NCBI GenBank assembly: GCA_021828865.1
Contig: JAJZCW010000001.1
Span: 19,851-83,850 of the forward strand
Reading direction: 5' to 3'
Length of the DNA stretch: 64,000 nt
From: Bacillota bacterium
GTDB lineage: Bacteria; Bacillota; Bacilli; Alicyclobacillales; SLC66
Below the pieces are notes generated by a model. The model saw only the letters and a list, made by a program, of their open reading frames with translations, had not been told where the DNA came from and ran no database searches. The position numbers were made by a program, and so were the translations under genes. Positions 1 to 64,000 of this stretch are shown here, one piece after another. Position 1 is the first letter of the stretch; the number at the start of each line of letters is the position of its first letter.

Positions 1-983
1 AATGCCTTAATGGAAGTGGGATATTTTTCAACGAATACAGGTCGGTCAAATTGGGCAGCAAGTTCTGTTTCATGAGGTGCGCCAAAATCTTCTCCCCACT
101 CTATCTCATGCCCATTCTTTTTTAAAAATTGAATGGCCTCGTCGTAACTCATTCTAGGGAATGGTGCTTTAATAGATTCTAACTTGGAGATGTCACGCCC
201 CAAAGTGATCAATTCCATTTTGCAATGGGTTAGCACATGATTCACCACATGTTCAATGAGCGCTTCCTGGACCGCCATATTATCTTCATGGGTGACAAAT
301 GTCATCTCCGGTTCTATCATCCAAAATTCAATCAAATGGCGCCTTGTTTTGGATTTTTCAGCTCTAAATGCCGGCCCAAACGAATACACTTTCCCAAGCG
401 CCATCGCAGCTGCTTCCATGTATAACTGTCCGCTTTGCGTCAAGTATGCGTCTTGATCAAAGTATTTGGTGTTAAACAAATTCGTGGTGCCTTCACAAGA
501 AGATGGTGTAAGAATCGGTGGGTCAACCTGTGTGAATTCACGGGAATCAAGAAACGAACGTATCGCTTTAATGATCTCTGCCCTGATTTTCAAGATGGCT
601 CGTTGACGAGGTGCGCGTATCCAAAGGTGACGATGGTCCAATAAAAAATCCACCCCATGTTCTTTTGGGGTAATGGGGTATTCATGTGAAGGGTGGATCA
701 TTGCAATATGCTTAATAAGTAATTCGACGCCAGATGGTGCACGGTCGTCTTTTTTAACTTCACCAATTAAACGGATGGAACTTTCCTGAGTCAAGTGACC
801 AGCATTTTCAAACACTTCCGGGTCCACTTCTTCTTTAACCAGCACGCCCTGAACAAAACCGCTACCATCTCTGATTTGTAAAAATTGAATCTTACCAGAT
901 GAGCGTTTTTGGTGTAACCAGCCTTCCACTTCGACTTCCTGCCCTATGTACTCCTGTAAATGGCGAATTAAAACAGCTGACAA
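1..983 (-). CDS. asnS: Asparaginyl-tRNA synthetase, C-terminus cut by window edge
   Basis: Charges tRNA-Asn with asparagine in the cytoplasm (class II synthetase). About 327 codons are present; the last ~100 lie beyond the left edge. The N-terminal OB-fold anticodon-binding region (about residues 1-100) is followed by the catalytic core, with class II motif 2 readable as [21 protein letters not shown]-like residues (RAEKSKTRR, then EFWMIEPE), and by VFVEKYP near the edge, typical of AsnS. The start is a TTG at 981-983, preceded by GGAGGG seven bases upstream; no ATG fits. It follows the FtsH-like gene in the same direction, separated by a terminator, so it likely has its own promoter. In B. 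subtilis asnS lies at the same end of the dinG-ypmA-ypmB-aspB cluster; aspB is not present here. Confidence 0.95.
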
Positions 984-1020
984 CTTAAATCCCTCCAGGA
1001 TGAATGACTTCCATCACGTA

Positions 1021-1066
1021 TTGTAAAAAAGACAAGCTTGCAATGCAAACATGGCACTGCAAGCTT
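1021..1066 (-). terminator. Rho-independent terminator after the FtsH-like gene
   Basis: A perfect 9-bp inverted repeat (AAGCTTGCA at 1034-1042 and TGCAAGCTT at 1058-1066) reads on the minus strand as a hairpin followed by GTC and six T residues. It lies 22 bases past the stop of the FtsH-like gene and separates it from asnS. Confidence 0.8.
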
Positions 1067-1087
1067 TAACGGGATCTATTGAAACTA

Positions 1088-2584
1088 TCAGGATATTTCC
1101 CGTTGCATTTCAAATTCATTTGCCTTTTGTGAAAGCCATGTGCGGAATGCTTGCCCATCAACAGTTTCGAAGTTGACAAGGTCTTTTGCAAAAGGTTCGA
1201 TCATTTCCTTGAATGGCATGAGCAGATCTCTCGTCTTGCCTTCTAGTTCTGATAAAATAAAACGAACTTCTTCATCAAGTATATTTTCTTGCAGATGATC
1301 TTCTGCTACAATCCCTATCCTGCTTAATCCGCATACCACTTCTGTCCTGGCAATGCGACTCGCTTGCAGAAAATCGTTTTGCGCCCCCGTTGAACGAGAG
1401 TGGAAAATCAATTCTTCAGATACCGCACCGCCGAGCGCTACGATAATCTGATGATCTAATTGATCTTTGGTATAAAGATAAGAATCAGCTTCAGGCACCT
1501 GTCTGACAAAGCCCAAGGCATTGCCACGCGGTGCAATGGTGATGTGGGATACCGAATGGGCGCGAAGCATTTCCGAGGCAACTGCGTGCCCCAGTTCGTG
1601 CACAGCTACTCGATATAACTCGTCATCCGTTGGCTTTCTACCGGTTTTTTCGCCCATGAGAACTTTATCTACCGCTTCTCTGAAAAATTCCTGCGTAATC
1701 TCGGTGGCATTCTGCCTGAGCGCTATAATAGCCGCTTCATTTGTCAGACTTTCCAACTGAGCACCGGAAAAGCCGAATGTTTCTTTCGCAATGGCATCCA
1801 AATCGACATTGGCTGCAAGCGGTTTGTTTTCACTTTGTATTTTTAGGATGTGAAGCCTTCCCTCACGATCCGGAAGTTCCACTCGGATTTGCCTGTCAAA
1901 TCTTCCGGGACGCAGCAATGCGCTGTCCAAAATGTCCGGGCGGTTGGTTGCTGCAATCACTAAAATAAAGGGGTTTTGCGTGGTTTGCATGCCATCCATT
2001 TCCGTCAACAATTGATTCAATGTTTGATCGTACTCCTGATGGCTGTGTGCTCCCCTTTTTCCTCCCACCACATCAATTTCGTCAACAAAAATAATCGCAC
2101 TATCTTTGCCTTCCTTCCTTGCCGATTGTCTGGCCTTCCGGAATAGTTCGCGAACCCTCTGTGCTCCAACACCTACATACATCTCCACAAATTCACTGCC
2201 GGAGGCCGACACAAACGATGAATCTGTATACGTTGCCGCTGCTTTTGCCATCATGGTCTTTCCTGTACCAGGCGGTCCTGTGAGTAGTATACCCTTGAGT
2301 GGGCGAATTCCTAAGCTACGTATCTTATCGCGATAGCGAAGGAAGTCAAGGGCCTCCATCAATTCGCGTTTTGCTGTGTCCTGGCCTCCAATATGATCAA
2401 AATTGACCGCGTGTTTTACCGCTGTCTCTTTAGAACCAGTTTGGATTAACTGCCGTTTGTCGACGAGCGTATATAAAATAAAACCCAACCCGACAAGGAC
2501 CAAAAGTGGCAATACGTTGAGACCCAATACTGCCAGAAAAATGACGATGGCGATCGATGCGCCAAGCAACCATTCCTTCATCAC
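1088..2584 (-). CDS. Short FtsH-type membrane AAA+ zinc protease
   Basis: Predicted ATP-dependent membrane metalloprotease. Two closely spaced membrane segments (about residues 5-22 and 24-41) have almost no loop between them, so the extracytoplasmic domain of normal FtsH is missing. The AAA domain has Walker A GPPGTGKT (103-110), pore motif MYVGVG, Walker B IIFVDEID (164-171) and the second region of homology ATNRPDILDSALLRPGRFD. The peptidase domain has HELGH (329-333) and the third zinc ligand in TGAQND (Asp404), so it should be active. At 498 aa it is much shorter than housekeeping FtsH (~600-650 aa) and is probably an extra paralogue. The GTG start at 2584 overlaps the stop of the upstream gene by one base (TAGTG), implying translational coupling. 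Confidence 0.85.
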   Translation of the reverse strand: MMKEWLLGASIAIVIFLAVLGLNVLPLLVLVGLGFILYTLVDKRQLIQTGSKETAVKHAVNFDHIGGQDTAKRELMEALDFLRYRDKIRSLGIRPLKGILLTGPPGTGKTMMAKAAATYTDSSFVSASGSEFVEMYVGVGAQRVRELFRKARQSARKEGKDSAIIFVDEIDVVGGKRGAHSHQEYDQTLNQLLTEMDGMQTTQNPFILVIAATNRPDILDSALLRPGRFDRQIRVELPDREGRLHILKIQSENKPLAANVDLDAIAKETFGFSGAQLESLTNEAAIIALRQNATEITQEFFREAVDKVLMGEKTGRKPTDDELYRVAVHELGHAVASEMLRAHSVSHITIAPRGNALGFVRQVPEADSYLYTKDQLDHQIIVALGGAVSEELIFHSRSTGAQNDFLQASRIARTEVVCGLSRIGIVAEDHLQENILDEEVRFILSELEGKTRDLLMPFKEMIEPFAKDLVNFETVDGQAFRTWLSQKANEFEMQREIS

Positions 2585-3105
2585 TAATTCACCCCCGCAC
2601 TTTTAATGGAATAGGGGACAATATCATAAAGATAGGCATTTTTTTGCACTAATTGAACAAAAATATCCTGACTATTCATGGATACTTTGCATTTAATATG
2701 ACGTGCCTGACATGCCTTTTCAAATTCGTTAATCATGCTGACATAGTTGCCATGTGCGATGCCTTGAAAAAGGATTGGCTGCATGGCTTCATAGGAATCT
2801 TTTAAAGCGATGGAGCGCTTGTCGCTGATGACGATAGGAACAGCGCTTCCCATGGAGTTGGCAATTACATTCTGAATCTGTGAATAAGTGGCCTGCAAAT
2901 CGCTGATTTTTCCCAGACTTACGATCACAGTGGGATTTTGGGCGACCGTCACTACTCGTGCACTGGTAACAGAGTGGATTTGCTTGAGTTCTGTTTGCAG
3001 AGGTTGGACCACTTCCATGTTGCGATATACTTGATAGCCACCAAACAGCAAAATAAAGGTTAAAATCAACCCGCTGATGGTAGGAAGAAGGCGAATTCTA
3101 GACAT
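2584..3105 (-). CDS. Membrane-anchored protein coupled to the FtsH-like protease
   Basis: Family not recognised. The 173-aa protein has one N-terminal membrane segment (about residues 8-24) and a ~145-residue extracytoplasmic part with a Q/I/V-rich region and two cysteines in CQARHIKC. It ends exactly where the FtsH-like protease begins (stop and start share one base), so the two are co-translated. Inference: because the protease lacks the usual FtsH extracytoplasmic domain, this protein may supply that module in trans or act as an adaptor. An upstream leader of ~105 bases (3106-3211) separates it from ypmB and contains no other gene. Confidence 0.65.
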   Translation of the reverse strand: MSRIRLLPTISGLILTFILLFGGYQVYRNMEVVQPLQTELKQIHSVTSARVVTVAQNPTVIVSLGKISDLQATYSQIQNVIANSMGSAVPIVISDKRSIALKDSYEAMQPILFQGIAHGNYVSMINEFEKACQARHIKCKVSMNSQDIFVQLVQKNAYLYDIVPYSIKSAGVN

Positions 3106-3211
3106 ACTGGTGTTCCTCCTCCCTTATCTCTGAAATTAAGTATACCATTTCTTAAAAGAGGAGTCAGTAAAAACAAACAACCAATATGAAACATGTTGAC
3201 CAAAATAAAAC

Positions 3212-3763
3212 TTAAAATTTTCCGCTCACCTGTGGACTAAGATTGACTGTTCGAGCAGTGGTAAACTCATATAAAATATGCCCGGTATGTAAGTCTAGAT
3301 AAGAAAATAGATAATCCCCGTTGGTTAATTTGGCTGTAATTTCCCATACGAATCTTAAATTATTAGAATGTTTAAGTGAAGCAGTTAACTTAAAAACACC
3401 TGGTTCTACACTGATGATTGCCTGAATCGATAGTTTGCCATGCTCCACTATTCTCTTAGCTTGACTTGCTGAAATGGTTTGATTCTTATATTCAGTAAAC
3501 AATTGATTGCCAGTTTGAAAGACAAACAACTGCCTGCCGATCGAATCAGTTCCTTCGACAGACCGCTCTAATTGGCCACCAGTGAAAACATCAACCTGTT
3601 CCACTTTGTCCATCGCTGTGCGATTGAGTGCACTGAGCGCCGCACTGGCGTTATTGGTGTCAAGTGAAGAAAGCAGAGGATACAACCAGACGACAAGTAA
3701 AATGACAGCGCAAATGATAATGACGAGGACACTCGATGTGACCCAAAAAATTCGTTTTTTCAT
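3212..3763 (-). CDS. ypmB: YpmB/TseB-like cell wall elongation protein
   Basis: A 183-aa bitopic membrane protein with a basic N-terminus and one membrane helix (about residues 5-29), then an extracytoplasmic domain of the TseB-like (DUF5590, PepSY-related) kind. B. subtilis YpmB/TseB interacts with penicillin-binding protein PBP2A and affects wall elongation; the same role is inferred here. The call rests on size, topology, the C-terminal YLDLHTGHILYEF pattern and the direct neighbour ypmA, the same pair as in B. subtilis. The ATG overlaps the ypmA stop codon by one base (TAATG), so the two are translationally coupled. Confidence 0.75.
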   Translation of the reverse strand: MKKRIFWVTSSVLVIIICAVILLVVWLYPLLSSLDTNNASAALSALNRTAMDKVEQVDVFTGGQLERSVEGTDSIGRQLFVFQTGNQLFTEYKNQTISASQAKRIVEHGKLSIQAIISVEPGVFKLTASLKHSNNLRFVWEITAKLTNGDYLFSYLDLHTGHILYEFTTARTVNLSPQVSGKF

Positions 3764-3933
3764 TAATTGGTCTTATAAAGCGTAATCGTATAAAGGCCTT
3801 CCTCGTGAGACTTGGAAAGGCCAAATACTATCTCTTTGTCTTTCAAATTGCGATTTAGAAAATCAACCAACAAGTACATATCTTCTGTCGCTTGCACATC
3901 AATGGTAGCCATCACTGCGAGTCCGTCATTCAT
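3763..3933 (-). CDS. ypmA: YpmA family small protein (DUF4264)
   Basis: A 56-aa protein matching the YpmA pattern: a core reading MYLLVDFLNRNLKDKEIVFG followed by LSKS and a C-terminal YTITLYKTN, close to the B. subtilis YpmA ending. Function is unknown in the family. The start is ATG at 3931-3933 with AGGAG about ten bases upstream. It sits immediately upstream of ypmB, as in B. subtilis, but here follows surE rather than dinG. A cytoplasmic protein is expected; there is no signal or membrane segment. Confidence 0.8.
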   Translation of the reverse strand: MNDGLAVMATIDVQATEDMYLLVDFLNRNLKDKEIVFGLSKSHEEGLYTITLYKTN

Positions 3934-3948
3934 CTTTAAAGGCTCCTG

Positions 3949-4704
3949 TCAATCTTCAAAATACCACATTTTAAGTGTAGCAAGGTGTAATGGATTTGTA
4001 AAATGGAACTGGATTGGTGTGACGCTAACGTAACCTTCGTTAACTGCCACTATATCCGTATCTGGGGCATTTTCCGTATCCACTAGTTCCCCTGCCTGCC
4101 AATAGTAGGCACGCCCTAATGGATCGATTCGTTTTTCATATAAATTGCGATAGGTCCTAACACCAGTTTGCGTTACTTTGATTCCTTTGATCTCAGTGAT
4201 CTTGCCCGGCGGTATATTCACGTTTAGGTAAGTCTGTTCAGGTATTTTTTTCTGCATCACCGTACGAATAATCGTCGACATGATTTCTACTGATGCAGAA
4301 AAATCATAAGGAGGCTTGGTAAGTGAACAGGCAATCGACTGCTTGCCTTGCAGTGCCGCTTCTGCAGCGGCGGACGCAGTTCCGGAATAAATGATGTCAG
4401 ATCCCAGATTTGCTCCGCTGTTAATGCCGCTGATGACGATATCCGGAGCCTCTTCGCACAATATGCCAAGCGCAATTTTCACACAATCAGCAGGTGTGCC
4501 ATTGACTTGGTATGCAGTGATCGAGTCCCCCCACTTTATGGGGTTGACATGCAATGGTTTATGCAAAGTGATGGAATGGCTAGTGGCGCTCTGTTGTCGT
4601 TCGGGGGCCACTACCGTTACCTCCGCTATCTGAGCGAGGTGCGTTGCCAACGCAAAAAGCCCCGGAGCATGAATGCCATCATCATTTGTCAATAAAATAC
4701 GCAC
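3949..4704 (-). CDS. surE: 5'/3'-nucleotidase SurE
   Basis: A 251-aa cytoplasmic metal-dependent nucleotidase acting on nucleoside 5'- and 3'-monophosphates. The signature TNDDGIHAPG (residues 6-15) carries the two metal-binding aspartates; VVAPERQQSATSHSIT and VSGINSGANLGSDIIYSGT are the other diagnostic blocks of the family. Full length. It lies 15 bases upstream of ypmA and is probably co-transcribed with ypmA-ypmB. With mtaD and mtnP next to it, it may help salvage nucleosides and methylthioadenosine, which is inference from context. Confidence 0.95.
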   Translation of the reverse strand: MRILLTNDDGIHAPGLFALATHLAQIAEVTVVAPERQQSATSHSITLHKPLHVNPIKWGDSITAYQVNGTPADCVKIALGILCEEAPDIVISGINSGANLGSDIIYSGTASAAAEAALQGKQSIACSLTKPPYDFSASVEIMSTIIRTVMQKKIPEQTYLNVNIPPGKITEIKGIKVTQTGVRTYRNLYEKRIDPLGRAYYWQAGELVDTENAPDTDIVAVNEGYVSVTPIQFHFTNPLHLATLKMWYFED

Positions 4705-4787
4705 GAGCAGAAACCCTTTCTTTACATTAATTTTTCACATGCATGTTGACGATATCGGTCAAAATACCGTCTGAGGGGGTGACCTCA

Positions 4788-4919
4788 ATGAATCAACAGA
4801 TGTCACAAAAGGAAATCGAGAATATCCCAGTAATCCCCATGTGGGTATTTGAAGAGACAAGCAGTAATCATTTGCAAAACTCAATGAATTATTATCGCTC
4901 GTCCTATCGCTTATTTTGA
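4788..4919 (+). CDS. Possible 43-aa protein overlapping the mtaD 3' end
   Basis: A 43-codon frame on the plus strand starting with ATG at 4788, preceded by a strong GAGGGGGTGA ribosome-binding site five to eight bases upstream. The product contains IPVIPMWVFEETSSN and a tyrosine/serine/arginine-rich tail. It is divergent from surE and its last 16 bases overlap the end of mtaD, which runs the other way. No family recognised. The strong binding site is the main support; conservation in relatives would be decisive. Confidence 0.45.
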   Translation: MNQQMSQKEIENIPVIPMWVFEETSSNHLQNSMNYYRSSYRLF

Positions 4920-6226
4920 CTTTCGTACCGATCTTTTATCGGCTGGAATTTTGCCCCATTACGGCTTGCAGCAGACAGTATTTTCTCTTTGTCGAGTGTA
5001 ACGTGCTCACGGTTTCGCAGCAGAGGGTTGCCAGCCACAAATACGTCAGTGACATCCCCACCATGAGAACTGTACACTGCATGCGACAACAGACTGTGTC
5101 GCGGATAATACCTTGGACCGGATATATCCACTAATTGAAAATCGGCTGGCGATCCTGGAGTGAGTTTCCCTAGTTCTGCATCCAAGAACAGCGTCTTTGC
5201 CCCCTGTTCGGTGACAAGACCAAGTGCCGTTTGCGCGTCAATGGCAGTAGCCTGCAAATTATGTCCTTTGTGGATCAGTGCCGCGAGTCGCATTTCGTCA
5301 AACATGTCGAGTTTATTATTGCTGGATGCTCCATCTGTTCCTATACCCACTTGAATTCCTGCATCTAACATGGCAATGAGCGGGGCGATCCCGCTCCCTA
5401 ATTTGAGGTTGCTGCCAGGATTATGCGCTACATGAACGCGATGCTTCTGCAATAAGTTGATATCCTCATCACTAATGTGAACACAATGGGCTGCCACTAC
5501 CGGAAAATGGAATACTCCCAGATCAGCCAGCCATTTTATCGGGGAAACGCCATATTGCTTATAGGAATCCTCGACTTCGCTTTTTGACTCAGAAACATGA
5601 ATTTGAATAGGTAACTGCAATTTATCTGCGACATTCATCACTTTTTTAAGGTAATCTGCTGAGCAGGTATAGGGTGCATGTGGAGCAAGATTGGTGTGGA
5701 CCCTTCCATTACCCGCCAGGTGATAATCTCGGATAAAGGCCTCACTTTCTGCAAGAGATTTGTCGCCTCCATCCCCCACTGCCACAAGTCCTCTGCCAAG
5801 CACCGCTCGCATGCCAGATTCGATGACCGCATCTGCCACCCGATCCATATGAAAATACATATCTGTAAAAGTGGTGGTGCCGGTTTCGATCATTTCCAAC
5901 ATGGCAAGTTGTGTGCCAAGGTAAATGTCATCGGGAGTTAAAAGATCTTCTGCTGGCCAGATCAGGTCACTTAGCCATGATTGAAGCGGCAAATCGTCAG
6001 CAAAACCTCTAAGCAGTGACATTGCTGCATGGCCATGTGTATTCACAAAACCCGGCAACAGCAAACGGTTCGTACCATCTATCACTTCATCAAAAAAAGC
6101 CGTATCGTGAGGGCATACCCCCCCCGACAATTCCTCAATCCGATCATCATTGGTGATTAGATAACCATTTAAGATATTACCGCCATGCTCGTTTAAAAAA
6201 GAAAGCGAATGAATCAGCCTGCGCAT
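4904..6226 (-). CDS. mtaD: 5-methylthioadenosine/S-adenosylhomocysteine deaminase
   Basis: A 440-aa amidohydrolase that deaminates methylthioadenosine or S-adenosylhomocysteine to the inosine form. Metal-binding residues are in NTHGHAAMSLLRG (HxH), VHVSES, AAHCVHIS and GTDGASSNNKLDMFDEM, all characteristic of the MtaD/TrzN group. The start ATG at 6226 has CAGGAG nine bases upstream. It follows mtnP by 18 bases in the same direction, so two routes for methylthioadenosine (deamination and phosphorolysis) are encoded together. Other amidohydrolase substrates cannot be excluded from sequence alone. Confidence 0.88.
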   Translation of the reverse strand: MRRLIHSLSFLNEHGGNILNGYLITNDDRIEELSGGVCPHDTAFFDEVIDGTNRLLLPGFVNTHGHAAMSLLRGFADDLPLQSWLSDLIWPAEDLLTPDDIYLGTQLAMLEMIETGTTTFTDMYFHMDRVADAVIESGMRAVLGRGLVAVGDGGDKSLAESEAFIRDYHLAGNGRVHTNLAPHAPYTCSADYLKKVMNVADKLQLPIQIHVSESKSEVEDSYKQYGVSPIKWLADLGVFHFPVVAAHCVHISDEDINLLQKHRVHVAHNPGSNLKLGSGIAPLIAMLDAGIQVGIGTDGASSNNKLDMFDEMRLAALIHKGHNLQATAIDAQTALGLVTEQGAKTLFLDAELGKLTPGSPADFQLVDISGPRYYPRHSLLSHAVYSSHGGDVTDVFVAGNPLLRNREHVTLDKEKILSAASRNGAKFQPIKDRYESQNKR

Positions 6227-6244
6227 TTGGTATGTCTCCTGTCC

Positions 6245-7027
6245 TTAAATCACTCCAATTGCCGATTGGCAATGGCATGTCTGTTCTGTACCTAGTGTGG
6301 CAATGGCCTCAAAAAAGAGCTTGCGAACCAGATGCACATTTTTCGCCATTTCATCTAACACTTCCTGGTGACTGAGTGGGCTTGCTGTCATCCCCGCGCT
6401 GAAATTGGTCACCATGGCCACGGTGGCATAGCACATTCCTCGCTCCTTGGCCAGCACAGTTTCCGGGACGCTGGTCATACCTACCACGTCTCCTCCCAAT
6501 CGTTCATACATGCGGATCTCTGCGGGAGTTTCAAAACGTGGACCTTCAGCGCACGCGTAGGTGCCGCCAAAAATCACCGGAATGTCTATATCTTTAGCCG
6601 TCTTTTGCAGGTGATGTCGTAAATCGACACAATAAGGATCTGTCATATCTACGTGTGCCACTCTTTCTCCATTTTCATAAAAAGTCGTGGGACGGCTTTT
6701 GGTAAAGTCGAGGAATTGGTCAATGATCACGAGTGATCCTGGAGGCATCGACACACGCATGCTTCCCACGGCTGCAGTGGTGAATATTTTTTTTACGCCT
6801 AGCTGATAAAGGGCTTGAATGTTCGCTTTGTAATTAATTTGATGTGGGGGGACATTGTGTGTTTTCCCATGTCGCGGCATAAAGGCAATCCGCTTGTCTT
6901 TATAAACTCCAACAGTCGCGTAAGCCGATCCGTAAGGGGTTTCGATGGCGATCTCTTCCGCTGATTCAAGCAACGCAGGATCATATACTCCTGTTCCGCC
7001 AATCACCGCAAATTCCGCATTTTGCAT
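6245..7027 (-). CDS. mtnP: S-methyl-5'-thioadenosine phosphorylase
   Basis: A 260-aa trimeric-type purine phosphorylase that cleaves methylthioadenosine with phosphate to adenine and methylthioribose-1-phosphate. Diagnostic blocks are VIGGTGVYDP at the N-terminus, the phosphate-binding RHGKTHNVPPHQINY, the purine site TYACAEGPRFETPAEIRMY, and VGMTSVPE followed by MVTNFSAG. Full length for the family. It lies between rex and mtaD on the same strand; the 70-base gap after rex carries no clear promoter, so read-through from rex is possible. Confidence 0.92.
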   Translation of the reverse strand: MQNAEFAVIGGTGVYDPALLESAEEIAIETPYGSAYATVGVYKDKRIAFMPRHGKTHNVPPHQINYKANIQALYQLGVKKIFTTAAVGSMRVSMPPGSLVIIDQFLDFTKSRPTTFYENGERVAHVDMTDPYCVDLRHHLQKTAKDIDIPVIFGGTYACAEGPRFETPAEIRMYERLGGDVVGMTSVPETVLAKERGMCYATVAMVTNFSAGMTASPLSHQEVLDEMAKNVHLVRKLFFEAIATLGTEQTCHCQSAIGVI

Positions 7028-7099
7028 TGATTTCTTCCTTTCAGTGTTCCCTTTGACAGGTAAAATTAGTGTGTCACGAAAATTGTACCATATGGTAAC

Positions 7100-7729
7100 T
7101 CATTCATCGATATAAAAAGCCAACGATTGCAATTCAGTGGTGAAATCTGTATTTCTCAGCACTACTTCTTTGGGGACGCGTAAGTTGATTGGCGCAAAAT
7201 TGAGGATGATTTTTACTCCCGCACTGATCAGTGAATCGCATACATCCTGAGCCGCAATAGCTGGTACCGCTATAATGCCCATTTGAATGTTCTTAGTTTG
7301 TACCATATTGGTCAATTCAGAAAAATTCTGAACTACCAGTGAACCTACTGTTAAACCAATTTTATTGGGGTCTGCATCAAATAATCCTGCAATTGATATT
7401 CTTTCACTTTGAAAACGTGCATAATTCGATAATGCAATTCCCAGATGGCCGGCGCCAATCAAGGCCACATTGATTTGCCTATCCAAGTTCAGGATCTGGC
7501 GAAGTTTTCGCTCCAGGTATTCTACCTCATACCCGACACCCTTTCTCCCAAATTCACCAAAATACGCGAGGTCTTTTCGAATCTGAGCAGGGTTCATGTC
7601 GAGTCGAACCCCCATGTCCTGCGAAGATATCGTGGTAATTCCCTGGACCTTCAGCAATTGCATTAACCGTAGATAAATGGGTAATCTACGGATAACAGAA
7701 TTTGAGATCTTTGGTTCTTTACCTAACAA
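7100..7729 (-). CDS. rex: Redox-sensing transcriptional repressor Rex
   Basis: A 209-aa DNA-binding repressor that senses the NADH/NAD+ ratio and controls fermentative and respiratory genes. An N-terminal winged helix (about residues 10-75, with RKDLAYFGEFGRKGVGYEV) is followed by a Rossmann domain with GAGHLGIALSNY and FDADPNKIG. The start is TTG at 7727-7729 with GGGGGGAG four to five bases upstream; no ATG fits. A promoter-like TATAAT lies ~40 bases upstream, between rex and dinG. No convincing Rex operator (TTGTGAA-N4-TTCACAA) was found in the intergenic regions of this window. Confidence 0.95.
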   Translation of the reverse strand: MLGKEPKISNSVIRRLPIYLRLMQLLKVQGITTISSQDMGVRLDMNPAQIRKDLAYFGEFGRKGVGYEVEYLERKLRQILNLDRQINVALIGAGHLGIALSNYARFQSERISIAGLFDADPNKIGLTVGSLVVQNFSELTNMVQTKNIQMGIIAVPAIAAQDVCDSLISAGVKIILNFAPINLRVPKEVVLRNTDFTTELQSLAFYIDE

Positions 7730-7765
7730 ATTGCTCCCCCCTGCACTAGTCTATCAGTTTATTTG

Positions 7766-7794
7766 ATTATACCTTTTTAATATGTCTGAAGTTT
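7766..7794 (-). promoter_or_regulatory. Probable sigma-A promoter of rex
   Basis: On the minus strand a perfect TATAAT (7766-7771) lies ~36 bases upstream of the rex TTG. The -35 position, 17 bases away, is weak (AAACTT). It overlaps the end of dinG. Confidence 0.45.
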
Positions 7795-10468
7795 AAATAT
7801 ATTTTTTGGCTTGTTCATAAATGTTTTCCAATGGTTGATTGAATAAAGGGACATTAGGGATTGATTCAAGAAAAAGTCTACCATAGCGTTCGGTGACGAT
7901 GCGTTTATCCAGCACAAAAATAACGCCACGGTCAGTTTGTGCGCGAATTAATCGTCCAAATCCCTGAGTGAATCGAATGACGGCCTGTGGGATACTGTAT
8001 TCTCGGAAAGGTTGTTTGCCATTTTGCTTTATCAGTTCGCTTCTCGCCTCAATGATGGGATGAGACGGGACGGGAAATGGCAATTTGACAATAATCAAAC
8101 TGGTCAGTGCCTCTCCTTGCACATCCACCCCTTCCCAAAAACTATCCAAACCGAGTAGCACAGTGGGAGTAGACGACTTAAATCGCTCCAGTAATAACGT
8201 TCTGCGGTGATCGTGAATTCCCTGTGCCAGCGTGGTGATCCCTAGTTCTGTCAGTGGTTGCTCCAAGCGCTCGTGCACTTCTCTTAGCATCAAACGAGAC
8301 GTGAAGAGAGCCATTGTTCTCCCTTTGGTTAGGGTTGCGATCTTGATGATCGATGCGGCGACAGCTTCAGAAAAATGGGGTTCACTCCTTACGTCCGGCA
8401 TGTCAGACGGAACACACAGCAATGCCTGATCGCGATAAGAAAAAGGCGATGTCACCTGAGCTTCTGCTACTCTGCCTGTATCTTTTAGCATGGCGAGCCC
8501 AGTGCGATCTTCGAGGTATTGAAATGTACCTGCGACAGCCAGTGTGGCCGAAGTGAGTATAACGCTGGATTTGTCTTCAAAAAGTTCTTGTTTTAAGATT
8601 TTTGCAACGGATAAAGGTGCCAGATGAAGCGAATAGGCGTCCCCTGTGTCTCTTTTCGTGACCCATCCAACATAGTCCGATTCTGAGAGTTGTGCGAGGA
8701 CGACATCCACACAAATTTGTTGGCCGAATATCAATTCTTTAATTCGTCCCGAAAGTTCCTCCAGCCGATCGTACAAGGGATCTTCCGTGTCGAGGTCCAT
8801 TCGAAGTCGCTCAAATTCAGTGTGGCTTTGCGCTAACTGTTTTCTGGTTTGTGAAAGCCAATTGGTGGCGTCCTTTAATTCTTGATAGGAAATTTCCTCT
8901 ACCATCTGCTTGGTAATGCGTATTTCTGATTTTCCATAATGATGCTTGAGCCATGAACCAAGAAAAGTCCAGAAAGTTTTCATGTCTTCTGTCGCTTGTA
9001 AAGTGATGCGTTGCAATTGTTCCACCTGAACCTGCAACCGTTGCAATTGGCCTTGTTGAGACGCATTGTACATGACAAGACTGCGGTGCAAATCAGGGAG
9101 CATTCCCCTGCTTCCCGCCACTCGATCCAATATTTTTTGCAACTCAAATTGTGTAATTTCTGCGCCAAATTGTTTGGTCGCCTGATCTTCCAGGTGATGA
9201 GCCTCGTCAATCACAAGATGACGGTAATTCGGCAAGATTCTGTGGTCTGCTGCAAGGTCGGACAGAATAAGAGAATGGTTCGCAAGGACAATATGGGCTT
9301 CAGCCGCTTTTTGTCGTGCTGAGAAGTAATAGCAATGCCTGAAAAAGGGACATTTTTTGTTGAGGCATGTTTCTGTCTCACTTTGTACCAACCGCCACGA
9401 TTCCACTTCATTTCCGGTTAACGAAATTTCCTCCCGATCGCCGGATTCTGTTTCACTGATCCAGATGGCAAGCTTAAACATAAAATCACGTTCCGCCCTT
9501 GTGAGATCATTAGAGGAACGCATGTATCTTGCCAGTTTTCTCATGCACAAATAATGGTTTCTACCTTTGAGAATGGCCACATTCAGCGGTTCATCTAGCA
9601 TCGATAGAAGAATAGGGATGTCTTTTGTACGCAACTGCTCCTGCAGCGCAATGGTGTGGGTGGCAACCAACACTTTTTCTCCCGTGGCCATTGCAAAAAG
9701 TGCGCTTGGCAACAAATAAGCCAACGATTTTCCTGTTCCAGTCCCCGCTTCGATCACTAAAAGTAAGTCACTTGATAAAGCTTGAGCGACCTTTTTCATC
9801 ATCTGCAACTGTCCTGGACGGTCCTCGAAAGTGAGTCCCAACATTCGATGGGTTTGTTCAGTGAAAAAGTGAGTGCACTTATCTGCAAAATTGCCGAAAT
9901 CTTCATCGAATGGATCATCATCCATCAGTTCGATTGATGTCTCAAACTGAGCTACAGGTTGAAAAGCGAGTTCGTGCACCACGGTTACTTGTTTTTCCCG
10001 AGCACCTTCCTCTTTCATACGAAGCAGGATCCACTCATTGAGAATGGCTTGTAGCGCTATCCAATCCGCGTAGGCGTCTGCCATTACTTGCAACGTGATC
10101 AGCGGAAGCGACCCGATGATCGATAACATCGTGGAAACTTGACTGACTAAAGGCTCCTCGGTTGATTCTGTATTTCCCTTTGAAGATTTCTTTGGTAAAA
10201 GGATTTGAGAAAGTCGTGACACATCGATAAATAGCCTTTCCTCGATGGGCATATATCCCAATTCTTCGACTAACACATCCATCAATAGCTTGCTTCTGAT
10301 TTGGTTGATAAAAATCGGAGCATTGTGATAATCTTTCAAAAAAATCGGATACACGTCGTCAAAAGTGCCTTGAATCGTAGATATGATGGTGTCAGTCTGT
10401 GCATCGTGTTCCGTAAAAGTATATTCGGTGTTGGTTTCAACCCGGGGATGTATGATGAAATACCGCAA
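7793..10468 (-). CDS. dinG: DinG-type ATP-dependent DNA helicase with degenerate exonuclease domain
   Basis: An 891-aa superfamily 2 helicase (XPD/DinG group) acting on damaged or structured DNA. Motif I is EAGTGTGKS, the DEAH box is VIDEAHHLEDQ, and motif VI reads TQGFGRLIRAQTDRG. Four cysteines (NHYLC, then CLNKKC and HC) are arranged as in iron-sulphur DinG proteins. The ~230-residue N-terminus aligns in layout with the DEDD exonuclease of Bacillus DinG but lacks the DxE pair, and the AHN-FD motif reads FINQIRS; only IDVSRLSQILLP survives, so nuclease activity is probably lost. The start is TTG at 10466-10468 behind GGAGG, seven codons inside the longest frame. Confidence 0.9.
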   Translation of the reverse strand: MRYFIIHPRVETNTEYTFTEHDAQTDTIISTIQGTFDDVYPIFLKDYHNAPIFINQIRSKLLMDVLVEELGYMPIEERLFIDVSRLSQILLPKKSSKGNTESTEEPLVSQVSTMLSIIGSLPLITLQVMADAYADWIALQAILNEWILLRMKEEGAREKQVTVVHELAFQPVAQFETSIELMDDDPFDEDFGNFADKCTHFFTEQTHRMLGLTFEDRPGQLQMMKKVAQALSSDLLLVIEAGTGTGKSLAYLLPSALFAMATGEKVLVATHTIALQEQLRTKDIPILLSMLDEPLNVAILKGRNHYLCMRKLARYMRSSNDLTRAERDFMFKLAIWISETESGDREEISLTGNEVESWRLVQSETETCLNKKCPFFRHCYYFSARQKAAEAHIVLANHSLILSDLAADHRILPNYRHLVIDEAHHLEDQATKQFGAEITQFELQKILDRVAGSRGMLPDLHRSLVMYNASQQGQLQRLQVQVEQLQRITLQATEDMKTFWTFLGSWLKHHYGKSEIRITKQMVEEISYQELKDATNWLSQTRKQLAQSHTEFERLRMDLDTEDPLYDRLEELSGRIKELIFGQQICVDVVLAQLSESDYVGWVTKRDTGDAYSLHLAPLSVAKILKQELFEDKSSVILTSATLAVAGTFQYLEDRTGLAMLKDTGRVAEAQVTSPFSYRDQALLCVPSDMPDVRSEPHFSEAVAASIIKIATLTKGRTMALFTSRLMLREVHERLEQPLTELGITTLAQGIHDHRRTLLLERFKSSTPTVLLGLDSFWEGVDVQGEALTSLIIVKLPFPVPSHPIIEARSELIKQNGKQPFREYSIPQAVIRFTQGFGRLIRAQTDRGVIFVLDKRIVTERYGRLFLESIPNVPLFNQPLENIYEQAKKYI

Positions 10469-10537
10469 AATCGTTCCTCCAACTGGCAAGACAAAATATC
10501 TCGTTACATTTCAGTATTCAAAACATCCCTCTCCATG

Positions 10538-11929
10538 TCAACCATTCATCTGTAGCAATTGGGTAAGCATCAATTTTGCGTCGATTTGCCTAGGATCGAG
10601 TGTGATCGCTTTCTTGAAAAACAGAATGGAAACTTGCGGTTGATGAAGTTTTGCGTATAAATACCCGTATTCCGCAAGCCCATGTGCACGCCATCTTTTG
10701 TCATGTTGAGCGAAGAGTATTTTCAAATATTGTTTGGCTTGTTGAATTTGCTCTGAATCTGCCGCGATTCTGGCAAGTCCCGTTGACGCCAGTAGTGAAA
10801 TGGGCGGATTTTCCTTTTGCAACAGTTGAAATATTTCGTTTGCCTTTTTGATGTCTTGCTCTCCATAAAAGGCAAAACCAAGCCACAACATGGACTGGGC
10901 ATCATTGCGAATAAGCGACAGACGTTTTTTTAAGTAAACAATAGCCGCTTTGTAATGAGCGTTCATGAGTTCAATTTCAGCCAACCCCAGATAAGCGTCT
11001 GCAGCCCATTCCTGTTGCTGTAACAATTCTATATAAAGGGTGGATGCCTCCGAGGTGCGCGACAGTAGAGTCAGCACGTGCGCTGTTTCGCTTCTGATGA
11101 ATGGATGTTTCGGGGCGTTCAATAAAGCCTGCTCATAGGCGGCAAGCGCGTCCTCATAATGGTGCATGGCGTGATTAGCCGCGCCTACCAAACGCCATGC
11201 CAGTTCATCATGAGGTTCCAATTTTGCAGCCAGCATGGCGTGATTCGCAGCTTGCCGGTAATCTCCCAACGTATACGCGCAGATTGCCAAATTGATATGG
11301 GCATCAGGATGATTGGTTCGCAGTGATAGGACGCGTGTCAATGCCTTACGCGCTAACTCATACTGCCTGTTTTCCACGTAAAGTTGCGCCACCGCCTCCC
11401 ACGTTGCCGTCAGAATCGCCGTGTCTGTCGAGGTATTCAGCAGGTGGTTGAGTTCGGTTTCTGCCTTGTCGAATTGGCCGCTAGCCATCATGCTAATGGC
11501 ATAAAACAATCGTACCAATTGTAAATTCGGTTGATCGTGGAGAAGCTCTTCAAATTCCCTTGCTGAATCGCGGAACATTTGTAAATCAAAGAACCCCAGT
11601 CCTTTGCGAAACTGTTCATTCTTTCCAAGATGTTGGTTGTCCCATTCGTTAGAAATCACTTCTAGTGTTCCCATTGGTAATACAGTATTCCATGTTTTTG
11701 TATCACCTTGGTCGACAGAAAACGGGGACCCATGAAGTGAAGTGTCCTGTAAGCGCTTTAATCGATCATCAAAATACAGCCAGTTTTCCAGTATGCTTTC
11801 ATGGTAGTCCAAAAGTGCATTCAAGTCATCAAGAATAACCGCTACTTCATCAGGAGTTGCCTTATGGAGCCGCTCTTCGATTACATCAAGTACTTGATGC
11901 AATTCTACATAAATGCCATGCATTGACAT
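10538..11929 (-). CDS. Tetratricopeptide repeat protein
   Basis: A 463-aa cytoplasmic protein. Residues ~110-460 form at least eight TPR-like helical hairpins, for example QYELARKALTRVLSLRTNHPDAHINLA and HYEDALAAYEQALLNAPKHPF. The N-terminal ~100 residues are acidic and unlike TPR. There is no signal peptide or membrane segment. TPR arrays are protein-binding scaffolds, so no enzymatic role is implied. It sits between panC and dinG, where B. subtilis has panD; panD is absent here. It resembles the B. subtilis YpiA class of TPR proteins only in repeat type. Confidence 0.8.
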   Translation of the reverse strand: MSMHGIYVELHQVLDVIEERLHKATPDEVAVILDDLNALLDYHESILENWLYFDDRLKRLQDTSLHGSPFSVDQGDTKTWNTVLPMGTLEVISNEWDNQHLGKNEQFRKGLGFFDLQMFRDSAREFEELLHDQPNLQLVRLFYAISMMASGQFDKAETELNHLLNTSTDTAILTATWEAVAQLYVENRQYELARKALTRVLSLRTNHPDAHINLAICAYTLGDYRQAANHAMLAAKLEPHDELAWRLVGAANHAMHHYEDALAAYEQALLNAPKHPFIRSETAHVLTLLSRTSEASTLYIELLQQQEWAADAYLGLAEIELMNAHYKAAIVYLKKRLSLIRNDAQSMLWLGFAFYGEQDIKKANEIFQLLQKENPPISLLASTGLARIAADSEQIQQAKQYLKILFAQHDKRWRAHGLAEYGYLYAKLHQPQVSILFFKKAITLDPRQIDAKLMLTQLLQMNG

Positions 11930-11998
11930 AGCTACACCCGCCTGTTTTTCATTCAGGCTTTCCGTAAATGGTGGTTTTATGCAAATGCGGGGCTCATT

Positions 11999-12853
11999 CT
12001 ACCTCGTCAAAAGAATATTGTCGATCAGACGGGTATTGCCAACAAAAGCAGCAATCGCGCATACACCCTCTTCCCCAGCTTCAAGCTTGTGAATGGGTTG
12101 TAATTTTTTTAAATCCACACAGGTCAAATAGTCGATGCGGATCCTTTCAAGCGATGCGAAGTGGGAGCGTTCCGCATCAATAAGTTGATCCAGGTCGTTT
12201 GCGCCTTCCGCCACATGCAACTGAATTCGCTTAAGTGACTTTCGCAATTCCGGTGCAATTGTTCGTTCTTCTGGCGTTAAATAGGCGTTTCTGGAACTTT
12301 TCGCCAGTCCGTCTGCTTCCCTAACTGTCTCTACTCCGATAATTTCAACGGGTATCGAGAGGTCTTGTACGAGTCGTTTGACGATACTGAGCTGTTGAAA
12401 GTCTTTTTTCCCAAAGTAGGCGCGGTCGGGTTGAATAATATTAAACAATTTCGCAACCACCGTTGCCACGCCGTCAAAATGGCCTGGCCTTGAAGCGCCG
12501 CACAAATGGTCACCTAGTGCGTCCACGTGAATTTGCGTAAGTGCGCCCTCTTCACCGTACATTTCCGTTGCGGAAGGAGCGAAGATCGCATTTACTCCAC
12601 TCGCTTCACAAAAAGCCTGATCTTTTGGCAAGTCGCGCGGATATCGGTCAAAGTCTTCGTTAGGACCAAATTGCAGTGGATTGACAAAAATAGAGACGAT
12701 CACCTGCTGATTGTCCTCTCTCGCATGCTCGATCAAAGAGCCGTGGCCATCGTGTAAGAAACCCATGGTGGGGACAAAGCCAATGGTTTCCCCTCTCCTC
12801 TTTGCTTGTTCAACGTATATACGAATGTCTTCTATGCTGTGTATCGTTATCAA
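11999..12853 (-). CDS. panC: Pantothenate synthetase
   Basis: A 284-aa ligase that joins pantoate and beta-alanine with ATP to make pantothenate. The ATP-binding GFVPTMGFLHDGH motif is at residues ~25-37, then VSIFVNPLQFGPNEDFDRYPR, the KMSKS-like region RNAYLTPEER, and FGKKDFQQL. Full length. The TTG start overlaps the panB stop (ATTGA), so it is coupled to panB. PanD, which supplies beta-alanine in B. subtilis from the next gene, is missing from this cluster. Confidence 0.97.
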   Translation of the reverse strand: MITIHSIEDIRIYVEQAKRRGETIGFVPTMGFLHDGHGSLIEHAREDNQQVIVSIFVNPLQFGPNEDFDRYPRDLPKDQAFCEASGVNAIFAPSATEMYGEEGALTQIHVDALGDHLCGASRPGHFDGVATVVAKLFNIIQPDRAYFGKKDFQQLSIVKRLVQDLSIPVEIIGVETVREADGLAKSSRNAYLTPEERTIAPELRKSLKRIQLHVAEGANDLDQLIDAERSHFASLERIRIDYLTCVDLKKLQPIHKLEAGEEGVCAIAAFVGNTRLIDNILLTR

Positions 12854-13716
12854 TGATTGGTATCCCCTTTGATTTTAGCGTATAGTTGCACAAAATCATG
12901 ATCTCCGACTTCATAGCTATAGGCTGGAGATGGAAAAACAGCTTCCTTCACTTCATTCCGATAGGTGGATAATGCGGAAACGGCTTGCGTTCCAAGTTCA
13001 GCATATGATTTTACAAACTTTGGAGCCTTGCGATCGTAAATACCAAGCAGATCATGGAACACAAGGACTTGTCCTGCACAACCGTTTCCCGCGCCAATAC
13101 CGATGATCGGGATTGGCAACTGATCACTTAGAAAATTGGCGAGCGTTGAGGGGACGCATTCGAGTACTAGCATAAATGCTCCCGCTTCTACGATGGCTTG
13201 GGCATCACGAAGGATCTTTTCTGCAGTGGCTGTATCTTTACCCTGAACTCTAAACCCGCCGAGATTCAGCGCATTTTGCGGTGTCAGTCCCAGATGGCCG
13301 CAAACGGGAATCCCCGCATCAACTAACGCCTTGACGTGGTTAGCAATAGACTCTCCGCCTTCTAGCTTGACGCCATCCGCATAAGCTTCCTGCATAAGTC
13401 GTCCTGCATTTGTAAGTGTATTTTCAATACTCTTGTGATAACTGAGAAAAGGCATATCGACGAGCATCATCGTATTTGGCGCGCCACGTCTCACTGCTTT
13501 TGCGTGGTGGACCATATCCTCCAAGGTAACAGGAATGGTGTTGTCATAACCTAGTACAACCATACCCAGCGAGTCGCCAACGAGGATCACATCAACATCT
13601 GATTTTTCTGCGATGCTGGATTGTGCCGCATCATAGGCTGTTACCATCACGATTTTCTCCCCTTTGGAAAAAAGGGATTTCAGACTGACGGTGGTATGAC
13701 GTTTTTTATCCGCCAA
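12850..13716 (-). CDS. panB: 3-methyl-2-oxobutanoate hydroxymethyltransferase
   Basis: A 288-aa enzyme that transfers a hydroxymethyl group from methylene-tetrahydrofolate to ketoisovalerate, the first committed step to pantothenate. Diagnostic blocks are MVTAYDAAQSSIAEKSDVDVILVGDSLGMV (metal ligand Asp in GDS), VDMPFLSYHK, KLEGGE, HLGLTPQ and IGIGAGNGCAGQVLVFHDLLG. The start is TTG with AAGGAGG upstream. It overlaps panC at its end. It sits downstream of the cca-birA fusion, as panB follows birA in B. subtilis. Confidence 0.97.
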   Translation of the reverse strand: MADKKRHTTVSLKSLFSKGEKIVMVTAYDAAQSSIAEKSDVDVILVGDSLGMVVLGYDNTIPVTLEDMVHHAKAVRRGAPNTMMLVDMPFLSYHKSIENTLTNAGRLMQEAYADGVKLEGGESIANHVKALVDAGIPVCGHLGLTPQNALNLGGFRVQGKDTATAEKILRDAQAIVEAGAFMLVLECVPSTLANFLSDQLPIPIIGIGAGNGCAGQVLVFHDLLGIYDRKAPKFVKSYAELGTQAVSALSTYRNEVKEAVFPSPAYSYEVGDHDFVQLYAKIKGDTNH

Positions 13717-13746
13717 ATTGACACCTCCTTGTCTCTATTGATTCGA

Positions 13747-15774
13747 TTATACTCTATCCTCACTATTTTCAATGATTTCGCCGCTTCGAATAGGAATAAC
13801 CGATCCCTGATCGTTACCAATCCATAGCGTTCCTTCTTCATCAATGCGTTGTGCGATGCCTATCACCGTGTCATGACCTTGTCGGACATGTACATGTTGT
13901 CCAAGTGTAATACAATAGCGTTCATATTCTTCTTTCTGGTCGCTGAATCTTTTTTTAGCCTGATACTTTAGCAGCAACTCGTAGAATTCGTCGATTAGAC
14001 GGGCTGTCAGCATATTGATCGAAATGGATTTCATTTGCGTGATCTTTAGTGAAGTCACTTTACTTTTCAAATCGTCCGGGAAATCATTTAGTTCCGCATT
14101 GACGTTGATGCCAATGCCGACCACCAGGTGCACTTCTTTATCTATCGTGCGCATTTCAGTGAGAATTCCGCAAACCTTTTTTCCCTCAATAAAAATGTCA
14201 TTGGGCCATTTGATCCTTGCTTTTTCGATGCCGATACTGGACAACGCAGAGCGAACCGTCAAAGCGGCAAAAAGTGGCCACTCTTGGAGTCTATATCTAT
14301 CCTCGCCCTCAAGTCGAAAAGCGAGCGATAACGCCAGCCCTTTTCCCGGCGGTAAGACCCATGCCCTTCCTTGTCTTCCCCTTCCGCTCTCCTGATGATC
14401 AGTAAAGACAGCTAACATTGGAACTCTAGCTTCTGCAATCTTTTCTCTTGCCACGTCATTAGTGGATGATAATTTCTTGTATTCGTATATCAAAAGGTTT
14501 TTGGGAGCAGTCTGAAGCAATTTGCGTATCACTTGTTCGTCGGTGACTGTTTCCATGATCCAATCATTCGCTTCTTTCATCAGAGATTCGTAGGTGTTAT
14601 CGAGCTGATTGTTCGCCACTAGATCAAATAAGTGCTCGAGTGCCATTCCGATCATCGGACCTTGTACTGATAAGTCTCTAATGAGGTCGCTGCCTTGAAT
14701 GGCTAAATCTTTCAGTGTGCGAATCGGATGTTCATTTAGCCATTTAATAGAAAGTGCCAATTCGTCATCCAGTGTTAACAAGGGGTCTTGAATAACGTTT
14801 AACCGCACTGCTCGTTCTAACAAACTTTCTCCATAGCTTGATAACGCTTTGCCAAATGGAAGCGTCATACGAATTGGTGACGTCATCCGCCATGTTTGTG
14901 ATGCCTGTACGAGCGCTAGGACTTCTTCAATACCTTTTCTGCTGTAACGAAGTGTTCTCATCATGGTCTCGAGCCTTGCGTCCGCGTTGGATTCCGTCAA
15001 CAAAAAAATTAATGCCAAGCGGTCATAGACACCATCTACTTCAGTAATTTGGTGACAACAGGTAGAAAATAAAAAGTCATTCCATCCCGTCCATTTGCTA
15101 ACGATGGCATCCGGTATCCAATCACATTTAGGTGCTGTCAGTGCGCCAAGGAACTTGCTCCACTCCTCCAGCCTTCGTTCTGCGGCCACTTTGTCCAGAA
15201 AAGAGGCGGAAGATGATAACGCTGCCATTGTTGATTCAGCAATAGTAAAGCCAAGTGTGGCGGCAAACCGAAATGCGCGCGCCACGCGAAGACCATCTTC
15301 CTGGAACCTGGATTTCGCGTCTCCTACGGCGCGAACGATTTTTGCCAGGAGATCGTCATATCCATGAAAAGGGTCCCGAAGTTCCCCATTTTGATCCATG
15401 GCCATGGCATTGATCGTAAAATCTCTGCGGGAAAGATCTCCGACAAGGTTGGTGTCAAAATGAACATAGCGGGGATGCCTGCCATCGTCATACGGTCCCT
15501 CCTCGCGAAAAGTGGTGACCTCAAACCAGTGGTCATGTTCATAGACACTGACCGTGCCATGAGCAATTCCGGTAGGCAACGTCTTCGCAAAAAGTTGGAT
15601 GATCTTTTCTGGCGTGGCGGAAGTGGCGATATCAATATCGCTCACCTGTCGCTCTAAAATCGTATCGCGAACTGCCCCTCCGACGATATACGCTTCTTCC
15701 CCACTTTTCTCAATCGTTTGTAATAAACTTTTGGCTAGTTGAAAATTCTCTGTGGATGGAAATATGATTTTCAT
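13747..15774 (-). CDS. Fused CCA-adding tRNA nucleotidyltransferase and biotin-protein ligase
   Basis: A single uninterrupted 675-aa frame. Residues 1-~405 are a Cca-type nucleotidyltransferase: GGAVRD (32-37), catalytic DID (46-48), RRDFTINAMA (116-125), DPFHGYDDL, and a C-terminal helical part with IRTLKDLAIQG. Residues ~427-675 are the biotin ligase catalytic and C-terminal domains of BirA: LSSTND, GRGRQGR (464-470), KWPNDI (522-527), GKKVCGILTE, VVGIGINVN. The N-terminal helix-turn-helix of Bacillus BirA is missing; residues ~406-426 act as a short linker. In B. subtilis cca and birA are adjacent separate genes, so fusion by loss of the stop and of the DNA-binding domain is inferred. The start overlaps the bshA stop by four bases. 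Confidence 0.93.
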   Translation of the reverse strand: MKIIFPSTENFQLAKSLLQTIEKSGEEAYIVGGAVRDTILERQVSDIDIATSATPEKIIQLFAKTLPTGIAHGTVSVYEHDHWFEVTTFREEGPYDDGRHPRYVHFDTNLVGDLSRRDFTINAMAMDQNGELRDPFHGYDDLLAKIVRAVGDAKSRFQEDGLRVARAFRFAATLGFTIAESTMAALSSSASFLDKVAAERRLEEWSKFLGALTAPKCDWIPDAIVSKWTGWNDFLFSTCCHQITEVDGVYDRLALIFLLTESNADARLETMMRTLRYSRKGIEEVLALVQASQTWRMTSPIRMTLPFGKALSSYGESLLERAVRLNVIQDPLLTLDDELALSIKWLNEHPIRTLKDLAIQGSDLIRDLSVQGPMIGMALEHLFDLVANNQLDNTYESLMKEANDWIMETVTDEQVIRKLLQTAPKNLLIYEYKKLSSTNDVAREKIAEARVPMLAVFTDHQESGRGRQGRAWVLPPGKGLALSLAFRLEGEDRYRLQEWPLFAALTVRSALSSIGIEKARIKWPNDIFIEGKKVCGILTEMRTIDKEVHLVVGIGINVNAELNDFPDDLKSKVTSLKITQMKSISINMLTARLIDEFYELLLKYQAKKRFSDQKEEYERYCITLGQHVHVRQGHDTVIGIAQRIDEEGTLWIGNDQGSVIPIRSGEIIENSEDRV

Positions 15775-16883
15775 TGCAAAGATTCGTAGACATCTTCGTA
15801 TTTTTTTACCTGCTCATCCAACGTAAAAAGTTTGGCGCGCTTTCTCGCCGCCTTGGAAAAATGTTGCCACATGTCCTGATTCTTTAGCAGTTGCAGTGCA
15901 TTTTCCGCCATGTCTTCAACGTTTCCCACCGGGGATAAAAATCCAGAGTGCCCATGCTCCACCACTTCCGGAATGCCTCCAATGATCGATCCAATCACAG
16001 GTACGCCGCAAGCCATGGCCTCCAGTGCCACGAGACCAAAACTCTCTTTTTCAGAAGGCAGCAAAAACAAATCAGCAAGCGAGTATAAAGAGGCAATTTC
16101 ATCCTGTTTGCCTAAAAAAAACACATCTCGATCCAATCCTCTTTGGTGCGTAATCGTTCTTGCCAGTTCAAGATCGGGGCCCTCCCCGACGAGTAGCAAT
16201 TTGGAAGGGATGCGTTCCCTTACTTTATGAAAAACGGCCAGCACATCAGGCACGCGTTTTACACCGCGGAAGTTGGATACGTGCATCAGAATCTTTTCAT
16301 CATTTGGTGCGATCTTCTCTTTCCACGATGGTTTGGTGATGCGCCTAAATTCGTGGAGATCTACAAAGTTATAAATTTTTGTAATGGGACATTTAGTTTG
16401 AAAAACCTCATTAGTTTGCTCGATCAAGCTTTCGGAAACGGCCGTCACCGCATCGCTTTTTTCAATGCCAAGCCGAATGACGTCCCGCAATAAGGGATCC
16501 TGAGCCAAAACGGTCACATCGGTCCCATGAAGCGTGGTGACCACTTTCACCGATTTTTCCCCTAACATTTCCTTTGCTAAAAAAGCGCAGACCGCATAAG
16601 GAATCGCGTAATGGACATGCAGGATATCCAGTTGATAATTGCGTACCACATCGGCCATTTTTGCGGCTAGCGCCATATCATAGGGATTTTGGCGAAAAAC
16701 CGGATAAGACATGGGTTCCACTTCATGAATATAGATGTTATCCAAAAACAGCCCGAGTCGAAACGGGATTCCTGAAACAATAAAATGAACCTCATGCCCT
16801 CTTTTGGCCAAGGCTTTGCCAAGCTCAGTCGCAATCGCTCCGGACCCACCGAGCGTCGGGTAACAGCTAATACCAATTCGCAT
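15771..16883 (-). CDS. bshA: N-acetyl-alpha-D-glucosaminyl L-malate synthase
   Basis: A glycosyltransferase (GT4) that makes GlcNAc-malate from UDP-GlcNAc and malate, the first step of bacillithiol synthesis. Diagnostic features are the N-terminal GISCYPTLGGSGAIATELG, HVHYAIPYAV, TTLHGTDVT, HVSNFRGVKR and the nucleotide-sugar site LLPSEKESFGLVALEAMACG. I place the start at the ATG of MRIGIS (16883), 8 bases after AGAAG; ATGs 2 and 6 codons upstream are alternatives. In B. subtilis bshB1 lies between mgsA and bshA; here no deacetylase gene is present at that point. It is followed directly by the cca-birA fusion. Confidence 0.93.
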   Translation of the reverse strand: MRIGISCYPTLGGSGAIATELGKALAKRGHEVHFIVSGIPFRLGLFLDNIYIHEVEPMSYPVFRQNPYDMALAAKMADVVRNYQLDILHVHYAIPYAVCAFLAKEMLGEKSVKVVTTLHGTDVTVLAQDPLLRDVIRLGIEKSDAVTAVSESLIEQTNEVFQTKCPITKIYNFVDLHEFRRITKPSWKEKIAPNDEKILMHVSNFRGVKRVPDVLAVFHKVRERIPSKLLLVGEGPDLELARTITHQRGLDRDVFFLGKQDEIASLYSLADLFLLPSEKESFGLVALEAMACGVPVIGSIIGGIPEVVEHGHSGFLSPVGNVEDMAENALQLLKNQDMWQHFSKAARKRAKLFTLDEQVKKYEDVYESLQ

Positions 16884-16919
16884 ATGCATATCTTCTTTCA
16901 TAGGATTAGAGAATCAAGA

Positions 16920-17315
16920 TTAGTCCAGTAACTTGCGCCAGTTTAAGTCTCCTCTCCACAACCCGCGAATGAGCATTTCTGCAGTAGCGAGGTTAGTGGC
17001 CACAGGCACTTGATGCACATCGCATAAGCGAAGCAATGCGATAATATCCGGCTCATGCGGTTGCGCCATCAGAGGATCACGCAAAAAAATGAGTAAATCT
17101 AGTTGGTTTTCTGCGATCAAGGCACCGATTTGTTGGTCTCCACCAAGTGGACCGCTTTGGAAGCGATGGATTTGGAGACTGGTTACCTCGGCAATTCGTT
17201 TGCCCGTTGTACCAGTGGCATAGAGCTCATGAGGCTTAAAAAGCGTCTCATAGGCGATGGCGAAATTAACTATTTCATCTTTTTTTGCGTCATGTGCGAC
17301 AAGCGCAATGTGCAT
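16920..17315 (-). CDS. mgsA: Methylglyoxal synthase
   Basis: A ~131-aa enzyme converting dihydroxyacetone phosphate to methylglyoxal, a bypass of lower glycolysis. Visible family blocks are [23 protein letters not shown], the phosphate-binding [22 protein letters not shown] and [23 protein letters not shown]. Three successive ATG codons follow GGGAGAG; the third gives the best spacing. It sits between dapB and bshA, as in the B. subtilis dapB-mgsA-bshB1-bshA order. Bacillithiol (bshA) helps detoxify methylglyoxal, so the linkage is functionally sensible. Confidence 0.95.
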
Positions 17316-17335
17316 CATCATCTCTCCCTTTTTGC

Positions 17336-18103
17336 TTAAAAAAGAAAGTGCTCAAGTCCATCCACCAGTCCATTGACACTTTGGATACTGCGGATACCAA
17401 GCAGTACGCCTGGCATGAAACTTTCTCTCGACATCGTATCATGCCTTATAGTCAGTCGCTCCCCTTGTCCACCAAAAATGACTTCCTGATGTGCAATAAA
17501 CCCAGGCAATCTGACACTGTGAACAGGGATACCATCGATAAATTCAGCTTTTCCAGGGTGATGGAAATGAGCCTTTTCTGACTTATCCTTCATCGCATTG
17601 AATAATTTTTCTGCCGTCTTTTTCGCAGTGCCAGACGGTGCGTCTTTCTTGCCAGGATGATGGTATTCAATGATTTCCACATCACTTAAAAAAGGAACGA
17701 TCATGGTGGAGACCTTCATCATTAACAGTGCGCCAATTGCAAAATTAGGCGCATAGAGCCCACCAATTTCAGCGTCACGCAATCTCCTGTCGTAGTCGAC
17801 AAGTTCTTGTGGTTGAAATCCTGTGGTGCCTATGATGGGGCGAATTCCCATTTCAATGCTGGTCAGGATGTTTTGTCTTGCTGCTTCAGCATGCGTAAAA
17901 TCAACGAGTACATCAGGAGAGGTGTCGATCAGGCACTCTCTGATATTTGTGTAATAAGGGACATTTGGCAATTCCACTTCTTGTCGGCGCGTATGTACAA
18001 TGCCTGCCAATAGTTCCATGTCAGGTGCAGCGGCCACACTTTTGCAGGTTTCGCTGCCCATTTTACCATAGGCGCCAGCCACTGCCACTTTAATTTTTTT
18101 CAC
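17336..18103 (-). CDS. dapB: 4-hydroxy-tetrahydrodipicolinate reductase
   Basis: A ~255-aa NAD(P)H-dependent reductase of the lysine and diaminopimelate pathway; its product also leads to dipicolinate in spores. N-terminal nucleotide-binding AGAYGKMG, the DFTHAEA block, [20 protein letters not shown] and the catalytic [15 protein letters not shown] (His and Lys) are all present. The best start is GTG at 18101-18103, which overlaps the end of ypjD by 14 bases. The longer frame adds 15 residues unlike the family. Confidence 0.95.
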
Positions 18104-18443
18104 GCAAAATCCCAGCTTCCTCTTGCTTTTTTGTCCATCTGTTGGCATCGCGAGTTTGAAACTTGTCCATCACCTGGTGATGACTAGTCTCTAGATCAAT
18201 ATGGAGTGAATTGGCAAGGCAGGCGATCACGAACATCATATCGCCTAGTTCAAGCGCAATGCTGCCATCTGGCTCTATTGCCTTTTTCCTTTTTTCACCA
18301 AAGTGATGATTGACTTCCCTTGCAAGTTCCCCCAATTCTTCTGTGAGTCTCACAACGAGCGACATGGGAGGAAAATATCCTTCTTCAAACTGGCCTATGT
18401 AGCGGTCCACCTCATCTTGCATCGCTTTTAGTGTCAAATCCAT
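18090..18443 (-). CDS. ypjD: MazG-like nucleotide pyrophosphohydrolase, YpjD type
   Basis: A 117-aa all-helical MazG-family protein. RLTEELGELAREVNHHFGEKRK carries the EExxE metal-binding motif, and LELGDMMFVIACLAN carries the second ExxD motif. Such proteins hydrolyse nucleoside triphosphates to monophosphates and pyrophosphate, but the natural substrate is unknown. The start is ATG at 18441-18443, eight bases after AGGAG. In B. subtilis ypjD also precedes dapB. Its own promoter lies ~35-60 bases upstream. Confidence 0.85.
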   Translation of the reverse strand: MDLTLKAMQDEVDRYIGQFEEGYFPPMSLVVRLTEELGELAREVNHHFGEKRKKAIEPDGSIALELGDMMFVIACLANSLHIDLETSHHQVMDKFQTRDANRWTKKQEEAGILREKN

Positions 18444-18475
18444 GAAGACCACTCCTAACAAGATACTATCACTTA

Positions 18476-18504
18476 ATGATAAACACTTCATAAGCCGTGG
18501 ACAA
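18476..18504 (-). promoter_or_regulatory. Sigma-A-like promoter of ypjD-dapB-mgsA
   Basis: On the minus strand TTGTCC (18499-18504) and TATCAT (18476-18481) are separated by exactly 17 bases and end ~33 bases before the ypjD ATG. Confidence 0.5.
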
Positions 18505-18516
18505 CCGTCATAGAGT
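18488..18516 (+). promoter_or_regulatory. Possible sigma-E-like promoter of ylbJ
   Basis: On the plus strand TTCATAA near 18487-18493 and CATAGAGT (18509-18516) resemble the -35 and -10 elements of mother-cell sigma-E promoters with ~15-base spacing. ylbJ is sigma-E controlled in B. subtilis. The match is incomplete and it overlaps the opposing ypjD promoter. Confidence 0.3.
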
Positions 18517-18551
18517 AGAAGGAAAGTGGAGATCTCTTGGAGGGAATTGAT

Positions 18552-19817
18552 TTGCACATCAGGCGCCAACCTTTATTGACGTTTATCATGGCTTTGTTCG
18601 TGAGTCTCTTCACCATCGCCCTCGTATGGTTTCCCAAACCCGGGTTTGATGCAGGCTTGAGTGGCCTAAAAATATTTTTGGATGTTGTTTTCCCATCACT
18701 ACTTCCCTTTTTTATTCTATCAGATTTAATGTTGGGGCTCGGTTTGGTGCGAGCGCTTGGCATCTTTCTGGAGCCTTTGATGCGTCCCCTGTTCAACGTT
18801 CCCGGTGTGGGTGCTTTTGCACTATCGATGGGGTTGGCTGCAGGGTATCCGATGGACGCGGTCATCACGGCAAAGTTTCGTGAAAATGGGGATTGCACGC
18901 GCATTGAAGGAGAACGGTTACTTGCATTCACCAATACGGCTGATCCCCTTTTTATGTTTGGCGCGGTGGCAGTAGGCATGTTCAAATCACCTGCGCTAGG
19001 GATGTTATTTGCGCTTGCTCATTACCTTTCTGCATTCATTGTGGGCATTACTTTCCGTTTTTATGGCATGAGACAGGAAGGCAAACGTCCTCGTTTATTA
19101 GATACAATGCACAAGTATGAACAACCCATATGGAAGCGTGCTTATCTGGAAATGATGAGGTCACGCGAGGAGGACGGAAGGCCATTCGGGCGTTTGCTTG
19201 GGGATGCAGTCAATGAATCTGTGCGAACGCTCCTTATGATTGGCGGATTTATTGTGTTTTTCTCCGTCTTTTTGCGCGTGCTCTCTGAAGTCGGGTTCAT
19301 TGGCTTGATTACTCCTTTTTTTACAGTCGTATTTCAATTGTTGCACCTAAATACACATCTGATACAGCCTATGATCAATGGTATATTTGAGATTGATATC
19401 GGTTCTGCTACAACAGCGCAGGCAACCGCCCCTCTCATCCAAAAAATCAGCATGGTCAGTGCGATCATCGCATGGAGCGGACTTTCCGTACACGCACAAG
19501 TAGCAAGTGTATTGACGAAAACAGATATCCGCATGCGCCCCTATTTTCTTGCGCGAGTGTATCATGCGGTGCTTGCTGGTGGCATCACTTTCGTCCTATT
19601 TCGCAGTCACATCAACAAATATCTAGCAGAATTATTCCCCCACGCTGTATACACACTTGCTCCCCTTCAAACCGGACCAATGAATCTTTTGCATACTTCC
19701 TACATTGCTATGGCTACTGGACTTTTGACGTTGGCCATCAGTCTAATTCTTTCGTTAAGTATTTACTTGTTGGCCCGTTTAAGGTTAATATTTTGGTTTA
19801 TCAACGGTATCAAATAA
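18552..19817 (+). CDS. ylbJ: Sporulation integral membrane protein YlbJ
   Basis: A ~421-aa polytopic membrane protein of the nucleoside-recognition (Gate) family. About eight membrane segments are evident. Family blocks include VVFPSLLPFFILSDLMLGLG, MGLAAGYPMDAVITAKF, LAFTNTADPLFMFGAVAVGMF and LIGGFIVFFSVFLR-like segments. In B. subtilis YlbJ is made in the mother cell and is needed for resistant spores; the exact transport role is not settled. The start chosen is TTG at 18552, seven bases after GGAGGG; an upstream TTG lies inside that binding site. Divergent from ypjD; its 3' end converges on uppP 13 bases away. It argues for a spore-former. Confidence 0.9.
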   Translation: MHIRRQPLLTFIMALFVSLFTIALVWFPKPGFDAGLSGLKIFLDVVFPSLLPFFILSDLMLGLGLVRALGIFLEPLMRPLFNVPGVGAFALSMGLAAGYPMDAVITAKFRENGDCTRIEGERLLAFTNTADPLFMFGAVAVGMFKSPALGMLFALAHYLSAFIVGITFRFYGMRQEGKRPRLLDTMHKYEQPIWKRAYLEMMRSREEDGRPFGRLLGDAVNESVRTLLMIGGFIVFFSVFLRVLSEVGFIGLITPFFTVVFQLLHLNTHLIQPMINGIFEIDIGSATTAQATAPLIQKISMVSAIIAWSGLSVHAQVASVLTKTDIRMRPYFLARVYHAVLAGGITFVLFRSHINKYLAELFPHAVYTLAPLQTGPMNLLHTSYIAMATGLLTLAISLILSLSIYLLARLRLIFWFINGIK

Positions 19818-19830
19818 TGGATCTCGAATA

Positions 19831-20610
19831 TCAAACGATATGAAAAATCCACTGGTTCAATAATAGCAAGATTCCGAGTGATACGGTGTAGTAGCCAAAA
19901 GGTTTGATAGTGTGTCGGCTCACCCATTGCAATAAGAAGCGAATGGACAGATATCCAAAGACAGCGCTAGTGATCAGTGCCAATACCAGGGAGGAGAGAA
20001 GTGGGGACGGAACGGAAGTAAGGTCCTTGATCGCAAAAATAGAAGCTCCGAGAATGGCTGGAATGGACATGAGGAAGGAAAACCTCACTGCTTCTTCACG
20101 CGATATGCCAAGTCCAATGGCAGTAGCCATCGTCAAGCCAGATCGAGATAACGCCGGCATGATGGCAGCTCCCTGTGCACAACCGATGAGGAGCGCATGC
20201 GAGATACGTATTTGTCTAGTGGAGCCCAACTGTTGTTGATAACGGTTTTCAGATAAGAAAAGCAAAATGCCTGTGATCAAAAATTCTGCGCCTAGGGTTT
20301 CCCCTGATTGAAAGGCTTTTTCAATAAACGATTGAAACATCATCGCGATGAAGACTGTAGGCATTGTTCCCATGATCAGCATTATCCACATGGGATCGCG
20401 CGGATGCCGTATCAGGTGAATCAGCTCCCTGCGAAGTGCAATGATCAGTGCGAGTAGAGTGCCCAAATGCAAGCTGATATCAAGCAGCAACGAGGAGGTT
20501 TGAATGTGAAGTAATTTTTGGAAAAGTAAAACATGACCAGAACTACTGATTGGCAGAAATTCGCTGATACCCTGAAGTGCTCCCAAAAAGATGGCTTGTA
20601 AATGATTCAT
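19831..20610 (-). CDS. uppP: Undecaprenyl-diphosphatase
   Basis: A 259-aa membrane enzyme that recycles undecaprenyl pyrophosphate for cell wall synthesis. The BacA/UppP signature is clear: LGALQGISEFLPISSSGH near the N-terminus with the catalytic Glu and Ser, and the second block MPALSRSGLTMATAIGLG with its Arg. About seven to eight membrane helices are predicted. Full length. It is convergent with ylbJ and divergent from the ykvI gene. Synonym bacA; loss normally raises bacitracin sensitivity. Confidence 0.95.
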   Translation of the reverse strand: MNHLQAIFLGALQGISEFLPISSSGHVLLFQKLLHIQTSSLLLDISLHLGTLLALIIALRRELIHLIRHPRDPMWIMLIMGTMPTVFIAMMFQSFIEKAFQSGETLGAEFLITGILLFLSENRYQQQLGSTRQIRISHALLIGCAQGAAIMPALSRSGLTMATAIGLGISREEAVRFSFLMSIPAILGASIFAIKDLTSVPSPLLSSLVLALITSAVFGYLSIRFLLQWVSRHTIKPFGYYTVSLGILLLLNQWIFHIV

Positions 20611-20716
20611 CTTCTTCCCTCCTTCCGTTTGATTCTACGTGGCAACACGAATGAATAGTACAAGCAAGCATAGTTGTGTTGACCAATTAATAGGAATAAA
20701 CGGTGAGGTGAATGCG

Positions 20717-21775
20717 GTGAAAAAAAAGCAGTGGAGCGCCGTTTTTCAAATTACTGTCACTTATGTGGGCACAGTGGTGGGAGCAGGTTTTGCATCGGGA
20801 CAAGAAATTTGGCAATTTTTCTCGAAAAATGGGCCATTTGCTTTATGGGGAATTGCGTTTACAGCACTTTTGTTTTTTTTGTTTGGAGTTTATGCGCTTC
20901 ATCTGGGGCCACGGTTTCAAGTCGACTCTTTTGCAGATCTAACCAAACACTTACTCGGGAAAAAAGGCAGTGTAGTTGTAAACAGCCTCTTGTTATTGAC
21001 GATATTCGGGCTCAACATCGCCATGATCGCAGGCGGTGGTGCACTTCTTCAACAGGTAGCCGGATGGCCTCTTTACATCAGTACGTTGGTATGCATATGG
21101 GCCACCATCGTATTATTGTATTTTGGGATTCAAGGAATTATTGTAGCAAATACTTTTATTGTCCCATTTATGCTGATATGGGTGATGTTTTCGACGCTTT
21201 ATCATTTGCACACTCTGTCGACACTGCAATGGTTCCATTCTATCGCGAAACCAACCATGAACATACCAATATGGCAGCTGCTAATGGCGTTTTCATATCT
21301 TGGATTTAACGTAGGATTGTCGCTGCCAGTACTCGTTCCTCTGGGATCTATTCATCCAGAGGCAAAGGTGCGACTATTTGGTAGTCTTTTTGGTTCTATT
21401 GGGTTAGGGGTGTTAATGGTCCTCATTCATCTGGTGCTGGTGAATCAACAAGCGATCCACCTACAGGAGATTCCTATGGCTTTTATTGCAAAGACACTCC
21501 CTGCTTTTATAAAAGGCGGAGTGCTAATTGCCATTGGCGCTGAAATTTATTCGACGTTACTGGCTAATGCCTTTGGGCTTGCAAGCGAACTGGCAACACA
21601 CACGAAGGGATCCTTTATGACATGGTTGATGATCAGTTTACTTGGGGCATATGTGTTTGCTCAAATTGGCTTCTCGCGTGTAGTGGGATGGTTCTATCCC
21701 TGGTTTGGTGTTTTTGGATTTTTTATTCTCATGATGGTGATGATGCAGGAAAAAAAGAGAAAATGGAATGTATAA
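20717..21775 (+). CDS. YkvI-family membrane transporter
   Basis: A ~352-aa integral membrane protein with about ten hydrophobic helices. The N-terminus TYVGTVVGAGFASGQEIWQFF is the hallmark of YkvI-type proteins, distant members of the amino acid/APC fold. Substrate unknown. The start is GTG at 20717 with GAGGTG seven bases upstream; the longer frame would add a polar 26-residue extension lacking a binding site. The YitT-family gene follows 36 bases later in the same direction, probably as one operon. Confidence 0.8.
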   Translation: MKKKQWSAVFQITVTYVGTVVGAGFASGQEIWQFFSKNGPFALWGIAFTALLFFLFGVYALHLGPRFQVDSFADLTKHLLGKKGSVVVNSLLLLTIFGLNIAMIAGGGALLQQVAGWPLYISTLVCIWATIVLLYFGIQGIIVANTFIVPFMLIWVMFSTLYHLHTLSTLQWFHSIAKPTMNIPIWQLLMAFSYLGFNVGLSLPVLVPLGSIHPEAKVRLFGSLFGSIGLGVLMVLIHLVLVNQQAIHLQEIPMAFIAKTLPAFIKGGVLIAIGAEIYSTLLANAFGLASELATHTKGSFMTWLMISLLGAYVFAQIGFSRVVGWFYPWFGVFGFFILMMVMMQEKKRKWNV

Positions 21776-21811
21776 TGATTATTCAAGGATGTAACATGAA
21801 GAGGTGAAGTA

Positions 21812-22636
21812 ATGAAGCATTGGCTCAATGTATTGTTGATTGTGGTGGGCAGTTTTATTTATTCCGTAGGTCTTAACGCATTTATTGTGGGAAACCATTT
21901 GGCAGAAGGAGGATTTGTTGGCCTCTCGATTATCGCCCTCTATAAATTGAAAATTCCACTTGGGATCTCTTATTTTATATTGAACATTCCTGTATTATTT
22001 TTGGGGTGGAAATTTTTTGGTAAGGCATTTATTGGTAAAACTCTTTTAGGAGTTATCATGGTATCCGTGTTTACGATTTTGACGCAACATTTTTCCCAGC
22101 CCACGAATGACCGACTCTTAGCAGCACTTTATGGTGGAGTGATCTGTGGACTAGGATTGGGGCTGATTTTTCGAACAGGCGGTACTACTGGAGGTTCCGA
22201 TATTTTAGCGAGAATCGCCAATCATCTCTATGGGTTTAGCATGGGAAGACTGCTTTTTGCGATTGATGTAGTTGTCATTACACTCGTTGCCATCGTAATC
22301 GGGAAAGAAACTGCCATGTATTCACTGGTTGCGCTTTTTGTCGCTAGCCGCGTCGTGGATTTTGTCATAGAAGGTGTTTCTTCGTCAAAAGCAGCGCTGA
22401 TTATCAGCGATAAATGGCAAGAAATAGCGAACCAAATCCATGAAGAGCTCGGTCGAGGAACTACCCTTTTATCCGGTCAGGGTGGATTTACTGGTGATGA
22501 AAAACAGGTCATTTACTGCGTGATAAGTCGAAATGAGATCGTGCATTTACAGCAACTGGTACATTCTCTCGATGAAAAAGCATTTGTTGTATTAAATGAA
22601 GTACATGATGTGCTCGGTGAAGGTTTTACTCGATAA
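21812..22636 (+). CDS. YitT-family membrane protein, YpjC-like
   Basis: A 274-aa protein with five or six membrane helices in the first ~165 residues (DUF161-type, with FRTGGTTGGSDILARI) and a soluble C-terminal DUF2179 domain (about 190-270, KAALIISDKW..IHEELGRGTTLLSGQGGFTG). Function in the family is not established. In B. subtilis the YitT paralogue ypjC lies in the interval between qcr and ypjD, matching this location. A strong hairpin terminator follows immediately and is shared with convergent qcrC. Confidence 0.85.
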   Translation: MKHWLNVLLIVVGSFIYSVGLNAFIVGNHLAEGGFVGLSIIALYKLKIPLGISYFILNIPVLFLGWKFFGKAFIGKTLLGVIMVSVFTILTQHFSQPTNDRLLAALYGGVICGLGLGLIFRTGGTTGGSDILARIANHLYGFSMGRLLFAIDVVVITLVAIVIGKETAMYSLVALFVASRVVDFVIEGVSSSKAALIISDKWQEIANQIHEELGRGTTLLSGQGGFTGDEKQVIYCVISRNEIVHLQQLVHSLDEKAFVVLNEVHDVLGEGFTR

Positions 22637-22654
22637 TAACACAGGAAAAATTAG

Positions 22655-22697
22655 CAAAAAAAAGGCCGCTTGCGCGAAGGCAAACGGCTTTTTTTTA
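22655..22697. terminator. Bidirectional terminator between yitT-like gene and qcrC
   Basis: An A-run, then GGCCGCTTGC, a GCGAA loop and GGCAAACGGC, then eight T residues. The stem is flanked by A on one side and T on the other, so it can stop both convergent transcripts. It touches the qcrC stop codon. Confidence 0.85.
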
Positions 22698-23489
22698 TTT
22701 TTGCTTTTGTTGGGATAACCAATCTGCAATTTGTTGAAGCTGACTTTTATTGGTAAGCCCACCGCCTGGAGGCATGTTTGGCGGAAAGCCTTTTGTAATA
22801 ACGGGCAACAGTTGTGAAGAACTTGCCACATTACCGATACCACGAAGTTCAGGACCGACTGAACCTTCAAGATTTTGACCGTGGCACCCTGCACAAGTGT
22901 TTTCAAACAATTGATATCCTGGCATCGAAGTGGCCATCAGTGCTGTGCTTGTTGGATGCTGGACAGCAAACGGTAAGCCGCTCGAACTGCTGCTACTGCT
23001 TCCACCCGCTGCAGATCCGCCCACTTCCGCCTGGTGCTGAGCCCAAGCTTCTGCCGTTAACCAAGACATCATAATGATGACAAGCACCATGGATGCAGTG
23101 GCCAAAGGCCTCTTAAATGGGCGACGGTTTTTGCTCCAATCAATCCATGGCAAGAATATAAGTAACAAAGTAACAATGACCGGAACTAAAAATGCACCAA
23201 AAACTTCACCATTACCTGGATAGTATTTCAAGGCTTGATAAAGAAAAAGGAAGTACCAGTCAGGAACCGGAATATAACTGGAATCGTTTGGATTCGCAAT
23301 ACTTCCGAGGCCCACTTTATTTAAAAGTACCCAGATCAGAAAGCCGACGATAAACATCGCGCCTATGATCCATTCTTTTAATAAGAAGTTCGGGAAAAAC
23401 GGTTCTCGTCCATCATATAAATCCCGATACGTCTGCCGATGACGTGGGGCATCGGAAAGTTTTTCCCTTGGATCTTCAGAAGAAGACAA
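22695..23489 (-). CDS. qcrC: Menaquinol-cytochrome c reductase, cytochrome b/c subunit
   Basis: A 264-aa subunit of the Bacillus-type bc complex. Residues ~40-160 have three membrane helices equivalent to subunit IV of b6f (VPDWYFLFLYQALKYYPG is typical). A Ser/Gly-rich linker (about 168-182) leads to a C-terminal cytochrome c domain with the haem site CAGCH and an axial Met in FPPNMPPGG. Matches B. subtilis QcrC in layout. It lies 44 bases downstream of qcrB and ends in a bidirectional terminator. Confidence 0.95.
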   Translation of the reverse strand: MSSSEDPREKLSDAPRHRQTYRDLYDGREPFFPNFLLKEWIIGAMFIVGFLIWVLLNKVGLGSIANPNDSSYIPVPDWYFLFLYQALKYYPGNGEVFGAFLVPVIVTLLLIFLPWIDWSKNRRPFKRPLATASMVLVIIMMSWLTAEAWAQHQAEVGGSAAGGSSSSSSSGLPFAVQHPTSTALMATSMPGYQLFENTCAGCHGQNLEGSVGPELRGIGNVASSSQLLPVITKGFPPNMPPGGGLTNKSQLQQIADWLSQQKQK

Positions 23490-23533
23490 TGCCTATACCT
23501 CCTCGCTTGTTGGTCGTTACTATTTACCAGATA

Positions 23534-24205
23534 TTACATGGGTCCAGCGATTCCCGCTTTGCGAATCATCAGGAAGTGAGCGCCTAACAATACGAGGAGC
23601 GCGGCTGGCAAAAAGAACACATGTATCGCAAAAAAGCGAGTAAGTGTCAACGCACCGACAGTGGAACCGCCAACCAGAAGCAATCTGATGTAAGGTCCAA
23701 GTACAGGCACTTGTTCAGCGATTTGCGCACCCACTGAGGTCGCCCAGTACGCTTTTTGGTCCCATGGCAACAGGTATCCGGTAAAACCAAAGGCGAGAAC
23801 AATGAAGAACAACAATACGCCGACAACCCAGTTGAGTTCTCTTGGCGCTTTGTATGCGCCGGTAAAAAACACACGAAGCATGTGCAAAAAGACCATAATA
23901 ATGGTTAAGGAAGCTCCCCAGAAGTGCATCCCACGGACCACATTTCCGAGCAAGACCTGATTGGTAATATATTGAACGCTGTAATAGGCGTTATTTATAT
24001 CAGGAACATAGTACATAGATAAGAACATGCCTGACAAAATCTGAGTAACAATAATTAAAAATGTTAGTCCACCAAAGCAATAAACAAAAGCGGACATTTT
24101 TGTGGCAGGGTTGACGTGTGCTGGCACTTCATGATCTGCAATATCCCGCCAAAGCGGAGTGATATTCAGTCGCTCGTCAATCCAATCGTAAGTTCGCTTA
24201 ATCAA
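23534..24205 (-). CDS. qcrB: Menaquinol-cytochrome c reductase, cytochrome b6 subunit
   Basis: A 223-aa cytochrome b6-type subunit with four membrane helices and bis-histidine haem sites (GMHFWGASLTIIMVFLHMLRV and FFAIHVFFLPAALLVLLGAHF). The b6-typical GFTGYLLPWDQKAYWA and the N-terminal ITPLWRDIADHEVPAHVNP are present. It should pass electrons from menaquinol in the membrane. The start is TTG at 24203-24205, the only one that fits the family N-terminus, but its ribosome-binding site is poorly spaced. The Rieske gene qcrA, which precedes qcrB in B. subtilis, is absent from the 190-base gap upstream. Confidence 0.95.
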   Translation of the reverse strand: MIKRTYDWIDERLNITPLWRDIADHEVPAHVNPATKMSAFVYCFGGLTFLIIVTQILSGMFLSMYYVPDINNAYYSVQYITNQVLLGNVVRGMHFWGASLTIIMVFLHMLRVFFTGAYKAPRELNWVVGVLLFFIVLAFGFTGYLLPWDQKAYWATSVGAQIAEQVPVLGPYIRLLLVGGSTVGALTLTRFFAIHVFFLPAALLVLLGAHFLMIRKAGIAGPM

Positions 24206-24270
24206 ACTTCATTTCACACTCCTTTTTCCAAGGCTATTGCGCGGTAAAAAAAGTCCACCTCCCGATCAAC

Positions 24271-24299
24271 ATTATAAAATGAAATCGCATGCTTTCGCA
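24271..24299 (-). promoter_or_regulatory. Possible promoter of qcrB-qcrC
   Basis: The minus strand carries a perfect TATAAT at 24271-24276 with a weak -35 (TGCGAA) 17 bases upstream. It lies in the intergenic space (24206-24398) where qcrA would be expected, so qcrBC may be transcribed independently of the ypiF-like gene. Confidence 0.35.
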
Positions 24300-24398
24300 G
24301 CATAACAAATCCCCTGCCATGGGATAAGTGCTACTAAACTGCATCTACTATCATTTTTAAAGATAATACTGAATTAACTCAAGATGAGGATGTGACGA

Positions 24399-25055
24399 TT
24401 AGACGACAGTTTGTGAATTTCCCCCTTTTATCCACATGGATTGAACACTTTCTAACAATACGCCTTCCATATATGTCCAATGTTGTTGACCGGCTTGCTC
24501 TGTTGCTTGGATTGCAGCATGACGAGTGGCGCTTTTTTGCTCAAGGTCAACAAGTCGTTTGGCGATGGCCAAAACTAATGAGGTCTCCAGTTCCCCGGAT
24601 TTCGAAAAAGTGTGCTTTTGTATGGTTTCAATTCCGTCTCTCCACCAGATAAAAGAGAGAGAATTCAACTGCACTTTTGCGGGAATTTGCTCAAAGGCTA
24701 TCTTGAAAGCATCCTCTGCTTCCAAACTATCAGTTAAAAAAACGAGGTACCGAATAGACATTCTTTCTACAAGATCCTGGAGTTGATGGCTGATCATTGA
24801 TATTGCTGATGATTTCGGAATTTGAAATAAAGTGTCTACTTCTCCTTCGATGTTTATTCCGTGGACTGGCAGAGTGATCATTCGACCGCCAAGTGAACTT
24901 TCGAGAATATCTCTTAGCCGACGTAAAATGAACCAACTTGTGCCAATAGGCAGATGCGGTGGGCGCCAACTTGCCCCGCCGAACGTGATGAGGGCAGTAT
25001 CGCAAAAAGCGCCAAGTTGGCGGATGTCATCCGCTGTCAATTCTTCAATTCTCAA
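24399..25055 (-). CDS. YpiF-like protein of unknown function (possible DUF2487)
   Basis: A 218-aa soluble protein. In B. subtilis ypiF (DUF2487) occupies this place between ypiB and qcrA, and the N-terminus with DTALITFGG, followed by a LRDILESSLGGRMITLPV block, is compatible with that family, but I cannot confirm it. The start is TTG at 25053-25055 behind GAGGTGAAG. The C-terminal third is helical and charged. No catalytic motif is recognised. The next gene on this strand, 190 bases on, is qcrB. Confidence 0.6.
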   Translation of the reverse strand: MRIEELTADDIRQLGAFCDTALITFGGASWRPPHLPIGTSWFILRRLRDILESSLGGRMITLPVHGINIEGEVDTLFQIPKSSAISMISHQLQDLVERMSIRYLVFLTDSLEAEDAFKIAFEQIPAKVQLNSLSFIWWRDGIETIQKHTFSKSGELETSLVLAIAKRLVDLEQKSATRHAAIQATEQAGQQHWTYMEGVLLESVQSMWIKGGNSQTVV

Positions 25056-25124
25056 TTAACTTCACCTCGCATGTTGTTTCTAAGTATGGCATTTTTATTT
25101 GTGATTCTGCAACTAAAGTTCAAA

Positions 25125-25147
25125 TAAAAAAAGCGCCCGAAGGCGCT
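25125..25147 (-). terminator. Terminator after the riboswitch-controlled gene
   Basis: On the minus strand AGCGCC-TTCG-GGCGCT forms a 6-bp stem with a stable tetraloop followed by seven T residues. It lies 45 bases beyond the stop of the unknown 160-aa gene, making that gene a single-gene transcription unit. Confidence 0.85.
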
Positions 25148-25192
25148 CTTAGCAATAAATTCATCTCTCATAGATGAGATGATTGATGCGGC

Positions 25193-25675
25193 TTAATACA
25201 AATCTGCTCCCATCAGTGAGCTTTGTTCCATATATAAACCAGGTAGATCAAGCGCAGGGTCGTCCTCTAGACGGTTCATTCCCAAATCCTCTAAAGACTG
25301 ATGCAACCCTTGGCGAAGTGCTTTTTCCGCTTCCAACGACCCGCCTTCGATCTCTTGAACTGCCCTTCTTGCCCCCCTCATCGCATGTCGCGCGATATCT
25401 GAAACGTCGTATCCTGCGCTGGCCAATCCATGGATGATGCCCCTCATGGATTCAGTGATGGAGAAAAAATGAAAAGGAATGGTACTTTCTGATACTCCTA
25501 CCATGGCGTGATATGCTGAGTTTTCCGCCATCAATTCACGATCGTTTGGCGAGTGGTGTTGGTTGAATAGCATAGTTAGTTCGTGCGTCACCACAGAACT
25601 AATAAACGTTTCTGAAGTTGGATTCTCCATTTCAATACCGGTTTTGATTCCATCTCTTAGTTCACTAAAAATCAC
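25193..25675 (-). CDS. Unknown 160-aa protein under c-di-AMP riboswitch control
   Basis: Family not recognised. The soluble, acidic, mainly helical protein has no signal peptide or membrane segment. The N-terminal half contains THELTMLFNQHH and ENSAYHAMVGVSES; the middle has HFFSITESMRGIIHGLASAGYD and RHAMRGARRAVQEIEGG; the C-terminal third is rich in Glu, Leu and Met. The start is GTG at 25673-25675, eight bases after GAGGGGAG. A longer in-frame extension would begin inside the riboswitch terminator hairpin and is rejected. It is a monocistronic unit: promoter, c-di-AMP riboswitch, terminator, gene, terminator. Known members of this regulon handle K+ and osmolytes or wall hydrolysis, so an osmotic or cell wall role is a reasonable guess only. 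Confidence 0.8.
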   Translation of the reverse strand: MIFSELRDGIKTGIEMENPTSETFISSVVTHELTMLFNQHHSPNDRELMAENSAYHAMVGVSESTIPFHFFSITESMRGIIHGLASAGYDVSDIARHAMRGARRAVQEIEGGSLEAEKALRQGLHQSLEDLGMNRLEDDPALDLPGLYMEQSSLMGADLY

Positions 25676-25703
25676 TATAATCGCTCCCCTCGTTATTTTT
25701 GAA

Positions 25704-25740
25704 AGAATAAAAAACAAAGCCGCGACAGCAATAGTCACGG
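25704..25740 (-). terminator. Expression-platform terminator of the c-di-AMP riboswitch
   Basis: On the minus strand CCGTGAC (25740-25734) pairs with GTCGCGG (25726-25720) around a seven-base loop, then CTTTGTTTTTT. It lies ~50 bases after the aptamer and ~30 bases before the GTG start, as expected for a riboswitch that stops transcription when ligand is bound. Confidence 0.85.
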
Positions 25741-25791
25741 AATTCGCGAAGGGGAAATTATGTCTTTGGTTTCATTATAGTTTTCTCCTTT

Positions 25792-25899
25792 CGCTTACGA
25801 GGTTAGCTGACGGGTTTGGGTTGAGAAATACCCTACCGAAGTTAACGGATTCACCCCTAGAAAATGGTTCCCCCGCTTCCGACTCACCGGAATTAAGCG
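25792..25899 (-). promoter_or_regulatory. Cyclic di-AMP riboswitch (ydaO/yuaA type) aptamer
   Basis: The minus-strand sequence matches the conserved ydaO aptamer: CGCTTAAT at the 5' end, GAAGCGGGGGAACCA, GGGGTGAATCC, AGGGTA, CAACCCAAACCCG, then CAGCTAACCTCGTAAGCG. The outer stem CGCTTA (25899-25894) pairs with TAAGCG (25797-25792). This class binds c-di-AMP and usually turns expression off through a downstream terminator, which is present. A ribosome-binding-like GAAAGGAGA and a five-codon frame follow the aptamer and are probably part of the switch region rather than a gene. Confidence 0.95.
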
Positions 25900-25923
25900 T
25901 GTTTTATTTGAATTTTCATTTTA

Positions 25924-25952
25924 ATTGTAGCAATGAAAGGGGACATTGACAA
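25924..25952 (-). promoter_or_regulatory. Sigma-A promoter of the riboswitch transcript
   Basis: On the minus strand TTGTCA (25952-25947) and TACAAT (25929-25924) are separated by exactly 17 bases. Transcription would start ~18 bases before the aptamer, just after the ypiB stop codon. Confidence 0.75.
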
Positions 25953-25970
25953 TGTAAATTAATTACATCA

Positions 25971-26522
25971 CTAATTCTCCGTGTTCAATAATTTCAGATA
26001 ATCTTTCGACAGTTTCATGAAGAGTTTCTGATCGTGCGCATCAAGTGCTTCATTGATTTGTTCATAAAGCTTCTTTATTTGTTGGGTTTTCAGCAGTTCA
26101 TCAATAAAAAAATCCACCTGAAGACTTTCTAAATACTGCCTTGGCGCATTTTTCAGCGGCACTTCTGGGTTTTCAAGCACCATTTTGTATTCTTGCGTAT
26201 GCAGACGATTGCGAAAATACAGGGTGATGTACAGTTCCTGCTCCGGATGCTGGTGAATCTGTAAAAACGCTTTTTCCACATCCGTACTGATGCGATGCAT
26301 ATGATAAAATTTGAACGGAGCCATCTGTACACACTTTGTGGAAATCAGCATGGCCTTCTTGTCCGTTTGCAAGTGTTCTGTAAAATGGACATTTGCTAAA
26401 AGATTCTCATGACTGGAAAGTGACTCCAGAAGCCATTTTACCATTGGTTCTTTCATTTCAAAATGGCTTAAAAACCAATGAATGAAATTCCGTTTGTGTG
26501 AAACCGAAATCATTTCCTTCAT
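25971..26522 (-). CDS. ypiB: YpiB family protein (UPF0302)
   Basis: A ~183-aa cytoplasmic protein clearly of the YpiB type: an N-terminal KRNFIHWFLSHFEMK region followed by NVHFTEHL, MLISTKCVQMAPFKFYH and YITLYFRN, and a C-terminal IDELL...YEQINEALDAHDQKLFMKLSKDYLKLL helical tail like B. subtilis YpiB (IDEALDKQDKEAF). The family has no firm function. The start is ATG at 26520-26522, nine bases after GGGGAGG; a 12-residue longer frame lacks a good site. It follows the helicase-associated gene in the same direction. Confidence 0.88.
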   Translation of the reverse strand: MKEMISVSHKRNFIHWFLSHFEMKEPMVKWLLESLSSHENLLANVHFTEHLQTDKKAMLISTKCVQMAPFKFYHMHRISTDVEKAFLQIHQHPEQELYITLYFRNRLHTQEYKMVLENPEVPLKNAPRQYLESLQVDFFIDELLKTQQIKKLYEQINEALDAHDQKLFMKLSKDYLKLLNTEN

Positions 26523-26583
26523 GTGGGTTCGCCTCCCCGCATCGCCCAATTCATCCATTTTGCCTAAATAGTTCGAATGTTTG

Positions 26584-28038
26584 TTAATTGATTACATCAT
26601 ATTCGCGAAAGCCCCCATGATTTCCTTCCTTTGAAAATTCCTTTTGCTTATCACTTTCACACCATTCAGAGAGCAGGATTTCGATATTGGTGGGAATCGG
26701 TTCACGGCTGATTTGACGCAAAAAAGCAACTAATTGATCTTTTGTCCAGCCACAAGCCAACGCATGACGGATGCTGCCACGGGTGAGTTGAAAAATACGG
26801 ACTCGTTGATTCTTCACAAGTTTCGCGATTTTTTGCAATGTAAAACCATACAGTGATTCAGCACGGGATGGGACAATAATTGAAAAGTCCGGGGTGATAG
26901 TAACATAATGGTCTTCACTCTCTTCGCTAGAATCCATGCTGCTCCCCTGTTCAGTGAAGCCGTGCGGCCCCAGCCAGCATTCGCCCAAATTGGAGAGTTG
27001 GTATCCGATAATGCTATCGCCAAATTCCCCTTGCTTTAAAAATCCCAAAAAAATCAGCATGTATATAATGTGTTGCTTGATCATATTCTCTTTTGATTCA
27101 TAAAAATAATCTGCTACCCAAGGCGCTATCTCCTGTTCGATCTGCTCCTCTGGCACCCAGGATTCACGGGTCATTTCCCCTATTTTGTTGATGATTCTGA
27201 AAAGATGTGGGATAGCCGAACGATATACCTGCATGTAAAATCGAAAAATCAATTCTGTCCTTTTTTCTTCTTTGATCATTAGCAAAGCTTGACCTACGCC
27301 TTCTTCCACATGCAGTTCACCGTTACACTCCTTCCAAACTCCGCTCTTTGACCAAAATTCATATAAGATGGCTAAACGCTCTGGATAGTTTCGATAGTGT
27401 GAATGAAAGCCAAAACGCCAGCCGGGACGATCCGGGAGTAATTCTTCACTGATCTCAAAAAGTTGCATCAGTTGTTGCTGGGAGCGTTTATATAAACTCC
27501 CATCTGTCGTAAGTCGTTGAGGATTTTTCGCGCAAAAAAACAATAATGCCGCCGCATCTCTTGCAATTGTTGTTCCATCGTCGCGAATGATAAGAGGAAT
27601 TTGCGATAATGTAGAACACCGCCGCTCACTCGTCAATATATGATGAATTTTTTTCCACAAATCTTCTGGGAAAATATACACTTTACCATAGGTGCTCTGC
27701 ATTTCAAATAATAGCCCCTCTGTATTCAGTGCAAGGATCACGTCTTGGGAGGTGTTTTTTTCCATCTGCAGAGTGGAAAGGATTCTGCGTATAAACGGAC
27801 TCAACTCATCTTTGGCGTAACGGTCCCTTCCACTGATGACCAGTTCCCGTATGACAGTCTGTAAAGAGATTTCACTTTGGCTTACTCGTTCCTTCAGATA
27901 GTCGGGTTCTGAGAATTTGGACAACAATTCCTGAAGAATGGCATTTTTTGAATAAGTCGGGGCTTTAATGTCGTGATTTTTGGCAATGTGAATCAACTGC
28001 GACATATCGCTTTGATTAAGGCATTCCATAAAACGCAT
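26584..28038 (-). CDS. Helicase-associated (XPB/Ssl2 N-terminal-like) domain protein
   Basis: A ~484-aa soluble protein without Walker motifs. Its C-terminal third contains HYVTITPDFSIIVPSRAESLYGFTLQKIAKLV and RIFQLTRGSIRHALACGWTKDQLVAFLRQIS, the pattern of the helicase-associated domain found at the N-terminus of bacterial XPB helicases. A free-standing version is known in Bacillales, but no helicase gene is adjacent. A role in DNA transactions is inference. The start is ATG at 28036-28038 after GGGAG; a TTG eight codons upstream is an alternative. It is preceded by a strong promoter and an early terminator ~65-90 bases upstream, so its expression may be attenuated. It occupies the position of ypiA in B. 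subtilis but is not a TPR protein. Confidence 0.7.
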   Translation of the reverse strand: MRFMECLNQSDMSQLIHIAKNHDIKAPTYSKNAILQELLSKFSEPDYLKERVSQSEISLQTVIRELVISGRDRYAKDELSPFIRRILSTLQMEKNTSQDVILALNTEGLLFEMQSTYGKVYIFPEDLWKKIHHILTSERRCSTLSQIPLIIRDDGTTIARDAAALLFFCAKNPQRLTTDGSLYKRSQQQLMQLFEISEELLPDRPGWRFGFHSHYRNYPERLAILYEFWSKSGVWKECNGELHVEEGVGQALLMIKEEKRTELIFRFYMQVYRSAIPHLFRIINKIGEMTRESWVPEEQIEQEIAPWVADYFYESKENMIKQHIIYMLIFLGFLKQGEFGDSIIGYQLSNLGECWLGPHGFTEQGSSMDSSEESEDHYVTITPDFSIIVPSRAESLYGFTLQKIAKLVKNQRVRIFQLTRGSIRHALACGWTKDQLVAFLRQISREPIPTNIEILLSEWCESDKQKEFSKEGNHGGFREYDVIN

Positions 28039-28101
28039 CTCATTCTCCCGCCCATAGATCAACTATGATCAGGGTGGGCCATAATTCAGGAATTTATTCA
28101 T

Positions 28102-28136
28102 CAAAATAAAAAAGGACCCGCATGTCCTTCACGCGA
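28102..28136 (-). terminator. Terminator of the candidate small RNA/leader
   Basis: Two overlapping hairpins can form on the minus strand: GACTCGC with GCGGGTC (one G-U pair), and AAGGAC with GTCCTT. Either ends just before CTTTTTTATTTT or TTTTTTATTTT. They are mutually exclusive, an arrangement seen in regulated terminators. Confidence 0.75.
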
Positions 28137-28181
28137 GTCAAGAGAGAGATAATAGGAGTGGAGAGAAACTACAATGCATCC
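28103..28181 (-). ncRNA. Candidate ~80-nt small RNA or attenuated leader
   Basis: A consensus-quality promoter (28188-28216) and a terminator (28102-28136) define a transcript of about 80 nt between tyrA and the helicase-associated gene. It contains no credible coding frame. The unstructured middle is pyrimidine-rich (TCTCTCCACTCCT and TCTCTCTCTTG), complementary to AGGAG-type ribosome-binding sites, as in C-rich trans-acting RNAs of Gram-positive bacteria. Alternatively it is the leader of the downstream gene, with conditional termination. Not matched to a known family. Confidence 0.5.
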
Positions 28182-28187
28182 ACACCC

Positions 28188-28216
28188 ATAATACCTACCA
28201 AGCGTTCGGAAGTCAA
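28188..28216 (-). promoter_or_regulatory. Sigma-A promoter of the candidate small RNA
   Basis: On the minus strand TTGACT (28216-28211) and TATTAT (28193-28188) are separated by 17 bases, 24 bases after the tyrA stop codon. Confidence 0.65.
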
Positions 28217-28239
28217 CCTGGCAGAGACACTTTAGCGAT

Positions 28240-29355
28240 TTATACCCTTTGAAACACAGGATAACCGTTTTCTTCGAGGACACTCTCTGCTTCTTCCAGG
28301 TCTTCTGGTCGATCAAATTGAAGAATCAGTTGTCCTTCTTCACCTTCTCTACTTTCAAGAATTCCGATGTTTCGAATACTGATGTGATGCGTTCCTAAGA
28401 GAGAGGCAATCGTACCGATGATCCCTGGTTCGTCAGGTACTTGAACCGTCATCGAATATAGCGCAGGAAATCCACCACTAGCCTTGACAGGTAGCGAATC
28501 GCGAAATGTCCTAGCCTGGATAAAAAACTGCTCAAGTGGTAGCTCTAAGTGATCTACCAGCCAATCCTGTAACAGCGTCAATTGTTCGATCCATCCAGTT
28601 ATCAAAGGAAGGATCTTACTTTTGTTACCAAGTGATAAATCTTTCCAAAGCGAGGGATCACTGGATGCGATACGGGTGATGTCGCGAAACCCGCCAGCAG
28701 CTAGTTCCCGATACGCATTGTCCTTTTCTGCCAGTTCGCTGACTTGATTGACAAGCGCTGCTGCAATGATGTGAGGAACATGACTGATCGCGGCCACCAC
28801 GTCATCATGATGGTCAGCATTCATTATTTTAGGGCGTGCTCCCGCTTTTCTCAGCAGTGCGCTCAAGCGATCGACAGCCAAGTTACCTGTCTTATCGCTC
28901 GGCGTCAAGACATAGACTGCATTTTCTAACAGCCTGTCATGGGCTGCATAGATCCCGGATTTCTCCGATCCTGCCATGGGGTGGCCGCCTATAAAAACTG
29001 CTTTTTTAAATAGCTGCGAAGAAACATGGACTACTTCCGATTTGGTTCCACCAACATCGGTGATAATAGGCGCATCTCCCATTACCTCTTCGCAGTTGGA
29101 AAGTTCACTTAAGATCGCCGACATCGCAGGAACTGGAACAGCGAGTACAATCAAATCGGCGCCGGTCACGCAGTCCCTCACACTTTGTGCAATCCTGTCA
29201 ATGACGCCTCGAGATTGTGCCACTTGTAAGACATCCTGATTATAATCAAGTCCTACTACTTCTGTTATTAGCCCGGTTTTTTTCACTCCAAGCGCCAGTG
29301 ATCCCCCGATTAAACCGCAACCAATCAATGCCATGCGGGTAAATGATGCTGTCAA
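28240..29355 (-). CDS. tyrA: Prephenate dehydrogenase with ACT domain
   Basis: A 371-aa NAD+-dependent enzyme converting prephenate to 4-hydroxyphenylpyruvate in tyrosine synthesis. N-terminal Rossmann motif GCGLIGGSLALG, VGLDYN, then DVGGTKSEV and GGHPMAGSEKSG with the catalytic His, followed by HDDVVAAISHVPHI. The C-terminal ~75 residues are an ACT regulatory domain (TVQVPDEPGIIGTIASLLG), typical of Gram-positive TyrA and feedback control by tyrosine. The start overlaps the trpA stop by four bases. In B. subtilis hisC lies between trpA and tyrA and aroE follows; both are missing here. Confidence 0.95.
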   Translation of the reverse strand: MTASFTRMALIGCGLIGGSLALGVKKTGLITEVVGLDYNQDVLQVAQSRGVIDRIAQSVRDCVTGADLIVLAVPVPAMSAILSELSNCEEVMGDAPIITDVGGTKSEVVHVSSQLFKKAVFIGGHPMAGSEKSGIYAAHDRLLENAVYVLTPSDKTGNLAVDRLSALLRKAGARPKIMNADHHDDVVAAISHVPHIIAAALVNQVSELAEKDNAYRELAAGGFRDITRIASSDPSLWKDLSLGNKSKILPLITGWIEQLTLLQDWLVDHLELPLEQFFIQARTFRDSLPVKASGGFPALYSMTVQVPDEPGIIGTIASLLGTHHISIRNIGILESREGEEGQLILQFDRPEDLEEAESVLEENGYPVFQRV

Positions 29356-30179
29356 CCTAGTTTCTCTCCTTTATTCGTTGCACCCGCAAGATCGCTTGCA
29401 AACCTTCGAAACGCCTGCAAAATAACATTTCTGTCTTCTGGAGCTGCATTTTTTAGCAATCCGGCGTATTTCACAAAGGCACTTCCCACAATGACGCCAT
29501 CCGCATAAGCGGAGAGTTCAGCCACTTGCTCTGTTTGACTGACGCCAAATCCAACAGCTACGGGAACCGTGCTGGAAGCCTTGACTTGGCTGACCAGTGC
29601 GGGCAGTTGTGCAGCGAACGATTTTCTTTCTCCTGTAACACCAAGTGTTGATACGCAGTATACAAAACCAGTAGCTGTCTTGGCAATACGAGCGGCTCTC
29701 TCGCCGCTGGTGAGTGAGACAAGCGGCACATAGGCCATATTCAGCCGATCCAGTTCGCGCCGCAAGTCTTCGCTCTCTTCATGAGGCAGATCAGGAATGA
29801 TTACACCGTCAGCGCCTGCACCTCGCGCATTACTTAAAAATTTGGCAATACCTGTTTTATAGACGGGATTGGCATAAGTAAATGCGATAATGGGAACTGG
29901 TGAAAAAGTACGAACTGCGGAGATCAAATCCATGGCACGAGACAAATTCATGCCGTTAGCGAGCGACCGTGCGGCGCCAGCCTGAATTGCCGGTCCGTCC
30001 GCGAGAGGATCGGAATAAGGAATGCCGATTTCGATCACATCGGCGTACTCACTGAGGATGCGAAGTAGTTCAATGCTGTCCTCAAAGTTGGGATCTCCCG
30101 CTACCACAAAGGGAATCAACCCCGCTCTGTCATTTAAACCTGCAAGTGCACTCACAATCGCATTACGACCTCGTTCCAA
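29352..30179 (-). CDS. trpA: Tryptophan synthase alpha subunit
   Basis: A ~275-aa TIM-barrel subunit cleaving indole-3-glycerol phosphate to indole, which passes to TrpB. Catalytic Glu and Asp lie in [16 protein letters not shown]; the phosphate site is VGFGVS and [10 protein letters not shown]. The best start is TTG at 30177-30179, eight bases after AAGGAGG, which overlaps the trpB end by 17 bases; the longer ATG frame would begin inside that binding site. It ends with ATGA overlap into tyrA. Confidence 0.95.
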
Positions 30180-31371
30180 GCGTTTGGCCTCCTTCACTTA
30201 AAATTGAGCGCACACTGTCCACGTCTTTATCTCCCCTACCAGATAAATTGACGACGAGGATCTGCTCTTTTGACATGGTTGGCGCGATCTTCAACGCATG
30301 GGCGAGTGCGTGGGCAGATTCCAGCGCAGGAATAATACCTTCCAGGCGTGATAACGTCAAAAATGCATCCAGTGCTTCCTGATCTTTGATCGGGACGTAC
30401 TTAGCTCTCCCACTTTCATGTAAAAATGAGTGTTCGGGTCCAATTCCCGGATAATCGAGTCCGGCAGAAATCGAGTGCGCAGGAATGATCTGCCCGTCAT
30501 TGTCCTGTAGCAAATACGTGAGCGCACCGTGAATAATCCCTTTACTGCCTTTGGCAATCGATGCGGCATGACGAGGCGTATCAATGCCTTCTCCGGCTGC
30601 TTCCACGCCAATCAGCGCTACTTCTCTGTCATCGAGAAAAGGATAAAACATCCCCATCGCATTGCTTCCGCCTCCCACCGCGGCTACTATCACATCGGGT
30701 AGGTGGCCTTCTAGCTCCATAATCTGCGATTTGGTTTCATCTCCAATAATCCGTTGAAATTCCCTGACGATATATGGATAAGGATGAGGTCCCACCACAG
30801 AACCCACAATGTAATACGTGTCGTTCACGTGTTCCACCCAGTGGCGCAGTGCCTCATTGGTGGCATCTTTCAAAGTCCCGGTGCCACTGGTCACTGCTTC
30901 CACTGTTGCGCCAAGCAGTTCCATGCGGAACACATTTAGCGCCTGCCGACGAATATCTTCCTCTCCCATGAAAACTGTACATTCGAGCCCAAGTAGAGCT
31001 GCAACAGTGGCAGTGGCCACTCCGTGCTGGCCTGCACCCGTTTCTGCAAGCACTCTTTTTTTCCCTGTCCATTTTGCAAGCAATCCTTGACCGATCGTAT
31101 TGTTGATCTTATGGGCACCTGTATGATTGAGGTCTTCACGTTTCAGGTACATTTTTGCTCCGCCATATTGTTCAGTTAGTCGTTTCGCAAAATAAAGTGG
31201 CGTGCTTCTTCCTGCGTAGTTGGCTAAAAGATCTTGCAATTCCGTTTGAAATTCTGGCAATGTGCGCACGCGTTCAAAATCATTTTCTAGTTGATACAGT
31301 GCAGACATCAGTGTTTCTGGCACAAATTTTCCACCAAAATCACCGAAACGTCCCGAATGGTCCGGATTCAT
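30163..31371 (-). CDS. trpB: Tryptophan synthase beta subunit
   Basis: A 402-aa PLP enzyme joining indole and serine. The PLP lysine is in [25 protein letters not shown] binds the cofactor phosphate; [20 protein letters not shown] and [13 protein letters not shown] are family blocks. It is the TrpB1 type that pairs with TrpA. The start overlaps the end of trpF by 32 bases and the end overlaps trpA, so the whole run is translationally packed. Confidence 0.97.
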
Positions 31372-32038
31372 GGTTAGCCTCCCTTACACTTAACGCAAAG
31401 TCTTTCATTTTTACTTGGTCTTTGATCCCTTCACTTTCTATGCCTGACGACACATCGACGGCAAAGGGGTGGTAACGATCAATCAGTGCTTTTACGTTGT
31501 TAGGCGTTAAACCACCTGCGACAATCATGGGGACATCACCCATCATTTGTCGATAACGGTTGATGACCTCCCAATGAAAAGTGGTTCCGGTTCCTCCTTT
31601 TTTACCCTGGTAAGAGGTGTCCAGTAAAATGCCATCTACCACCTGCAAGTACGAACAAAGTTCGTTCGCTTCCTCTTCGCTACCCGAACCATCATCGTCT
31701 ACTGACACATGCCAGGATTTCCAAATGGTATAGGAATGATCTTCTTTTAACTGTCGACAAAAGTCTGCAGATTCGTTGCCGGCAAGTTGTAGATGAGAAA
31801 CCTTCGTCTTTGTCGCCAATTCAATCGTGTCTTCTGCTGATAAATCCATCATCACGAGAACTGGTTCCAAAGTTGTTTCGAGCCTCTCCAACAAGCGCTG
31901 AAATACGACGATCTGATCTGCGGTAACATAGCGTTTGCTTTCAGGAACGACAACAAAACCGATATAATCAATCCCTAACTGGATGGCGAGTTGAATGTCC
32001 CTTTCGTTTCGCAATCCGCAATATTTAACCTTGGTCAT
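31340..32038 (-). CDS. trpF: Phosphoribosylanthranilate isomerase
   Basis: A 232-aa TIM-barrel isomerase. The catalytic Cys is in [10 protein letters not shown] near the N-terminus, the general acid Asp in [19 protein letters not shown], and the phosphate site in [10 protein letters not shown] with [14 protein letters not shown]. The N-terminal C-G-L replaces the more common C-G-I/L, which is acceptable. The ATG overlaps the trpC stop by four bases. Confidence 0.95.
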
Positions 32039-32853
32039 CGCCCGGCGCTCGCTTCCATTCCGTTTTTTAAAGAAGCAATCGCTTCATGGATGTGTTCGAG
32101 TCCCCGGCGCATCAGCGATTCCCCAACGAGAAGTCCATGGGCTCCTGCCTGTTTGACGCGGATGGCATCCTCATTTGTACTAATGCCACTCTCACTGATG
32201 ATCATGGCATCCGGGAATCTCTCTTGAACCAGTGGAACCAATATTTCAGTGGTGGCCAAATCAACTTGGAAGGTATTCAAATTGCGGTTATTGATTCCGA
32301 TATACTGGGGCACTGATAGAGAATTTAGAATGTTCAATTCCTCTTTTTGATGAATTTCAAGCAACACTGACATGTTCAGTGATCTCGCAAGATCATAGAG
32401 AATTTGCATGCGTCGTTCATCCAAAATGGCTGCAATCAGCAACACCGCGTCTGCGCCAATGGCTCTCGCTTCGTACACTTGCCACTCATCAATGATAAAG
32501 TCTTTTCGCAATAGTGGCTTGTTTGTCGCCACTCTTACCTCTTGAAAATCCTGAATAGACCCCTTAAAAAAATGTTCATCTGTCAAAACGGAGATTGCAT
32601 CGGTCCCGCCTGCATCATAATGCGAAGCGACTGTGGCGGGATCCGCATTGACTTGAATGTCACCTTTAGAAGGAGAAGCTTTTTTCACCTCTGCAATCAA
32701 CGCCAGCGGATCATGCCCTTTAGGTTTTTTCAAAAACCCCAATGGTGACGGTTGCGATGACGCATGATCCTTTAATGATTCAAGGGTTGTTGATGCATGC
32801 AACCGCCCTACTTCTCGCTTTTTGACATCGATTATATCTTCCAAAAAATTCAA
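32035..32853 (-). CDS. trpC: Indole-3-glycerol phosphate synthase
   Basis: A 272-aa TIM-barrel enzyme closing the indole ring. Diagnostic blocks are LIAEVKKASPSKGDI (substrate lysine), ISVLTDEHFFKGS, LLRKDFIIDEWQVYEARAIGADAVLLIAAIL, GINNRNL and SESGIS. The ATG overlaps the trpD stop by four bases (ATGA). Full length. Confidence 0.97.
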   Translation of the reverse strand: MNFLEDIIDVKKREVGRLHASTTLESLKDHASSQPSPLGFLKKPKGHDPLALIAEVKKASPSKGDIQVNADPATVASHYDAGGTDAISVLTDEHFFKGSIQDFQEVRVATNKPLLRKDFIIDEWQVYEARAIGADAVLLIAAILDERRMQILYDLARSLNMSVLLEIHQKEELNILNSLSVPQYIGINNRNLNTFQVDLATTEILVPLVQERFPDAMIISESGISTNEDAIRVKQAGAHGLLVGESLMRRGLEHIHEAIASLKNGMEASAGR

Positions 32854-33878
32854 GCGCTAATCTCCCCTAACAAGTTTCTCGATATTCTTCTCAGTCGTTG
32901 GAGTGTCTCCAGGGCAGCACCAGAATCAATCGCCGCTTCTGCGATATGAGCGGCTGATAGGAACGAGTGGGCGAGTCCGGATACGTAAATGGCAGCGGCC
33001 GCATTCATGATGACAATATCTCTCCTGGCGCCTTCTTCTCCATGTAAAATACTGTCGATCATTTTTGCATTTTCCTCAGGTGTCCCGCCTAGTACTTTTT
33101 GAATAGGCGCTGACGATAACCCGAAATCTTCGGGACGGAGGGTGAGGTACTGCACTTGATGGTTCTTCACTTCAAAGCAATGGGTGCGGTCGGAAATGGA
33201 CAACTCATCAAGACCGTCTTCTGAATGAACGACAAGCGCGTGGTCCATTCCTAGATTGAGTAGCACATTGGCCATTTTTTCTGCAATTTCAAGATTCGGA
33301 GTTCCTAGTACCTGCCGCTTTGGTCGTGCAGGATTGGTGAGAGGGCCAAGGATATTGAACATGGTTCGAAATCCTAGCGCCTTACGAACAGGAGCCACCT
33401 GCTTCATCGCCGGGTGGAATGTTTGCGCGAACAAAAACGAGATTCCCGTCTGCCTGAGACATGCTGCCGCCTGTTCTGGTCCCAGCTCGATGGCAACGCC
33501 GAGCGCCTGCAATACGTCTGCGCTACCTGATTTACTGGAAGCTGCGCGATTGCCATGTTTGGCCACAGGCACACCTGCTGCTGCCGCTACAATCGCCGAG
33601 GTGGTGGAAATGTTAAATGTGCCTGCATTATCTCCACCGGTGCCACAGGTATCAACAAGCGATTCTTGATTAGCATTGACGAGGAGCGCATGGTCTCTCA
33701 TCGCTTTTGCGCTGCCAGTTAATTCCATTATCGTCTCGCCTTTGCTTCGTAAAAGTGTCAAATAGGCTGAAATTTCAATAGGAGATGCGCTGCCTTCCAT
33801 CATTTGATGCATGGCTTGTGCTGCTTCATTTTCGGACAAATCCAGTCCGTTTGAGAGTTTGATCAGTAAATCTTTCAC
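32850..33878 (-). CDS. trpD: Anthranilate phosphoribosyltransferase
   Basis: A 342-aa enzyme transferring phosphoribosyl from PRPP to anthranilate. Clear motifs: DTCGTGGDNAGTFNISTTSAIVAAAAGVPVAKHGNRAASSKSGSADVLQALG, split here as CGTGGD (PRPP binding), HGNRAAS and the GSADVLEALG-like GSADVLQALG. The start is GTG at 33876-33878, eight bases after AAGGAGG; the longer ATG frame would overlap that site. It is the first gene of the trp unit; trpE and trpG are absent between the leader and trpD. Confidence 0.96.
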   Translation of the reverse strand: MKDLLIKLSNGLDLSENEAAQAMHQMMEGSASPIEISAYLTLLRSKGETIMELTGSAKAMRDHALLVNANQESLVDTCGTGGDNAGTFNISTTSAIVAAAAGVPVAKHGNRAASSKSGSADVLQALGVAIELGPEQAAACLRQTGISFLFAQTFHPAMKQVAPVRKALGFRTMFNILGPLTNPARPKRQVLGTPNLEIAEKMANVLLNLGMDHALVVHSEDGLDELSISDRTHCFEVKNHQVQYLTLRPEDFGLSSAPIQKVLGGTPEENAKMIDSILHGEEGARRDIVIMNAAAAIYVSGLAHSFLSAAHIAEAAIDSGAALETLQRLRRISRNLLGEISA

Positions 33879-33904
33879 AGGGGGAGCCTCCTTATTCTTA
33901 TGAT

Positions 33905-33934
33905 AAAACAAAAAGAACTAAGGTTCTCCTTAGT
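33905..33934 (-). terminator. TRAP-dependent attenuator terminator of the trp operon
   Basis: On the minus strand ACTAAGG (33934-33928), loop AGAA, CCTTAGT (33923-33917), then TCTTTTTGTTTT. It lies ~30 bases before the trpD GTG. A second copy of CCTTAGT within the upstream triplet repeat region (34045-34039) can pair with ACTAAGG to form a competing antiterminator. Confidence 0.85.
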
Positions 33935-34013
33935 CCCCGTGAACGTAGCATTTATGATTGTTGTAAAGCACAAACCCGATCATACAGGTGCATGATCATG
34001 CCACTTTACTTGT

Positions 34014-34066
34014 CTTTGCTCTGCTCCGCTCACGCTCAACTAAGGTACTGCCACTCTACTCAACTC
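34014..34066 (-). promoter_or_regulatory. TRAP (MtrB) binding site in the trp leader
   Basis: On the minus strand the leader holds closely spaced triplets: GAG x3, CAG, TAG, GAG x4 and a marginal AAG, separated mostly by two or three bases. This is the signature of a binding site for the ring-shaped trp RNA-binding attenuation protein, which needs about eleven (G/U)AG triplets. The TAG sits in CCTTAGTTGAG, which also contains the antiterminator strand, so bound TRAP would block the antiterminator and cause termination when tryptophan is plentiful. Confidence 0.8.
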
Positions 34067-34103
34067 ATCTTCTGGCACGACTACTTCTTTCACCATTAAC
34101 GGT

Positions 34104-34132
34104 ATTTTAACCGGGATTTGCTGATTAATCAA
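34104..34132 (-). promoter_or_regulatory. Sigma-A promoter of the trp operon
   Basis: On the minus strand TTGATT (34132-34127) and TAAAAT (34109-34104) are 17 bases apart. The -35 overlaps the aroB stop. The predicted start (~34097) lies ~31 bases before the first TRAP triplet, close to the B. subtilis geometry. Confidence 0.6.
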
Positions 34133-35235
34133 GACATTAGGGCTTTTATCACGATATCCTCTGGGACGTCTCTCATCATTTTCACTTCACCGACCCCGCT
34201 TGGCATTACAAATGCTAAACTTCGCAGTTCCGCTTTTTTGTCCCTGCGCATTTGATCCACCAGTGCTTCTTGTTCTTCTGAAGTTTTCAGCGCATCTGGA
34301 AGTGAGGTGGGCAAGTGACAACGGGTTAACAATTGGCCTAGCCGCTCCTTGATGCCTGGTTCTGACAAGCCAAGCAGGTGGGAGATTTCTGTCTCCACCA
34401 TCATTCCAATGGCCACTGCTTCCCCATGTGTATACGTGCCGTATTCCATCGCTTCAATCGCATGTCCAACCGTGTGCCCAAAATTAAGGATGGCGCGAAG
34501 ACCTGTTTCTTTCTCATCCTGACTGACCACGTTCGCTTTTACCTGACATGACATGTAGAGCAAATCGGTCAATTTGTTCTGGTCTTTTTGGAGAAGATCC
34601 TCTGCACTTTCTTCAATGTAGTAAAAAAGCTCAGGACTCATGATCATGCCGTGTTTAATGGCTTCTGCCATCCCGCTTGCCATTTCCCGATCAGGAAGTG
34701 ACTCTAATAATTTCACATCGTAAATCACGAGTTCCGGTGAATGAAAAGCACCGACTAGATTTTTCCCCTCCGGCAAATTGACGGCTACTTTCCCGCCAAT
34801 ACTGGAGTCATGGGCTAGAAGTGTGGTGGGAATCTGGATAAACCTAACCCCCCGCATATACGTGGCGGCAACAAATCCTGCCAGATCTCCTGTAACCCCT
34901 CCGCCTAAGGCGAGAAAAACCGCTTTGCGATCAAGCCCCGCTTTGATGGCAACTTGATAAAGTTGCCCTGCCATTTCCAGCGACTTGGAGTGTTCACCGC
35001 TTGGAATAGCAAAAGAGGCCATCACAGGGTATTGATTTTTAAGTGAAGTTTTCACCTGTTCGGGATAACCTAGCGGATCTAGCGCCTCATCATAGACCAA
35101 AAAAAGGGGAGCGTTGTGTTCGATGACACTGGATAAGTATTCGTCAATGTGCGTTAACAGCCCACTTCCGATAATTACTTCGTAATCGCCTGTTTGAGAC
35201 TGGACCTTTAGCTTTCGGATCATTCCATTCTGCAA
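34129..35235 (-). CDS. aroB: 3-dehydroquinate synthase
   Basis: A 368-aa NAD+/metal enzyme, second step of the shikimate pathway. NAD-binding GGGVTGDLAGFVAATYMRGVRFIQIPTTLL is split as GGGVTGDLAGF and IQIPTTLLAHDSSIGGK; zinc ligands are in EAIKHG, LNFGHTVGHAIEAM and TYTHGEAVAIGM. Start TTG at 35233-35235 with GAGGTGAAGG upstream. It follows aroC by 11 bases, and the trp promoter overlaps its end, matching the Bacillus aro-trp arrangement (aroH is absent). Confidence 0.97.
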   Translation of the reverse strand: MQNGMIRKLKVQSQTGDYEVIIGSGLLTHIDEYLSSVIEHNAPLFLVYDEALDPLGYPEQVKTSLKNQYPVMASFAIPSGEHSKSLEMAGQLYQVAIKAGLDRKAVFLALGGGVTGDLAGFVAATYMRGVRFIQIPTTLLAHDSSIGGKVAVNLPEGKNLVGAFHSPELVIYDVKLLESLPDREMASGMAEAIKHGMIMSPELFYYIEESAEDLLQKDQNKLTDLLYMSCQVKANVVSQDEKETGLRAILNFGHTVGHAIEAMEYGTYTHGEAVAIGMMVETEISHLLGLSEPGIKERLGQLLTRCHLPTSLPDALKTSEEQEALVDQMRRDKKAELRSLAFVMPSGVGEVKMMRDVPEDIVIKALMS

Positions 35236-35246
35236 TCGCCTTCACC

Positions 35247-36416
35247 TCACATTTTAGATTTTAAATATGATTGGTAGGAAGCATAATTGCGACTGGTTTC
35301 TTCCATTGAGTCTCCGGCAAATTTCTCCATAAATGCTACGGCAATGGTCCATGCCACCACATTCTCCCCAATCACTGATGCCGCTGGCGCCGCGCAAGTG
35401 TCGGAGCGCTCGATGGTGGCAAGGTATGGCTCTTTTGTGATCATATCGACACTTGGTAGCGGTTTGTAAAGCGTAGGTATGGGTTTCATGGCCGCACGGG
35501 CCGTTATCGGTTCACCATTGGAAATGCCACCCTCAATTCCCCCGGCTCCATTGGTGTTTCTGTAGTACCCTTTTTCCTTGCTGTAATAGAGTGCATCGTG
35601 TACCTGAGAACCTGGTTTGGTTGCGGCTTCAAATCCAAGGCCAATTTCAACGCCCTTAATCGCCTGTATACTCATGAGGGCGCTGGCGATCTTGCCGTCA
35701 AGTCGATTCTCAGGTAGCGCATAACTGCCTAGACCTATCGGCACTCCTGTCACGATGACTTCAAAAATACCGCCTAGCGTGTCGCCATTTTCTTTTGCCT
35801 GTTCAATGGCTTTCATCATGGCTTCTGCCGCATCAGCATCTGCACAGCGTACTGGAGAATTGTCCGCTATTTTAGCCAATTCCTCAATCGTCAAATCCGC
35901 AAGTTTTTGCTGATCCGCCTTTACTTCACCAATTTGAACGATGTGTCCATAAACGTGTATGCCAAAAAGTTGCAACAGTTGCCTCGCCACCGCGCCAATC
36001 GCAACCAGTGTGGCTGTGTTTCTGGCACTGGCACGCTCCAGTGTGTTGCGAATGTCAGTAAAATCATACTTTAGCGCCGCGGGTAGGTCGGCATGTCCCG
36101 GACGAGGTTTCGTGATGATGTTCAGATCTTCAGGTGAATCGCCCGTTGGTGACATTCGGGAAACCCAATTCTTATAATCTTTATTTTCAATTTTCATGGT
36201 GAGTGGCGTACCTAGCGTTTTGTTAAATCGTAACCCTGTTAAAAATTCCACCTGATCCGATTCAATTTTCATACGATACCCTCTGCCATATCCCTGTTGC
36301 CGTCGCCATAATTGATGGTTGATGGCAGCTGTATCCAATTGGAGGTTAGCTGGTAGCCCCTCAATCACTGCGATCAGTGCTGGCCCATGCGACTCCCCTG
36401 CGGTCAAATAGCGCAA
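35247..36416 (-). CDS. aroC: Chorismate synthase
   Basis: A 389-aa FMN-dependent lyase making chorismate from EPSP, named aroF in B. subtilis. Signature blocks: RYLTAGESHGPALIAVIEGLP, RRQQGYGRGYRMKIE, TGLRFNKTLGTPL, KPRPGHADLPAALKY, RNTLERASARNTA and NGAGGIEGGISNGEPI. Start TTG at 36414-36416 behind AGGAGGAGAGG. First gene of an aroC-aroB unit; the feed-forward product chorismate is used by the adjacent trp and tyrA genes. Confidence 0.97.
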   Translation of the reverse strand: MRYLTAGESHGPALIAVIEGLPANLQLDTAAINHQLWRRQQGYGRGYRMKIESDQVEFLTGLRFNKTLGTPLTMKIENKDYKNWVSRMSPTGDSPEDLNIITKPRPGHADLPAALKYDFTDIRNTLERASARNTATLVAIGAVARQLLQLFGIHVYGHIVQIGEVKADQQKLADLTIEELAKIADNSPVRCADADAAEAMMKAIEQAKENGDTLGGIFEVIVTGVPIGLGSYALPENRLDGKIASALMSIQAIKGVEIGLGFEAATKPGSQVHDALYYSKEKGYYRNTNGAGGIEGGISNGEPITARAAMKPIPTLYKPLPSVDMITKEPYLATIERSDTCAAPAASVIGENVVAWTIAVAFMEKFAGDSMEETSRNYASYQSYLKSKM

Positions 36417-36472
36417 TTCCTCTCCTCCTAAGCTCTCTATTTTCTCTCTCGTGGTGGAAACAAATTTTTCAC

Positions 36473-36501
36473 ATTATACAATACACTGAAGAATGTCGCC
36501 A
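36473..36501 (-). promoter_or_regulatory. Possible promoter of aroC-aroB
   Basis: Minus-strand TATAAT at 36473-36478, preceded by TTG (TTGTATAAT); the -35 region is poor (TGGCGA at 17-base spacing). Lies in the 95-base gap between the M42 genes and aroC, ~60 bases before the aroC start. Confidence 0.4.
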
Positions 36502-36511
36502 CGAAACTGCA

Positions 36512-37537
36512 TCAATAGGTGAAATGGGTAAACAACTTGTCGCTTCGAAGCCAAGCCTCAAGCAGTTTGCGCATGTTCTCCACATCATCCATATGCACCA
36601 TTTGTGATGGAGAATCCAGGTATCTCATGGGAACGGACAATCCACACGTAGGGACCCCACTTCGACTGACTTGAATGGCACTAGCATCCGAGCGAGCGGT
36701 CGATGCGACCTCAATTTGTGCAGGGATTTGATCGCTCTCAGCCAATTGAATCAGGTAATCTCGAAGTGCAGGGGCAACCACCATTGCAGCGTCTTGCGCT
36801 TTAATCGCTACCCCGCCTCCCATTTTCACCTGAATGTTTTTCGATTTTGGCGTGTCCCCAGCCGGTGTGGCACCTAGCACCATTGCCAAATCCGGGTTGA
36901 TGCGATAGCCTGCCACTTGAATGCCTCTCGAACCAACCTGTTGTTGCGTGGAAAACACCACCACTAGTTGAAAAGAAAGTTGTATTTTTTCAAGCAAATC
37001 TACCGCCACTGCGCAGGACACACGGTTATCTAGAGCATGGCTCAATAGTACTCTGGGAGTGATTTCCTGAAACTCATAGTCAAATGCAGCGGCATCACCG
37101 ATTTGTACCAGTTTATGCGCATCCTCTTTGCTACGAACGGCAATATCGATAAATAAATTCGGAAATTCCACTTTATCTCTGGCTACATCGCCATCAGCAG
37201 CAATGACTCCTGCAATTTTGGTGCGGGCAAACTGGACCCGTTGGCCGATGAGTTCGCTTGGTTTTAGGTGACCAAGTGGTGCAATCCGAAGAAATCCGTC
37301 TTCATCGATATCGACGACAGAAACGCCCGGTTCATCCATGTGTGCAGAAATTAATACTGTTTTCGTAATGGCAGAAGAATTCGATTGCGGTTTTTTAATG
37401 GCATACAAATTACCTAAGACATCGGTGTACACTTCATCAGCAACGGACTCGATCTTAGTTCGGATAGCTCTCGCAATTTCTGCCTCTGAACCTGCAGGTC
37501 CGGGGATTTTCGCAAAAGATTGGATTAGTTCTTTCAT
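36512..37537 (-). CDS. M42-family peptidase homologue, probably catalytically inactive
   Basis: A 341-aa protein of the TET/M42 aminopeptidase fold. The first metal motif SAHMDEPG and bridging HALDNRVSC are kept, but the catalytic/ligand pair normally read QEE is QQQ here (residues 198-200, TQQQVGSRG), and the following ligand position reads MVLGATP where the paralogues have an acidic residue (VVEGTV, AIDVCH). Loss of the general base and metal ligands predicts no peptidase activity. It is the last of three tandem M42 genes and overlaps the stop of the middle one by four bases. It could be a regulatory or structural subunit of a mixed TET particle; that is inference. Confidence 0.85.
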   Translation of the reverse strand: MKELIQSFAKIPGPAGSEAEIARAIRTKIESVADEVYTDVLGNLYAIKKPQSNSSAITKTVLISAHMDEPGVSVVDIDEDGFLRIAPLGHLKPSELIGQRVQFARTKIAGVIAADGDVARDKVEFPNLFIDIAVRSKEDAHKLVQIGDAAAFDYEFQEITPRVLLSHALDNRVSCAVAVDLLEKIQLSFQLVVVFSTQQQVGSRGIQVAGYRINPDLAMVLGATPAGDTPKSKNIQVKMGGGVAIKAQDAAMVVAPALRDYLIQLAESDQIPAQIEVASTARSDASAIQVSRSGVPTCGLSVPMRYLDSPSQMVHMDDVENMRKLLEAWLRSDKLFTHFTY

Positions 37538-38562
37538 TGGATAGGATGGCCTCCTTTTTCAATCTTGCCAAGTACTGCACTAATCAATCGGATCGTATTT
37601 TCATAATCGTCAAGGTGTATGATTTGGGCAGGTGCATGAATATAACGGGTGGGGACACTAATTCCCGCGCTGATGATGCCCATTTCCGTGAGGTGAATAG
37701 CCCCCACATCATTGGCCCCCCCGACTGTGCGTCGGTATTGAACGGGAATTTGCTCTTCTCCCGCGACACCTTTTATAAAATCGCGAAACTTAGCGTGACC
37801 AATTGTTCTGCCATCTACGACGGACAATGCGGGACCTGCCCCTTGCTTCGTAGATTCAGCATGACTAGGAGTGCCCGCTACATCAAAGCAAACAGTGCCT
37901 TCTACCACGATGGCAAGGTCAGGTTTCACGCGAAATGCAACGGGACCAGCACCGCGAAGTCCTGTTTCTTCCTGGACAGTGAATGCAAATACCAGTGGCA
38001 ACGTGGTAGGTTGCTTTAAAAGTTCGATCAATACGGCACAACCCACGCGGTCATCGAAAGATTTAGATTTTGCCCGACGATCGCCAAATTCTTCGTATTC
38101 TGTGGCAAAAACAGCCAGGTCGCCAATCTCCACAAGATTTTCCGCTTGTTCGCGGTTTTTTGCCCCAATATCTATGTAAAGCTGATTCAATTCCAGCGGT
38201 TTTGTCCGCTCTTCAGGCTGTTGCAAATGAATGGCTTTTGCGCCAATCACGCCGTAATGACGTTTTTCGCCCACTCTTACCACTTTGGAAACAAGGATCC
38301 GCGGATCGACACCACCAAGCGGTCGGAATCGCAAAAGACCGTTCTCTTCGATATTGACGATCATAAACCCCACTTCGTCCATATGAGCAGCAAGCAATAT
38401 TTTTGTCCCTTTTGCGCCTGGGTTCTTTTCCACGATCAAGGAGCCAAGCGCGTCCGTATAAACGTGATCCGCGTACGGCTTGACCTCTTCATAAATCACT
38501 TGCCTGATTTCGTCCTCGAAACCGGATGGGCCAAACGCCTCAGTTAATTTTTTAAGTACCAT
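37534..38562 (-). CDS. M42-family metallo-aminopeptidase
   Basis: A 342-aa enzyme of the glutamyl-aminopeptidase/TET type that usually forms a hollow dodecamer trimming peptides. All metal and catalytic residues are present: LAAHMDEVGFM, KSFDDRVGC, VQEETGLRGA, VVEGTVCFD and the terminal histidine in ATRYIHAP-like VPTRYIHAPAQ. Start ATG at 38560-38562 with GGAGG eight bases upstream. Overlaps its neighbours on both sides, so the three genes are one operon. Confidence 0.92.
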   Translation of the reverse strand: MVLKKLTEAFGPSGFEDEIRQVIYEEVKPYADHVYTDALGSLIVEKNPGAKGTKILLAAHMDEVGFMIVNIEENGLLRFRPLGGVDPRILVSKVVRVGEKRHYGVIGAKAIHLQQPEERTKPLELNQLYIDIGAKNREQAENLVEIGDLAVFATEYEEFGDRRAKSKSFDDRVGCAVLIELLKQPTTLPLVFAFTVQEETGLRGAGPVAFRVKPDLAIVVEGTVCFDVAGTPSHAESTKQGAGPALSVVDGRTIGHAKFRDFIKGVAGEEQIPVQYRRTVGGANDVGAIHLTEMGIISAGISVPTRYIHAPAQIIHLDDYENTIRLISAVLGKIEKGGHPIQ

Positions 38563-39611
38563 GTCAGTTCCTCCACAAAATCCGAATTAAGGTTGGCAAT
38601 GAAATGTGCCAATAGCAATCCGGCATTTTTCACATCGGAAAATTCCAAAGTTTCTACAGAAGTGTGCATGTAACGAAGGGGAATGGAAATCAGCGCGGTG
38701 GGAATGCCCATTTGAACCACCTGCAAGTTATCTGCATCAGTCCATGTGGGTCCTTGGCTCACTTCAATTTGAAATGGGATACGCGCCTTTTTTGCGGTAT
38801 CCAGCAACTTTTTGTAGAGCTTGGGGTGAATCCGTGGGCCAAACGTGATGACTGGCCCGTCCCCTAATTTTTTAGCTAAATCCGCTTCCACGCCAGGCAT
38901 TTCGCCATGACAAACATCGATCGCGATCGCGAGATCAGGCTGCAGACGAAAACCTGCTGTCTCTGCCCCAAAAGCACCAATTTCTTCTTGCGTTGTTGCA
39001 ACCGCGTATACATCCGGCTGAAAACGGAGTTTTTTCAGTTGTTCGAGGCATATGGCAAGCGCGGTGACACTCGCTCGATTGTCCATCGATTTGCCGCTCA
39101 TGCGGTCGCCTGCGAGTTCCATCGTTTTCCTTCGAATGGTCAGTCTGTCGCCAACTCTGACGAGTTCCCGCACTTTGGCTTCTGCCATGCCTAGGTCTAC
39201 AAAAAGCTCATCTAATGGGACGCTTTTTTTTCTTTCTTCCAATGTGGACAAGTGCGGTGGCTTGGAACCGATGATCCCGTAGAGGTGTTCCCTGCCAAAG
39301 ACCGTGACTTCTTGTCCCAACAAGGTTCGCGGGTCAAATCCCCCCACTTGAGCGATTCGCAAAAAGCCCCCGTCACCAATTTTCTTGACAATCAGTGTAA
39401 TCTCATCCAAATGGGCTGCCAGCATAATGCGAGGATGACGACCCAGCCCCTCGCCATTTTTACGCATGATTACGTTACCTAGGTAATCCACGCTCACTTC
39501 GTCGACGAGATTACGGACTTTATCCATTAAAATCTTACGTGGTTCACCCTCATCTCCCGAGCCTCCGACAGATTCTGTCAATTGGCTGAGCAAGGCTTTG
39601 TCATTTTGCAA
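38544..39611 (-). CDS. M42-family metallo-aminopeptidase
   Basis: A ~355-aa M42 peptidase. Ligand and catalytic motifs are intact: LAAHLDEIT, KSMDNRASV, TTQEEIGAFGAE, IAIDVCHGEMPG and PLRYMHTSVE. It is divergent from the middle gene (only moderate identity by eye), so the triplication is old. Start TTG at 39609-39611, ten bases after GAGGAG; the upstream ATG frame lacks a site and overlaps the pseudouridine synthase end. Ends overlapping the next M42 gene by 19 bases. Confidence 0.9.
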   Translation of the reverse strand: MQNDKALLSQLTESVGGSGDEGEPRKILMDKVRNLVDEVSVDYLGNVIMRKNGEGLGRHPRIMLAAHLDEITLIVKKIGDGGFLRIAQVGGFDPRTLLGQEVTVFGREHLYGIIGSKPPHLSTLEERKKSVPLDELFVDLGMAEAKVRELVRVGDRLTIRRKTMELAGDRMSGKSMDNRASVTALAICLEQLKKLRFQPDVYAVATTQEEIGAFGAETAGFRLQPDLAIAIDVCHGEMPGVEADLAKKLGDGPVITFGPRIHPKLYKKLLDTAKKARIPFQIEVSQGPTWTDADNLQVVQMGIPTALISIPLRYMHTSVETLEFSDVKNAGLLLAHFIANLNSDFVEELTWYLKN

Positions 39612-39618
39612 TCGGTGG

Positions 39619-40533
39619 TCACTCCTCATCAGAAAGTGGTAAAGAAAGTACTTTTTCCAGCGAAATCAAATCATCAGGAAGCGGCGAATACAGATTGATG
39701 GCGTGATGGGTAAATGGGTGTTCAAATGATAGGATCGCTGCATGCAAGGCTTGCCTTATCAGACCATATTCGTTCGCGATTCCGTATAAACCGTCTCCCA
39801 GTATGTAGTGGCCAAGATGGGTCAAGTGGACGCGAATTTGATGAGTCCTCCCCGTTTCAAGCGAGACATGCACTTTGGTAGCACGGCCTTCAGGAAACCA
39901 TTGTAGCACTTTGAGATGGGTGATTGCACGGCGACCGTCAGGGACCACGCCTCGCTTTACCGTTTGGTCTGCAAGTAGTCCAATAGGGGCATCAATCGTT
40001 AGTTGAGCTTGTTCTATTCGACCACTTGCAAAAGCGATGTATTCCCGTTTGATTTCTCGTCGCTTTAGTGCTTTTTCCATTCTTTCCAGTGCTAACTTGT
40101 GTTTGGCGATGATCAGTAGGCCGGACGTATGCCTATCCAACCGATGTAATGGGCGAAACGGATAATGCTCCCCTTTTATTTGCATGGCAAACAAAACCGC
40201 ATTGGCAAGGGTGCCCGTTCGCTCTTTCGCGGTGGGATGCACTAACATGTTCGCTGGTTTATCGACGATCAGCAGATGTTCATCTTCAAATGCCACTTTG
40301 AAATTCAGGTCTTCTGGCAAGAGTAAACTTGGCTGATCATGGGGGGCATCCACCGTGACAAGGTCGCCTTTGTGTACCCGTCCGGTTAAAAACGCAGATT
40401 CACCGTTCACCCGTATTAACTGTTGCTCCAACATTTTGCGACGAAGCAATCGACCAGCTCCAAGCGGTCTGATCACTTCTTTTAGCATCATACCGTCTTC
40501 TAGTTCGCCTACCATTTTTTCGAAATATCGCAT
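39619..40533 (-). CDS. RluA-family RNA pseudouridine synthase
   Basis: A 304-aa enzyme converting specific uridines of rRNA or tRNA to pseudouridine. An N-terminal S4-like RNA-binding part (about 15-70, GRLLRRKMLEQQLIRVNGE) precedes the catalytic domain with PLHRLDRHTSGLLI, whose Asp is the nucleophile, then LETGRTHQIRVHLTHLGH. The target site cannot be assigned (RluD/YlyB/YjbO type). The ribosome-binding site before the ATG is weak. It probably leads the M42 operon, whose first gene starts at its stop. Confidence 0.92.
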   Translation of the reverse strand: MRYFEKMVGELEDGMMLKEVIRPLGAGRLLRRKMLEQQLIRVNGESAFLTGRVHKGDLVTVDAPHDQPSLLLPEDLNFKVAFEDEHLLIVDKPANMLVHPTAKERTGTLANAVLFAMQIKGEHYPFRPLHRLDRHTSGLLIIAKHKLALERMEKALKRREIKREYIAFASGRIEQAQLTIDAPIGLLADQTVKRGVVPDGRRAITHLKVLQWFPEGRATKVHVSLETGRTHQIRVHLTHLGHYILGDGLYGIANEYGLIRQALHAAILSFEHPFTHHAINLYSPLPDDLISLEKVLSLPLSDEE

Positions 40534-40615
40534 CGTTTTCTGCTACCACCTGACATGAATCTAAAAATAAGCGTGTATACTTGTACCGAGGATTGATGCA
40601 AAGTAGGTGAATTCT

Positions 40616-41203
40616 GTGAATCGTCGAGCCTTTTCTTTCGGATTCTTGAGTGGGGTGCTCACCCTTGCCATTGCCACTATGATCACACTTTTTGGGATGT
40701 ACTTCTACTGGAATGATGCTGCGGGCAATACAACGGTATTTGTTTCCCAACCGGTGGCAAAAAATAGTGAAAGCAATCAGGTTCACCTATACTTCCCATT
40801 GGAAAAATTCCTGTCGTGGAGTTCAACGCCCAGTTTACAATTAGCATTGATCCAAAGCCAAGTCCGAGTGCGCATCTTTCGCCAACCGTTTGCTTCTCTA
40901 CCCATCCAATTAACGATCGACATTCTTGGCGTGCCTAGCGTTTGGCATGGATTTTTTATGCTGAAAAACGTGAAAGGATATGTGGATCACATCCCCATCC
41001 CGGCAAACATCTTGTTCACCGCCATTGCTGCAGAGGGTGGCAAGTATGGGGTGCGTGTCAACGAAACACGCGACACTATCTTTATTGACCGAACATTTGG
41101 CGCCTATCGATTGACTGGTTATGACGAAACTAGCAAAGATCTCATTATTACCATGCCAGTGAGCACCGTGCTGAAGGCCGCCCAAAATCAGACGACATTA
41201 TAA
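40616..41203 (+). CDS. Membrane-anchored protein, possibly YpmS-like (DUF2140)
   Basis: A 195-aa protein with one N-terminal membrane helix (about residues 6-32) and an extracytoplasmic domain of beta-rich character (SQVRVRIFRQPFASLPIQLTIDILG, GYVDHIPIPANILF, YDETSKDLIITMPVS). Layout and the final ITMP motif resemble YpmS-type proteins, but I am not sure of the family. Start GTG at 40616, six bases after AGGTG; an alternative GTG lies three codons upstream. Divergent from the pseudouridine synthase; its 3' end converges on the toprim gene. Confidence 0.65.
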   Translation: MNRRAFSFGFLSGVLTLAIATMITLFGMYFYWNDAAGNTTVFVSQPVAKNSESNQVHLYFPLEKFLSWSSTPSLQLALIQSQVRVRIFRQPFASLPIQLTIDILGVPSVWHGFFMLKNVKGYVDHIPIPANILFTAIAAEGGKYGVRVNETRDTIFIDRTFGAYRLTGYDETSKDLIITMPVSTVLKAAQNQTTL

Positions 41204-41205
41204 CT

Positions 41206-41520
41206 TCAAATCAGTTCGTTTTTCTCCAATATCTCTTGCAGGTATTCTTCCGGTGTATTTTCTACTTCTCCAAATTCTTTTTTGGTATGCAAATGAATCG
41301 CATCAGGAAATTCTTCGCTTAAGATCCCGCGAATCCTTCTCCCCACCAGGTCGCTGTCAGTAAAGATATATACCTCTAAATCGGCACACGTTTCCCTAAT
41401 TTGCTGCAATCTGTCCTCAGTGGGAATGCCATAGGTGCACAGGATCATAAACCCTGAAGGCAGTAACTTCTGCAACCGCTCTTTATCGTGTATGCCTTCG
41501 ACGATCATGACGGAGGGCAC
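41206..41520 (-). CDS. Small toprim-domain protein
   Basis: A 104-aa single toprim domain: VMIVEGIHDKERL (conserved Glu), YGIPTEDRLQQI and YIFTDSDLVGRRIRGIL (the DxD metal-binding pair). Toprim domains occur in topoisomerases, primases and RNase M5; the isolated domain could be a small nuclease, as in YusF-like Bacillus proteins, but the substrate is unknown. Start GTG at 41518-41520 behind AAGGGGAT. It follows the EamA transporter by five bases. Confidence 0.8.
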   Translation of the reverse strand: MPSVMIVEGIHDKERLQKLLPSGFMILCTYGIPTEDRLQQIRETCADLEVYIFTDSDLVGRRIRGILSEEFPDAIHLHTKKEFGEVENTPEEYLQEILEKNELI

Positions 41521-41525
41521 CCATT

Positions 41526-42488
41526 CTATCCCCTTTCCTTGCGAACCGATTTTGGCTTGCTGGCTAAAAGTATGACCATCAAAACGATCAGGAATCCTCC
41601 TATCATCGAGGTCATTGTCAAATGAATGTGTAGGAAGGCAATGGAGACAATGGTGGCGGTAAGCGGTTCCGCGCTAGCAAGGAGACTTGTCTCAGCTGGA
41701 CTGATAAGTTTGATGCTTGCCAAATATAAATAAAAGGCGACGAACGTGCCGAAAATCACGACAAACGCAATTAATGATAATGAAGAAACAGTGAAATGGA
41801 CATGCGTTCGCCAAGGCTGATCAACCACGCTAAGAATCAATCCACCAATGACCATCGCCCAGCCCACCACCGTGGCTGTGCCATATTTATGTATCATTTT
41901 TTCAGGAAAAACAGTATAAAAAGCTAGCGTTACTGCTGAAACGAGCCCCCATATGAGTGCGGTCATGGAAATTTGAAGGCCATTGAATTTACCGCCCGTC
42001 ACCAGCATAAATGTGCCAAGAAAAGCGATCACTACTGCCAACAGCCATCGTTTTTCAGGTAATTTTCGTTGACCTAATGCTAGATAGATAGTCAGTATAG
42101 CGGGGCCCAGGTTTTGTAGGAGTGTGGCCATTGCGGCATTGCCGTAATGAATCGCGGCAAAGTAAGAGTATTGGACGCCGATCAACCCGAACAAGGAAAA
42201 AAGCAAAAGTCGAACTAGATCTTTCGCATGTTTAAATATTTGCAGTGCATCAGTAATACCCTGTCGTCCGATCACGAGGAGTACTAGCAAGATTCCTGAG
42301 ATCCCCATCCGAACATTAACCAACCAAAGTGGGGATATTCCCTTATGCTGAAAGAGCACTTGTGCTGCGGTTCCTGAAAGTCCCCACAGCACGGCCCCTG
42401 TCAGCACCATCGCCATTCCTTTTAAGTGAGTTGAAGTGCCTGTGGTAGGTTGTGCCTGTAAAGTTGGCGATGGAAACTGTTGATTCAT
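41526..42488 (-). CDS. EamA/DMT-superfamily transporter
   Basis: A 320-aa membrane protein with ten predicted helices in two EamA repeats (about 22-155 and 170-310). The first repeat has VLWGLSGTAAQVLF and the end of the first helix bundle reads AAIHYGNAAMATLLQNLGPAIL, typical of RhaT/YdcZ-like metabolite or amino acid exporters. Substrate not predictable. Start ATG with AAGGAG. It lies 11 bases after the M20 hydrolase gene, so it could export or import a product of that enzyme. Confidence 0.88.
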   Translation of the reverse strand: MNQQFPSPTLQAQPTTGTSTHLKGMAMVLTGAVLWGLSGTAAQVLFQHKGISPLWLVNVRMGISGILLVLLVIGRQGITDALQIFKHAKDLVRLLLFSLFGLIGVQYSYFAAIHYGNAAMATLLQNLGPAILTIYLALGQRKLPEKRWLLAVVIAFLGTFMLVTGGKFNGLQISMTALIWGLVSAVTLAFYTVFPEKMIHKYGTATVVGWAMVIGGLILSVVDQPWRTHVHFTVSSLSLIAFVVIFGTFVAFYLYLASIKLISPAETSLLASAEPLTATIVSIAFLHIHLTMTSMIGGFLIVLMVILLASKPKSVRKERG

Positions 42489-42499
42489 ACAAGAACTCC

Positions 42500-43678
42500 T
42501 TACATCAAATCAAATACGGCATTCACGTATCCTTTTACACCAATGGCTAATGCATCTTCATCCACAGTAAATCGGGGGTGATGGTGAGGATAAGTGATTC
42601 CTGCCCGTTCGTTTCCAGCACCAATAAAGAAAAACGCACCAGGTGCTTTCTCCAGATAGGCGGAGAAGTCTTCTCCTCCCATTGTGGGTTCTGCATTTTC
42701 GACGCGACTTTCACCAAAGGTACGAATAAAAGAAGCCTCCAGTTGCGATGCGACGTTAGCATCGTTAATCACTGGCCGATAGCCTTTTTGGTAAACAAAT
42801 TCAAAAGTTGCCGCGTGTGCCTCGCAAACTCCCTTGACAATGCGCTTCATTTGTTCAGGAATCTGATCCCTCAACTCCTTATCAAATATACGGACGGTTC
42901 CCGCAAGCATGGCAGAACCAGGGATTACGTTATCGGCAGTCCCCGCAATAAACTGGGTGACAGAGACCACTGCAGGCAAAAAGGGATCCTTGTATCGGGA
43001 AACCACATGCTGCAGGTTCGTCACAACCTGCGCACCGATGGCGATAGGATCAATGGTTTCGTTGGGTGAGGCCGCGTGGCCACCGCGTCCAATGATTGTG
43101 ATGCGAAATGTGTCAGGTGCGGCAAGCAGCGGGCCTGGCGCAATCGCAACAAGCCCCACTGGAAGAGAGGCCCAAAGATGAGCACCAAGCACCAGATCGA
43201 CACCCTCCATTACGCCCGCACTGACCATTTCTTCTGCCCCGCCTGGAAAAAGCTCTTCTGCATGTTGGAACAAAAAACGAATTTCGCCATTAATCTCATT
43301 TTTAAGTCCACTCAGTAACTTTGCTACCCCAAGCAAGATGGCGGTGTGTCCATCGTGACCGCAGGCATGCATCACGCCTGGTACCTTCGATGCAAAAGAA
43401 AAAACGTTCGCTTCTTCTATGGGAAGTGCATCCATATCCGCGCGAAGCGCGATCACTTTGCCTGGGACGTCTCCTATTAATTTCGCCATTACACTGGTTG
43501 GGGAGGGGCGTGTCACTTCAAGATTGGTCATCGAGCAAAGTGTGTCGTATACAAATTGCGATGTATGGACTTCATGAAAAGAAAGTTCAGGATTTTCGTG
43601 GAAATGTCTTCGCCACATGACCACTTGGTTGGACAACATCGCTAATTCATGATCAATAAATTCTTTAGGTGATGGCAT
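42500..43678 (-). CDS. M20-family amidohydrolase (IAA-amino acid hydrolase type)
   Basis: A ~392-aa metal-dependent amidohydrolase. Metal-binding blocks: RADMDALPIEEANVFSF, HACGHDGHTAILLG, QHAEELFPGGAEEMV and the late PTMGGEDFSAYLEKAPGAFFFIGAG. Close to N-acyl amino acid and hippurate hydrolases; substrate unknown. The start is ATG at 43676-43678 with AGGGG upstream; longer forms would overlap the preceding small gene. Likely in an operon with the small gene upstream and the EamA transporter downstream. Confidence 0.9.
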   Translation of the reverse strand: MPSPKEFIDHELAMLSNQVVMWRRHFHENPELSFHEVHTSQFVYDTLCSMTNLEVTRPSPTSVMAKLIGDVPGKVIALRADMDALPIEEANVFSFASKVPGVMHACGHDGHTAILLGVAKLLSGLKNEINGEIRFLFQHAEELFPGGAEEMVSAGVMEGVDLVLGAHLWASLPVGLVAIAPGPLLAAPDTFRITIIGRGGHAASPNETIDPIAIGAQVVTNLQHVVSRYKDPFLPAVVSVTQFIAGTADNVIPGSAMLAGTVRIFDKELRDQIPEQMKRIVKGVCEAHAATFEFVYQKGYRPVINDANVASQLEASFIRTFGESRVENAEPTMGGEDFSAYLEKAPGAFFFIGAGNERAGITYPHHHPRFTVDEDALAIGVKGYVNAVFDLM

Positions 43679-43740
43679 TATACTTCCCCTTTTACCTTCT
43701 GATTTGATCATTTCTTTGAGCCCACTATGCTTGAATGATA

Positions 43741-43914
43741 TCAAGCATAAAAGTCCAAAAGGGTTGGCGCTTGGCCATGAATGATTTTTTCTCCCGATGC
43801 TACAGCATAGTTTTGTACCTTTTGGTCGGCTTGCGCCGCCACCTGCTGTAAATAATCGCGTATCAACTGAGAAATGGGTACAATCTGCGGTGGTATCCCC
43901 AATTGAATATTCAT
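43741..43914 (-). CDS. Small 57-aa protein of unknown function
   Basis: Encodes about 57 residues (MMNIQLGIPPQIVPIS, then a helical QVAAQADQKVQNYAVASGEKIIHG region and a C-terminal PTLLDFYA). No family recognised. The start is one of two adjacent ATGs after AAGGTGG. It lies between the RraA-like gene and the M20 hydrolase, same strand. Size, a good binding site and sensible amphipathic character support it, but homology was not established. Confidence 0.55.
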   Translation of the reverse strand: MNIQLGIPPQIVPISQLIRDYLQQVAAQADQKVQNYAVASGEKIIHGQAPTLLDFYA

Positions 43915-43954
43915 CATAACCACCTTCAATAAAGACGGAATCTATATAATGATT

Positions 43955-44434
43955 TTACCGTTTGACTTTGGAAATGACCACACCGTCTTCATCCACGTAG
44001 ACAAAATCACCGGGGTGCCAATGGATACCACCCAAAAATAGTGGTACGCCGCGCTCACCCGCACCATATTTCTTGCTTTTTTTAGGATTTGAGCCTATCG
44101 CAAGGATGCCAATTTGAGTTTTTTTCAGTTCAGCAACATCTCGTACAGCACCATTAATGATGACGCCAGCAATATTCCTCGATTCTGCAATGGCGGCGAG
44201 TTGATCACCAAGCAACGCACATTTGAGGGATCCTCCGCCATCAACCACCAGTACACTACCCGGTTCTATTTCAGTTAGCGCTTCGCGCACCTTCACGTTA
44301 TCTTCAAAAACCCTAAGGGTACTAATGGGTCCCATAAAAGTAGTGATCGCGCCATAGCTTTGGAAGAGAATTTCGCAAATTTGAATTTCATCACCAAATT
44401 CATCTGATAAATCTGCAGTTTTGAAGGTCATCAC
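43955..44434 (-). CDS. RraA-family protein
   Basis: A 159-aa protein of the RraA fold, which groups RNase E regulators with 4-hydroxy-4-methyl-2-oxoglutarate/oxaloacetate aldolases. The core DGGGSLKCALLGDQLA and INGAVRDVAEL motifs supply the Arg and Asp of the aldolase site, so an aldolase-like activity is plausible. Firmicutes lack RNase E, so the regulatory name should not be taken literally. Start ATG with GGAGGCATAG upstream. Confidence 0.88.
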   Translation of the reverse strand: MMTFKTADLSDEFGDEIQICEILFQSYGAITTFMGPISTLRVFEDNVKVREALTEIEPGSVLVVDGGGSLKCALLGDQLAAIAESRNIAGVIINGAVRDVAELKKTQIGILAIGSNPKKSKKYGAGERGVPLFLGGIHWHPGDFVYVDEDGVVISKVKR

Positions 44435-44495
44435 TATGCCTCCTGAGCCTATTTTCCCCAGTATAATTCAAACATCTTGGGTTGTAACATGTGTT

Positions 44496-45140
44496 TTACA
44501 AAATCGTAAGCAATTCTTTGGGAGAATGAATAATAAAGCCAGGTTGTGTGGCCTGTAATTCTTCTAACGTACCAAATCCATACGTTACCGCACAGGAATG
44601 TAGACCATGCGCGTGTGCGCCCAGAATGTCATACTTCCTATCACCCACCATTAAAATGTCTCCTCGATCCACGCCTTCAAAGTGGGTTAAAGTATTTTTA
44701 ATGACAGAAGATTTATCGAGGTCACGTTCAGGTCCACTACCGACCACCACTTGGAAAAAATCCGACAAATCTGCTGATTCGAGCATGATTTTAGCAAATT
44801 TCGTTGGTTTTGATGTCGCCACCGCCAATGGTATGCCGGATTGGTGAAGCGCCGAAATGACGTCTTTCATGCCTTCATAAACACTGAATTCATGAACCCC
44901 TTTTTCAGCATAATGATCTCGATAACGCAAAACGGCTTGTTTGGTTTGATCTGGAGAAAAGTCAAATAAATTGGTAAACGAAGTTTCTAATGGAGGTCCG
45001 ATTATTTGTCGTAAAATTGAACTGTTTTCTTCAAAAATATCAAAAAAAGATAACGAATATTTAACAGAATCAATGATTCCCTGCTCAGAATTGACGATGG
45101 TCCCATCAAGATCAAAAAAGATTACTTGAAAATTTCCCAT
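44496..45140 (-). CDS. HAD-superfamily phosphatase (phosphoglycolate phosphatase-like)
   Basis: A 214-aa hydrolase with HAD motif I FFDLDGTIVNSE, motif II VATSKPTK, motif III Lys (DKSSVIKN) and motif IV MVGDRKYDILGA. The N-terminal cap is helical (C1 type), as in PpaX/Gph phosphatases. Substrate not predictable. The promoter region upstream is shared with the divergent regulator gene at 45332 and carries two palindromes. Confidence 0.9.
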   Translation of the reverse strand: MGNFQVIFFDLDGTIVNSEQGIIDSVKYSLSFFDIFEENSSILRQIIGPPLETSFTNLFDFSPDQTKQAVLRYRDHYAEKGVHEFSVYEGMKDVISALHQSGIPLAVATSKPTKFAKIMLESADLSDFFQVVVGSGPERDLDKSSVIKNTLTHFEGVDRGDILMVGDRKYDILGAHAHGLHSCAVTYGFGTLEELQATQPGFIIHSPKELLTIL

Positions 45141-45220
45141 ACTATTCCGTCCTTTCGGCTATCTCCAGCAATTTCAATTCACAATATATCACGAAAACAA
45201 CATGGATATTTCTGGATATT

Positions 45221-45248
45221 GTTCGATTGTACAATTGCAAAATTGAAC
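45221..45248. promoter_or_regulatory. Imperfect 28-bp palindrome between divergent genes
   Basis: The segment begins GTTCGATT and ends AATTGAAC; 22 of 28 positions match its reverse complement. It lies in the 190-base divergent region between the HAD gene and the XRE regulator and could be an operator for that regulator. No binding protein can be proved from sequence. Confidence 0.4.
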
Positions 45249-45268
45249 GTTAGCAACTATTTACATTT

Positions 45269-45300
45269 TACACATTTGTGTAGTATGTTTTCTATATAAT
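45269..45300 (+). promoter_or_regulatory. Promoter of the XRE regulator with perfect palindrome at -35
   Basis: TACACATTTGTGTA (45269-45282) is a perfect 14-bp palindrome ending 12 bases before TATAAT (45295-45300) on the plus strand. The -35 sequence is poor and is covered by the palindrome, so an autoregulatory operator is likely. Confidence 0.5.
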
Positions 45301-45331
45301 ACTTAATCATTTATTATAAGGAGTGTTTAAA

Positions 45332-45751
45332 GTGGATGACTTGCTTGGAAGGAAAATACGAATTCTTAGAAGAAAGAGAGAATTAACGCAGCAGGAGCTT
45401 TCCTATCGCACCGGAATTTCTGCTCCCCATATCAGCTCTATTGAACGTGGCATGCGTCACCCATCTCTTGAATACGCGATAAGGATCGCAGAGGCGCTTG
45501 GTGTCAATATCGATTATTTTGCTGAATCCAGTGAGGGGACTTCTTTACCTGAAGATACCGCCTATCAAAATCCAAGCGATCTGCCGGCCTATTTACAAAG
45601 CTTTATCATGAACGAGACATCCCAACCATACATAGCAATGGCTCATCGCGTCAGCAGGCTCGATGAGTCGGATTATTCGATGCTTTGTGCTATGATTGAC
45701 ATCATGGCGCAACGCAAACACCTAAAGAAGTTATCAATTGACGAATCCTAA
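45332..45751 (+). CDS. XRE-family transcriptional regulator
   Basis: A ~139-aa regulator. The N-terminal helix-turn-helix (about residues 5-60) reads RKIRILRRKRELTQQELSYRTGISAPHISSIERGMRHPSLEYAIRIAEALGV in pieces: TQQELSYRTGIS then HISSIERG. The C-terminal ~75 residues (YLQSFIMNETSQPYIAMAHRVS, DYSMLCAMIDIM) probably dimerise or sense a signal. SinR-like in the DNA-binding part only. Start GTG at 45332, eight bases after AAGGAG; an upstream GTG lies within that site. Its promoter is overlapped by a palindrome. Confidence 0.88.
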   Translation: MDDLLGRKIRILRRKRELTQQELSYRTGISAPHISSIERGMRHPSLEYAIRIAEALGVNIDYFAESSEGTSLPEDTAYQNPSDLPAYLQSFIMNETSQPYIAMAHRVSRLDESDYSMLCAMIDIMAQRKHLKKLSIDES

Positions 45752-45766
45752 AATTATTATTAATCA

Positions 45767-45810
45767 GAACTGTTCCTGGTTCACTTGGTCTGGTGAATCA
45801 GGAACAGTTC
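45767..45810. terminator. Strong hairpin between convergent genes
   Basis: GAACTGTTCCTG (45767-45778) and CAGGAACAGTTC (45799-45810) are perfect complements, extended by TTCAC/GTGAA inside. It lies between the convergent XRE and nickel permease genes. Neither side has a long T-run, so it may stop transcription only partly or protect mRNA ends. Confidence 0.6.
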
Positions 45811-45828
45811 TCATGATTAGCAATGATA

Positions 45829-46833
45829 TTATTGTTTTCTTACGTCCAGTTTCATGAGTTTCCAACCACCAAATGAAATCAGCCAAACTACCACAAACAA
45901 GGTGACGAGCACATATCCCAGTTCTCCAAAATTAATTTGTTGCAACCATGTCCAAAAACTCCCTTGAAGTTTGGTTTCGCTGACGATCACTTGCCCTACT
46001 TCCACTAGTCCGATGACTAGAGCGGTCGTCACGGCAAGTCCCGTGACAGATACGTTATAATACAGTTTTCGAAGTGGTGAACTAAATGCCCACTTGTAGG
46101 TGGACGTCATCAGCATGCCATCGATGGCATCGACCGTCACCATTCCTGCTGCAAAAAATAGTGGGAGCCCCAGCATCCCCCAAAATGAGGTGGAACCTCT
46201 CGCCACCGTGGCAGATATGGTGAGTAGTGCCACTTCACTCGCCGTATCGAATCCCAGTCCAAACAAGAAACCGACAGGATAGATATGCCAGCTTTTATTT
46301 ACCATCTTCATGGTAAAACCGAGAAATCTATTGAAAAAACCTCTCGCATCCAGTAATTTTTCCAGTACATCTGGTGCGTCTTTTCCTTCATGATACCGAT
46401 GAAACATGCGCAAAAGGTCCATCAACACAAGTAAATTCAAGCCGCCAATAATCAGCAGAAAAAGTCCGGAAATGGAGGTGCCAAGCACACTCCCGATTTT
46501 TTCGAATTGGGGAAGCGAAGTTTCCATAAAGCGTGTGGCGAGCATGGTGAGGACAGCGAGTATAAACACAACGGTGGAATGCCCTAGGGAAAAGAAAAAA
46601 CCAACGCCTGTGGGATCCTTTTTCTGTTGAAGTAATTTTCGAACGGTGTTGTCAATCGCCGCAATGTGATCGACATCAAAGCCATGACGAAGGCCAAAGG
46701 TAAAGGCGATCAGCGACAATCCAATCATCGCCGGCTGGCGATGATAGACACTCATCAGACTCATGAATCCCAGCGCGTATAAGAAGATAATCGTTAGTAC
46801 ATATCCCAGATGGGATCGATATCGATTGGTCAT
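45829..46833 (-). CDS. High-affinity nickel permease (NiCoT family)
   Basis: A 334-aa permease with about eight membrane helices. The NiCoT signature RHGFDVDHIAAIDN (helix II) binds the metal; FSLGHSTVVF and LGFDTASEVALL are further family motifs. It imports Ni2+ (or Co2+). It is the last gene of the hydrogenase maturation run, 15 bases after hypF, so nickel supply for the hydrogenase is the likely job. Start ATG with AGGAGGG upstream. Confidence 0.93.
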   Translation of the reverse strand: MTNRYRSHLGYVLTIIFLYALGFMSLMSVYHRQPAMIGLSLIAFTFGLRHGFDVDHIAAIDNTVRKLLQQKKDPTGVGFFFSLGHSTVVFILAVLTMLATRFMETSLPQFEKIGSVLGTSISGLFLLIIGGLNLLVLMDLLRMFHRYHEGKDAPDVLEKLLDARGFFNRFLGFTMKMVNKSWHIYPVGFLFGLGFDTASEVALLTISATVARGSTSFWGMLGLPLFFAAGMVTVDAIDGMLMTSTYKWAFSSPLRKLYYNVSVTGLAVTTALVIGLVEVGQVIVSETKLQGSFWTWLQQINFGELGYVLVTLFVVVWLISFGGWKLMKLDVRKQ

Positions 46834-46848
46834 ATGCCCTCCTGAAAA

Positions 46849-49128
46849 TTACATCAACCTCGCGGTCGCGACCGCGATTTGTCCAAGCGCCAGTCCCCCG
46901 TCATTGGCAGGATACTTGGCTGGTGTATACACCTCTAATCCCCTGCGCTTCATCTCCTGAATAAATGCACGCAACAAGACCGCATTCATCCACACCCCGC
47001 CACTGACTACGACATCACGGTAACCTGTATCCTCACTTATTTTTACCGTGAGTCGCACCAGACCGTTGATGATCGCTTGATGCCATTTGGTCGACAATTC
47101 CTCTGGTTTGCGGTGGTTCTTGATATCCACTAGCAGCTCTCGAAGCAAAGTACCGATATGCAATTCATAAACAGTTCCGCGCTGCGATACTGGAAAGTCG
47201 TAAATAGAATCATTTTGCATACTTGACGCATCGACCATCGACTCCAAACGCATCGGCAACTCACCTTCAAAGCTTGATTGACCATGATCCAATATGAGTG
47301 AGCCGGCTACATCAAAAAGGCGGCCCATGCTGGTGGTGGTAAATCCTTTGTATTTACTGTGCTGAACGGCTTTCATCATGCGCAGTGACTGGCGCTCCAG
47401 CTGCAATTTGGCTGTCACTACGTCACCGAATTCCTCCCATAGTCCCCATTCACTCAGATAACTGTACACGAGGCGCCACGGTTCGCGCACCGCCTGATCC
47501 CCTGAAATATACCTTGTTGGGGCAAGATGTCCCAATCGCACATAGTCCTGCAAGTCTCCGACAAGCACTTCGCCGCCCCACCATTCTCCATTGTCACCGT
47601 ACCCCGTCCCATCAAGTATGACGCCAATCACAGGATGCGTGATGCCATGCTCTAGCATGACGGATGCCATATGAGCGTGATGATGTTGCACCGCGATTTT
47701 CGGTTCAGGCCTGGACATGGCAAATTGAGTGCTAAAATATCCGGGATGCAGATCATGAACGATCACTTCTAGTTCTCGGTGAAGCATCTCTGTGTACCAC
47801 TTTACTTCCTTGGCAAATAGCGATTGCGTCCGCTCGTTTTCCAGATCTCCTAAGTACGGCCCCACCCAGGCCATTCCCGAATGGGCAACGGCAAAAGAGT
47901 TTTTCAAGTCGCCTCCTGCAGCGAGCATAACAGGCATCGAACGAGCGGCTTGCCAGCGGATTTTTTCTCCACCAGGGACATAACCTCTAGATCTTCGAAT
48001 CAATTGAAAAGGTGCTGAGGCACGCAGGACGGAATCATCCACCGGCCGTAATATCTCACGGTGGTGAACGAGAAACGCATCCACCACACTCCCCAACCGA
48101 TCGAGACCATCCTGAATCGTGTAGGCTAGTGGATCACCGCTGATGTTGCCGCTCGTCATCACGAGCGTATTTAAATCATCATCGAGCAGCAACTCATGCA
48201 GCCCAGTATAAGGGAGAAATACTCCGATCTCCGATAAGTGGGGCGCCACTTCCGGTGCAAGTGCAAACGTATCAGACTTTTTTAACAGCACAATGGGCCT
48301 AATAGGTGAATTGAGAAAGTCAAACTCCACTTTAGAGACGATCGCATGATTTTCGATCACTGACTTTCGCATCATCACCGCAAACGGCTTGCTAGGTCGC
48401 ATTTTATTCATACGCAAACGGGCCACTGCTTCGTTATTTCGTGCATCCACCGCGATGTGAAATCCCCCGATTCCGAGGATTGCCACGATTTTTCCCTGGC
48501 GGAGTGCGTTTTTCGCTTGCTCCAATGCGCTTTCACCGTGTTCTTCAATCCCAGTATCATCTAAAAAAGTAAGCATAGGCCCGCAATCTGTGCAGGCAGT
48601 GGCTTGCGCGTGATAACGTCTTGAGGTGAGTTGCTGATACTCTTTTTCGCAAGAATCGCACAATGGAAACTCATCCATGGTGGTCGTTTGGCGATCAAAT
48701 GGCAAGGATCTTGTGATCGTATAACGAGGTCCGCAATTGGTGCAGGAAATAAACGGGTAACGATAATACCTGCTTTTCGGATCGTGCAACTCGTCCGTAC
48801 ATTCCTGACATATTCCAAGGTCAGAGGGAATACTGAAATGACTCGTCGCCTTCGCCTCGGACGGCGCGATCTGAAATCCATCATAAAAGTGATCATCCGG
48901 TGACACAGGTACCATCTCGTTAATTAAGGCGGCAGGTGGTACATGATGTTCCAGTTTCTTTACAAATTCGTCCAGCACTTCCTCCAGCCCTTGCAGTTCA
49001 ATGTGGACGAAATCTCCTTCATTGCGAACAAACCCGTGTACCGCAAGATCCATGGCAAGACGATGGACATAGGGGCGAAACCCTACGCCTTGGACAATGC
49101 CATACACTTGATAAGCACGTTTTGCCAA
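46849..49128 (-). CDS. hypF: Carbamoyltransferase HypF
   Basis: A 759-aa enzyme that activates carbamoyl phosphate to supply cyanide ligands for the hydrogenase iron. Domains in order: acylphosphatase (IVQGVGFRPYVHRLA, 1-~95), two zinc-finger-like segments (CQECTDEL, CTNCGPRYTIT, CDSCEKEY, CTDCGP), a YrdC-like domain, and a Kae1-like C-terminal domain with VQHHHAHMASVM and VVSGGVWMNAVLL. Full length for HypF. Start TTG behind GGGGGAAG. It lies between hypB and the nickel permease. Confidence 0.97.
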   Translation of the reverse strand: MAKRAYQVYGIVQGVGFRPYVHRLAMDLAVHGFVRNEGDFVHIELQGLEEVLDEFVKKLEHHVPPAALINEMVPVSPDDHFYDGFQIAPSEAKATSHFSIPSDLGICQECTDELHDPKSRYYRYPFISCTNCGPRYTITRSLPFDRQTTTMDEFPLCDSCEKEYQQLTSRRYHAQATACTDCGPMLTFLDDTGIEEHGESALEQAKNALRQGKIVAILGIGGFHIAVDARNNEAVARLRMNKMRPSKPFAVMMRKSVIENHAIVSKVEFDFLNSPIRPIVLLKKSDTFALAPEVAPHLSEIGVFLPYTGLHELLLDDDLNTLVMTSGNISGDPLAYTIQDGLDRLGSVVDAFLVHHREILRPVDDSVLRASAPFQLIRRSRGYVPGGEKIRWQAARSMPVMLAAGGDLKNSFAVAHSGMAWVGPYLGDLENERTQSLFAKEVKWYTEMLHRELEVIVHDLHPGYFSTQFAMSRPEPKIAVQHHHAHMASVMLEHGITHPVIGVILDGTGYGDNGEWWGGEVLVGDLQDYVRLGHLAPTRYISGDQAVREPWRLVYSYLSEWGLWEEFGDVVTAKLQLERQSLRMMKAVQHSKYKGFTTTSMGRLFDVAGSLILDHGQSSFEGELPMRLESMVDASSMQNDSIYDFPVSQRGTVYELHIGTLLRELLVDIKNHRKPEELSTKWHQAIINGLVRLTVKISEDTGYRDVVVSGGVWMNAVLLRAFIQEMKRRGLEVYTPAKYPANDGGLALGQIAVATARLM

Positions 49129-49161
49129 TTGACTTCCCCCAGCCAGTTCATAAGTCGTGAA

Positions 49162-49833
49162 TTAACGCGAGAGGTTCACCTTTTTCTTTTCGTCCACCTT
49201 TTGCAAGAGCCAGTTCACCCATGCATCCATTCCCTCCCCGTTTTTGGAGGACAATTCTACCAAATGAATGTCGGGATTGATAGTATGCACGTGCTCTCGT
49301 ACCGCTGTCATATCGAAATCCAAGAACGGAAGTAAATCCACTTTAGTAATGACCGCCGCTTTTGCTCTGCGGAAAATGCCAGGATACTTTAACGGCTTGT
49401 CTTCGCCCTCCGTCACGCTGAGCGCCACCACTTTCAAGTCTTCTCCCAAATCATAGGAGGATGGGCAGACCAAATTCCCCACATTTTCGATGATGAGCAA
49501 ATCCAGACCGTCCGCATCCACGTCTGGCAGGTGCTTTTCAATCATGTGCGCCTCGAGGTGACAAGTGCCAGAGGTGATGATCTGTTTGACAGGAAATCCG
49601 TATTTCGAAAGACGCATGGCATCATTTTCAGTCTGGATATCGCCGACAAGGATGCCCGCCTTTACTTTCCCTTGCAGTCGCTCTAAGGTTCGCTCGAGTA
49701 GCGTGGTCTTCCCGGAACCGGGCGAACTGATGATGTTGAGGACAGTGGTGCCTGATTTTTCCCACTTATCGCGGAGTACAGCTGCCAATTCATTATTCGC
49801 CTGCATCACATTTTTCTGTACTTCTACTTTCAT
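49162..49833 (-). CDS. hypB: Hydrogenase nickel-insertion GTPase HypB
   Basis: A ~223-aa GTPase delivering nickel to the hydrogenase large subunit. P-loop SSPGSGKTTLLERTL, switch region GDIQTENDAMRL, the metal site SGTCHLEAHMIEKHL, ENVGNLVCP, and the guanine motif ITKVDLL are present. There is no His-rich N-terminal nickel-storage stretch. The start is ATG at 49831-49833, nine bases after GGAGG; it lies 41 bases inside the end of hypA. Confidence 0.95.
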   Translation of the reverse strand: MKVEVQKNVMQANNELAAVLRDKWEKSGTTVLNIISSPGSGKTTLLERTLERLQGKVKAGILVGDIQTENDAMRLSKYGFPVKQIITSGTCHLEAHMIEKHLPDVDADGLDLLIIENVGNLVCPSSYDLGEDLKVVALSVTEGEDKPLKYPGIFRRAKAAVITKVDLLPFLDFDMTAVREHVHTINPDIHLVELSSKNGEGMDAWVNWLLQKVDEKKKVNLSR

Positions 49834-50182
49834 CCATTTCAACCTCCATCTCTGCAATATAGATACTGTCTCCCCCACGTATATCAAGGGAGGAGGAACC
49901 GCATTTCTGACAAACCGGAGCGGTCAAATCACTGACGATCACTGCTTCTCCACAATTCAGACAAAGAAATTCGACTGGCACTTCTCGATAGATAAAGACA
50001 GTATCTGCGGTAATGGCATACTCTTTTTTTAAGGTGTTGAGACAAAATAAAAGATTGTCTTCTTCTACTTCCATCAAAACACTGACGTCAATAGTGACGC
50101 TACTAATCTTTATCGCCCGCGCTTCCCGCGCTTCTAACTCCACCATTGAAACAATCTGATCCGCGATGCTGAGTTCATGCAT
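49793..50182 (-). CDS. hypA: Hydrogenase nickel-incorporation protein HypA
   Basis: A ~130-aa metallochaperone that brings nickel to HypB. The nickel-binding N-terminal MHELSIADQIV (start ATG at 50180-50182) and the zinc site CLNCGEAVIVSD...PVCQKCGS are intact. An acidic C-terminal tail (EMEVEMDESRSTEKCDAGE) extends past the usual length and overlaps hypB. The start codon is two bases after the hypE stop, so the genes are coupled. Confidence 0.95.
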   Translation of the reverse strand: MHELSIADQIVSMVELEAREARAIKISSVTIDVSVLMEVEEDNLLFCLNTLKKEYAITADTVFIYREVPVEFLCLNCGEAVIVSDLTAPVCQKCGSSSLDIRGGDSIYIAEMEVEMDESRSTEKCDAGE

Positions 50183-50184
50183 GA

Positions 50185-51216
50185 TTAACAGATCCTCGGC
50201 AGTTGTTCCACGGACAACAGGTCCAGAATCCGCGAGGCGCCAAGTGGAGTGACAAGCGTGGGCCAACCTTTCAGTTCTTCCGTGATTTCGCCAATAATTC
50301 GGGCGTTTTTGCCTGCCTCCAATTGCTGAAAGCGAGTGAGTACGGTTTCTGCAACTTCCTTGGATACCACGGCTACTAGTTTCCCTTCGTTCGCTACATA
50401 AAGCGGATCAAGTCCGAGTACTTCACATAGTCCTCGCACACTTTCTGCAATCGGCACCTGCTTTTCATAGATTCGGTAGTTTAGTTGACTCGCTTGCGCG
50501 AGTTCATAGAGCGTAGTGGCGAGCCCCCCGCGAGTCGGATCGCGCATGCAGCGGATGCCGGGGAGGTCGCGAACCGCCAGCACCAAATCGCGAAGGTGAC
50601 AGGTATCGCTGACAATATTGCTGTCAAAGTCCATCTCATAGCGGCTCGCAAGCACGCTAGCACCATGATCCCCAATGGTGCCAGAGACGATGATCTGATC
50701 CCCTGGCTTTACTTCTTGCGGGTTCCAGTTCACACCATCTGGCACACTGCCAATGCCCGTCGTCGTGATAAAAAGGCCGTCCGCCGATCCGTGTTCTACC
50801 ACCTTGGTGTCCCCGGCGATCAATTGAACCTGTGCGCTTTTCGTCGCAGATGCCATCGATTCCGCAATGGTCACCAAATGTTCAAACGGCAGCCCCTCTT
50901 CCAAAATAAAAGATACCGTCAAATAAAGTGGAGTAGCGCCACTCATCAACAAATCATTGACTGTTCCGTTAATGGCTAGATCGCCGATGTTGCCACCAGG
51001 GAAAAAATAGGGATTGACCACAAACCCATCGGTTGAGACGGCCAACCTGCCTTTATTTACTTCAAATAAGGTGCTGTCCATCAGCGATTCGAGCATAGTA
51101 TTCTTAAACCTAGGCATAAATAGTTGACTGATCAGTTCGTGCGTCAATCTGCCGCCATTGCCATGTGATAATTGAACGCTGCCTTTCCAATCCTGATTTT
51201 GCAATGGATTATTCAC
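50185..51216 (-). CDS. hypE: Hydrogenase expression/formation protein HypE
   Basis: A 343-aa AIR-synthase-like enzyme that dehydrates the thiocarbamate on its C-terminal cysteine to a thiocyanate, the source of the Fe-CN ligands. It ends with the required PRIC. The N-terminal SHGNGGRLTHELI and ATP-site block VVNPYFFPGGNIGDLAINGTVNDLLMSGA (in parts) and MRDPTRGGLATTLYELA are typical. Overlaps hypD by eight bases. Confidence 0.97.
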   Translation of the reverse strand: MNNPLQNQDWKGSVQLSHGNGGRLTHELISQLFMPRFKNTMLESLMDSTLFEVNKGRLAVSTDGFVVNPYFFPGGNIGDLAINGTVNDLLMSGATPLYLTVSFILEEGLPFEHLVTIAESMASATKSAQVQLIAGDTKVVEHGSADGLFITTTGIGSVPDGVNWNPQEVKPGDQIIVSGTIGDHGASVLASRYEMDFDSNIVSDTCHLRDLVLAVRDLPGIRCMRDPTRGGLATTLYELAQASQLNYRIYEKQVPIAESVRGLCEVLGLDPLYVANEGKLVAVVSKEVAETVLTRFQQLEAGKNARIIGEITEELKGWPTLVTPLGASRILDLLSVEQLPRIC

Positions 51217-52318
51217 CTACAATTTTTCGGATATATTGATAGCGGTAATAGGCAGAACAGGTACCCTCACTAGACACCATGCATGTACCGATAGGATGTT
51301 CGGGCGTACACGCCTTACCAAAGGAAGGACAATCCCAGGGTTGTTTAACACCTTTTGTGATGGGTCCACAGATGCATGTCTCTGGTTCACTCGTCTCGAC
51401 ATGGCTCACCCAATCAGCAAATTTGTGCTCCGCATCGTACTCCCTGAAACTTGCCCGAATTCCCATTCCGCTTCCCGGGATGACGCCAATCCCTCGCCAT
51501 TCCTGGTCCACTCGCTCAAAAATAGTATCGATGACGGCCTGTGCTTTTTCGTTGCCCTGATGTTGTACTACCCGCTTGTATTGCACCTCGACTTCACAGC
51601 GGCCTTCCTGTCTTTGCCGCAAAATCATCAGCACTGATTGCAGGATGTCGTTTGGTTCAAACCCTGAAATAACGACAGGGTGACCGTAATCTCTTGGAAT
51701 GAATTCATAATCCTGACTGCCAACGACCGTACTCACGTGGCCTGGTCCCAAAAAGGCGTCGATTTTTACTTCTGGATCGTTCAACAAAAATTGGATGACT
51801 GGCGGAACTAATACGTGATTGCTAAGAATGGAAAAGTTTTTAATTCCAGACTGTCTTGCTTTCAACACACTGAAACCATTGGGAGGGATGGTGGTTTCAA
51901 AGCCGATAGCGAAAAAAACGACCTCGTGATCAGGATGATCCATCGCCAGTTTTAGTGCGTCAAGGCTCGAATATACCATTCGTACGTTCGCGCCTTTTGC
52001 CTTTTCTTTCAAAAGCGTGGATTCGGTACCCGGTACCCTCAGCATATCACCATACGTGGCAATGATCGTTTTCGGACGCCTCGCCAGATTGATAATCTGA
52101 TTGATTTTGCCCATCGGCGTTACACACACCGGACATCCAGGGCCATGAATGAAACTCACCTGGGGTGGTAACACTTGATCAATCCCTGAACGAAAAATGG
52201 CATGCGTGTGCCCACCGCAAATCTCCATGATGTGAATCGGTTCTGTGGCGACTTTCTCGATTTCTTTTAGGAGCGCGGACGCCACTTCCGGGTTTCTGAA
52301 CTCGTCAATGTATTTCAC
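51209..52318 (-). CDS. hypD: Hydrogenase formation protein HypD
   Basis: A 369-aa iron-sulphur protein that, with HypC, holds the Fe(CN)2CO unit. Motifs: EICGGHTHAIFRSGI, HGPGCPVCVTP, FFAIGFETTIP, and the C-terminal cysteines CICGPITKGVKQPWDCPSFGKACTPEHPIGTCMVSSEG, read as CICG, WDCPSFGKAC and GTCMVSSEGTC. Full length. Lies directly after hypC. Confidence 0.97.
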   Translation of the reverse strand: MKYIDEFRNPEVASALLKEIEKVATEPIHIMEICGGHTHAIFRSGIDQVLPPQVSFIHGPGCPVCVTPMGKINQIINLARRPKTIIATYGDMLRVPGTESTLLKEKAKGANVRMVYSSLDALKLAMDHPDHEVVFFAIGFETTIPPNGFSVLKARQSGIKNFSILSNHVLVPPVIQFLLNDPEVKIDAFLGPGHVSTVVGSQDYEFIPRDYGHPVVISGFEPNDILQSVLMILRQRQEGRCEVEVQYKRVVQHQGNEKAQAVIDTIFERVDQEWRGIGVIPGSGMGIRASFREYDAEHKFADWVSHVETSEPETCICGPITKGVKQPWDCPSFGKACTPEHPIGTCMVSSEGTCSAYYRYQYIRKIVGE

Positions 52319-52321
52319 CCG

Positions 52322-52552
52322 TTATTCCCTCCAAAACTCGTCATCAAAAGTGCTTTGGAGAATCTCCATGGTTTCCTGCGCTTCCTTTTCGTCAATCTTT
52401 TGCAGCGCAAATCCCACATGCACCAACAGGTAATCCCCCACGATCACATCGTCTACCAAATCAATACTCACGTTTCTCTCTACACCCGCAATGTCCACCT
52501 TGGCCATGGTATCCTCTACGCTGACCACTTTGGCAGGAACAGCTAGACACAT
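52322..52552 (-). CDS. hypC: Hydrogenase assembly chaperone HypC
   Basis: A 76-aa chaperone starting with MCLAVPAKVV; the second-position Cys contacts HypD and the large-subunit iron. VSIDLV and GDYLLVHVGFALQKIDE are standard. It ends with an acidic helix. It precedes hypD by three bases. Confidence 0.97.
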   Translation of the reverse strand: MCLAVPAKVVSVEDTMAKVDIAGVERNVSIDLVDDVIVGDYLLVHVGFALQKIDEKEAQETMEILQSTFDDEFWRE

Positions 52553-52561
52553 AAGATTTCT

Positions 52562-52966
52562 TCACCTCTCTTTATGGATAGGAATGCCATAGAACTGATC
52601 ACTTGCCTGCCATTCTTTTTGGATGTACGCCGCAAGTTGCGGATTCAGGTGACCGACTGACGCAAGGGGCGCCGCAAAATCGACTGGCAACTTTTGCGTT
52701 TGAAAGCACCAATGGGAAAACTTTTTAATGAGAGTTAAGCGCCGATCTAGGCTTTCCGTTCCCTGTTGCGATTCGATCGCCAATTTATAGAGAAAAGCCT
52801 CGACAGCACTTCGCAGGTGTGAAATCTTGATTTCTTCCTGATCATCAAATAAAAAATTCGTCAAATGATACCAGTCATATAGGTCTTCCAATTCTTCATT
52901 TGTTAATGGTGCGTTAGAGGCTTCTTTTATCGCTTCATATTCTTCAATCCAAGAGGAATTTAGCAT
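52562..52966 (-). CDS. Hydrogenase-cluster protein of unknown function
   Basis: A 134-aa helical acidic protein (LTNEELEDLYDWYHLTNFLFDD, then a mixed helical region ending in QFYGIPIHKER). No metal or nucleotide motif. Its position between the maturation protease (overlap of seven bases) and hypC suggests a small chaperone or adaptor for this hydrogenase, comparable in place to HyaE/HupG-H genes elsewhere, but I recognise no homology. Start ATG at 52964-52966. Confidence 0.75.
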   Translation of the reverse strand: MLNSSWIEEYEAIKEASNAPLTNEELEDLYDWYHLTNFLFDDQEEIKISHLRSAVEAFLYKLAIESQQGTESLDRRLTLIKKFSHWCFQTQKLPVDFAAPLASVGHLNPQLAAYIQKEWQASDQFYGIPIHKER

Positions 52967-53439
52967 GGGTATTCAAACTCCTGTATGAGAGATTCAAATA
53001 ACGCGTCACAACTTTTTTTAACCACTTCACTGATGCCTTCCCCAAAATCTAGTCTGTCGATCTCCACGCCATAGAGCCATATGTTATCGGGAGACAACGG
53101 ATGATCTTCGATTTCGTAGTAAAGCCGTAACACCTGTTCCAAACCAAAATCATGACTTGACTGAGCAGGCCAATCTTCAAGCGCGGAGGCAGGAATTTTA
53201 TATACATCCCCTGGCTTCCCTTGAGTATTGATCGCATCAAAAAAGAATATTTGGTTCGCACCGTCCATGAAATTCAACAAGTTGAGCCCTCCTGTACCAC
53301 CGCTTAAAATAACGGCAGGCAATCCTTGCCACTTGGCGTTACCACCACTGCCAAGTCTTGAAGAGAAGAGGTCGAGGAGATAAGGGCCTACCCCATCATC
53401 TCCCCACAACGGATTACCGATAAATATCATTTTAATCAT
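52960..53439 (-). CDS. Hydrogenase maturation endopeptidase
   Basis: A ~159-aa protease that removes the C-terminal tail of the large subunit after nickel insertion. N-terminal GNPLWGDDGVGPYLLDLF carries the nickel-sensing Glu/Asp position (Asp in DDG), and FFFDAINTQGKPGDVYKI and the HDFGLEQVLRLYYE His/Asp motifs fit the HupD/HyaD family. The start chosen is ATG at 53437-53439; the longest frame would add 29 unlikely residues overlapping the large subunit gene. Ribosome-binding site weak. Confidence 0.9.
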   Translation of the reverse strand: MIKMIFIGNPLWGDDGVGPYLLDLFSSRLGSGGNAKWQGLPAVILSGGTGGLNLLNFMDGANQIFFFDAINTQGKPGDVYKIPASALEDWPAQSSHDFGLEQVLRLYYEIEDHPLSPDNIWLYGVEIDRLDFGEGISEVVKKSCDALFESLIQEFEYPC

Positions 53440-53456
53440 TGATCTTTTTCTTTTCT

Positions 53457-55013
53457 CTAAAGCCCTAAAGTAAAGCGATGAACTTCTTTGCCGCTCTTGG
53501 TGGTGTGAACCGTACATACCAGGCAAAGGTCATAGGAACGAAGGGTGTGTTGAAGTTCGATTGGGTTTTTCGGATCTTCTACCGTCACGTCCATCACCGC
53601 TTGTTCCACAGGACCTGGCACATTGTTTTCATCGCGTGGGCTGATGTTCCAGGTGGTTGGTGCGATGATTTGATAGTTTTCAATTCGATTGTCCTTAAAT
53701 TCAGCCCAGTGTGCCAGTGCGCCGCGATGAGCTTCTGTCCAACCGAAAGCGAATCCGTCTTTGACTTCGCGAGGAGTTTCCATATAGAATGGCCCTTTCG
53801 GATTGACGGATTTGAGCCAATTGCGAATGACATAATGGCCTGCCAACATTTCGTGGAAACGGGCAAATTGACGCAAAAACACGCTCGGGCCCATCCGTTT
53901 TTCCATGTCTACGATCAGAGGATCACCCGCGATCAGGAGTCTTGAAAGTGGTCCGACCTCTGTCGCTAATCCGTCAAAACGTGGCGCTTTGGAGAAGCTA
54001 TATTTTTCACCGGGGATATTCAGCATGTCAATGGGATTGGTTTTCCCTTGCCAAGGATGCAACGGACCATTGCCTTCATAGTAAGAGTGCGCCATATGCT
54101 CCATTACGCGTTGTTGGAATGCCATGTGGTCTGTGGCAATTTCATTTGCCCCATCATGCATGAACGCGCTGTGATAGACGCCACCTGGATACCAGAATTG
54201 TCCTGGTTCGGTTTCAAAGGCTGGATACCCTAGAAAATGGCCACTGCCGCGGCCGTATTTGTCCCAACCATATTCAAGCGCCTGTTTAATAAACAGTCCC
54301 AGGTCGCTGTCCTCATGATCGCCTCGTCCCATCCATTCCTGTAAATCATCCCAAGTTTTCACTGATAGATAATCATCCAGTTTGCCTTTAAGGACATAAG
54401 GTTCAATAAATTGCTCACGAACATCTTCCAGAATACCGAGTGATTTCGTGATATCCGCAACGGACGGACTGCTCGTCACACCGCCTGGAACAAAGGAAGA
54501 CGGATTCGGCTGTTGACCGGCAAAAATCGCCGTAATTTCCACCACCCGTTTGGACCATACTACCGCCGCCTTATATGAGCTTCCTGTAAACGGGTTGATG
54601 CGTGACTTTAATTTCTCAAAATCACGAAAATCTTTGTAATAATCGTTAACCATATCTGGACCAAAAATCAGATAAAAGTGACGCATCGCGCTCATATGAC
54701 TTTCTGTCGATCCAACGATATTGCGAACAATGCGCGCTTGAAGCGGCAGGGCATTTCCTCCAATGCCATTGTCGCTTGCCATGTCGACCAGTTTTACGGC
54801 ACTGGTGATGTGGGAAATCGAACAAATTCCGCATATTCTTGGTGTCATGGTAATGCCTAGCCAAGGGTCTTTGCCTTTGAGGATTTTTTCATATCCTCTA
54901 AACATCACTGCTTTGGCGGTAGATGAAAGCACCTTGCCGCCTTCTACTTCCACTTCAAAGTCAAGGTCACCCTCCACACGACCTGCAGGACTTAATTTGA
55001 CTGTTTCGGCCAT
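53457..55013 (-). CDS. hupL: [NiFe] hydrogenase large subunit, group 2a-like
   Basis: A 518-aa catalytic subunit. N-terminal metal motif PRICGICSISH; C-terminal motif reads YDLCLVCTVH followed by a 15-residue tail to be cleaved by the maturation protease. The pair of CxxC motifs binds nickel and iron. Sequence style (ELEDSEVEVEGG-like N-terminus, tail TTKSGKEVHRF) resembles cyanobacterial uptake HupL (group 2a). The usual Pro before the third Cys (DPC) is Leu here. Start ATG with GGAGGAG upstream. Cytosolic; no signal. Confidence 0.95.
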   Translation of the reverse strand: MAETVKLSPAGRVEGDLDFEVEVEGGKVLSSTAKAVMFRGYEKILKGKDPWLGITMTPRICGICSISHITSAVKLVDMASDNGIGGNALPLQARIVRNIVGSTESHMSAMRHFYLIFGPDMVNDYYKDFRDFEKLKSRINPFTGSSYKAAVVWSKRVVEITAIFAGQQPNPSSFVPGGVTSSPSVADITKSLGILEDVREQFIEPYVLKGKLDDYLSVKTWDDLQEWMGRGDHEDSDLGLFIKQALEYGWDKYGRGSGHFLGYPAFETEPGQFWYPGGVYHSAFMHDGANEIATDHMAFQQRVMEHMAHSYYEGNGPLHPWQGKTNPIDMLNIPGEKYSFSKAPRFDGLATEVGPLSRLLIAGDPLIVDMEKRMGPSVFLRQFARFHEMLAGHYVIRNWLKSVNPKGPFYMETPREVKDGFAFGWTEAHRGALAHWAEFKDNRIENYQIIAPTTWNISPRDENNVPGPVEQAVMDVTVEDPKNPIELQHTLRSYDLCLVCTVHTTKSGKEVHRFTLGL

Positions 55014-55041
55014 CTTTACTCCTCCGCAACCTATTTTTCAA

Positions 55042-56019
55042 TTACTTCCTGGTAGCCACTTCTGGGCTGAGTTTCTTTTTGCGATTTTCGAGTTCTTTTG
55101 GAGTTGCCATATAGGCAAACACTTTGCCGATTCCGTAAGGAAGTACGCGTGAATCTTCCCGCATTGGTGTCAGCTTCTCTCTACTGTAAAACGGATGTTC
55201 TACTGAATAATTCTCATTTGGCCATCCAATGTCTGTGCATCCGAGGCATGGAGAGCCCGCACGGGTTTTGCTGGATTGGCGGTTCCACAAACGAACATTG
55301 CAATCGGATTGTGTGTAAGGTGCTCTGCAACCTTTTTCAAAGAACAGGCAACCCTGTTGGGTATATTCCATGACGGAGTGTTTATGCTCATAGTATTCAT
55401 TGCGGGGACACCCAGTGTGCGTGGTGGTGCCATAAAATGCGACGGGGCGCATATATTCATCAAATTCGAGGAAATGCGCAAGCCCTTCGGCAATAGCCAT
55501 TAGTGTTTGCAATTGCCAATCGGGGTGAGCCGGACAACCTGTGAGATTAATCACAGGCAGTCCTGCCCGTGAATGATATTCTTTACCAAGAAGGCCACCG
55601 TGTTGTTTATTCAGGTATTGTAGACCTACCGCTTCTGTCGGATTAGGGTCCATTGCGGGAAACCCGCCGTGTGTCGCACAATCCCCAATAGCGACCACAA
55701 AATCGGCTACATCGGCCAGTTCTTTAATAATGTCTTTAATCGGACGATCAGCAAATAAGTTATAAAGTCCTGTTCCATTCGGACCAAGAGGAATGGATCC
55801 TTCGATGACCAAAATATCGAGTTTCGTTTTTTCAGTAGTCAGATCATGCAATAACGTATGTACATGATCTCCCCATAGCGGCGACACAGAAGGGTGATAT
55901 AATACATTAACATCGTATCGATTGATAAAATCTGTTAAATCAGGGCCTTCCGCATTGAGCAATGCCATCGTGTTACCACTGCAGGCCTGAGCTTGTAACC
56001 AAAGTAAATTGATGCCCAA
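55042..56019 (-). CDS. hupS: [NiFe] hydrogenase small subunit, group 2a-like
   Basis: A ~325-aa subunit carrying three iron-sulphur clusters. LLWLQAQACSGNTMALLNAEGP matches the cyanobacterial HupS start, with CSGN instead of CxxC, which is normal for group 2a. Other cluster ligands: EGSIP, GDCATHGG, TGCPAHPDW, HTGCPRNEYY, GCLFFEKGC, and LWNRQSSKTRAGSPCLGCTD. No Tat signal or membrane anchor, so the enzyme is cytosolic. The start is TTG at 56017-56019 behind GGAGGTGG; the frame's upstream ATG lies inside that site. Confidence 0.95.
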   Translation of the reverse strand: MGINLLWLQAQACSGNTMALLNAEGPDLTDFINRYDVNVLYHPSVSPLWGDHVHTLLHDLTTEKTKLDILVIEGSIPLGPNGTGLYNLFADRPIKDIIKELADVADFVVAIGDCATHGGFPAMDPNPTEAVGLQYLNKQHGGLLGKEYHSRAGLPVINLTGCPAHPDWQLQTLMAIAEGLAHFLEFDEYMRPVAFYGTTTHTGCPRNEYYEHKHSVMEYTQQGCLFFEKGCRAPYTQSDCNVRLWNRQSSKTRAGSPCLGCTDIGWPNENYSVEHPFYSREKLTPMREDSRVLPYGIGKVFAYMATPKELENRKKKLSPEVATRK

Positions 56020-56059
56020 AGATGCCACCTCCATTTTAAGTGGTGAAAGAGTTGTGGAA

Positions 56060-56656
56060 TTAGGAAGAGATTTTCATCGCATTGCGAATCGTTTTCAATA
56101 CTTTTTGAGTGGAAGGTTCTTTAATCATGCGCAACAAGTCAAGCAGCGAGATGGCAGTTTCGTCTTTGTTGGCATTCTCATAAGCTTGTTCAAAAACACG
56201 AAGGACTTGAAGTATTAAATCGAAATACTCTGAATTTATCGCCTCGCCCAATTTGATTAACCCTGACAAAACACCGACATCGCTTAATTTCCTCAGCCCC
56301 ACCATTACTTCACTCATTGCCTCTGCTGACTCTACAAATTCATCTACAAGAACCGGCAATTTTGAAATGGATGGTGAAGATAATACTGGTTTTACTTGCA
56401 TCAACAGTGGTTTGAACGTAGAAGTGATTTTGTCAATGGGATCCATCACCTCATGAACCCCTTCCACAAACCGATCAATCACCGTTTGATCTGCCATGGT
56501 TTCGTTCGTATAGTAGAGTGCCATTTGCGTCAAATCCAATAAGCGAGTAATGGTAGGCAATTGATCAATTAGGCGTTCTAATTGCATCGAAACAGTGGGA
56601 TCTGTCAATTTATCAAGAAGTTGATCATTTGATGAGACTGTAGTCTGAGGGACCAT
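56060..56656 (-). CDS. DUF1641-domain protein linked to the hydrogenase
   Basis: A 198-aa largely helical soluble protein. Residues ~60-190 (including VDEFVESAEAMSEVMVGLRKLSDVGVLSGLIKLGEAI) match the DUF1641 pattern, which in other bacteria accompanies formate dehydrogenase and hydrogenase genes and is thought to link them to membrane redox partners. First gene of the hydrogenase block, 40 bases upstream of hupS. Start ATG with AAAGGAGGAG. Function unproven. Confidence 0.8.
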   Translation of the reverse strand: MVPQTTVSSNDQLLDKLTDPTVSMQLERLIDQLPTITRLLDLTQMALYYTNETMADQTVIDRFVEGVHEVMDPIDKITSTFKPLLMQVKPVLSSPSISKLPVLVDEFVESAEAMSEVMVGLRKLSDVGVLSGLIKLGEAINSEYFDLILQVLRVFEQAYENANKDETAISLLDLLRMIKEPSTQKVLKTIRNAMKISS

Positions 56657-56880
56657 ATGACTCCTCCTTTCGATATTTTTTTATTAACAATTAAATACTT
56701 TATTACATATACAAGATAAAAGATTTATCAACTTCATTCTACGTGCATTTGTGCTATTTGGGTGGTTATTTAAGACTATACAATAGTTTACAATGTCTAT
56801 TATTTTCTCATTGAGATAGTATGGATGAGTTACATGTAGTATCATTAAAGTGTGAAAATTTATAATTTTATGAGTAAAAG
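56657..56880 (-). other. AT-rich control region of the hydrogenase operon
   Basis: About 220 bases with no gene. On the minus strand TTGATA and TGTAAT-like elements (~56712-56735) could be a promoter with an 18-base spacer. An imperfect palindrome (56774-56797, GACATTGTA and TATAGTC ends) might be a regulator site. No Fnr (TGTGA-N6-TCACA) or Rex box was found. Confidence 0.4.
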
Positions 56881-56917
56881 GGCATAGCAGATAATAGTGT
56901 TCATCATCCGCTATGCC
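56876..56917 (-). terminator. Hairpin after the tyrosine phenol-lyase pseudogene
   Basis: GGCATAGC (56881-56888) pairs with GCTATGCC (56910-56917) around a 21-base loop; the minus strand continues with CTTTT. A moderately strong terminator. Confidence 0.55.
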
Positions 56918-56934
56918 ATATTTTCAGCTATTAA

Positions 56935-58386
<1,452 letters not shown>

Positions 58387-58394
58387 TCACTTAG

Positions 58395-58424
58395 AGTATA
58401 GAAGTAAGCGTTTTCAAATTTCAA
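58395..58424 (-). promoter_or_regulatory. Promoter with CcpA (cre) site ahead of tpl
   Basis: On the minus strand TTGAAA (58424-58419) and TATACT (58400-58395) are 18 bases apart. Between them lies TGAAAACGCTTACT (58416-58403), matching the cre consensus TGWAANCGNTNWCA at 13 of 14 positions. Position over the spacer implies repression by CcpA in rich sugar conditions. Confidence 0.7.
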
Positions 58425-58560
58425 AAATATGATAGCAGCGGTGACGCTTTGCCACATAACCGCATATAGGCAAAAAAGTGGACATGGTTATCTCCCCATG
58501 CATAAAGGCAAAGGGACACATAGGATACATGGACGGCTAATGGAGGGAGGGGAAAAGAGG

Positions 58561-58836
58561 ATGTATCACCCACTTTACTATCATGCCAGAAGGTATGCAG
58601 GACAACCAGTTTTTGTGTACCATCAAAACGGTGTTGTCTATCACGGTATCGTCAGCATGGTCACACCAACTGGTGTATATCTGTTGAACTGTCACCCCAT
58701 CCAAAGATTAATTGGTTATCAAGCGAATGAATCGGAAGCCGAATTGGAGCTCGTTTATGCACCTGGCGCGTATTTTGCTTTTGGCGCTTTAACAGGCTTG
58801 ACGATCGGCGCACTGGCATACGGTATGAACTGGTAG
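58561..58836 (+). CDS. Small tyrosine/histidine-rich protein of unknown function
   Basis: A 91-aa protein beginning MYHPLYYHARRYAGQPVFVYH and continuing with NGVVYHGIVSMVTPTGVYLL. The C-terminal ~30 residues include a hydrophobic, glycine-rich stretch (FAFGALTGLTIGALAYGMNW) that could contact a membrane. Tyr/His-rich start is reminiscent of spore-surface proteins, but I recognise no family. Start ATG at 58561 after GGAGGGAGGGG. Divergent from tpl; shares a terminator with the esterase remnant. Confidence 0.7.
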   Translation: MYHPLYYHARRYAGQPVFVYHQNGVVYHGIVSMVTPTGVYLLNCHPIQRLIGYQANESEAELELVYAPGAYFAFGALTGLTIGALAYGMNW

Positions 58837-58841
58837 AAGAA

Positions 58842-58877
58842 AAGGCGCCCTTTTCTTTTTTAGAAATAGGGCGCCTT
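58842..58877. terminator. Bidirectional hairpin between convergent genes
   Basis: AAGGCGCCC (58842-58850) and GGGCGCCTT (58869-58877) form a perfect 9-bp stem; T-runs flank both sides weakly (TTACTTT and TTTTC). Confidence 0.75.
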
Positions 58878-58901
58878 ACTTTATGAATGCCGCATCGGTA
58901 A

Positions 58902-59263
58902 TCATGCGAGTACATCCTGTATTTTTGCATCCCAGTAGGCCCAATCGTGTGTACCTGGACCTTCATCGTATGTGTAGTCAAAGCTGGATTTCTCTACCTT
59001 ATCCGTGAAATAGCTGAGGTGCACCTGTGGCATGATCACCGCCAGGCCAAGTGGCGCTACATACCTCTCGATGGAAGTGCGCCGCACCCAAGTGGTGTCA
59101 TCATCAGATCTTCCGTGTAGCAAATACAGCGTTGGATGCTTCTTGCTGTCACGACTGACATTTTGCATGCCTATTTGTGCGTAGGTATTTTGTGGCAGTA
59201 TCACGGTCATAGACGAATTTAATCCGAGCACCTCAGAAAAAAATGACATTGGATGAGTGCCAT
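58902..59263 (-). pseudogene. Esterase (EstA/D-like) remnant with frameshift and large deletion
   Basis: The start region ATGGCACTCATCCAATGTCAT (behind GAGGTGAGGAA, ATG at 59261-59263) reads MALIQCHFF, then a run of seven T residues breaks frame; one more T would give FFSEVLGLNS, the usual start of this esterase family. After YLLHGRSDDDTTW and SIERYVAPLGLAVIMPQVH, the sequence jumps to YDEGPGTHDWAYWDAKIQDVL, so roughly 130 residues including the GxSxGG nucleophile and Asp are missing. Two lesions imply a dead gene. It follows the alcohol dehydrogenase by 4 bases. Confidence 0.8.
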
Positions 59264-59267
59264 TTCC

Positions 59268-60251
59268 TCACCTCGTTTGATCCCTGTGAGTCATGGTCAA
59301 AACAGTACGGAATTTTGCCTTTGCGCTCATCATACGATCAAATGCCGCTTGCGCATCTTCGAGTGAATATTCTTCAATCATCGATTGAACTCCGGTAAGC
59401 ACACTGTAACGGATGGTTTCTTCTGAATCCTTGGCAACGCCTGCTGTCCACCCTCTCATTGATCGTTTTCCATTCAAAAAATGCACCGGGCTAATATGGA
59501 GCGGCTCACCGGTACCTGCGACCGTAATCAATTCGCCACCCGGTGCTAGTCCACCAAACACCTCGCTGATCGCATCACCACTTGGCGCTGTGGCCAAAAT
59601 CGCCTTGGCGCCCCCCAGTCCTTTTAGTACAGCGGCAGGATCTTCCTTTTCAGTGTCAATATATAAATGTGCGCCAAGTTGCAATGCAAGGGATTTTTTT
59701 TCAGAGCCACGGGAAATGGCCACTGTGTAAAACCCGGCATTTTTAGCAAATTGGATCGCCAAATGACCTAGTCCTCCGATGCCTAAAACCGCGACCATAT
59801 CCCCCATTCGCGCAATACTATTTTTGAGCGCACCAAAAGTGGTCACGCCAGCACATAAAAGAGGCGCCGCTTCTACTGACGATAGTTCTGCTGGAATATG
59901 TGCGAGGCCATCTGCATAGGCCACCATGTATTCTGCATAACCTCCGTCCATGGTAAGGCCTGTCACTTCGCCATGCCCCCCGTTCCAACCAACACCAACC
60001 CGTTCACCTATTGACCAGCCAGTGACGCCTTCGCCTAATTTTTCGATGACGCCGATCACTTCATGTCCGGGTACTCTTGGATAATGCATTTGTGGGTGAT
60101 GGCCTTCGATGGCTACCATTTCCCCGTGACAAACGCCACATGCTTCCACTCGCAACAGCACCTGGCCACTTTTCGGATCTGGGATGGCCAATTCCACCAC
60201 TTCAAGTGGGCCACCTCGTTTTGTAATTTGTACTGCTTTCATCATCGCCAT
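59268..60251 (-). CDS. Zinc-dependent alcohol dehydrogenase lacking the structural-zinc loop
   Basis: A 327-aa medium-chain dehydrogenase. Catalytic zinc ligands are in EACGVCHGEMVAIEGHH and GHEVIGVI; the NAD site is VLGIGGLGHLAIQFAK. The family's four-cysteine structural zinc loop normally lies between GWNGGH and GEVTGL, but here GGH is joined directly to GEVTGL, a loss of about 18 residues without breaking frame. The enzyme may be unstable or rely on a different fold support. Start ATG with GGGAGGG upstream. It heads the adh-esterase pair. Confidence 0.9.
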   Translation of the reverse strand: MAMMKAVQITKRGGPLEVVELAIPDPKSGQVLLRVEACGVCHGEMVAIEGHHPQMHYPRVPGHEVIGVIEKLGEGVTGWSIGERVGVGWNGGHGEVTGLTMDGGYAEYMVAYADGLAHIPAELSSVEAAPLLCAGVTTFGALKNSIARMGDMVAVLGIGGLGHLAIQFAKNAGFYTVAISRGSEKKSLALQLGAHLYIDTEKEDPAAVLKGLGGAKAILATAPSGDAISEVFGGLAPGGELITVAGTGEPLHISPVHFLNGKRSMRGWTAGVAKDSEETIRYSVLTGVQSMIEEYSLEDAQAAFDRMMSAKAKFRTVLTMTHRDQTR

Positions 60252-60288
60252 ATGTGCACCCTCCCGAAATTCATCTGGTTATGTCATT

Positions 60289-61155
60289 TTACTCCCAGTC
60301 GCCTTTGGCTACCAAGAATACCTTTCCACCAACAAGCAACTGATACTTTCCTTCAGTTTGAGAAGCATTTACTTTTAAGAGAGAAGGACGTCCCATTTCC
60401 ACACCTTGCAGGACCTCATACAAAATGGAGTCAGCGTCAAAATACCGGTGTTTGATCACGTAAGCAGCAAGGTTGCCATTTGCACTTCCCGTTGCGGGAT
60501 CTTCAAAAAAGCCCGACTCGTCCACAAATACCCTAACTCGTAACTGAGGCGATAAAGCCTCCTCGTCTCGAGTAAACAAAAGAATATTGGCCTTCATTTG
60601 ATGGTCCATAAAATCCTGGAACAAATCGTGATTCACTCGACATTTTTGCAGTGCGGACAGGTTTTTCAAAGGGACAATCACGGAAGGAAGCCCTGTGGAT
60701 GTCACCTCGATGGGGAAACGATCATCAATATCATCTTCATGCAGGTGGACCATCTCTGCCACCTGTTTGGTATCCTTCAACATCACGCCAAAAGTAGGCT
60801 GATTTTGTTGCATCGTCCACTCATCATCCGTAATCGTCACAGGAATCTGCCCTACCTGCAGGTTTAGCCGGATGGTTGCTGTTGGACCTTTTTCAATCAT
60901 GTTGGAAATGATAAATGCAGTCCCTAGTGTGGGGTGACCGGCAAAAGGAAGTTCAACATCTGGAGAGAAGATGCGGACATCATATCCCCCGTCAGGTTTT
61001 TTGCCTGACATGATAAACGTGGTTTCAGAAAAATGGATTTCTTTGGCTATTTGTTGCATTTCGCTCGTATCGATGGGTCTATCGGGAATCAGTACGGCGA
61101 GCGGGTTACCTTGATACTTGGCGTTAGCAAAAACGTCTACGATATAAAATTGCAT
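60289..61155 (-). CDS. PhzF-family isomerase-like protein
   Basis: A ~288-aa protein of the PhzF/diaminopimelate-epimerase fold. Family blocks: QFYIVDVFANAKYQGNPLAVL, ETTFI, VELPFAGHPTLGTAF, and GFFEDPATGSANGNLAAYV near the C-terminus, with the conserved Glu and Asp. Function in primary metabolism is usually unknown; phenazine genes are absent. Start ATG at 61153-61155, six bases after AGGTG. Confidence 0.9.
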   Translation of the reverse strand: MQFYIVDVFANAKYQGNPLAVLIPDRPIDTSEMQQIAKEIHFSETTFIMSGKKPDGGYDVRIFSPDVELPFAGHPTLGTAFIISNMIEKGPTATIRLNLQVGQIPVTITDDEWTMQQNQPTFGVMLKDTKQVAEMVHLHEDDIDDRFPIEVTSTGLPSVIVPLKNLSALQKCRVNHDLFQDFMDHQMKANILLFTRDEEALSPQLRVRVFVDESGFFEDPATGSANGNLAAYVIKHRYFDADSILYEVLQGVEMGRPSLLKVNASQTEGKYQLLVGGKVFLVAKGDWE

Positions 61156-61173
61156 ACTTTTCACCTGCTTTTA

Positions 61174-62124
61174 TCATTGTTCTTTCAAAATCAGCAACTG
61201 AGCGCCATGTTGGATAACTGGATTTCGCCTGACACCAAGTATCACGTCATTTTCCTGTACTAGTCCTAACACGTAGCCAACATAAGTTGACTTAAGCTCG
61301 CTTAATGTTTTTCCTATAAATTCATCAGACACGGGTATTTCTTGAATGATAAATTCTTCAGAATTCACCATTTGCATCAGAAGATCTGCAGCATGAGGGG
61401 CCTGTAAACTTTTGGCTAACGTATGGCCCAGCAATTCTTGCCAAACCAAGGTATTCGTTATTCCTATCGCCTTTAACGCACGCGATGCCAGCAGTGATTT
61501 GGTGCTGACAGTCACCGAAAGGTTAGGGGCTAGCTCCTTTAACGCAATGGCAATTTCCAGGATATCTCCATCTCTTGATCCAATAATCAAGGCATGCCGG
61601 GCTTGACTAGGATTTACCTTCGATAAGATTGACAAATCCCTGGGATCTCCTTTGATACAAGAAACTCCACTTGGAAGTGTGGTAGGATCGATGTCTTCTG
61701 AAACGACCACAATGTGGCGTTTGGTTCTTAATGAGTTGATAACAGTCAGTCTTTCATCGCTGTCCCCTAATATAAGCACATGGTTTTTTAAGGGACCAAA
61801 AAGCTCCATTCCCATCAACCTCCTGAAACGCGCTTCGACGATACTGCCAGCCAAGGTAGAAAAAACTGCACCAAATAAGGGGATGCTGGTTATCATCAAT
61901 CCAATTGCAATAATTCTCCCTGCAGTATTCACTGGCGATACATCTCCGTACCCTACAGTGGTCGCTGTGGTAATCGACCAATAAAGGGCAGTCCAAATCG
62001 ATTCATGCTCGAAATGCGAAAAAAGAACGGCGCCGATGATGATACAAATAAAAGCGACAAGCGTTATGTATAAAGCGGAGCGCCGGGTAATCGTTTGCAT
62101 CAATCGATAAAACAATACAAACAA
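61174..62124 (-). CDS. Potassium channel with RCK (TrkA-N/TrkA-C) domains
   Basis: A 316-aa two-helix K+ channel. Pore and selectivity filter TTATTVGYGD lie between helices at about residues 19-40 and 66-90. The cytoplasmic RCK part (about 110-230) starts HVLILGDSDERLTVI, with nucleotide-binding pattern and ALIIGSRDGDILEIAIALKEL; a TrkA-C domain ends the protein. It controls K+ efflux or influx. K+ transport is the usual target of c-di-AMP, but no riboswitch is attached to this gene. Start TTG behind GAGGGG. Confidence 0.9.
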   Translation of the reverse strand: MFVLFYRLMQTITRRSALYITLVAFICIIIGAVLFSHFEHESIWTALYWSITTATTVGYGDVSPVNTAGRIIAIGLMITSIPLFGAVFSTLAGSIVEARFRRLMGMELFGPLKNHVLILGDSDERLTVINSLRTKRHIVVVSEDIDPTTLPSGVSCIKGDPRDLSILSKVNPSQARHALIIGSRDGDILEIAIALKELAPNLSVTVSTKSLLASRALKAIGITNTLVWQELLGHTLAKSLQAPHAADLLMQMVNSEEFIIQEIPVSDEFIGKTLSELKSTYVGYVLGLVQENDVILGVRRNPVIQHGAQLLILKEQ

Positions 62125-62154
62125 TCTGGATCACCCCTCTGCCTCTAGCATACT

Positions 62155-62185
62155 ACAAAAAAACCTTCTCGCTCAGGAGAAGGTT
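62155..62185 (-). terminator. Terminator downstream of the PHP phosphatase gene
   Basis: On the minus strand AACCTTCTC (62185-62177) pairs with GAGAAGGTT (62170-62162), followed by seven T residues. It sits ~100 bases past the phosphatase stop and ~30 bases before the K+ channel start. Confidence 0.8.
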
Positions 62186-62287
62186 TGATTGGCTGAGGCA
62201 TGATCATCCAACGGGAGTCAGTTGTTCATGCAATACTTTGATAATAATAACTTAACCTGTAATCAACCTGAAATTACGCTATGTATT

Positions 62288-63109
62288 TTATTTTGGCTGA
62301 TTAATCGCGTGGAATGACCTCTTGCGTTCGGTGAAAGCAACCAACTCAGTATAGCCTGTTTCTTTCGCATAGGAAACGGCCTTGTCGTAGTCTGCACCAA
62401 CATCTTCGGGACGATGGGCATCCGAATTGATCACAATGGGAACATTCCGCCTGTAACTCGCCCTTAAAAGGCCGGGGGCAGGATACAGTTTACCAACCGG
62501 TTTGCGAAGTCCGGCTGTCGACACCTCAATCACAGCATCATTTTTTGAAAAGGTTTCCGAAAGTTGATCGTACCATTCCTCTAAAAATACCTGATCATCA
62601 GGTTCATGACCAAACACCTTGATCACATCCGCATGACCGACAAAATCAAATAATTTACTCTCCACCATTTGTGTCAGTATTGAAAAATATTCATCATACG
62701 TTTTCTTGATGTCGCGATTCTCCCACTTGGATTTCATCTCCAGTAAATCAAAGCCAAAATCGCCGAGCCAATGGACGGAACCTATCACGTAATCGAACGG
62801 ATAGGATTTGATGAAAGCCTCCAGTGCGGTTTCCGTGCCAGGAATAAAGTCAAGTTCGATGCCGAATTTGACAGAATGCCCCGCTTTTCGTGCATCTTCC
62901 ACCATCATGAAATACTCGTCTAAGTTCTCCGTTCTTCTTTCACGAATCCATGGATTATCCAATAAATGAGAGGTTTGCAAAAAACGGTAGGCGTGTTCCG
63001 AAACGCCATATTCATCAATTCCGCGAGATTTTGCCACGGAGAGAAAATATTCCAACCACTCAACCGTGTAAGGTCCTTTTTCTGTATGAGTATGATAATC
63101 TGTCAGCAT
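62288..63109 (-). CDS. hisJ: Histidinol-phosphatase, PHP family
   Basis: A 273-aa metal-dependent PHP hydrolase acting on histidinol phosphate in histidine synthesis. N-terminal DYHTHTEKG metal site, GVSEHAY, FGIELDFIPG, IGSVHW, FDFVGHADVIK and INSDAHRPEDV supply the PHP metal ligands. The best start is ATG at 63107-63109, eight bases after AGGAG; longer frames run into the small upstream gene. Could also be a related phosphoesterase, since no other his genes are adjacent. Confidence 0.88.
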   Translation of the reverse strand: MLTDYHTHTEKGPYTVEWLEYFLSVAKSRGIDEYGVSEHAYRFLQTSHLLDNPWIRERRTENLDEYFMMVEDARKAGHSVKFGIELDFIPGTETALEAFIKSYPFDYVIGSVHWLGDFGFDLLEMKSKWENRDIKKTYDEYFSILTQMVESKLFDFVGHADVIKVFGHEPDDQVFLEEWYDQLSETFSKNDAVIEVSTAGLRKPVGKLYPAPGLLRASYRRNVPIVINSDAHRPEDVGADYDKAVSYAKETGYTELVAFTERKRSFHAINQPK

Positions 63110-63138
63110 TCTATCCACTCCTATACCTATCTCTCTCG

Positions 63139-63303
63139 TTACCATGAATATTTTACGCCATAGCGGCCTTTTTTGGTGCGATAAACGTAGACATAGCGAG
63201 GTAATCGGGAGCGGATCATTGATTCTCCTTCGCGAATACGGGTCGCATAGCAACCTGCCTGAAATTTGCTTTCGTATAATTTCCCGCTATAAATCCAACC
63301 CAA
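63139..63303 (-). CDS. Small 54-aa basic protein of unknown function
   Basis: A short frame with start TTG at 63301-63303, seven bases after AGGAGG, ending TAA at 63139. The product is strongly basic with YVYVYRTKKGRYGVKYSW at the C-terminus. It lies between the histidine kinase and the phosphatase genes on the same strand. No family recognised; the strong ribosome-binding site, fit between neighbours and coding-like composition support it. Confidence 0.65.
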   Translation of the reverse strand: MGWIYSGKLYESKFQAGCYATRIREGESMIRSRLPRYVYVYRTKKGRYGVKYSW

Positions 63304-63314
63304 TTCGCACCCTC

Positions 63315-64000
63315 CTATTCTACGGATCCATCATTAACCAGTGGTATGATGATGGTAAAAGTGGTTCCAATCCCTAGTGCACTTTGCACGCCAATCTCTC
63401 CATGATGGGCCCGAATGAGACTGCTGACGATAGCAAGCCCAATGCCTGTGCCACCAGATGCTCCTGTTCTGATCCTCGCCTTGTCAGCTTTATAAAAACG
63501 TTCAAAGACAAAAGGAAGATCCTTTTCAGAAATTCCCTCACCAGTATCAGTCACACGCACGACGGCTTGATGATCAGAGGCTTCTGTCCTCAGGGTGATA
63601 CTGCCCGTCTTGGTGTGACGAAACGCATTGTCGACAAGATTGGTAAGCACCTGTTCCAACCTGTCTTCATCCCCCATTACATTTAGCGAACCGGTAGTTT
63701 CGTCTAGGTGTAATTGTAACCCCCTTTCCTGAATGGCGCCATGAAATTTTTTCGCAACGCGCCTTACTATGGCGCATATGTCTATATTATCCATATGCAT
63801 TGAAAAATGGCCTGACTCAAGTTGTGCCAAATCAAGCAGTTCGTTCACTAACCGCCGCATACGAAGTGTTTCGTCATGGATAATGTGAATCAATTCATCC
63901 TGTTGGAGCGGGTCATCTCCAAAGTTATCCATCAATGCTTCTGCATATCCTTGGAGCAACGTGAGCGGTGTGCGCAATTCATGCGATACATTGGCGACGA
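63315..64000 (-). CDS. Sensor histidine kinase, N-terminal part beyond the window
   Basis: The visible 228 codons hold the kinase core: the phosphorylated-His box VSHELRTPLTLLQGYAE near the right edge, the N box NLVDNAFRHT, G1 VRVTDTGEGISE, F box FERFYKADKARIRTGA, and G2 GGTGIGLAIVSSLI. The sensor and membrane segments lie to the right, outside the window. Resembles WalK/ResE-type class I kinases. A response regulator gene would be expected upstream, off the edge. Confidence 0.93.
   Translation of the reverse strand, partial: VANVSHELRTPLTLLQGYAEALMDNFGDDPLQQDELIHIIHDETLRMRRLVNELLDLAQLESGHFSMHMDNIDICAIVRRVAKKFHGAIQERGLQLHLDETTGSLNVMGDEDRLEQVLTNLVDNAFRHTKTGSITLRTEASDHQAVVRVTDTGEGISEKDLPFVFERFYKADKARIRTGASGGTGIGLAIVSSLIRAHHGEIGVQSALGIGTTFTIIIPLVNDGSVE

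Follow-up and report, generated by a model that had tools for sequence, protein, structure and literature searches.

A natural fusion of a CCA-adding enzyme with a biotin protein ligase that lacks the winged helix in a lineage of Bacilli

The window analyzed here, a 64,000-nucleotide stretch of DNA from a member of the Bacillota, contains a single gene in which a CCA-adding enzyme (Cca) is continued, in the same reading frame, by a biotin protein ligase (BPL) devoid of its winged helix. The fusion is real and conserved, and most likely just places two known enzymes on one chain in a mechanistically ordinary way, with each part working as it does elsewhere. We regard it as very probable that the gene specifies a bifunctional housekeeping protein, with a class II CCA-adding enzyme at its N terminus and a group I BPL at its C terminus, and that it was derived from an ancestral cca-birA neighborhood in two steps. 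This reading draws on sequence evidence of several kinds, including the frame, the domains and motifs, their conservation, the presence of a sole detectable tRNA nucleotidyltransferase, a second BirA with its operator, and the order of events in the tree. An earlier note on this DNA had proposed a natural Cca-biotin ligase fusion without the winged helix, and this proposal is upheld; its further suggestions, that the winged helix was lost as part of the fusion and that repression of the biotin genes was affected in consequence, are not, the latter at the level of the genome.

The fused cca-birA gene (13747..15774, minus strand) starts with ATG and runs for 675 codons with no internal stops, encoding a protein of 76.3 kDa; this single open frame coincides exactly with the one described previously, and domains of both enzymes score over the Pfam and NCBIfam cut-offs. 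The CCA-adding half (residues 8-401; 14572..15753, minus strand) comprises the head, the RNA-binding neck, and the C-terminal domain, corresponding to PolyA_pol (PF01743; residues 28-148, 2.5e-35), PolyA_pol_RNAbd (PF12627; 175-209), and tRNA_NucTran2_2 (PF13735; 256-401). It also matches the CCA tRNA nucleotidyltransferase model PRK13299 with 302.8 bits (cut-off 290), and carries the motifs GGAVRD (residue 32), DIDIA (residue 46, the DxD motif), RRDFTINAMA (residue 116), and the EDxxR template motif (residue 159), a combination that identifies it as a class II tRNA nucleotidyltransferase. A junction of about 30 residues (402-431; 14482..14571, minus strand) leads to the ligase half (residues 432-669; 13768..14481, minus strand), which is recognized as a BPL by BPL_LplA_LipB (PF03099; 435-557, 6.8e-17), BPL_C (PF02237; 623-668), and the birA_ligase model TIGR00121 (173.5 bits, cut-off 83.1). 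Its motifs GRGRQGR, KWPND, and GIGINVN lie at residues 464, 522, and 553, so that all six motifs listed in the earlier note are in place. No helix-turn-helix (HTH) family exceeded its cut-off in the Pfam scan of the 675-residue protein, and the KWPND motif lies about 120 residues past the end of Cca, while most winged-helix BirAs have it at least about 177 residues from the beginning of the open frame. The fused ligase thus has the catalytic and C-terminal domains of group I, with the DNA-binding domain absent, and is devoid of the N-terminal winged helix-turn-helix that distinguishes group II BirA.

The gene resides in a cluster ordered as in B. subtilis, in which ypjD-dapB-mgsA-bshB1-bshA-cca-birA has been described with cca and birA as separate genes (PMC5372718), in agreement with the earlier note. 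All genes of the cluster are on the minus strand. Upstream are a bshA-like glycosyltransferase gene (15771..16901), a methylglyoxal synthase-like mgsA (16920..17321), and a dihydrodipicolinate reductase-like dapB (17336..18148), the latter two named by sequence resemblance and cluster order; downstream lie a panB-like gene (12850..13716), preceded by a strong ribosome-binding site (AAGGAGGT), and a panC-like gene (11999..12853). The stop codon of bshA overlaps the ATG of the fused gene by four bases (ATGA), and translation of the two is therefore probably coupled. The bshB1 gene is absent from the window (16901-16920) and from the related genome G005, whereas several relatives, G015 and G011 among them, have it between mgsA and bshA; in G006, mgsA is also absent between dapB and bshA.

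The same fusion occurs in two other species of the genus, G005 (85% identity) and G006 (53%), and in all three genomes the gene lies between bshA and panB. The catalytic motifs are invariant across these three congeners and in an independent fusion from another family (G069, described below). A stop codon or frameshift at the junction, proposed earlier as the observation that would overturn the fusion, was sought and not found, and the frame is open in G005 and G006 as well. A comparison of junction codons 402-432 in the window with those of G005 shows 5, 2, and 7 differing bases at codon positions 1, 2, and 3, a coding-like pattern, albeit with few changes; the corresponding dN/dS of 0.55 over 31 codons indicates mildly purifying selection only.

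Concerning the origin of the truncated ligase, all clustered biotin ligases examined in the family, whether fused or separate, are without the HTH, including eight separate ones in which it is absent by Pfam, and its loss can no longer be considered part of the fusion. These ligases form one clade with a support of 100/100, sister to the winged-helix BirAs that adjoin cca in a related family. Within the family, cca and birA are adjacent and separate in G016 and G017, share one frame with a single TGA between them in G015, and in five clusters that were read (G001, G003, G007, G011, and G014; genera g2, g3, g4, g7, and g8) cca is gone. In these five clusters (L222, L224, L217, L218, and L220) cca no longer stands between bshA and birA, and those of the genomes with a cca match (G007 is not among them) encode a divergent Cca at another, unlinked place. 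Since the HTH-less clade includes fused and unfused members alike, the tree indicates that the winged helix was lost first and that the fusion followed later in the genus of the window. Such a loss is biochemically easy, as full ligase activity is retained when the N-terminal domain of B. subtilis BirA is removed (PMC4016012). A winged-helix-less clustered biotin ligase directly after cca was also observed in a distant family (G359, L232:2851-3705, plus strand), and the winged helix has therefore probably been lost more than once.

The absence of the winged helix had been taken to mean that biotin genes could no longer be repressed by this protein. The consequence for regulation does not hold at the level of the genome. 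The search for a second BirA with a helix-turn-helix, recommended in the earlier note, revealed a full-length one (HTH_11, 6.9e-15) directly behind bioY, and a canonical BirA operator, ATTGTTAACC-N14-AGTTAACAAT, lies upstream of bioY. This palindrome is conserved in G005, G006, and G007, and the bioY-linked BirAs constitute a clade of their own. A loss of biotin regulation is ruled out by this BirA and its operator; as judged from these sequences, the repressor role resides in the second BirA and the biotin switch is kept. A second BirA-operator-like palindrome (TTTGTTAACC...GGTTAACAAT) is found at G000:C31:52192-52219 (L237:1501-1528), ahead of a FabK-like gene, a thiolase, and an acyl-CoA ligase, and resembles the yhfUTS site to which BirA binds in B. 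subtilis (PMC4016012). As a BirA site, this GTTAAC palindrome is suggestive only, given that the backward control of the pattern also matched (4 vs 2).

Related arrangements have appeared elsewhere. A profile of the fusions retrieved an independent winged-helix-less Cca-BPL fusion of 703 residues in another family (G069, L234:5774-7885, plus strand), which is 34% identical to the window protein; no other Cca or BPL was detected in its genome, and there, panB and panC are not beside the fused gene. In a neighboring family, G047 encodes a Cca-winged helix-BPL fusion of 818 residues (L235:6035-8491, plus strand), a frame that may still yield BirA separately, while in G359 cca and the winged-helix-less BPL are adjacent, separate genes. 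There have been at least two, and probably three, independent fusions (g1, G069, and G047), and the cca-birA pair is thus one that fuses repeatedly. Of 398 genomes sampled from the phylum, that of the window alone passes a strict cut-off for an uninterrupted winged-helix-less fusion, and a sample of 398 from the class gives two uninterrupted fusions that pass; both counts are lower bounds, because the strict cut-off misses winged-helix fusions such as that of G047. The open-access literature searched (most subscription journals lie outside such a search) yielded no description of a Cca-biotin ligase fusion, and the NCBIfam scan returned no model for the combination, even though its matches included models whose names refer to other fusions of BirA and lipoate ligases. 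This is in line with the lack of a described precedent in the earlier note, and the fusion is apparently new as a domain combination.

The continuous frame could nevertheless give rise to two proteins, through an internal start or proteolysis at the junction, in which case the fusion would be merely genetic. A birA half that is still produced on its own would be expected to have kept a ribosome-binding site; consequently, the pairing energy of in-frame starts with the anti-Shine-Dalgarno sequence was evaluated at the junction, using separate birA genes as positive controls. The best starts of the separate birA genes of relatives pair at -6.5 to -12.5 kcal/mol in 14 of 14 cases, every one having a good ribosome-binding site, whereas in the window, G005, G006, and G069 no start closer than about 20 residues to the junction pairs more strongly than -4.1 kcal/mol. 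G006 lacks start codons altogether between residues 379 and 425, and a TTG about 25 residues ahead of the end of its Cca scores -5.6. The internal start that had been raised as a possible refutation is accordingly not supported by a test with positive controls. That test can detect such a site, as the G047 fusion demonstrates with an internal GTG preceded by AAGGAGG (-11.9 kcal/mol); this strong site in a related fusion also counts in favor of two products, as do the window's ATG codons at residues 399 and 407. Moreover, certain starts in the cluster operate without a Shine-Dalgarno sequence, namely those of bshA (0.6 kcal/mol) and of the fused gene itself (0.1 kcal/mol), which makes the test indicative only. 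Weak internal initiation or proteolysis at the junction may occur, but two separate proteins as the main outcome are unlikely.

It has also to be considered whether the fusion was selected because physically joining the enzymes ties tRNA 3'-end metabolism to biotin-dependent carboxylation, for instance by allostery or co-localization, the repeated fusions then being convergent, with the winged helix kept in G047. The recurrence in at least two, probably three, independent lineages and the retention of the fused state at 53% identity speak for this possibility. Nonetheless, repeated fusion is expected anyway, as cca and birA lie side by side in the same orientation, often in one frame, and several separate pairs stand one in-frame stop apart; in addition, the arrangement is rare, with one uninterrupted winged-helix-less fusion in the 398 phylum genomes. 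We know of no substrate or pathway shared by Cca and biotin ligase, and consider an adaptive linkage very unlikely.

In the genome to which the window belongs, PF01743 was found in the fused protein alone; the genome is 94% complete, and a further tRNA nucleotidyltransferase could lie in the missing part. By a simple string test (30 loci), 32 of 40 distinct tRNA genes end in CCA, while the others, both tRNA-Gln(UUG) genes found included, lack an encoded CCA. A sole PF01743 protein together with such tRNA genes implies that an active CCA-adding enzyme is expected to be needed; as the only tRNA nucleotidyltransferase found, the Cca half would be predicted to perform complete CCA addition. In B. 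subtilis, cca has been described as essential (PMC5372718). For the ligase half, the genome encodes candidate biotin acceptors, e.g., an AccB-like protein with EAMKL, and the most likely prediction is that it biotinylates biotin-dependent carboxylases. The complete second BirA in the same genome would allow this half to be a degenerate passenger, with all ligation performed elsewhere; this is highly improbable, given that no part of the fused protein is under stronger constraint than the BPL catalytic core (dN/dS 0.05-0.08, window vs G005), that all motifs are retained, and that the sole BPL found in G069 is the fused one. An assembly or sequencing artefact that erased a stop codon between two genes would take only one base change, as the single stop codon between the G015 genes illustrates, but is practically impossible, being ruled out by conservation in G005 and G006: three congeneric species with separate assemblies have one open frame, and the birA ribosome-binding site has been lost as well.

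We therefore return to a bifunctional housekeeping protein that arose in two steps. In the first, the clustered birA would have lost its winged helix in an ancestor of the family, biotin regulation in the genus presumably being handled by the second, full-length BirA behind bioY. In the second, which took place later in the genus of the window, the stop codon of cca and the ribosome-binding site of birA would have disappeared, leaving a single polypeptide whose translation begins at the cca start and is probably coupled to that of bshA. Its N-terminal half would build and repair tRNA 3' ends, and its C-terminal half would charge biotin-dependent carboxylases. Both halves are presumably catalytically active in the fused chain and act independently, and the fusion would bring no more than fixed co-expression. 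These genomes offer a natural series of gene fusion, from a ribosome-binding site between the genes, through genes one stop apart and a fusion with an internal site, to a fusion in which the site is lost. They also depict a biotin ligase/repressor whose catalytic and regulatory roles were divided over two genes before one of these became available for fusion. For annotation pipelines, they are a warning that a single gene may encompass both cca and birA.

Compared with known systems, the first half, whose best structure match is 1miv, resembles the class II Cca of Bacilli (PRK13299) in the match over residues 8-401, in its catalytic and template motifs, and in a genomic cluster that is the same as in B. 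subtilis, and differs in that a biotin protein ligase follows in the same chain. The second half is akin to group I BPLs (TIGR00121), defined as lacking a DNA-binding domain (PMC4016012), in its catalytic and C-terminal domains, GRGRxGR biotin loop, KWPND motif, and missing HTH; unlike them, it sits behind Cca and was derived within Bacilli from a clustered BirA. With the group II BirA of B. subtilis, whose gene adjoins cca in the ypjD operon (PMC5372718, PMC4016012), it shares the cluster position and the ligase domains, but it is fused and without the winged helix; hence, DNA binding is not predicted and regulation is left to the bioY-linked BirA. A precedent for a ligase joined to an unrelated housekeeping enzyme is provided by the fusion of BirA with type III pantothenate kinase (NCBIfam PRK13325/NF009862), in which the partner is another enzyme at the other end, and which the window protein matches only through the BPL domain.

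Follow-up and report, generated by a model that had tools for sequence, protein, structure and literature searches.

The 64-kb window examined here (the whole stretch of DNA that was analysed, 64,000 nucleotides) encodes on its minus strand a c-di-AMP riboswitch of the ydaO/yuaA class followed by a gene for a 160-residue protein of an unannotated, soluble, all-alpha family, and comparison with relatives makes it near certain that the riboswitch controls the gene. The riboswitch class is already known; the target protein family appears to be undescribed, no earlier description having been found in the literature searched (the older RF00379 target lists, Block 2010 and Nelson 2013, lay outside its scope). 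On balance we slightly favour the interpretation that the cassette combines a c-di-AMP OFF switch with a cytosolic helical adaptor that adjusts ion, osmotic or envelope function.

All parts of the cassette (promoter-like site, aptamer, hairpins and gene) lie on the minus strand. The first-pass annotation had recognised the ydaO-type aptamer by its conserved segments, and a covariance-model search bears this out: RF00379 matches positions 25909-25778 over the whole model (1-134) with the conserved core intact, at 104.4 bits (E 9e-24) vs a gathering cut-off of 38 bits, and is the sole Rfam match in the window. A terminator-like hairpin located by scanning (25740-25720; CCGTGAC/GTCGCGG, then a T-rich tail) is the putative expression platform and corresponds to the terminator previously placed 3' of the aptamer. 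The gene itself (25675-25193) begins with GTG at 25675, preceded by AGGGGAG, and is followed by a second terminator-like hairpin (25150-25129; 9-bp stem and T-run), given which it is a single-gene unit; this hairpin had also been proposed, but its position falls just outside the range originally annotated. Terminator-like hairpins number four vs a mean of 1.1 in shuffled sequences. The promoter-like site (25952-25924; TTGTCA-17-TACAAT, extended -10) matches 10 of 12 consensus positions, but chance alone would also produce such sites (four seen in the consensus scan vs a mean of 2.8 in shuffles). The full-length aptamer, the conserved core and the terminator-like hairpin before the gene are features in common with the B. 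subtilis kimA (ydaO) and ktrAB leaders.

Whole-genome searches recovered 30 homologous genes in 29 genomes. The window's own family accounts for 14 of these genomes and a second family of the same order for 13; the remaining two belong to another order, and one of them has two copies. When 399 genomes sampled across the phylum were searched, the window's own copy was the only one recovered; the family is thus narrow in distribution. Among the carriers of the cassette, Sulfoacidibacillus thermotolerans Y002 and Ferroacidibacillus organovorans SLC66 are known by name, the naming having used an alignment of, and covering, the window's own family. The two main groups of proteins are about 20% identical and clearly homologous (profile-profile E 1.6e-14), and the best conserved residues are R78-G79 in helix 4, together with further glycines. 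In close pairs dN is much smaller than dS (e.g. 0.05 vs 1.02 and 0.089 vs 0.67; dS is saturated for some pairs, the window's own included), which indicates that the gene is under purifying selection. One further hit (L048, genome G008) was dropped, the matched frame reading like an aldehyde dehydrogenase. The genome with two copies (G147) carries diverged genes, L062 and L065, each with its own RF00379 aptamer, and L065 bears a C-terminal extension.

The pairing of riboswitch and gene recurs widely among these relatives, as the annotation of the window had led us to look for. RF00379 is directly upstream of 26 of the 30 homologs, in two orders and about ten neighbourhoods: 14/14 in the window's family, 9/13 in the second family and 3/3 in the other order. 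In the window's family, Ferroacidibacillus-type genomes excepted, the gene resides in the trpA-tyrA-ypiB-ypiF-qcr region; in the other groups, the flanks (about 1.5 kb on each side) have only the target in common. Genomes of this order contain up to 20 RF00379 elements (unusually many, 20 and 18, in G056 and G046), and chance cannot give such an association because these elements, with 500 bases downstream of each, cover about 0.1% of a genome, an order-of-magnitude estimate. The four homologs lacking RF00379 (L037, L039, L042 and L063, in three genomes of genus g17 and one of g19) show no Rfam match in their vicinity even when the threshold is relaxed to E 1, a point against the favoured interpretation; their genomes have RF00379 elsewhere. 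At distances of 0.20-0.38, the aptamers of the homologs, including those of the other order, are closer to that of the window than are the three further RF00379 aptamers in its own genome (0.42-0.44), and distances between aptamers correlate with those between the proteins (Mantel r 0.68, p 2e-4). Because the RNAs track the proteins in this way and the homologs' aptamers are the nearer ones, the comparison indicates that aptamer and gene have been passed on together as a unit.

By analogy with its riboswitch class, the aptamer would bind c-di-AMP and act with the OFF polarity described for RF00379 (PMC5575661, PMC7288161). At high c-di-AMP, as in potassium-replete cells, the aptamer would close helix P1 and transcription would halt at the 25740-25720 terminator; at low c-di-AMP, the 3' strand of P1 would be free for downstream pairing and the gene would be transcribed. 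A hairpin of the same kind as that in the window recurs at the matching place in most relatives, and a simple scan detected it in 18 of 25 leaders, a count that is accordingly low, since the scan overlooked some hairpins visible by eye. A downstream pairing partner for the 3' strand of P1 is present in the window and in relatives; in 14 of the latter it overlaps the 5' strand of the terminator by 1-10 nt, as expected of a putative antiterminator. In the window itself, the partner belongs to a hairpin of its own immediately ahead of the terminator, with no overlap with the terminator stem, and folding of the leader places both hairpins there at once, which makes the proposed switching step less evident in this leader. 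At one locus (L018 in G004, 1312-1908), the start codon of the target is one base past the aptamer match; because no terminator intervenes between aptamer and gene, control there would have to be translational, possibly a shift from transcriptional control.

The other three RF00379 units of the same genome precede genes for standard RF00379 targets, namely an NlpC/P60 protein, a LysM-3D protein and an OpuC-type ABC-ATPase with CBS domains. They serve as a control from within the same genome: riboswitch class and cell are the same, but these targets belong to recognised protein families and their aptamers are further from that of the window. Reviews list potassium and amino acid transporters and osmotic, wall and sporulation genes as the targets of the class (PMC5575661, PMC7288161), whereas the target in the window is a cytosolic protein of no known family. 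A further arrangement was observed at three loci (L079 in G045, L080 in G034 and L081 in G057), where two tandem RF00379 aptamers surround a conserved frame of about 62 codons and are followed by a universal stress protein (Usp, PF00582) and another conserved small frame; the two small frames of L081 match no Pfam family. Binding of c-di-AMP at the Usp domain has been reported for KdpD of S. aureus (PMC7288161).

Neither the protein of the window nor its relatives match a family in Pfam, NCBIfam or PDB sequences, and no transporter or wall-hydrolase family is found among the matches of the window protein in these collections; such weak matches as occur (Pfam, NCBIfam, PHROGs, PADLOC, PDB) are scattered, each in one or two members. 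Thus both halves of the first-pass proposal, an RF00379 aptamer and a target outside the known wall-hydrolase and transporter families, stand. The product had been described as soluble, and it is indeed acidic (pI 4.8) and lacks both an evident signal peptide and any hydrophobic stretch of transmembrane strength. In AlphaFold models, the window protein (pLDDT 84.8) and a distant relative (pLDDT 90.4) adopt the same seven-helix bundle; the two input alignments differ, yet have three sequences in common. Foldseek searches of viral and PDB structures found no natural structural relative and no match at E 0.001 or better, the only resemblance, below significance, being to designed helical-repeat proteins. 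Of these, the de novo designs DHR4 (5cwb) and O43_dn18 (6vfi) share stacked alpha-hairpins with the relative modelled at pLDDT 90.4 (TM 0.66-0.69 over the query), but these artificial proteins are 12-13% identical to it and the matches fall short of significance (E 0.014-0.016); the likeness is one of shape rather than of family. Internal repeats, considered on account of similar motifs in helices 2, 4 and 6, found no support, hhalign of the three thirds giving at most 20% probability; nor did membership of the HEAT/ARM-like solenoids, for which hhalign and Foldseek gave no detectable sequence repeats and no significant natural match.

Because sensor and gene have stayed paired across about ten genomic settings, it is very likely that the protein is part of the potassium, osmotic and cell-wall response of the cell; the earlier suggestion that the target is a member of the c-di-AMP response is upheld by this inherited association. 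What the protein does there is a weaker deduction, drawn from predicted shape: a short alpha-hairpin scaffold in which no catalytic motif is recognised would suit a binding adaptor. The cassette would then comprise a terminating c-di-AMP riboswitch and one gene, whose product, a cytosolic alpha-hairpin protein of small size and acidic character, tunes ion, osmotic or envelope function alongside the OpuC-type uptake of osmolytes and the wall-active proteins that answer to the same signal. More tentatively, the family may be a new direct effector or feedback regulator of c-di-AMP signalling, a helical adaptor confined to low-c-di-AMP conditions that would control its binding partner, be it an ion transporter, the cyclase or the wall machinery.

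Among the alternatives, the one that fares best, although we regard it as unlikely, places the protein inside the c-di-AMP circuit, where it would bind the cyclase, the phosphodiesterase or c-di-AMP and feed back on the level of the messenger. A cytosolic single-gene unit under its own riboswitch fits such a feedback element, but curated family searches reveal no similarity to known c-di-AMP binding domains, and the family is missing from most RF00379-bearing genomes of the order. A role in spore formation or germination, timed by the riboswitch, recalls reports of RF00379 beside sporulation genes (PMC5575661, PMC7288161); with no sporulation gene adjoining in the neighbourhoods examined and no match to a sporulation family, it is distinctly improbable.

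The neighbourhood of the cassette bears on whether the 160-codon frame is a mere passenger of a riboswitch that serves the downstream genes (that at the ypiF position, and qcr). The gene had been described as inserted between ypiB and a ypiF-like gene; the ypiB product matches UPF0302 and IDEAL, but the designation 'ypiF-like' derives from position, the sole Pfam match of that gene being Creatininase (PF02633, E 4e-10). In Bacillus, qcrA is located between ypiF and the cytochrome b gene; in the window, the corresponding interval (24206-24398), which separates the cytochrome b gene from that at the ypiF position, has no room for this Rieske gene. The order ypiB, cassette, ypiF position, qcr is retained in most of the window's family, as a passenger would allow, but the second terminator 3' of the gene, the presence of the cassette at about nine other sites where these neighbours are missing and the low dN relative to dS render this explanation very improbable. 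Least probable of all is a BstA-like phage-defence protein, to which weak matches point (PHROG BstA, E 0.002, residues 37-93; PADLOC BstA, E 0.037), but these involve a single family member, a significant family-wide profile match is absent, and a search with the single protein found no relative in collections of viral contigs, phages or plasmids.

Most of the explained targets of the c-di-AMP riboswitch are transporters or wall enzymes. That such a riboswitch is dedicated to, and inherited with, an unannotated family of cytosolic proteins points to an unexplored part of the c-di-AMP response, and the cassette supplies a defined gene with which that response may be tested.
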